Positions 1 through 21,633 of a stretch of 21,633 nucleotides of DNA are shown here, one piece after another. Both the position numbers and the translations under genes were made by a program. Source of the DNA: a virus. The DNA lies in the IMG/VR virus record IMGVR_UViG_3300022680_000119, positions 1 through 21,633 of that record; one strand, 5' to 3'. The notes below the pieces were generated by a model, which did no database searches, was not told where the DNA came from, and was given only the letters and a program-made list of their open reading frames with translations. How positions within the stretch are numbered: position 1 is the stretch's first letter; each line of letters begins with the position of its first letter.

Positions 1-624
1 GTTATCATAACAAACGATAACTTCTTTATTATGGAAAAATCGGAACCAATCAGCCTTGAACGTATTCGCGCCAGGTACTGCCGCAATACGATGCTTTCCG
101 CGAAGTTTTAAACGGAACAGTATTTCGTCGATAACCATTCCATCCCATTCTCCTTCGCAAAGCCAAATCGTTTCGGCTTCTTCTAAATATTCCCAACCAA
201 GTAGACCAACTTGACATCCGGCGGTAGTCATTAAACGCTTACCGATTCGACAGTGACGTAAATCCCATATTCCTCCAGCCTGATCAACGTACGGAACAGG
301 AATAGTGTATTTATCCGCCGCAGGATTATATCCAACGTTGAATCGTTTTAATGTCGAAACTTTTAATTTCCTATTGAATGCAAGCTTCTTCGCAATAGTT
401 CCGGTAAACTGTTCCTGACCTTGTTCCGATACCGCACGAAGGAACGCTTGAAAACCTCCTGACTTTCCGCAGACTTTACAATCCCACGCTTTCGTTTTCG
501 GATTCGCGCAGAAGTGTCCTTCCTTTCCGCAGAAAATACAATCACCAACGCTATTCGTCGAATTCTGACGACTGAATGAAACGCCGTGTTGTAGGAACAA
601 TTGTAAAGGATCAGTTTTCTTCAT
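1..624 (-). CDS. DNA primase (zinc finger + TOPRIM), N-terminal part; runs off the window
   Basis: Makes RNA primers for phage replication. The frame is open from ATG at 624 to base 1 (208 codons, no stop), so the C-terminus is missing. A zinc-binding domain sits at residues 29-52 (C29-x2-C32, H37/C39, C49-x2-C52, with GHF and a tryptophan before the second pair), the DnaG/T7 gp4 zinc-ribbon pattern. A TOPRIM core begins around residue 153: E157-G158-x2-D161 is the catalytic Glu/Asp pair, and the last visible residues (YDN, D207) look like the start of the second acidic motif. Whether a DnaB-like helicase domain follows, as in T7 gp4, cannot be seen. The start has an AGGGGGT ribosome binding site, and the gene overlaps the upstream 72-aa gene by 14 nt. 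Primase assignment is firm; the full architecture is unknown. Confidence 0.88.
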   Translation of the reverse strand, partial: MKKTDPLQLFLQHGVSFSRQNSTNSVGDCIFCGKEGHFCANPKTKAWDCKVCGKSGGFQAFLRAVSEQGQEQFTGTIAKKLAFNRKLKVSTLKRFNVGYNPAADKYTIPVPYVDQAGGIWDLRHCRIGKRLMTTAGCQVGLLGWEYLEEAETIWLCEGEWDGMVIDEILFRLKLRGKHRIAAVPGANTFKADWFRFFHNKEVIVCYDN

Positions 625-829
625 CGATTTTACCCCCTGAGTTATTTACTTGCTTTGCGATTTCCTTCATCTTCTGCATCCAGAGGATAAGCTGTTCAAG
701 TTCTGATCTTGATAGTCTGTCAAGTCTCGGATTTCTTCGACCTTGACGTAAATTTGCAGTATTACGTATCTGCTGAATTAAATCCGGCGTTGATACTTTG
801 ATACTGTTGTATTTTTTAACCATTTTCAT
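611..829 (-). CDS. small hypothetical protein between polymerase and primase
   Basis: A 72-residue basic protein that I do not recognise. The middle (residues 27-44) is rich in arginine and leucine, and residues 40-60 look helical (SELEQLILWMQKMKEIAK). The start ATG overlaps the polymerase stop as ATGA and has GGAGG 10 nt upstream; a second in-frame ATG two codons later is too far from it. The stop overlaps the primase start by 14 nt, so translation of the three genes is probably coupled. Position between polymerase and primase suggests an accessory replication role, but this is inference from context only. Confidence 0.7.
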   Translation of the reverse strand: MKMVKKYNSIKVSTPDLIQQIRNTANLRQGRRNPRLDRLSRSELEQLILWMQKMKEIAKQVNNSGGKIDEEN

Positions 830-2745
830 AATACTATTTCCTCCGCCTTATCCCATGTGGTAAAAGTAATTTTTGATTCAACTTCAAGTGGAACATTAAT
901 CTGCGGAACATACGTCATACATTCGTCAAGTCCGCGCGATAGTTCCGTCAACGCTTTCGTATCCTTCGCGATAGAAAGCGGAATCTGAAATATTATTTCA
1001 TCGTGAATAGTCATTACCGGTTTAATACGAAGGCCCCAGAACTTCTTTAAATACCACATAGAATTGGTTTGACCGCGTTTAATAATTTCCGCCGCCATTC
1101 CCTGGATCATATAATTCAACCATGCATAGGGTACATCAGCTGGGATATAAAGCCGCCGTCCGAAAGGCGTTGTAATATATCCATCTTTCTGAACTTGCTT
1201 TATTCCGGTACGAACCAGATTTGCAATTTCCGGATACCGGCGCGCGTAAAGATTATACCCTGCTTCCATTTCCGCATAATTAAGATGTGCTGTTGCTGCC
1301 ATCTTTTCGATAGCGGCGCCATATCCAAGAGCAAAATGCGTATTCTTTCCGGACATATATAAATCTTTACATTCTTTCTTCGATGTAAATCTATTGCCGT
1401 AAATTATTTTACAGAATTCAACGTGAGGGTGTCCGCCTGTCCGGATAATATCCATCATACTTTCGCACTGCGCTGCTTCAATAATTAATCGTAATTCAAT
1501 ACCGGATTGATCCTTTAACATAAGAGCGGTATCTTCCGGACAGCCAAAGCATTTACGCGCCGGTACAGCGTACGGCGATTTTGGATTTGATTTCTTTGAA
1601 ACGTTCTGAAGGTTCGGAGCTTCACATGATTCACGCCCTGTCTTCGCGTGATTCGTTTTTAACGAAGGATGAATCATGTGCTTGCTATCCATTAATTTTA
1701 AATAGCCGCCGATAATAGAAACGCCTCGAGAATACGCGCGCCATCGTTGGATAATATCGATAGTCTGCCGAATCTGTCCGACGTTCAAGTCATCTATTTC
1801 TGAAAGCGGACTATCCAGATAATCGATAATAGCTTCAAGCACTTCGGCTTTCGTTGAATATCCTCCTTTTGCCGTTCGCTTTATAGCTGGAGCACCGACC
1901 TTATTATAAAGCAGCCAGGCCACGTCTTTCGGAGTATTCAAATTTACATATCGTGTACTTGCGAGAACCTGTGCTTCTTCTTTCGATTTATTGGCAAGCG
2001 CGTCGCATTCCTTCATTAATTCTTCCGCGCTATCTTCGTAAACCATTAATCCGGTTTCTTCCATTATCTGCGTAACTTGAATTGTCATTATTTCGCTTAT
2101 ATATGAATCAAGAAGACGATCGTCATTTAAAACTTCATCCCACCATGTACGGAATAAAATCATTGATCGTTCTACGTCGGCAACTTGATAAGGATCCATT
2201 TTGCTTCGCGGAACCTTATGAAAACCGCCGTATAATTTCGCAAGTCGATGAACCTCTTGATCCAGTTTTCTATCCCAGCCGCACATATCATACGCGACTG
2301 CATCAAGAGCGTGAAAAGGACGAAGGTTGTACATCAGCTGGGAAAGGATCATCGAATCGTGCCAGACGGTTTCCGGCGGTACGTGATACCCTTCGACGAT
2401 TAATTGCGTATCTTCAAATTTATAATTATGTGCTAACTTCGAAATGGACGTGTCATCCATTATATCTTGTAAACGTTGTATTTTCGTATTCGGTTTAATT
2501 CGAAAGCGTTCTGATTCACCTTCGTAATTACAAAACTGCCAGGCAAATATTTTATCCGCGTCAGGATCATTTCTATTTGAATACTGTCGCGGGCCGTCTT
2601 CCATGCGTGAAGTTGTTTCAAAGTCGATAGCCAGATGAGTAGTTACTTGATGGTATCGATCAAACCAGTACGATCTTAATTCATCGACCATATCCGGAAT
2701 TGTCACTTTTTTCAACGCTGTCCGTAAGCGTTTCGAAAATGCCAT
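826..2745 (-). CDS. family A DNA polymerase with 3'-5' exonuclease
   Basis: The phage replicative polymerase, 639 residues. The N-terminal proofreading domain has all three exonuclease motifs: D41-x-E43 (DFET), H106-N107 to D112 (HNYKFED), and Y186-x3-D190. The polymerase domain has the template/primer motif around 366-382 (AKTGRE ... NLQN), motif A at D412 (DQSGIELR), motif B/O-helix at 467-476 (K467-x3-F471 ... Y475-G476), and motif C H581-D582-E583. There is no 5'-3' exonuclease domain, as usual for phage enzymes. By simple alignment the O-helix Arg (R754 in E. coli Pol I) is not at its expected place. An AAGGA site precedes the ATG. A UUCG-loop hairpin lies between this gene and the upstream ssDNA-binding-like gene. 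The stop overlaps the next start as ATGA. Identification is secure. Confidence 0.97.
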   Translation of the reverse strand: MAFSKRLRTALKKVTIPDMVDELRSYWFDRYHQVTTHLAIDFETTSRMEDGPRQYSNRNDPDADKIFAWQFCNYEGESERFRIKPNTKIQRLQDIMDDTSISKLAHNYKFEDTQLIVEGYHVPPETVWHDSMILSQLMYNLRPFHALDAVAYDMCGWDRKLDQEVHRLAKLYGGFHKVPRSKMDPYQVADVERSMILFRTWWDEVLNDDRLLDSYISEIMTIQVTQIMEETGLMVYEDSAEELMKECDALANKSKEEAQVLASTRYVNLNTPKDVAWLLYNKVGAPAIKRTAKGGYSTKAEVLEAIIDYLDSPLSEIDDLNVGQIRQTIDIIQRWRAYSRGVSIIGGYLKLMDSKHMIHPSLKTNHAKTGRESCEAPNLQNVSKKSNPKSPYAVPARKCFGCPEDTALMLKDQSGIELRLIIEAAQCESMMDIIRTGGHPHVEFCKIIYGNRFTSKKECKDLYMSGKNTHFALGYGAAIEKMAATAHLNYAEMEAGYNLYARRYPEIANLVRTGIKQVQKDGYITTPFGRRLYIPADVPYAWLNYMIQGMAAEIIKRGQTNSMWYLKKFWGLRIKPVMTIHDEIIFQIPLSIAKDTKALTELSRGLDECMTYVPQINVPLEVESKITFTTWDKAEEIVL

Positions 2746-2770
2746 CGTTTTTCCTTTCAGTAGAAATTAA

Positions 2771-2792
2771 GAAAGGGGCCGAAGCCCCTTCT
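2771..2792 (-). terminator. UUCG-tetraloop hairpin, probable intrinsic terminator/attenuator
   Basis: On the minus strand the sequence reads AAGGGGC-TTCG-GCCCCTT followed by TCTTAATTTCT. This is a 7-bp stem (2784-2790 pairing with 2773-2779) closed by a C(UUCG)G loop, one of the most stable RNA tetraloops, with a short T-containing tract after it. It sits just after the stop at 2795 and before the polymerase ATG at 2745. The T tract is imperfect, so it may terminate only partly and lower polymerase expression relative to the upstream genes. Confidence 0.7.
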
Positions 2793-2794
2793 GT

Positions 2795-3937
2795 TTACTT
2801 TTTCCGTGCTGCTTTCTTCGCACCTCCTGTTGCTTTCTTTGCTGCTTTCTTTTTCGCAACCGGTTTAATAAGAATATCCCCGAGACCGATTTCTTCAAGA
2901 AGAGTAACGTCTTCCGCGTCAAGACCGTCTTCGGGCTTCGCGCCTTCGAAGTCTTTAAGCTGCGACTGTGCAACATCCTTCGTCCAGAAAACGTAATCTT
3001 CGCGAAGGGCTTCAACGATTTCATCCATTGACATTCCGGATTTAACTTCATCGATTCCCTGCGCGACGCAAAGAGCAAGAACCGCTTCAAATTTCGGATC
3101 AACTTCAGGTTCCTTCTTCGCGGCTTTTTTCTTTCCAGCGGCTTTCTTTTTACCAGCGGCTTTTTTCGCTACCGGTTTTATGATAATATCGCCGCAACCG
3201 ACGCGTTCCAGAAGTTCAATTGCTTCATCGTCGATACCGTCTTCAGGAGAAGCATCTTCGAAATCCGTAAGCTGATCAGCGGTTACATTCTTCGACCAGA
3301 ACGAATATTCCTTGTTAATAATTTCGACAATCTGTTCCAGTGTCATATCGTCGGTAATTCCTTCAATTCCTTCTTCTTCGCAAAGAGCAATCAATGCTTC
3401 GAGATCAGGATCACCGGCATCTGCGTCTGCGTCGGTAGCAGGATCAGCGTCAGCATCCTCATCGTCAGCCTGCGGATTTTCGCTGGTACCGAGAATTTCC
3501 AGGATTCTCAGATTTGTAAAGTCACCTTTACGGATAACCTGAAAACGCGTTTCCGGTTCTTCTTTTTCGATCGCCGCAAGAGTATCGTCAAAGTCTTTCG
3601 TAATAACGAAATCACCCTGACGTTCGGAGGCTTCCCAATCAAAGATTTCCGGCATTTCGTATCCCATTTCAGAAATAAACCGCGTAACGATTGAAACGGC
3701 AACTTCGTGTTCGAGTCCGATAAATTCCGTTGCGACGTTTCCTTTCTGTTCGCCTTCGGTAATATACTCCGAATGCTTGATCTGGGGACGCCCTTTACCT
3801 GAAGGCGCGTACGTATACGCCTGCAGCTTTCCGATATAAGTACCGGCGGGGATATCCGCGCCAAACTGCTTCGCCAGGTCTCTTCCGGTTTCCTGCGCCT
3901 GCTTCGCAGCTTCCAATCTGTCTTTAAAGTTGCCCAT
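2795..3937 (-). CDS. putative ssDNA-binding protein with acidic linker, duplicated C-terminal domain and K/A tails
   Basis: 380 residues. Residues 1-150 read as a compact alpha/beta domain (AGTYIGKLQAYTY near 31-43; RFQVIRKGDF near 131-140) that resembles phage DUF669-like single-strand binding proteins; this is a weak family call made from memory. An acidic, Asp/Ala-rich linker follows (159-178). Then a ~90-residue domain appears twice, 179-275 and 283-369, in a 104-residue offset, sharing FW(S/T)K, Q-L-x-DFE-A-PEDG(I/L)D and GDI(I/L)IKPVAKK. Each copy ends in a lysine/alanine tail, and the protein ends GGAKKAARKK. Position between the Sak4-like ATPase and the polymerase fits a role in covering single strands during replication and annealing. 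Start ATG has AAAGGAG. Cellular role is inference; the repeats are seen directly. Confidence 0.75.
   Translation of the reverse strand: MGNFKDRLEAAKQAQETGRDLAKQFGADIPAGTYIGKLQAYTYAPSGKGRPQIKHSEYITEGEQKGNVATEFIGLEHEVAVSIVTRFISEMGYEMPEIFDWEASERQGDFVITKDFDDTLAAIEKEEPETRFQVIRKGDFTNLRILEILGTSENPQADDEDADADPATDADADAGDPDLEALIALCEEEGIEGITDDMTLEQIVEIINKEYSFWSKNVTADQLTDFEDASPEDGIDDEAIELLERVGCGDIIIKPVAKKAAGKKKAAGKKKAAKKEPEVDPKFEAVLALCVAQGIDEVKSGMSMDEIVEALREDYVFWTKDVAQSQLKDFEGAKPEDGLDAEDVTLLEEIGLGDILIKPVAKKKAAKKATGGAKKAARKK
2831..3403 (-). repeat. tandem intragenic domain duplication
   Basis: Codes residues 179-275 and 283-369 of the ssDNA-binding-like protein. The two copies align without gaps at a 104-residue offset over most of their length, including the terminal GDI-[IL]-IKPVAKK. 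DNA copies have diverged, so the duplication is not recent. Confidence 0.85.
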
Positions 3938-3974
3938 TATAGGCTCCTTTCTTATAGGTAAATGTGAACAGTGA

Positions 3975-4901
3975 CTACTTAGTTTTTTCCTTTACCGTTC
4001 GACGCTTAAACGGCACCGTCACTGTTCGTGAACTATACGTCTTTGTTTGCTTATTAAGATACGCATTCATAATATTCGCATGCGCTTCCTTCGGCGAATT
4101 ACCCATTGGGATCATTTTTATCTGATCGCCATTCGGGGTTAAAAAATTATTCTGTAATCGACAACCGGCAACGACAGTATCGTCACCGCGTATCTGAAGG
4201 AATCTTTCTTCACCAATAGTATGATAATACGCAATAATATCGATAATACCACGGTAGAATTCATCAGTTGATCCGCCGAACATAGGTTCAATTTTTAATT
4301 CTTTCGAACCGGTACGCCGTTGACGTTCTGTCGCTCGTGAATGAGCTGTAACGAAAAAGCCGAGATCAAGTGCTGCAAGACGTGCGTGAACATCTGTAAA
4401 GGCTTTTGTTACTTCTTTCCAGCTGGCTCCGTAATCTTCGACTTTACCAGGATGCTGAATATGATCACGGAGGCAAACCCATTCCAAACAACGGTCGTAT
4501 GCTTTTGAACCGGTATCGATACAGACGGATTTAAACTGAAGTGTTCCATCTACTTTCTGTTGTTCCAATGCGTCGACAAGACCGAGCATATATGCCCATT
4601 CTTTTATAGTCGGTGTCTGAAATATTTCAAGAGCCTTTCCACCTGGTTCGAACATAGCGAAAAGAACCTGAGCGAATTCAGCAATTAAAGACGTTTTACC
4701 GATCTTTGGTTCACCATGAATAAGCCAGGTATATTCTGCAAGGTTCGTTGAAGGCTTTGATTTTTCCGTCGGTAATTCTACTTTAACCGGCGTAATACTT
4801 CCGGAAGCCGCGACACCTGGGGAAGAAACCTTCTTCGCGCCGGAAGACTTCTTTACTGCTCCGCTACCGCCGCCAGGCGGGGCTTTCTTCTTTACTGCCA
4901 T
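3975..4901 (-). CDS. RecA-fold ATPase, Sak4/AAA_24-like phage recombinase
   Basis: 308 residues. A Walker A motif is at 63-70 (GEPKIGKT), followed by a hydrophobic strand ending in Asp, the Walker B (KSVCIDT, about 124-130). TAHSR near residue 197 fits the sensor strand, and the layout matches the phage nucleotide-binding AAA_24 family that includes Sak4 single-strand annealing proteins. Sak4 proteins usually work with an SSB, and the ssDNA-binding-like gene lies immediately downstream. The N-terminal ~50 residues are a low-complexity basic extension starting MAVKKK and rich in K, G, A and S, not part of the ATPase fold; the same MAVKKK start occurs in the gene at 8326-8787. SD AAGGAG. ATPase fold is secure; the annealing role is inferred from family and neighbours. 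Confidence 0.85.
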   Translation of the reverse strand: MAVKKKAPPGGGSGAVKKSSGAKKVSSPGVAASGSITPVKVELPTEKSKPSTNLAEYTWLIHGEPKIGKTSLIAEFAQVLFAMFEPGGKALEIFQTPTIKEWAYMLGLVDALEQQKVDGTLQFKSVCIDTGSKAYDRCLEWVCLRDHIQHPGKVEDYGASWKEVTKAFTDVHARLAALDLGFFVTAHSRATERQRRTGSKELKIEPMFGGSTDEFYRGIIDIIAYYHTIGEERFLQIRGDDTVVAGCRLQNNFLTPNGDQIKMIPMGNSPKEAHANIMNAYLNKQTKTYSSRTVTVPFKRRTVKEKTK

Positions 4902-4910
4902 ACATTCTCC

Positions 4911-5861
4911 TTACGATTTAAGTTCAGGGAATAGTTTATTTATCCGATAGTAACCGGTCATTGAATTCGAAGCGCAAGCAGGAAGGAATTCACATTCAAA
5001 CGGTTGATCGCAGGCGTGTTCGTTCCGCCACCAGTTTTTACCGGTAAGCATTTCGGCAACCCAGTCCATCTTTCGATCGACTTCAGACTGCCAACGTTCT
5101 ATCTGATCAGGAGTAAATGTGATTTCCCATCTTGTAAAGTACCATTCTTTTCTTTGACGAACGTCTGAGCGTACTCTATCAAGGTATGACCCGTATGTTT
5201 CACCGGCACGAACTTTTAATTGCGGCTTTCTTATAACATTATAAAGAATGCCGTCAACTATAATATCGGTTGCATTATTATACGATTCTGCATAATACAG
5301 ATTTTGAAAATCGAAAGCGACTTTATTCAGAAGCGTTAATTCATTAAAGCGCGATTTCGTTTTATGTTCCATAAGCCAAGCACGCGGTTTCTTTCGAAAT
5401 CCAACCATTTTATATCGATGAAAAACGCCGTCGATTTTTCCGCGACGTTTTCGACCACGAACGATAACACTGAATTCATTTTCTATCGCTTGCCAGTTTA
5501 ATTCCAAATCTTCATAATAGTATTCTTCATATACTTCAATAACCGCAAGGCATAGATTCAATTCGGCTTCGGCTTTTTCTCTTTCAACTTTACCTTCGCG
5601 AAGAACCTTTTGGAATTCTTTCTGAACGCGAGTTCTCCAGCATTCCCTATGATATAACGCATCAAGTGCTTCATGAGAAAAAGAACCGAAGTTCGTCATT
5701 GAATCCTTTTTCGGATGCCTCCAAAGTCGCGCCATTAATCTTCCACGTAAAGGACAACAGGTACACGCTCCTATAAGCGATTGTGTCAAGCCGTCTTCCG
5801 GTTTCCAAATTGATGGCGCATTCGCTGCTTCGATTAAAGAAGTACGTTGAATTCTTGGCAT
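4911..5861 (-). CDS. PD-(D/E)XK nuclease, RecB/Cas4-like, with probable Fe-S cluster
   Basis: 316 residues. Nuclease motifs in order: H63 in a GSFSHEAL helix, D144 (KIDG), E165-x-K167 (MEHKTK), and Q186 with Y190 (QNLYY), the RecB/Cas4 pattern for a metal-dependent DNA exonuclease. Cysteines lie where Cas4, AddB and related enzymes bind a 4Fe-4S cluster: C33 (with C35, C36 nearby) at the N-terminus and C284, C290, C296 at the C-terminus. In phages such enzymes resect ends for recombination. It lies between the UDG-like and Sak4-like genes, so a resect-and-anneal pair is likely. ATG with AAGGAG 9 nt upstream; 1-nt gap to the upstream gene. There is no cas1 or cas2 nearby, so a CRISPR role is not supported. 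Confidence 0.87.
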   Translation of the reverse strand: MPRIQRTSLIEAANAPSIWKPEDGLTQSLIGACTCCPLRGRLMARLWRHPKKDSMTNFGSFSHEALDALYHRECWRTRVQKEFQKVLREGKVEREKAEAELNLCLAVIEVYEEYYYEDLELNWQAIENEFSVIVRGRKRRGKIDGVFHRYKMVGFRKKPRAWLMEHKTKSRFNELTLLNKVAFDFQNLYYAESYNNATDIIVDGILYNVIRKPQLKVRAGETYGSYLDRVRSDVRQRKEWYFTRWEITFTPDQIERWQSEVDRKMDWVAEMLTGKNWWRNEHACDQPFECEFLPACASNSMTGYYRINKLFPELKS

Positions 5862-5862
5862 A

Positions 5863-6342
5863 TTATAATACTCCTTTCCGTACTTCTTTAAGCTGACGAA
5901 TAAAAGTCAGTAGGTATGGGGAACGCATTTCGCCGGATAGATAGACGGAAACAGGATTCATAATTTGAACTGCACCGTGGAATTCCTTTTTATACCATCG
6001 AAGTGCTTCTTTTCCAAGAAATACAACTTTTTTCGGCGATAAATCCCGAACGCTTCCTAAAAAACGACTACTGCAGGCGAGAACCTGCGCCGGATGCGGA
6101 GAATTACCGTCCGGATTCCGACAGCGTACGATAGGCAGAATATAATAGCTGGCGATCTCCACCTGCGAGAGCAGTTTCTCGAAGAAATTACCGGTTGGTC
6201 CTGATAAAGCCTGTCCGGATACTTCGTCCGACGCTTCCGGATATTCGATTATAAAAAGAATATCCGGATTACCGGTTCCGCGTCCTTCGATAATCCTTTT
6301 ACGCGTTTTCCATAATTCGCATTTCTGGCAAGGCTTCTTCAT
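5863..6342 (-). CDS. uracil-DNA glycosylase superfamily protein (family 4-like), divergent
   Basis: 159 residues. Four cysteines, C5-x2-C8 ... C74-x15-C90, match the Fe-S ligands of family 4 uracil-DNA glycosylases, and surrounding sequence fits the fold: GxGNPDILFI near 22-31, SGPTGNFFEKLL near 47-58, YYILPIVRCRNP near 66-77, and KKVVFLGKEALRWY near 104-117. However, the active-site motif that normally reads GEAPG is IEYPEAS, and the usual HP motif near the C-terminus reads RSPYLL without His. So the fold is well supported, but glycosylase activity is uncertain. It overlaps the resolvase gene by 4 nt (ATGA). A role in removing uracil or another recombination-linked DNA-binding role are both possible. 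Confidence 0.75.
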   Translation of the reverse strand: MKKPCQKCELWKTRKRIIEGRGTGNPDILFIIEYPEASDEVSGQALSGPTGNFFEKLLSQVEIASYYILPIVRCRNPDGNSPHPAQVLACSSRFLGSVRDLSPKKVVFLGKEALRWYKKEFHGAVQIMNPVSVYLSGEMRSPYLLTFIRQLKEVRKGVL

Positions 6343-6878
6343 AAGATTCCTAACCTTCCGAAACCCATACCAACCGCTTCTTCTTCATGTTCACGATACC
6401 GTGTACAATTAAGACGATAGATTCTTTCTCCAACAACTTCCTTCGGTAAATTTCCTTTCCAGGCAGACGCTTCAATAATCTCGCAATCTACATCGTTAAA
6501 CCGACAAACGCTGACGTAACTTCCTACAAGATAGGATAACTTTACAACCGCGCCCGAACTTGCTGCGACCGAACCTTTTAACGATCCAGGGCGAAAGTCG
6601 GTTCCTTCAATAATGACTTTTTTCACTTTCCAGGTATCACGGGCGATTTGAATAAGAGCATTAAATTCGTCCGACATCTTATTGATCCGCTGGACAATAT
6701 CGGAAACTTTATCACGCTTCAATGAAAACCGTCCTGTCGTCGGAAAAGCGGTTCCGTTCCAGAAAGCCCAACCAGTTCCGTTAAATCCTGGATCAACCAT
6801 CATTATAAGATTTAAACTTTTGCAAGTGAATTCCGTTTTTTCACTTACAAATAAATCTAATTGCTTACCTGTAGCCAT
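6339..6878 (-). CDS. RuvC-like Holliday junction resolvase (RNase H fold)
   Basis: 179 residues. Acidic motifs of the RuvC fold are in order: D29 (VDPGFNGTGWAFW), E91 (KKVIIEG), then a C-terminal HEEEAVGMG (164-172) corresponding to the H-x2-DA-x-G-x-G motif, with Glu in place of Asp. It would cut branched DNA made during recombination-dependent replication. The N-terminus carries QLDLF at residues 6-10, which matches the bacterial sliding-clamp binding consensus. The start ATG overlaps the helicase gene by 14 nt, with GGAGG 12 nt upstream; the later MM pair at residues 26-27 would delete the QLDLF and leave little before D29. Confidence 0.85.
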   Translation of the reverse strand: MATGKQLDLFVSEKTEFTCKSLNLIMMVDPGFNGTGWAFWNGTAFPTTGRFSLKRDKVSDIVQRINKMSDEFNALIQIARDTWKVKKVIIEGTDFRPGSLKGSVAASSGAVVKLSYLVGSYVSVCRFNDVDCEIIEASAWKGNLPKEVVGERIYRLNCTRYREHEEEAVGMGFGRLGIL

Positions 6879-8325
6879 GTCTTTCTTTTGCCTCCTTTAC
6901 AATAATTTGCATACGTTCATTACGCTGGCGTTTTTCTCTTAATCCTTTCAATAATCCGACGTCAACGGATTTCGTTGTTGTAAGATAAATTACAAGTAAA
7001 CTTCCTTTTTTACCAACCTTAATAAAACGAGAACGCGATTGCTGAAAGGTTTCAAGACCAGGCGGTAATGAATAATAGATCATAGTAGACGCGGCGGAAT
7101 AATCCGAACCAAACTTTTGCGTTCCAGGCTGTATTACGCAATACTGATAATAGCCTTGTTGAAATTTACGTCTTCGAAGGTTCCGTTGATTCTTCGATAC
7201 TTCGCCGTGAATAATAGTGGTACGTCCAGGAAGCCACCGCAGCCTATCCTGAATTACCTTTATTTCGTCAACGTGATGAGCCCAGATAATTACCTGCTGA
7301 CCTTTTAATTCAGATTGAAGTAATGTAACAAGAAGTTCAAGTTTTCCGTTCCATACAACTTTACCATCAACGATTCCTCCGGCAAGCCTTCGAAGAAAGG
7401 CAAATTGCGCTACCGACCAAACCGTTTTATATTCGATTCCGTCGATTTCCATAAGGAAATTTGTTTCCATATCATTATACAGCTTCGCAGCAGCTGGGGA
7501 AAACTTCGCGATCTTTACTTCTTCAATTATTTCGCCTTCAAGGTCAACCTGATCGCGCGTTAAGAAGAAGCAATGTTTTGCTAACTTTTTCGAAAGCCTT
7601 CTGCGCGCTTCTAATTTAATGAACCATTGTTTGTTACCTGGATCAAGTCCGCGCGTAAAATTATAGTGACGCCATCGATAAAACGATGGTTCATTCAGGA
7701 TAGCGGGGTTCACCCAGTTGAGTTGCTGATGATATTCGAGTTCTGTTTCCGGAGCTGGCGTTCCGGTAAGAAGAACGCGGACGGCTTGAGGATGTGAAAA
7801 CGAATTAAACATTGCTTTCGTTCGTGCGCTATCCGGATTCTTTAAAAATGTAGATTCATCCGCAACGATTGCTTGCCACGGAAGAGGAGAAAACTTTTCA
7901 TGTATTTCTGCGCGTACGGCATCGTGATTAAGTAGACACCATATCGGCACTTCTTCTTCGATATACTGCTCATACGCTTCGTCGATTAATCGTTCACGTT
8001 TTTTCTTCGAACAATCGAACCGATAAATATTCTGGTATCCGTCAAGGAATAAATCTTCGTGCCATCCGTCAAATGCGGAAAACGGCGCCAATATCAAATT
8101 TAATCTTCTATTACGGTACTTCAAGACGCGAATCGTGACCAGAGTCTTTCCGAGACGCATCTCAACGAAAAATACTGGGTGCGGTTCGTTAATACCGTAC
8201 TTGAACATATTCTTCTGATAAAGGCGTAAAATTCGCCTCCGGAAGTTCCTACAAAAAGAAGAAACCGACGTTTCCGCCGGTTCCTTTTCCGTAAGCGATA
8301 TAACTGATGTTCGGCGATAGGCCAT
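6865..8325 (-). CDS. SNF2-type superfamily 2 DNA helicase/translocase
   Basis: 486 residues. Motif I is at 55-61 (EMRLGKT, the SNF2 DEMGLGKT with changes), motif II at 156-159 (DEST, followed by FLKN), motif III at 187-190 (TGTP), motif V around 400-408 (QPGTQKFGSD), and motif VI around 429-440 (Q-x-R-x-R-x2-K-x-GK). This is the short SNF2-like helicase common in phage replication blocks, thought to remodel forks or recombination intermediates. The ATG directly follows the TAA of the upstream K/A-tailed gene (TAAATG), without a clear SD, so expression may rely on translational coupling. Motif VI has KK where most relatives have GQ. Confidence 0.93.
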   Translation of the reverse strand: MAYRRTSVISLTEKEPAETSVSSFCRNFRRRILRLYQKNMFKYGINEPHPVFFVEMRLGKTLVTIRVLKYRNRRLNLILAPFSAFDGWHEDLFLDGYQNIYRFDCSKKKRERLIDEAYEQYIEEEVPIWCLLNHDAVRAEIHEKFSPLPWQAIVADESTFLKNPDSARTKAMFNSFSHPQAVRVLLTGTPAPETELEYHQQLNWVNPAILNEPSFYRWRHYNFTRGLDPGNKQWFIKLEARRRLSKKLAKHCFFLTRDQVDLEGEIIEEVKIAKFSPAAAKLYNDMETNFLMEIDGIEYKTVWSVAQFAFLRRLAGGIVDGKVVWNGKLELLVTLLQSELKGQQVIIWAHHVDEIKVIQDRLRWLPGRTTIIHGEVSKNQRNLRRRKFQQGYYQYCVIQPGTQKFGSDYSAASTMIYYSLPPGLETFQQSRSRFIKVGKKGSLLVIYLTTTKSVDVGLLKGLREKRQRNERMQIIVKEAKERHGYR

Positions 8326-8787
8326 TTACTTTTTACGCGCTGCTTTCTTCGCACCCTTTTTCGCCGGAACCTTTTTTACTGCAGGTTTCTTTGCTGCAGG
8401 TTTCTTTGCGGCTGCCTTCTTCGCCGCAGGCTTTTTGTCAGTTACCGCTTCTTCCTTCTTCGCTACTTTCTTTTTACTACCGGAACCGTGAACGTATTCC
8501 TGAAGTTTTCCGTCTACCATAACGAACTTCTTCATTGTCTTTTCGAACTTCCCGCGCTTTCCTTCGTTCATTTCGCGACGGACTACTCCGACACGGCGGA
8601 CAGGAAATTCACGATCGGTAAATTTATCATTTACCATTTCAGCGATCTTTTCGTCATCATACTTCTGAAGCGTAATCAGTTCGGCGCAATATTCTTTACG
8701 CTGACGACCGGCACCTTTTTCTTTCGCTTTCGGAGAAGTGATGGTGGTTTCTGTTGAGGAATCGGATGATTTTTTCTTGACAGCCAT
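8326..8787 (-). CDS. putative DNA-binding protein with histone H1-like lysine/alanine tail
   Basis: 153 residues. Residues 31-75 form a compact segment with helix-turn-helix-like spacing (DDEKIAEMVNDKF, then RRVGVVRREMNEG), suggesting a small sequence-reading domain. Residues 104-153 are repeats of AAKKPAAKK type, like histone H1 or bacterial AlgP/Hc1 tails that bind DNA without sequence preference. The protein begins MAVKKK, like the Sak4-like ATPase, and ends GAKKAARKK, like the ssDNA-binding-like protein. SD AAAGGAG. Could be a regulator, a nucleoid-type protein or a replication accessory; the HTH reading is tentative, the tail is certain. Confidence 0.75.
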   Translation of the reverse strand: MAVKKKSSDSSTETTITSPKAKEKGAGRQRKEYCAELITLQKYDDEKIAEMVNDKFTDREFPVRRVGVVRREMNEGKRGKFEKTMKKFVMVDGKLQEYVHGSGSKKKVAKKEEAVTDKKPAAKKAAAKKPAAKKPAVKKVPAKKGAKKAARKK

Positions 8788-8799
8788 GATTGGCTCCTT

Positions 8800-9069
8800 T
8801 CATAAGATTGTGGATTCGACGTATACACCTTCAATTTCAGGCGGAACGTCCACCCGTTCTTCGATATATACTTTTCTTTGTTTCGCAGTTGCAATAGCTT
8901 CTATAATACGAACTTCGTTCACATTTTCTGGAAACGGAGTTGAATATAATTCTTTCCATTCGTTTTGTAATAGAATTTCCAACTTTTTTGATCTGGACGC
9001 AGAAAGCTTGAATATATAATATTCGGCGGACGCAAGTGATTTAATAGCTTTCGGGGAATCCAAGTCCAT
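8800..9069 (-). CDS. small hypothetical protein
   Basis: 89 residues, not recognised. Charged alpha/beta sequence; residues 50-90 carry a conserved-looking ENVNEVRIIEAIATAK stretch. The ATG shares its first base with the stop of the upstream gene (TAATG), so translation is coupled. It ends 12 nt before the K/A-tailed gene. Coding character is supported by the continuous tiling of the operon; function unknown. Confidence 0.65.
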   Translation of the reverse strand: MDLDSPKAIKSLASAEYYIFKLSASRSKKLEILLQNEWKELYSTPFPENVNEVRIIEAIATAKQRKVYIEERVDVPPEIEGVYVESTIL

Positions 9070-9320
9070 TATTCGTCCTCTCTCGTTGGTTTCAGAATCT
9101 TATTTAACGCCGCTGCCGTTTCTTCTCGAGCCGTATTCTTTCCGCGTATATACGCGCCACGAATAGCTTTTGCCATATTTTGAAACGCGTCATCTGGGAT
9201 AAAGTCTGTGTTGACGGTAAGGAACGCAACTTTATGGTGTAAGGAGGAAAAGCCGATCGATTTTTCATATACTTCGATATATTCATTTTTAAAAATCTTG
9301 AATTTCCTTTTCGCTGCCAT
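9069..9320 (-). CDS. small hypothetical protein
   Basis: 83 residues from ATG 9320, which has AAGGAG 5 nt upstream. An in-frame GTG at 9326 overlaps that SD and is a worse start. The sequence is basic at the N-terminus (AAKRKFKIFKNEY) and helical at the C-terminus (residues ~45-80, ending ALNKILKPTREDE). Not recognised. It lies between the 26-aa membrane peptide and the 89-aa gene with coupled overlaps. Confidence 0.65.
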   Translation of the reverse strand: MAAKRKFKIFKNEYIEVYEKSIGFSSLHHKVAFLTVNTDFIPDDAFQNMAKAIRGAYIRGKNTAREETAAALNKILKPTREDE

Positions 9321-9329
9321 ATTCACTCC

Positions 9330-9410
9330 TTAATTAAACATTGTTTCTGCAAACTTATAGAAACATACTCCGATTAATGCAATTCCGGATATTCCTATAA
9401 ATAAACCCAT
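9330..9410 (-). CDS. 26-aa single-pass membrane microprotein
   Basis: Too short for usual ORF cut-offs. ATG at 9410 is preceded by AAGGAG with 6-nt spacing, and that SD overlaps the stop of the upstream gene. The peptide MGLFIGISGIALIGVCFYKF (then AETMFN) has one uninterrupted hydrophobic segment, residues 3-17, with a C-terminal Lys, i.e. a likely inner-membrane peptide. The TAA is followed at once by the SD of the next gene. It fills an otherwise odd ~100-nt gap in a tightly tiled operon, which supports it being real. Function unknown; membrane microproteins in phage early operons can affect host physiology or lysis timing. Confidence 0.6.
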   Translation of the reverse strand: MGLFIGISGIALIGVCFYKFAETMFN

Positions 9411-9420
9411 TTACTTCTCC

Positions 9421-9654
9421 TTATGTAAAGTTGCGTTCAAATATAGTTGTTACGTCGGAAATGGTTAAAGCGTCAGGAGGAGCGTTTCGACTTCTAAACG
9501 ATCCAACGACGGTTCCTTTATCGTCTTCGATATAACCGAAGTAATGACCGCAGTTATATTCTATATCAAGGAACTGCGAAACTTTAATTCGGTATCCGGT
9601 TTTATTCTTCGCGATATCAAGCGATATCGTAAGAACTTTTATTTGCCGCGCCAT
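9421..9654 (-). CDS. small hypothetical protein
   Basis: 77 residues, not recognised. Beta-rich pattern (QIKVLTISLDIAK, YRIKVSQFLDIEY, HYFGYIEDDKGTVVGSF), suggesting a small beta-barrel or OB-like fold; this is a guess from pattern only. The ATG overlaps the stop of the upstream 37-aa ORF as TAATG, so it depends on translational coupling rather than its own clear SD. Confidence 0.65.
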   Translation of the reverse strand: MARQIKVLTISLDIAKNKTGYRIKVSQFLDIEYNCGHYFGYIEDDKGTVVGSFRSRNAPPDALTISDVTTIFERNFT

Positions 9655-9767
9655 TATGCTGCCGCCATTTCATCGTCGGTAAGTTCGCCGCAGGAGTATC
9701 TATCTTCATACGTCGCATCCAGTTCTTCTTGTGATAGCTGTTCCAGTTCTTCTTTTGTTCTTTCCAT
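9654..9767 (-). CDS. 37-aa acidic microprotein, first gene of the replication operon
   Basis: ATG at 9767 has GGAGG with 5-nt spacing and the TAA overlaps the next ATG (TAATG). The peptide starts MERTKEELEQLSQEELDATY and ends GELTDDEMAAA; it is acidic and probably helical. It supplies the coupled start for the following gene, so it may be a leader peptide as much as a functional product. A 90-residue reading in another frame over the same DNA lacks such an SD and coupling and is rejected. Confidence 0.6.
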   Translation of the reverse strand: MERTKEELEQLSQEELDATYEDRYSCGELTDDEMAAA

Positions 9768-9790
9768 ATCGACCTCCGAAGGAAAAAGAA

Positions 9791-9887
9791 GAACCGGGGA
9801 GCATTGAGATTTTCGACCCGCGCATTGACGCTTTCCGAAACCATGAATTTATTCGAAATAGCCTGCGCTCGACGGACGCCCCGGTTC
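9791..9887 (-). repeat. 9-bp perfect inverted repeat in the leader, attenuator-like
   Basis: GAACCGGGG at 9791-9799 and CCCCGGTTC at 9879-9887 are exact reverse complements, 79 nt apart. On the minus-strand transcript the downstream arm is followed by TTCTTTTTCC, then by the GGAGG and ATG of the operon's first gene. The layout resembles a terminator stem with a large structured loop, i.e. an attenuator or leader RNA element. Structure not calculated. Confidence 0.45.
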
Positions 9888-9894
9888 AATTCTA

Positions 9895-9921
9895 TTTATA
9901 TAATGTATCCGGCGCTGACAA
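9895..9921 (-). promoter_or_regulatory. possible sigma70-type promoter (weak)
   Basis: Minus strand TTGTCA (9921-9916) is 5/6 to the -35 consensus; TATAAA (9900-9895) is 5/6 to the -10, but spacing is only 15 nt. It would place the start of transcription just before the inverted repeat. Non-ideal spacing lowers confidence. Confidence 0.3.
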
Positions 9922-9936
9922 AACTTTTACTGTTCT

Positions 9937-10142
9937 TTACAGACGACATTGCTCCATCCGGATACGTAATTTTCGCGTATGTTCTTTTATAAAACGTAGA
10001 TTTTCAATGAGCCACTTAAAGCAATCCGGTTTCGTTAAATCTACTAATCCGCGTTTCCGCGTCGTTCGGCTTTAACTACCGCCGAACCGTTTTTCTTTAA
10101 GTTCCGAGATAAAATATACAGCTTCTCGGCGAAATAGTCCAT
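9937..10142 (-). pseudogene. possible frameshifted small gene (two overlapping frames)
   Basis: From ATG 10142 a 32-aa ORF (begins MDYFAEKLYILSRNLKKNGS) ends at TAG-TAG near 10044. In the -1 frame, an ORF with no start codon runs from 10071 to TAA at 9937 (44 codons, including LVDLTKPDCFKWLIENLRF). Joined by a shift inside the overlap they would give one basic protein of about 65-70 residues. I see no good slippery heptamer, so a mutation or a sequencing error is likelier than programmed frameshifting. The ATG lacks a clear SD, but a TATAAT lies ~27 nt upstream. Family not recognised. Confidence 0.35.
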
Positions 10143-10168
10143 AAATTTATGAAGTATTTTCGAGCGTG

Positions 10169-10197
10169 ATTATAACTATTTTAAAATCAAGGAGTTA
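10169..10197 (-). promoter_or_regulatory. possible promoter with consensus -10
   Basis: Minus strand TATAAT at 10174-10169 is a perfect -10 in AT-rich DNA; the -35 at the right distance (TAACTC, 10197-10192) is poor. It would direct transcription toward the small ORF at 10142 and the replication operon, possibly with an activator. Confidence 0.35.
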
Positions 10198-10243
10198 TGA
10201 ATCTAACTTTTTTGTTTAATCGATAAATTAATACGTTTTTAAT

Positions 10244-10310
10244 AAGAAGTTAATAAAAAATAACTACTAAGAGGAGGGGGATAGGATATTCTTTATTTTA
10301 TTAACTTCTT
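10244..10310. repeat. perfect 15-bp inverted repeat
   Basis: AAGAAGTTAATAAAA at 10244-10258 is the exact reverse complement of TTTTATTAACTTCTT at 10296-10310, separated by 37 bp that contain a G-rich run. A partial third copy (TTAACTTTTTATTAAAA) lies at about 10394-10410. Could be a protein-binding pair or an origin stem. Confidence 0.8.
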
Positions 10311-10333
10311 TACAAATAAGAATAGTAAATAAA

Positions 10334-10349
10334 ATATATCCGGATATAT
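10334..10349. repeat. 16-bp perfect palindrome
   Basis: ATATATCCGGATATAT is fully self-complementary, with a CCGG centre in an AT-rich setting; operator-like geometry. No binding protein can be named. Confidence 0.75.
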
Positions 10350-10397
10350 AAACAGGGTACTTCTAAGGGGGAGGATTAAGTATTAATTTCGTATTAA

Positions 10398-10460
10398 CTT
10401 TTTATTAAAAGAGAAACCGGTGCCTGAATAAACGCGCGGAAATTCGAGGCAACCGGTTTC
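10398..10460 (-). terminator. terminator of the late (structural) operon
   Basis: After the lipase stop the minus strand forms a stem of GAAACCGGT and GCCT arms (10452-10460 with 10413-10421, and 10447-10450 with 10422-10425, one bulged base), a 21-nt loop, then TCTCTTTTAATAAAAAG. The 13-bp stem plus T-rich tail is a good intrinsic terminator and separates late from replication transcription. Confidence 0.75.
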
Positions 10461-10467
10461 ATCCTAA

Positions 10468-10484
10468 ATAGTGCCAGGCACTAT
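10468..10484. repeat. 17-bp palindrome spanning the lipase stop codon
   Basis: ATAGTGCC-A-GGCACTAT has perfect 8-bp arms around one base. The TAG stop of the lipase lies within the arm. With a one-base centre it is poorly suited to an RNA hairpin and better suited to a dimeric protein site; function unknown. Confidence 0.7.
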
Positions 10485-11155
10485 ATTCGGTTAATACATT
10501 TTGAATAGACTTTCTGCGTATGATTTATTATTCCGCGAATAAACGCAAGAAATGGAAAAGCAGAAGTATGAAGGACCAAGTGCGGATCAACGTGAGTGTA
10601 TCCAAGTGCACGAGGCGGCACCTTCGTTACGATATCGTATTTTGTTCGAACATTAAGAAATTCGATTTCGTCAATATCTTCGATAGCAGCAGCATACCGT
10701 TTTCCACCCTGCCGTGGCGCCGCGAACGGTACGCACTTCGAACTGATATGCAATTCAACCCAGAGGCGCCAGGCTGCGATAGTACAAAGCGCGCCGCCTC
10801 GAGAATGACCGGTAAATTCTACCGTGTAACCTTCGACAACCCATTTCCGGATAACTGCCCAGAGTTTATCACGTACTGCAATAAATCCTTCCCAGAATCC
10901 TTCGTGAACGCGCGCTTCGTGCTTCTTAAATTCAACACGATCGATCGCGTCAAAGTTTTCTTTCCAGGCTGGGAGTCCTCGTGTTCCTCGAAATGAAACG
11001 ATAACACGTTTACTTTCGTGATCAACTTCGATTAAAACCAAATCATACTTATTATGAATCGATACGAAATCATCCCTCACCTGGGAATAGTCCGTCACGC
11101 CGTACGCTTTGTCAGCGTGTTTCCAAAGACGTTTTACATCTGCGATAGTTATCAT
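10481..11155 (-). CDS. class 3 lipase/esterase (alpha/beta hydrolase)
   Basis: 224 residues. The nucleophile elbow is G116-H-S118-R-G120-G, the class 3 lipase GxSxG. SFRGTRG (54-60) is the oxyanion-side strand typical of the family, D174 (YDIVTKVP) is the likely acid and H212 (NHTQKVY) the likely catalytic His, with H188 an alternative. No signal peptide is evident. It is the last gene of the structural operon, directly after a tail fibre (ATG follows the fibre's TAA, SD GAGGAA). Possible roles are a virion-borne enzyme that deacylates surface polysaccharide or lipid during adsorption, or a lysis-time esterase acting on envelope lipid. Enzyme class is secure; substrate and timing are not known. 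Confidence 0.9.
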   Translation of the reverse strand: MITIADVKRLWKHADKAYGVTDYSQVRDDFVSIHNKYDLVLIEVDHESKRVIVSFRGTRGLPAWKENFDAIDRVEFKKHEARVHEGFWEGFIAVRDKLWAVIRKWVVEGYTVEFTGHSRGGALCTIAAWRLWVELHISSKCVPFAAPRQGGKRYAAAIEDIDEIEFLNVRTKYDIVTKVPPRALGYTHVDPHLVLHTSAFPFLAFIRGIINHTQKVYSKCINRI

Positions 11156-11156
11156 A

Positions 11157-12128
11157 TTAGTTCCTCACTTCATAACGAAAATGCATTTTGCCAAAGCTGA
11201 AGCCAGTACCAGCTGTGAATCCTTCATGAAACCGTAAATAAAAAGTTAATCCTGGAATACGGCTCATAGATAAAGTAACCATTGTACTTAATGATCCGGC
11301 GATGGTTGGACGCTGACACCAGGAAATTGCGGCAGCACGTTCATACAATGTAATATCTGTTAAAGGCGCATCAAATATATCCGCCGGTACTGGCGAGTAT
11401 ATTAACTGACCAAATGTCGCGGTTAATTCACCTTCAACATATTCCATTATTAAATCGATAATGTTATCGTGTCGACGCCAACGCCAAGTCCACGGAGCGT
11501 CAGGAATAAAGGTTCCGGTTGAATCAGTTCCTACAGTCGTTGATCCTTCTCGGTATTCGGTCATAATCTTTCCGGAATTAACGCGGAAACCAGAAGAACC
11601 TCCTGAAGCATGTATTATCCCTCCTGACGTTACTTCCGGAGCGCTTAAATCGATAGCTACACCTGCTGACATAAGGATGTAATCCCCGCCAGTAATATCG
11701 ACTTCGTACGCTCCTTCAAGATAAAGATAATTACCGCTATCGATCCAGATGTCTCCGCCTTCCATGGTAAAGTTACCTGAACACGTAATATCGATCTGAT
11801 CACCGACGTTTATGTCAAGATCATCTGTTACATCGATATTCATATCAGTAGAAATAGCATCAGCTGAACCGATACTCCTGACAGTAAGATTCCTGTTGTC
11901 ATTACCAGGTGTATTATCGAATAAATCAGCATTGAAGTATTCAGTCCAATCGTTTACAAGACGATGAAGGAAATTAAACCATTGCCGTGGCGGGAATTCT
12001 TTGAAAGCCCACCCTTCAAGTTTTTTACTCGGATCACTTAAATCAGGATCAGCAACATTATTCTGTCCTGATGTAGGATCGATAACATCATTCACTGCCC
12101 ATTGTGGATACTTATCAGGTATCGGCAT
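11157..12128 (-). CDS. tail fibre protein
   Basis: 323 residues. The N-terminus (PQWAVND ... GWAFKEFPPRQWFNFL, about 8-54) matches the start of many phage fibres, where the PP-x-x-W-x-N segment attaches to the baseplate or the preceding fibre. Residues ~80-190 show short alternating strands with D/N-I-x-I and G/S turns, as in trimeric beta-helical shafts. Residues ~195-323 are a beta-rich tip that would contact the receptor. Followed by the lipase and preceded by the large adhesin, it is probably the distal receptor-binding fibre. No chaperone gene is seen next to it. SD GGAG. Confidence 0.75.
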   Translation of the reverse strand: MPIPDKYPQWAVNDVIDPTSGQNNVADPDLSDPSKKLEGWAFKEFPPRQWFNFLHRLVNDWTEYFNADLFDNTPGNDNRNLTVRSIGSADAISTDMNIDVTDDLDINVGDQIDITCSGNFTMEGGDIWIDSGNYLYLEGAYEVDITGGDYILMSAGVAIDLSAPEVTSGGIIHASGGSSGFRVNSGKIMTEYREGSTTVGTDSTGTFIPDAPWTWRWRRHDNIIDLIMEYVEGELTATFGQLIYSPVPADIFDAPLTDITLYERAAAISWCQRPTIAGSLSTMVTLSMSRIPGLTFYLRFHEGFTAGTGFSFGKMHFRYEVRN

Positions 12129-12137
12129 AATCTCTCC

Positions 12138-14942
12138 TTATAAAATAAGTTCAAATAATTGACCGCCAACATGCTGTCCAGCTTCTAAATAGTTAAGTTC
12201 ATCGAATCCTTTGAAACCTGCATCGATCGGTAAGCCGTCCCAATCGAATGTAAAATATGTAGCGTCAGGATCAAGATAAAATAGCCCGCGTAATTTTACG
12301 CCTGCTGCCATCAATTGTTCAATAGCTTCTTTTAAATTAAAATTCTGAACAACGTTTGTTCCATTCGTAAAGATATATAATCCTGCTGGATACGCTTCCT
12401 GTAATCGGACGCGCGTTGCATTCGTAAAATCTTTAACGAAGGCGATTAAAACTTCAGCTTCACCGGAAGAACGGTTTATATAAATTCTGAATTTAATAGC
12501 AACGCGGTAATCGTCATCATTTCTTCCGTTCCTTTCTTCACCGACTATCGCGCCGATACCATCCAGTTGCGTACCATTTGCAAAGTCCAGGAAGCGCAGC
12601 TGGAGAAGGTCTGATTCGATGTATTCAACTTCCTGTACTTGATTTAAGAAAACAGAAAGCATTTTAATTAAGTTATTCGGATTTGGATCACTATTTTCAG
12701 GACGCTTTTTCCGGAACTGCGTAATCAGTAAATCAATACCGCGTTCGACATGATTTGAAATAATATTCGAAATAGAAACATCCATTATATGAAATCCGAA
12801 CGTTGCGAGCTTTCCTGAAAATAAAGTCGTAATCATTCCGCCAACGGCTATATCTATCCATTTATTTGGATTTATAGGAAACCAGTTTGGGCATGCTATC
12901 GTTCCATATTCGTACGCGCCTTCACTTGGAATAGAAGCGAAAGCGAGACCTGTCAAATCTACTGCAGGAACGTCGCTTCTTCTTATTCCTGCATGATGCG
13001 CTGGACTCGTATCGTCAATTGCTAAACGATTATTTGCATCTGTATAGAGGAATAATGGATCTGTTTCAAGTTCAGTTGCATCCGGTGCGATCCATACAGT
13101 GTCTTCAGTATAATTATAACCAGCCTGAGAAATATTATGGTCATGCAGAAATTCAGCTAAATTCATACTTGTAAGCGTAATAGTGAAAGTATTTCCTTTT
13201 CCGATATTATTATAAAAGTAAAGTTTTCCAAGAGCGCAATTTAGAATTTCAATATTAAGCTCTACAGCTGTTGTTTGGTTATCAAAAGAATTATTTACGA
13301 TTATAACTTCATTCGAAATAGTAAGCGTATTCTCTCTTATGTACATTGAATAGTCTTTAAAATTTTCAAAGCTATTCCCTATTACACGGATATCCAGTCC
13401 GGTATACCAAAATTCAATAGCCTGATACCAATAACCCATACCGTCAAATTTACAATTTACGACTTCATACGGATCGTAAATACAAGTGTTCCAATCGGCA
13501 TTCGGATTATCTGTAAAAAATGAACAATTGTAAACACCGACCGTTTCAAAAGAACTTGTATCCATATCGATTATAGTTGACTGGGAACTTTCCCCTATAA
13601 TCGATGCACCGTTTCCTTCGAACCAATCATATTCATCCGTCGGTTCGGTAATTTTACCGTATACGTATACAGTCCATAACGCCTCCAATTCATCTATCGA
13701 AGCATTCAAATATAGTCCGTCGAATAGTTCATGAAAATTGGTTGCTGCCTTGGCTCTTGTATCATACGGAAAAGTATTACTTCCAGTAGCTTCAACGTGA
13801 AATTCAAGTGGAACTATATCCCAGATAGCATAAAGAGTAATTACTCCAGAATCTGAAAACGTTAAAAGATCGCTCGGACTGTAATCAGTTCCGGTTCCAT
13901 TCGGTAAAGTATTCCATCTGTTAAAGCTATGACCGTACCAACTTATTGATCCAGCACCGAGAATAGTTGCAGAATCTTCAGCACTGTATAAAGTCGGATC
14001 AACTGGGGCGGAAGAACCTGGCGCGCCGTTATCGTTATATGCGACCTGGTACTGCTCTTTCCATACGTCGTTACGGTCTGTACTTCCAAACCTCCCACCT
14101 ACAGTATACAAAGTATTATTAAGTAATACAGCTTGAGATTGCGTATTCTGATAAGAAGTTACTTGAGTAATTCCTGAAAAGTTTATTCCGTCTGTTGATA
14201 GTGCAACATCGACGTACGCACCAACGTTTGTTCTTCCGCCGATTAATACAAGTTGAGTTGCGGTATCATTTACAACCGCAGTCATATCGTATCTTTGGAA
14301 ACCCATTGAACCTTCATTTACCCAGCTTGTTCCATTATTTATAGAATGCCAGATAGTATTATGTGGTCCAATATTACTATCGTTTCCTCCGTAAATCCAA
14401 AGTTCACCGAGGAAAGAAATCATTGAATGCTGCCGGATATTCGCGCCAAAATCCGATGATTCCAAATCCCAGTCGGTTCCGTTTGAAGAACTCCATACAT
14501 CTGAATAAAACGTTCCTACTCCGCCGCCTGCTGGATTATACCCGCCGCTGATATAAAGTTTATTATTGTGAACGCAATATCCCATTTGATGTCGTGAAGC
14601 CCAGTCCGCGATTCCGGTTTCTTCTATCCAGGTAATTCCGTCTGCAGAACTCCAACAATCATTATAGTACGTACCAAGATCATTGGAACCGCCAAATACA
14701 TAAATCCTTCCGTTAAAGAATAAACAGCCGTGCGCGCCTCTTGATCCCCATCCAGGTGCTGCGGTCAGTAAATCCCATGTTATTCCGTCAGCAGACCTCC
14801 ATACTTCACTATTCGCTACTCCAGAAGCATACCCGCCGGTAAGATACATATATCCATTACCAACGCACATTCTATGGTAATACCGAGCAGAAAATGCTGC
14901 TGGATTTACAAGTTCTGCCCAACGATCAGCTCTGAAATCCAT
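12138..14942 (-). CDS. multidomain tail adhesin: kelch propeller, InlB B-repeat, beta-helix, C-terminal baseplate domain
   Basis: 934 residues. (1) 1-297: six kelch-like blades with GG pairs at 36, 84, 133, 185, 235 and 282, most followed by a DGITW-type turn; a complete beta-propeller. (2) 298-374: an InlB B/Listeria-Bacteroides repeat with its G-x2-F-x2-WNT and final TLYAIW. (3) about 380-680: right-handed beta-helix with repeated N-(C/S)-x-F turns, ending in DPLF ... LAIDDTSPAHHAG as in choice-of-anchor Q proteins. (4) about 735-905: LLITQFRKK, R-x-LDFANG-x-QLDGIG-x-IVG, DDDYR, which matches DUF2612/gpI-like baseplate proteins usually found as a separate gene after baseplate J. No stand-alone version exists in this window, so the adhesin is probably anchored by its C-terminus. 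SD GGAGG. Domains 2-4 called from pattern memory. Confidence 0.85.
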   Translation of the reverse strand: MDFRADRWAELVNPAAFSARYYHRMCVGNGYMYLTGGYASGVANSEVWRSADGITWDLLTAAPGWGSRGAHGCLFFNGRIYVFGGSNDLGTYYNDCWSSADGITWIEETGIADWASRHQMGYCVHNNKLYISGGYNPAGGGVGTFYSDVWSSSNGTDWDLESSDFGANIRQHSMISFLGELWIYGGNDSNIGPHNTIWHSINNGTSWVNEGSMGFQRYDMTAVVNDTATQLVLIGGRTNVGAYVDVALSTDGINFSGITQVTSYQNTQSQAVLLNNTLYTVGGRFGSTDRNDVWKEQYQVAYNDNGAPGSSAPVDPTLYSAEDSATILGAGSISWYGHSFNRWNTLPNGTGTDYSPSDLLTFSDSGVITLYAIWDIVPLEFHVEATGSNTFPYDTRAKAATNFHELFDGLYLNASIDELEALWTVYVYGKITEPTDEYDWFEGNGASIIGESSQSTIIDMDTSSFETVGVYNCSFFTDNPNADWNTCIYDPYEVVNCKFDGMGYWYQAIEFWYTGLDIRVIGNSFENFKDYSMYIRENTLTISNEVIIVNNSFDNQTTAVELNIEILNCALGKLYFYNNIGKGNTFTITLTSMNLAEFLHDHNISQAGYNYTEDTVWIAPDATELETDPLFLYTDANNRLAIDDTSPAHHAGIRRSDVPAVDLTGLAFASIPSEGAYEYGTIACPNWFPINPNKWIDIAVGGMITTLFSGKLATFGFHIMDVSISNIISNHVERGIDLLITQFRKKRPENSDPNPNNLIKMLSVFLNQVQEVEYIESDLLQLRFLDFANGTQLDGIGAIVGEERNGRNDDDYRVAIKFRIYINRSSGEAEVLIAFVKDFTNATRVRLQEAYPAGLYIFTNGTNVVQNFNLKEAIEQLMAAGVKLRGLFYLDPDATYFTFDWDGLPIDAGFKGFDELNYLEAGQHVGGQLFELIL

Positions 14943-14957
14943 TTTTCCTCCTGTAAA

Positions 14958-15920
14958 CTAACTTAATCGAGTTCTACCGGACTGCGCAACATGGACGATA
15001 GTCAACGGTGTAAGGTTATCCCTTTTATAAAAAGTTATATCGCAAGGTCCCGGCGTATCAAGCGCATATCGTCCATTGACGAATGAAGCGACAACTTCAA
15101 AGATATAGTCGTAAGTTACGCCGTCAACAGTAGATGAATTCGGGTAGAAATTCGATATTAAGCCTGTTGAAGGTAACTTCGCGATAATAGCACCGACCGC
15201 TGTCAGTATAGACTGGCTCGTGGCTTCGAGAGCAGCCGAAGCGGCCAGTGAAGCTATATCGGTAAGGATAGAATCAGCTTTTCCGTCTATCACGACGAGA
15301 GCAGCATTTGCGGTATCGACTTTTCCGTCAACAGTTCCGACGTCAGAAATAATCTGCGTTGTATCGGTCTGAACGCCGTCAACTTTACCATCGACCGTTC
15401 CAACGTCGGAAATTATTTGCGTTGTATCAGTTTGAATACTATCAACTTTACCATCGATAACACCGACTTCAGTATCAACAGTATCGATCTTTCCGTCAAT
15501 AGTAGCAAGTTGCGCATCGATCGTGTCCGGATGCGTGCCTGTTACAAGGTCCATTGCGTCACGAGTTTCTGCTGCGGACAGAGTAGGATTCGCGCCGATA
15601 TTCGGATGCATAGCTGAAGCATTTCCATACGTTTCAATAATGATCGTCTGTTCTTCCCATTCGTCTCCTGCCGCATCCTTAAAACGAATCATAATTTGTT
15701 TACAGGTAAGTTCGGCAGCGGATAAACTGATTTTAACTTTCACGCCGCCGCTGGGTGTAACCGTCGGAAGCGTCGTGATATTCGTAAACGCCGCATCGTC
15801 TAAACTGACCTGAACGTCTCCTGCTGCAAGAGTAGGATTGGCCTGCGCATTCCGAGAACCATTCGTGATTAAAATTGTCGAAAGTTCTGCGGCTGTAGCG
15901 TACTTCCTTAATTCGCTCAT
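14958..15920 (-). CDS. tail fibre/connector protein with trimeric coiled-coil repeats
   Basis: 320 residues. Residues 1-100 form a beta-sandwich-like head. A DGK motif at 142, 156, 177, 198 and 212 (spacing 14, 21, 21, 14, all multiples of seven) marks a continuous heptad coiled coil, with the 21-residue unit DGKVD-x2-QTDTTQIISDVG nearly exact twice. The C-terminal ~70 residues are a small beta domain. This is the build of a phage baseplate upper protein or fibre shaft that trimerises. It lies between the repeat-domain protein and the adhesin. SD GGAG. Confidence 0.7.
   Translation of the reverse strand: MSELRKYATAAELSTILITNGSRNAQANPTLAAGDVQVSLDDAAFTNITTLPTVTPSGGVKVKISLSAAELTCKQIMIRFKDAAGDEWEEQTIIIETYGNASAMHPNIGANPTLSAAETRDAMDLVTGTHPDTIDAQLATIDGKIDTVDTEVGVIDGKVDSIQTDTTQIISDVGTVDGKVDGVQTDTTQIISDVGTVDGKVDTANAALVVIDGKADSILTDIASLAASAALEATSQSILTAVGAIIAKLPSTGLISNFYPNSSTVDGVTYDYIFEVVASFVNGRYALDTPGPCDITFYKRDNLTPLTIVHVAQSGRTRLS
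15267..15500 (-). repeat. coiled-coil coding repeats (7-residue phased)
   Basis: Encodes DGK-containing units of 14 and 21 residues. The two near-exact 21-residue units differ mostly at third codon positions in the DNA, so the protein sequence is being held constant. Confidence 0.8.
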
Positions 15921-15935
15921 TTATATCTCCTTTTC

Positions 15936-16994
15936 TTAATTAAGCCCTACATTTATTCCACGTTGTATTCCACGTTGAAAAGTCTTGAATATATCGCTAT
16001 CCGGCGGAACACCTAACCATTCGACGACAAGCGATAAAACCCAGGAATCATTCCAGTTCTGTGCTCGAGTCATACGTACAAGAGTAGAAGATATCTTTTC
16101 AAATGAAAACGCAGCTTCTGCCGCGTGATCATCGCCATTATTCGCCGTACCCCATGTACAATGTATCGATCCACCAAGAAGCAATGTTCGATCAAGATTT
16201 ACAGCAGTAAGTACATGATCATTTGAATAGTTTCCGGAATTAATCGGAAATTCCCCTCTTTGAACATTTACATCATCGGTAGAAATAATATATACCGTCG
16301 CCCTTACTACATTCGTTGACGGATCGAACCTGTAAAATTGAAGGTTCGTTGTTGAAGTAAGAAACCAGGACGGCATATTATGCGTACCAGTAGGAGCAAG
16401 AGATGAGCCCCATGAACCAACGTAAAACGTTTTATCAAGATTTACAGCCGAGATAGTTGCGTTCGTATTATCGCTATTTACGATATGATCATGAACTACC
16501 TGAACAGAAGCATTATCGTATTCGATAACTTGCCATTGTACTTCGACGGTTCCACCGGCGCCATACGCTTTTAATTCAAGATTTGTACTACTCGAAATAT
16601 ATGCCTGCATCGCGTCTTCGGTACTGAACTGAGTACCAAGATTCAGCCAGGTTATAATTGGAAACGATTTCGAAAGGTCTACAGAACTAATTGAAATATT
16701 TTCCGTTGTAGAATTCATATACCGAACACCACGTTGAACAGTTACACCGGAAGTAAATTCAATTACCTGCCAATGAATGGTAACAGCAACGCCGCCAGAA
16801 TAGCGTTTAATTCTAACGGTTGTTGAATTCTCAAGTTGGCAGTTTATCAAGTAATACTGAGGGTCTGCTGAATCAATTCGATAACTAATTTTTACAAATG
16901 CTTTCGTCGTGTCTACAGCAGATATAGTTATAGCTTGACTATTATCTGTCCAACCTGATAAAACTCCTTCTTGTATAGACTTGAAAACGGCCAT
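15936..16994 (-). CDS. structural protein of four tandem ~79-residue beta domains
   Basis: 352 residues, family not recognised. Four units begin with an I-S-A-V-(D/N)-L-x-K-x-F motif at 22, 100, 179 and 260 and end with a strand such as IHWQVIEF (73-80), VQWQVIEY (152-159), TVYIISTD (233-240) and VVEWLGV (323-329). VQRG precedes two of the later units. Strand-turn patterns imply Ig-like or jelly-roll domains in a row. Position in the fibre cluster suggests a decorating or receptor-contacting tail protein. ATG has AGGTGAT; its first base overlaps the upstream stop. Confidence 0.7.
   Translation of the reverse strand: MAVFKSIQEGVLSGWTDNSQAITISAVDTTKAFVKISYRIDSADPQYYLINCQLENSTTVRIKRYSGGVAVTIHWQVIEFTSGVTVQRGVRYMNSTTENISISSVDLSKSFPIITWLNLGTQFSTEDAMQAYISSSTNLELKAYGAGGTVEVQWQVIEYDNASVQVVHDHIVNSDNTNATISAVNLDKTFYVGSWGSSLAPTGTHNMPSWFLTSTTNLQFYRFDPSTNVVRATVYIISTDDVNVQRGEFPINSGNYSNDHVLTAVNLDRTLLLGGSIHCTWGTANNGDDHAAEAAFSFEKISSTLVRMTRAQNWNDSWVLSLVVEWLGVPPDSDIFKTFQRGIQRGINVGLN
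16011..16931 (-). repeat. four tandem ~79-residue coding repeats
   Basis: Units start at residues 22, 100, 179 and 260 (spacing 78, 79, 81). Similarity is clear at the protein level, strongest in the first strand and the Q-V-I-E closing strand, and lost at the DNA level. Confidence 0.75.
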
Positions 16995-17572
16995 TAAATC
17001 ACCTCGTAAATAGTAAGTTCAGCCGGTGCGTCAATTATAAAGCCATTTAATGACTTGGCCGCTGTACCATAAATATTATGAGCACCGCGCGTTCCGCGTA
17101 TATTTTCGGTAGCTGTTCCACTTGAAAGTTCTACCGCCAGCATAACGAATCGATGATCAATGGTACACGCAAAGTATACATAATCATTAAAAGTCGTCAC
17201 CGGCGTTGTTCCGTCGCTTTCGAATAAAGCAACTGTCAAATCCGAATCATCATTATTATCACCCAATATTTCATTTGTCGTAAGGGTAAGTTTAAGAATC
17301 TGCGTTGAATTTAACGGAGTAAAATCAAGGTCTGTTACTTCATCAGAAGTCCAGACAAGATTAAAATCATCCGGATACTTCGAAACCGTTTCTTCTTCCG
17401 CCGTCGGTACTTCGTACGCGGAATAATCGGAAGCTACTCCGCCATAATTCGCGGCAAGAGATTCAAGATACGCCGGAACGCCGCCCTTGATATTCTTCCG
17501 GTAATCGATTTCAACGAATCCGTAACGAGAACCGGCATTCGCCTGATCAGAAATAAGTCCTGCTATATGCAT
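16994..17572 (-). CDS. hypothetical protein following baseplate J
   Basis: 192 residues, not recognised. The slot directly after baseplate J usually holds a gpI or DUF2612-type protein, but I do not see that signature here (it is at the end of the 934-aa adhesin). Instead residues ~70-190 look like a beta-sandwich (TQILKLTLTTNEIL, LTVALFESDGTTPV, HRFVMLAVELSSG). No signal or membrane segment. Probably a baseplate or fibre-attachment component, by position only. SD GGAGG. Confidence 0.65.
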   Translation of the reverse strand: MHIAGLISDQANAGSRYGFVEIDYRKNIKGGVPAYLESLAANYGGVASDYSAYEVPTAEEETVSKYPDDFNLVWTSDEVTDLDFTPLNSTQILKLTLTTNEILGDNNDDSDLTVALFESDGTTPVTTFNDYVYFACTIDHRFVMLAVELSSGTATENIRGTRGAHNIYGTAAKSLNGFIIDAPAELTIYEVI

Positions 17573-17582
17573 TCTTTCCTCC

Positions 17583-19106
17583 TTATGGTGTTACATCATT
17601 AAGAACAATGCGCGTTGTATTGTTTTCGAATACCGCTACAGCTTGAGCAGCGATAATAACATTGGCCTGCACCCAGCTGGGGGAAGGATTGTCCGGCGCG
17701 ACATCTTCCGCCAGGTAAATAGTCGCATCTGTAATACCTGGTACGGAATAAGCTGCGGAAAAGAAACGTTGCCTGATAACATCTTCGCCGATATCGTAAG
17801 CAATTCCAAGCGCGTAAATATTATCACGGATTGTATCTTCTCCGTCTGACGGGAAGGCCTCTTCCGCATCGGTTTTATCATAATCGATACGGACGTATAA
17901 ATAAACAGTTGTTGGTCTCGAAAAACGGATTTCCTGCGGATCGCCATTTGAATCGGTAATAATAACTGTTGTATTTCCATACGTTTGAATCCCTGCGGCT
18001 TTTACTTCCCAAATCTTTTCTGCAATTTCAGTATCGTCTCCGCCTTCGACGACAACTTCAATAGAATGCGGAGGACGACCTGTTGGCGAAGAACCAGGAG
18101 GAATCCATTCGTCAGTACGGTTTTCGATAACGTTTACTTGTACTACATTATCGACTTCCTGACCGACTCTTGCTTTTATCGCTCCGATAGTAGCAGCACC
18201 GGCAATCTGAAGACTTTGAATCCTGCGTGTCCGTAATTCGACATCTGTTTCAGGATCACGACCGGAAACGCCGTCCTCGAAATTCGTAACCGAAGAAAAA
18301 CCGGAAATCGGCGTTTCGATAGTATCAATTGAACCGATAGGAACCGGGAAACTACCGGTATCAACGGCGCGGTAAAGTGCTGGAGAATATAGCTCCGTAT
18401 ATTCCAATCCATCTACCGTTGGAGGTGTTAATAAGATTGAATAGTTCCGGTCTACGGTTAAAGGAATATCGCCGGAAATCCCAATTTCATTTTTAATCGT
18501 AATAGTAAAGAATTCATCTCCTGAATTATATACTGATTCGACTTTACTATTTACGGTTGCGGTTAAATTAATATTAGTTGAAAGATTTTCAGCGATTTCC
18601 GCAAGAGTATTTCCCGACGCAATAAAGTTTACATCGATTCCGTCGATAGTAACCGTATACGTCCCGTCATCGTCTTTCGCGACCGTTACAACGGTTCTAT
18701 GCTGCGTATCGCGAGTAATAACTACTATTCCAGCCTGTTCAAAAATCTTTCCTTGATCAGATTGGCTTACTTTCGTTAAATCCGGAATAATCGTTCCCTG
18801 CGTACCAAGGCACTGGCAAATAACTTCTGACTCTGTTGAAGCAAGGCGAATAATTCCATTTATCTGAGCGACACCGTCAAGCGAAAATCCTGCCGCTGAT
18901 GCAGGATAAAATGAAAAGTAAATATTTTCCGCTTGTTCCCATATTTCAGCAAGATGCCGAGACATAACGCCGATAATCTGACCGAATACCGAATCAGGAG
19001 AAACATTAATTTCTCCAAATTCTTCGCGTAAATCGGTTTCAATTTCGCTTTTAATGTCTTCAAGACGTTTTAAAACGAAGCCGTCATCTGTTAATCCGAA
19101 TGCCAT
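17583..19106 (-). CDS. baseplate J-like wedge protein (Mu gp47/T4 gp6 type)
   Basis: 507 residues. The N-terminus (GFVLKRLEDIKSEIETDLREEFG ... PDSVFGQIIGVMSRHLAEIWE, broken here) and the later SGRDPETDVELRTRR segment near 278-292 are characteristic of the baseplate J family, which builds the wedges that hold the contractile baseplate together. The preceding gene is gp25-like, the normal partner. SD GGAGG before ATG; the stop of the preceding gene abuts it. This gene is a main reason for assigning a contractile tail. Confidence 0.95.
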   Translation of the reverse strand: MAFGLTDDGFVLKRLEDIKSEIETDLREEFGEINVSPDSVFGQIIGVMSRHLAEIWEQAENIYFSFYPASAAGFSLDGVAQINGIIRLASTESEVICQCLGTQGTIIPDLTKVSQSDQGKIFEQAGIVVITRDTQHRTVVTVAKDDDGTYTVTIDGIDVNFIASGNTLAEIAENLSTNINLTATVNSKVESVYNSGDEFFTITIKNEIGISGDIPLTVDRNYSILLTPPTVDGLEYTELYSPALYRAVDTGSFPVPIGSIDTIETPISGFSSVTNFEDGVSGRDPETDVELRTRRIQSLQIAGAATIGAIKARVGQEVDNVVQVNVIENRTDEWIPPGSSPTGRPPHSIEVVVEGGDDTEIAEKIWEVKAAGIQTYGNTTVIITDSNGDPQEIRFSRPTTVYLYVRIDYDKTDAEEAFPSDGEDTIRDNIYALGIAYDIGEDVIRQRFFSAAYSVPGITDATIYLAEDVAPDNPSPSWVQANVIIAAQAVAVFENNTTRIVLNDVTP

Positions 19107-19462
19107 TAAAGTACCTCCGTGATTTCAAGTAATCCAAAAGAAGTATCAACCGTAAAGTTGACGGTTAATTTCCGTAATACCGTATCGAACGATTGAGTAT
19201 ACTCCAGAAGATTAACGACATCCGGTGTATCTAAAATCGTTGCTTTCAACGCTGACGCAACCGTTCCAAGATTCGGATTTTTAATCAGGATTAATTCGTA
19301 ATACTTTACGCCGTATGTTGTATCAAGAAACCATTCAGCATAAAAGAACCAAAGCCTGATCCGGAGCTGTTGCCGTACTCTATCAATTTCCGAAACGAAG
19401 GAAAGGTCATAATTTGTAACTTCAAGATCATGCCGCGTAATATCCAATCGTAAATCTTTCAT
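19106..19462 (-). CDS. gp25-like baseplate wedge protein (Mu gp46/GPW family)
   Basis: 118 residues. The stretch RQQLRIRLWFFYAEWFLDTT with Y-G-x-x-Y-Y-E (about 30-56) fits the gp25/GPW family, where these small proteins interlock with J. Overlaps the previous gene by 4 nt (ATGA) and abuts J. Typical length for the Mu gp46 type is similar. Confidence 0.85.
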   Translation of the reverse strand: MKDLRLDITRHDLEVTNYDLSFVSEIDRVRQQLRIRLWFFYAEWFLDTTYGVKYYELILIKNPNLGTVASALKATILDTPDVVNLLEYTQSFDTVLRKLTVNFTVDTSFGLLEITEVL

Positions 19463-19917
19463 ATAGCCTCTGCTTTATCTTGTCCAGCGTTCGTAATTTC
19501 GAAACGACAGGAACCGTTTACAACTACAGGCGTGCCAGGCGAAGGAGGAGTATATGTAACTGAACAGGAACAATTTCCACTATCACCTTCTATATGAACG
19601 GCATCACCGTTACATTTTACAGTTGTTGAGCCAGCTGGGATGGTAACCGCACCCAGCGTGATCGGAGCGTCTGCTCCGGTTCCACCAGCATATCCTGGCG
19701 ATTTGCAACCAAGTGTCGCTATCATACCGGCGGGAAGTTCTGTCATTTGATTTACAACGACATTATCGCCGTCAGGCGCGTCCGCCGCCGAAGATTCATT
19801 TACAGTTAGATCACTTTCTGTAACGGTAGGAGGAACGCCAATGACTCCTCCAGGAACCATCACTCCAAGTTGAGTAATCGAAATTTCGAAATTTACGTTT
19901 GCGATTGGGCTGCCCAT
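19459..19917 (-). CDS. baseplate/spike-associated protein with five cysteines
   Basis: 152 residues, family uncertain. Cysteines at 71, 102, 116, 118 and 137, glycine/proline-rich loops and short strands. It lies right after the Gp138-like spike and before gp25, where contractile phages often place the spike tip (PAAR-like or metal-binding). The Cys set might bind a metal ion at such a tip. I cannot identify a PAAR motif with confidence. ATG overlaps the spike stop (TAATG). Confidence 0.6.
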   Translation of the reverse strand: MGSPIANVNFEISITQLGVMVPGGVIGVPPTVTESDLTVNESSAADAPDGDNVVVNQMTELPAGMIATLGCKSPGYAGGTGADAPITLGAVTIPAGSTTVKCNGDAVHIEGDSGNCSCSVTYTPPSPGTPVVVNGSCRFEITNAGQDKAEAI

Positions 19918-20456
19918 TATTCCACCGTTAAATTTCCATTGTTAATATCTATCTTTCCGCCATCTGACTTAATGATCGCGCTTCCATTCGTAATCGTAAA
20001 ATCTGATCCATCGGAAGATATCTTTACTTCATCAAAAGCAAGTTCAAGTTCTTCGCCGGAATCGATTGACATTCCCTTACCGAATGCCCAAAGTCCCGGT
20101 ATAGCGATAGCGTCTGAAAGATCGAACTTCCGCCTGTCCTGCGGTTCTACGTCTTGACCGCGAGCCAGCCAGGTCTCGAGTGACCTTTCGGAAAATACTA
20201 ATAAAACCCCGTCCCCTTCTTCTAACGGATACGAGAAGCGAAATCTCGCTGTTCTCGGAAAGACTACAGGCACGGAAACTATTACCGGAAGCGGAATTAC
20301 CGTTCCGTCGGTATAAATACGCTTAATTTGCGGCTTTGCTTCGATTTTCGGCCCGGTCGGGTCGTACTTCGTAACGATCGCCGGAAGCGCGGTATGAATC
20401 CCATTAATTCCGGAAGTAACCGCCTGTTTAATCGCGTCCGTTAAATTTCCGTTCAT
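19917..20456 (-). CDS. baseplate spike protein, Gp138 N-terminal/gpV-like
   Basis: 179 residues. Residues ~20-110 read as the OB-fold of Gp138/gpV spike proteins (LPAIVTKYDPTGPKIEAKP, VVFPRTARFRFSYPLEEGD, VLLVFSERSLETWL). The C-terminal part (~125-179) has short alternating strands (DEVKISSDGSDFTITNGSA) suitable for a triple-stranded beta-helix needle. It forms the membrane-piercing tip on the hub. Overlaps the hub gene by 4 nt (ATGA). No lysozyme domain is fused. Confidence 0.87.
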   Translation of the reverse strand: MNGNLTDAIKQAVTSGINGIHTALPAIVTKYDPTGPKIEAKPQIKRIYTDGTVIPLPVIVSVPVVFPRTARFRFSYPLEEGDGVLLVFSERSLETWLARGQDVEPQDRRKFDLSDAIAIPGLWAFGKGMSIDSGEELELAFDEVKISSDGSDFTITNGSAIIKSDGGKIDINNGNLTVE

Positions 20457-21313
20457 TTCGGTTCCACTACTTTCATTGTTGACGTCCAGTCAGTACCTCG
20501 AATCTGACCTTTGTGCTCAACTTCTTCGATTCTGAATTGCGTCGCTGTAGATATTTCTCTACTTGACAAAGTAATTAATCCGCCTGGTTCTGCCTTCGGC
20601 TGGAGAAGCGTTCGAACTTTCCATCCTGGTTTCGCTTTATCCTTCTTTGATTTCTTTCCGATATTTTCAAGGCGTTCAGGCGATCCGATTAAACCTGTAT
20701 CTTTATTTACAACTATTGAACGAGTATAGTCCACCGATCCGTCTGGTTGGATTTTTAATTCACCATTTTGGAATGACCATTCAAGCCCAACTGTTTTCGT
20801 TAAAGTATCAAGTGCGTCTTTCGCTTGACCAACAAAAGAATATCCGTTCGCGAAAGTTTTATCAGTAAACTGAAGTGTCGTCAGATCGACCTTTTGAGGA
20901 ACTTGAAGTTTTACCGCAATATCCGAAAGAATCTGACGAACTGAAAATCCTTCTTTATAGGACAATGAAAGACGCGATTCGCGAAGAACGGTTTCACCAT
21001 CGTTCGCTTCAATCCTTGTTACGATATCCGGACGGTTATGCGCGTGATTAATTAATGAAATATCCCCAACGAAAATAACTTCAAGCCCATTCGCATTTCG
21101 GTATCCGGCGGATACTGTAATCTTCTGATCAAGATCGCGAATTTTATCTCTTGACGCTTTCGATAAATTATAAATATCGATCGTGGCTTTATTACTTTCA
21201 GGAGTAGGTGTTTTCAGAATACTAAACGCAACCTCAGAATTTGAAACGGTAAGCGTTGAAGCTCCTACCGTGCCAAAAACAACTTGCGCTATTCTATCAA
21301 ACTGTTGTCTCAA
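20453..21313 (-). CDS. baseplate hub protein (gp27/gpD-like)
   Basis: 286 residues from TTG at 21313, which has GGAGG with ideal 6-nt spacing; an earlier in-frame TTG at 21337 lacks an SD and would deepen the overlap with the ATP-grasp gene (41 nt instead of 17). The N-terminus has the hub pattern (AFSILKTP ... ATIDIYNLSKASRDKIRDLD; SAGYRN ... VIFVGDI) and the middle GLEWSFQNGELKI is typical of T4 gp27/P2 gpD-like hub folds. It carries the spike encoded next. Hub call is by family pattern and context. Confidence 0.85.
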   Translation of the reverse strand: MRQQFDRIAQVVFGTVGASTLTVSNSEVAFSILKTPTPESNKATIDIYNLSKASRDKIRDLDQKITVSAGYRNANGLEVIFVGDISLINHAHNRPDIVTRIEANDGETVLRESRLSLSYKEGFSVRQILSDIAVKLQVPQKVDLTTLQFTDKTFANGYSFVGQAKDALDTLTKTVGLEWSFQNGELKIQPDGSVDYTRSIVVNKDTGLIGSPERLENIGKKSKKDKAKPGWKVRTLLQPKAEPGGLITLSSREISTATQFRIEEVEHKGQIRGTDWTSTMKVVEPK

Positions 21314-21633
21314 CTTCGTCCTCCGGAATATATACAAGCGTTAAAGCTCTTTCATTATGAAAATCATTTCTTCCGATAGCTTCTTTACTATCGGTTGTAT
21401 CGACTACATATAAATGACCAGGAGGCAAGCCCCTGTCAGGATAATCCGCAATCAACTCATGTATCTGAATACCCGTAGTCTCCATTAATGCTTTGTACCC
21501 TGGGTAACAGTTCGCCTCCAAGACTATTGGAGAACCGTCCTCTCTTGGAAGAATATCAAGACCCGTAATCATCAGCCCAGCCGCCTCTGCGACTTTAATC
21601 GCAAGTACATCATACGTGTCTTCATCAAACGGT
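21297..21633 (-). CDS. RimK-like ATP-grasp ligase, C-terminal part; runs off the window
   Basis: The last 111 codons are visible and the frame is open to the window edge. Residues 12-60 of the visible part match the RimK/ATP-grasp core: AEAAGL-x-ITGLDIL, then G-x-PIVLEANCYPG and TTGIQIHELI. Asp (LDIL), Glu and Asn (LEAN) are the usual Mg-ATP ligands. These enzymes join an amino group to a carboxylate using ATP, e.g. adding glutamate to a protein tail. A C-terminal extension of ~40 residues follows. Its stop overlaps the hub gene by 17 nt, so it is co-expressed with the baseplate. Target unknown; a virion or host protein is possible. Confidence 0.85.
   Translation of the reverse strand, partial: PFDEDTYDVLAIKVAEAAGLMITGLDILPREDGSPIVLEANCYPGYKALMETTGIQIHELIADYPDRGLPPGHLYVVDTTDSKEAIGRNDFHNERALTLVYIPEDEVETTV

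Follow-up and report, generated by a model that had tools for sequence, protein, structure and literature searches.

A phage baseplate wedge subunit that probably carries a host-binding arm at its N-terminus

In a viral DNA fragment, we found a single gene whose 934-amino-acid (aa) product ends in a baseplate wedge domain and begins with about 690 residues of adhesin-type sequence. We consider it likely that this product is the third wedge subunit (T4 gp7/BW3 class) of a contractile tail, anchored by its C-terminus, with an N-terminal adhesin arm that binds the host. Phage tail fibers are usually separate proteins held by their N-terminus. An earlier note on this DNA had described the protein as a fiber with a reversed anchor; C-terminal anchoring was supported on analysis, but the protein is more aptly seen as a wedge subunit that itself bears an N-terminal arm.

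A contractile-tail baseplate module in a viral fragment

The DNA analyzed (the window) comprises positions 1 to 21,633 of IMG/VR record IMGVR_UViG_3300022680_000119, a 21.6-kb viral record that is probably a fragment. Its right-hand part holds a contractile-tail baseplate module with all genes on one strand, in the order hub, spike, spike-tip-like protein, gp25, J, three genes for proteins of 192, 352, and 320 aa, the 934-aa gene, a fiber-type gene, and a class 3 lipase. The genes on which the argument rests are as follows.

19106-19462, minus strand: gp25-like wedge subunit (sheath initiator); PHROG 120, E = 2e-27
17583-19106, minus strand: J/gp6-like baseplate wedge subunit, the expected partner; PHROG 6, E = 2.5e-48
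14958-15920, minus strand: p320, the 320-aa gene; similar at its C-terminus to the gene that immediately precedes the free-standing wedge gene of relative L048
12138-14942, minus strand: whole gene of the adhesin-wedge fusion, 934 aa; a single open reading frame (ORF) with the Shine-Dalgarno (SD) sequence AGGAGG before its ATG
11157-12128, minus strand: conventional tail-fiber-type protein; N-terminal match to relative L043 and a weak match to PHROG 4465 (tail fiber)

Several other genes of the window were noted. The 352-aa protein (15936-16994), encoded between J and the adhesin-wedge gene, shows by eye several repeats of about 85 residues and matches no family. The class 3 lipase (10481-11155; PF01764, 5.9e-20) directly follows the fiber gene, has a relative at the same place in L083, and is possibly a lysis or envelope enzyme. 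An open-ended ORF before the hub gene (21297-21632) looks by eye like the end of an ATP-grasp/RimK-like enzyme. The replication part of the window encodes a uracil-DNA-glycosylase-like protein and an SNF2-type helicase, at 5863-6342 and 6865-8325. Three genes (2795-3937, 3975-4901, and 8326-8787) have lysine/alanine-rich tails or heads of the KKAAKK type, and in one of them a stretch of about 100 residues is duplicated internally.

The C-terminal domain corresponds to a wedge protein

Three features were assigned in the C-terminal part of the fusion.

12141-12785, minus strand: baseplate wedge protein (T4 gp7/XM1 gp17/DUF2612 class), residues 720-934; from profiles, PDB sequence matches, AlphaFold, and Foldseek
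12597-12752, minus strand: helix-turn-helix, residues 731-782; helices 731-743 and 756-782 in the model
12765-12872, minus strand: junction, residues 691-726; matched, from about residue 697 onward, by the N-terminal extension seen in free-standing wedge proteins

Profile searches matched this domain to PHROGs 22472 (E = 5.6e-32) and 6277 (1.8e-29), to the baseplate PHROGs 4056 and 1160, and, when the domain was searched alone, to DUF2612 (27.5 bits versus a cutoff of 23.5). PDB sequence matches included phi92 gp146 (8e-10) and "Wedge 1" proteins. The DUF2612/gpI-like domain that the earlier note had placed at residues 735-905 is thus real, the profiles relating that region to the class, and it is larger than claimed, running from about residue 695 to the stop at 934.

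Structure prediction pointed the same way. The core of the wedge domain was modeled by AlphaFold with pLDDT >90, and Foldseek matched it to the wedge chains of PhiTE, Bas63, phi812, pyocin R2, XM1, diffocin, Pam3, and phiCD508, with E values down to 2.5e-8, and more weakly to Mu. A helix-turn-helix followed by a small alpha/beta unit was present by both methods. By homology with XM1 gp17 (PMC10457771), residues 731-782 would be expected to join a core bundle with two J subunits.

Where does the wedge part begin? Residues 697-911 align to residues 11-219 of L048 (blastp E, 1.4e-26), and we place the junction near 690-697 because the short N-terminal extension of L048 aligns from residue 697 on. 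The free-standing L012 protein (199 aa) has its counterpart in residues 726-932: the alignment spans nearly all of it and takes in the conserved C-terminal end. Sequence and model together support the view that residues ~695-934 contain a complete protein of the gp7/gpI/DUF2612 wedge class. Among the window's ORFs, only the 934-aa gene gives a clear wedge-protein score; that of J is marginal, as would be expected from the sharing of the core-bundle domain described for XM1 (PMC10457771). As the earlier note had stated, there is no free-standing wedge copy among the ORFs of the 21,633-nucleotide (nt) window, the record being a fragment.

The N-terminal arm combines adhesin-type domains

Ahead of the wedge domain, three further segments were delimited.

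14046-14942, minus strand: six-bladed kelch propeller, residues 1-299; Pfam kelch models at E ~1e-19 on the region, six aligned repeats
13827-14051, minus strand: InlB B-repeat (Listeria-Bacteroides repeat), residues 298-372; PF09479 above cutoff
12873-13805, minus strand: probable right-handed beta-helix, residues ~380-690; sequence pattern by eye

Kelch_1 was matched at E = 3.7e-15 in the whole-protein profile search and at 2.6e-19 with residues 1-297 alone, for which the kelch superdomain model gave 1.3e-19. All six repeats align, with GG in each; the sixth is without its outer strand and the N-terminus has a spare one, so that the end strands appear complementary, as in a closed kelch propeller. 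Kelch propellers are often protein binding. PF09479 scored 28.3 bits (E = 2e-6; cutoff, 27) when residues 296-382 were searched alone. These results upheld the kelch and InlB parts of the architecture proposed in the earlier note. The beta-helix did not gain the same backing: residues ~380-690 gave no profile match and no PDB sequence match for such a fold, and the only structural sign was regularly spaced strands at residues 509-590 in a low-confidence AlphaFold model. The right-handed beta-helix, read by eye from the sequence, was not confirmed and is no more than probable. The full-chain AlphaFold prediction had a mean pLDDT of 45, with no usable model of the N-terminal 690 residues because relatives are lacking.

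Searches with the whole 934-aa protein found no close relative among the viral contigs and none covering 80% of it among 50,697 phage records, and the fusion region had no DNA match among known phages. Among phages, relatives of the kelch part were confined to Pseudomonas phages of ~300 kb; in the two entries inspected, they are stand-alone proteins of ~310 aa. With no homologue found for the fusion as a whole, it rests on one sequence and two analogues of different makeup, described below.

The fusion occupies the slot of the wedge gene

In L048, a p320-like gene, a free-standing wedge gene, and a fiber gene follow one another; the window has p320, the adhesin-wedge gene, and a fiber gene. 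From this agreement, we conclude that the fusion sits in the wedge-gene slot. Residues 263-318 of p320 are 43% identical to the 464-aa ORF of L048 (E, 3e-11), and the p320 match is marginal in L042 and L043 (E ~0.005). The fiber-type gene lies directly downstream of the wedge gene both in the window and in relatives; its N-terminal 70 residues are conserved, the N-terminus being 57% identical to that of L043.

A wedge gene adjoining J is usual but not strictly defining. The wedge gene directly follows J in L051 and L045, among other relatives; genes intervene in L020 and L083, yet the wedge protein is free-standing there. Three genes separate J from the fusion gene. In all 13 annotated phages inspected, the domain was at or near the N-terminus of its protein, and the gene either adjoined J on its downstream side or was separated from it by one small gene. 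Genome contigs yielded only five distant loci, of prophage type, and a scan with the wedge domain alone returned no true relative.

Long sequences ahead of the wedge core are rare

How unusual is the layout? We placed 141 wedge homologues in ORFs after removal of identical domains and three J proteins. More than 200 residues preceded the domain in three of them: the window protein (728 residues), L015 (601), and L088 (223). One other had 106 residues, seven had 42-64, and the rest had <40; all of these values are maxima, since each ORF was read from its most upstream start. The core-bundle helices are accordingly near the N-terminus in 138 of the 141 and begin at residue 731 in the window protein, which is a variation of layout with the domain itself unchanged. 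Short N-terminal extensions of 30-64 residues are found in several relatives, and L019, L023, L197, L086, and L021 have long C-terminal extensions instead.

The other two long cases are the following.

IMG/VR contig 3300021467_000048, L088:4311-5522: 404-aa protein, LamG and then the wedge domain from about residue 228
IMG/VR contig 3300037851_000037, L015:11571-14678: 1,035-aa protein, encoded directly after J

L088, whose gene also directly follows J, resembles the window protein in having an adhesin-type domain at its N-terminus (LamG, PF13385, 2.7e-18), but the fold is unrelated and the protein much shorter; the contig ends inside the gene, which is 3' incomplete. In L015, residues 10-34 correspond to model positions 3-27 and residues 629-747 to positions 28-144, so that a 594-residue block lies inside the core-bundle helices, between positions 27 and 28; the N-terminal piece scores 7 bits, with its position exact. 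By eye, this insert contains two ConA/LamG-like folds; it has no Pfam match. Both L015 and the window protein carry a large module ahead of most of the core, inserted within the helices in L015 and fused in front of them in the window.

The arrangement described in the earlier note is therefore not unique, since L088 and L015 have different folds of sugar-binding type, placed ahead of the core in the former and within it in the latter. The wedge-domain tree requires three changes to account for the three N-terminal cases, of which well-supported branches force only one. It thus falls short of proving independent origins, for which the unrelated added domains and the different sites are the main argument.

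A model for a wedge subunit with an adhesin arm

C-terminal anchoring follows from two points: residues 695-934 represent a whole wedge protein, a domain that usually opens a short protein encoded next to J, and the window has no free-standing copy. We propose, by homology, that the last 215-240 residues assemble with two J subunits to build the core bundle and trifurcation, with one fusion chain per wedge and six per virion. The adhesin arm would leave the wedge from its N-terminus, which is probably exposed, as relatives tolerate N-terminal extensions. The kelch, InlB-repeat, and beta-helix segments would then be located outside the wedge and attach to the host surface, with a glycan as the likeliest target, and the force of binding would pass straight into the contraction-triggering wedge, no fiber-wedge joint being present. 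The C-terminal end conserved in relatives would be retained; this conservation and the fiber gene that comes next suggest that the ordinary fiber has been kept. Because that conventional gene (11157-12128) still follows, the arm is probably an extra adhesin. We infer host binding from the domain types and from two precedents, Vp4 Gp119 and K8 GP075.

Known wedge subunits frame this model. XM1 gp17, T4 gp7, pyocin R2 PA0619, and diffocin Tri1 share with the window protein the fold, the helix-turn-helix, and a neighborhood of hub, spike, gp25, and J, but they start with the core-bundle helices, whereas the window protein has ~690 adhesin-type residues first. In XM1, the equivalent subunit, gp17, is present once per wedge and uses its N-terminal helix-turn-helix to join two gp16 copies; separate spikes dock on its residues 80-106 and 201-242, that is, on a loop and the C-terminal part (PMC10457771). 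In E217, the fiber docks on a loop of gp45 (PMC10329688), and the Milano study states that receptor-binding proteins bind BW3 in previously studied baseplates (PMC10811340). That solved baseplates hold their receptor-binding proteins at the loop or C-terminal part rather than at the N-terminus (PMC10457771, PMC10329688) is a point against an N-terminal arm.

Wedge proteins that bind the host are already known. Gp119 of Bacillus phage Vp4, a BW3 protein with two carbohydrate-binding modules, decorates host cells (PMC11406892). It resembles the window protein, known from sequence, in having modules built into a wedge protein, and its binding has been shown; the order is reversed, with the wedge domain N-terminal in Gp119 and modules of other folds after it, versus kelch, InlB, and probable beta-helix first in the window. 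A variant of GP075, a DUF2612 protein of Pseudomonas phage K8, binds host core oligosaccharide, which shows that a wedge protein of the same class as the window domain can act as a receptor-binding protein (PMC9887876). Unlike the window protein, GP075 has 243 residues and no adhesin domain, and its binding arose by a point change. In the Dit proteins of phages of Gram-positive bacteria, carbohydrate-binding modules are inserted in a baseplate protein. There, too, a structural baseplate protein has gained binding modules, but Dit is a different protein, of siphophage tails, with the modules as loop insertions. Our literature search found no report of an N-terminal adhesin on a gp7/BW3/DUF2612-class subunit; the new part is the adhesin-first layout.

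Could the N-terminal domains instead be purely structural, serving as a spacer, a clamp on neighboring baseplate proteins, or a dock for fibers, with no host binding? Carrying fibers is the known job of the wedge subunit (PMC10811340, PMC10329688), and protein binding is common for kelch propellers. We nevertheless consider this unlikely, as the combination of kelch, InlB repeat, and beta-helix is typical of surface adhesins, L088 has a LamG fold at the equivalent place, and Vp4 Gp119 with its modules decorates host cells while a module-free homologue does not (PMC11406892).

The adhesin and wedge parts form one reading frame

The reading frame is uninterrupted from 12138 to 14942, and third-position GC content (GC3) is even across the junction (0.30 and 0.32 for the adhesin and wedge parts, respectively). 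We regard it as improbable that the two parts are separate genes joined by a sequencing or assembly error or by a recent nonfunctional read-through. The fusion is seen on a single metagenomic contig, and one changed stop codon would fuse a pair of the type found in L042, L043, and L044, where the wedge gene begins only 3 nt past the stop of the preceding gene. Against this stand the open frame with its even GC3 and the layout of the same kind in L088 and L015. Moreover, no internal start of the 934-aa ORF, Met703 and Met720 included, has an SD at 4-11 nt before it, whereas the start of the free-standing wedge gene is preceded by an SD-like AGGAGCG in L042 and L043 (the signal is weaker in L044 and L083 and unclear in L048 and L020).

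There is likewise little chance that the fusion is real but yields a free wedge protein by processing or an internal start, leaving most of the adhesin off the baseplate: ATG codons do lie where the wedge part starts (residues 703 and 720), and a clear SD is missing from some other genes of this phage too, but neither ATG is preceded by an SD and no protease or cleavage signal was seen.

Implications for host recognition by contractile phages

Our preferred reading, a wedge subunit with an N-terminal adhesin arm, bears on how receptor-binding proteins are sought. Host-range work usually looks for trimeric fibers with N-terminal baseplate docking; if we are correct, an N-terminal adhesin on a wedge subunit would escape such searches under the label "baseplate protein." The L015 protein suggests that a large insertion may be accommodated even within the core-bundle helices. 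We are evenly divided on the broader proposal that contractile phages have repeatedly turned the wedge subunit into a receptor-binding protein through unrelated folds placed before or inside the core-bundle helices, giving six single-chain adhesins held by their C-termini and covalently linked to the trigger of contraction. If the model holds for the window protein, one chain would both sense the host and form the part that starts contraction, and passage of the signal would be directly testable.
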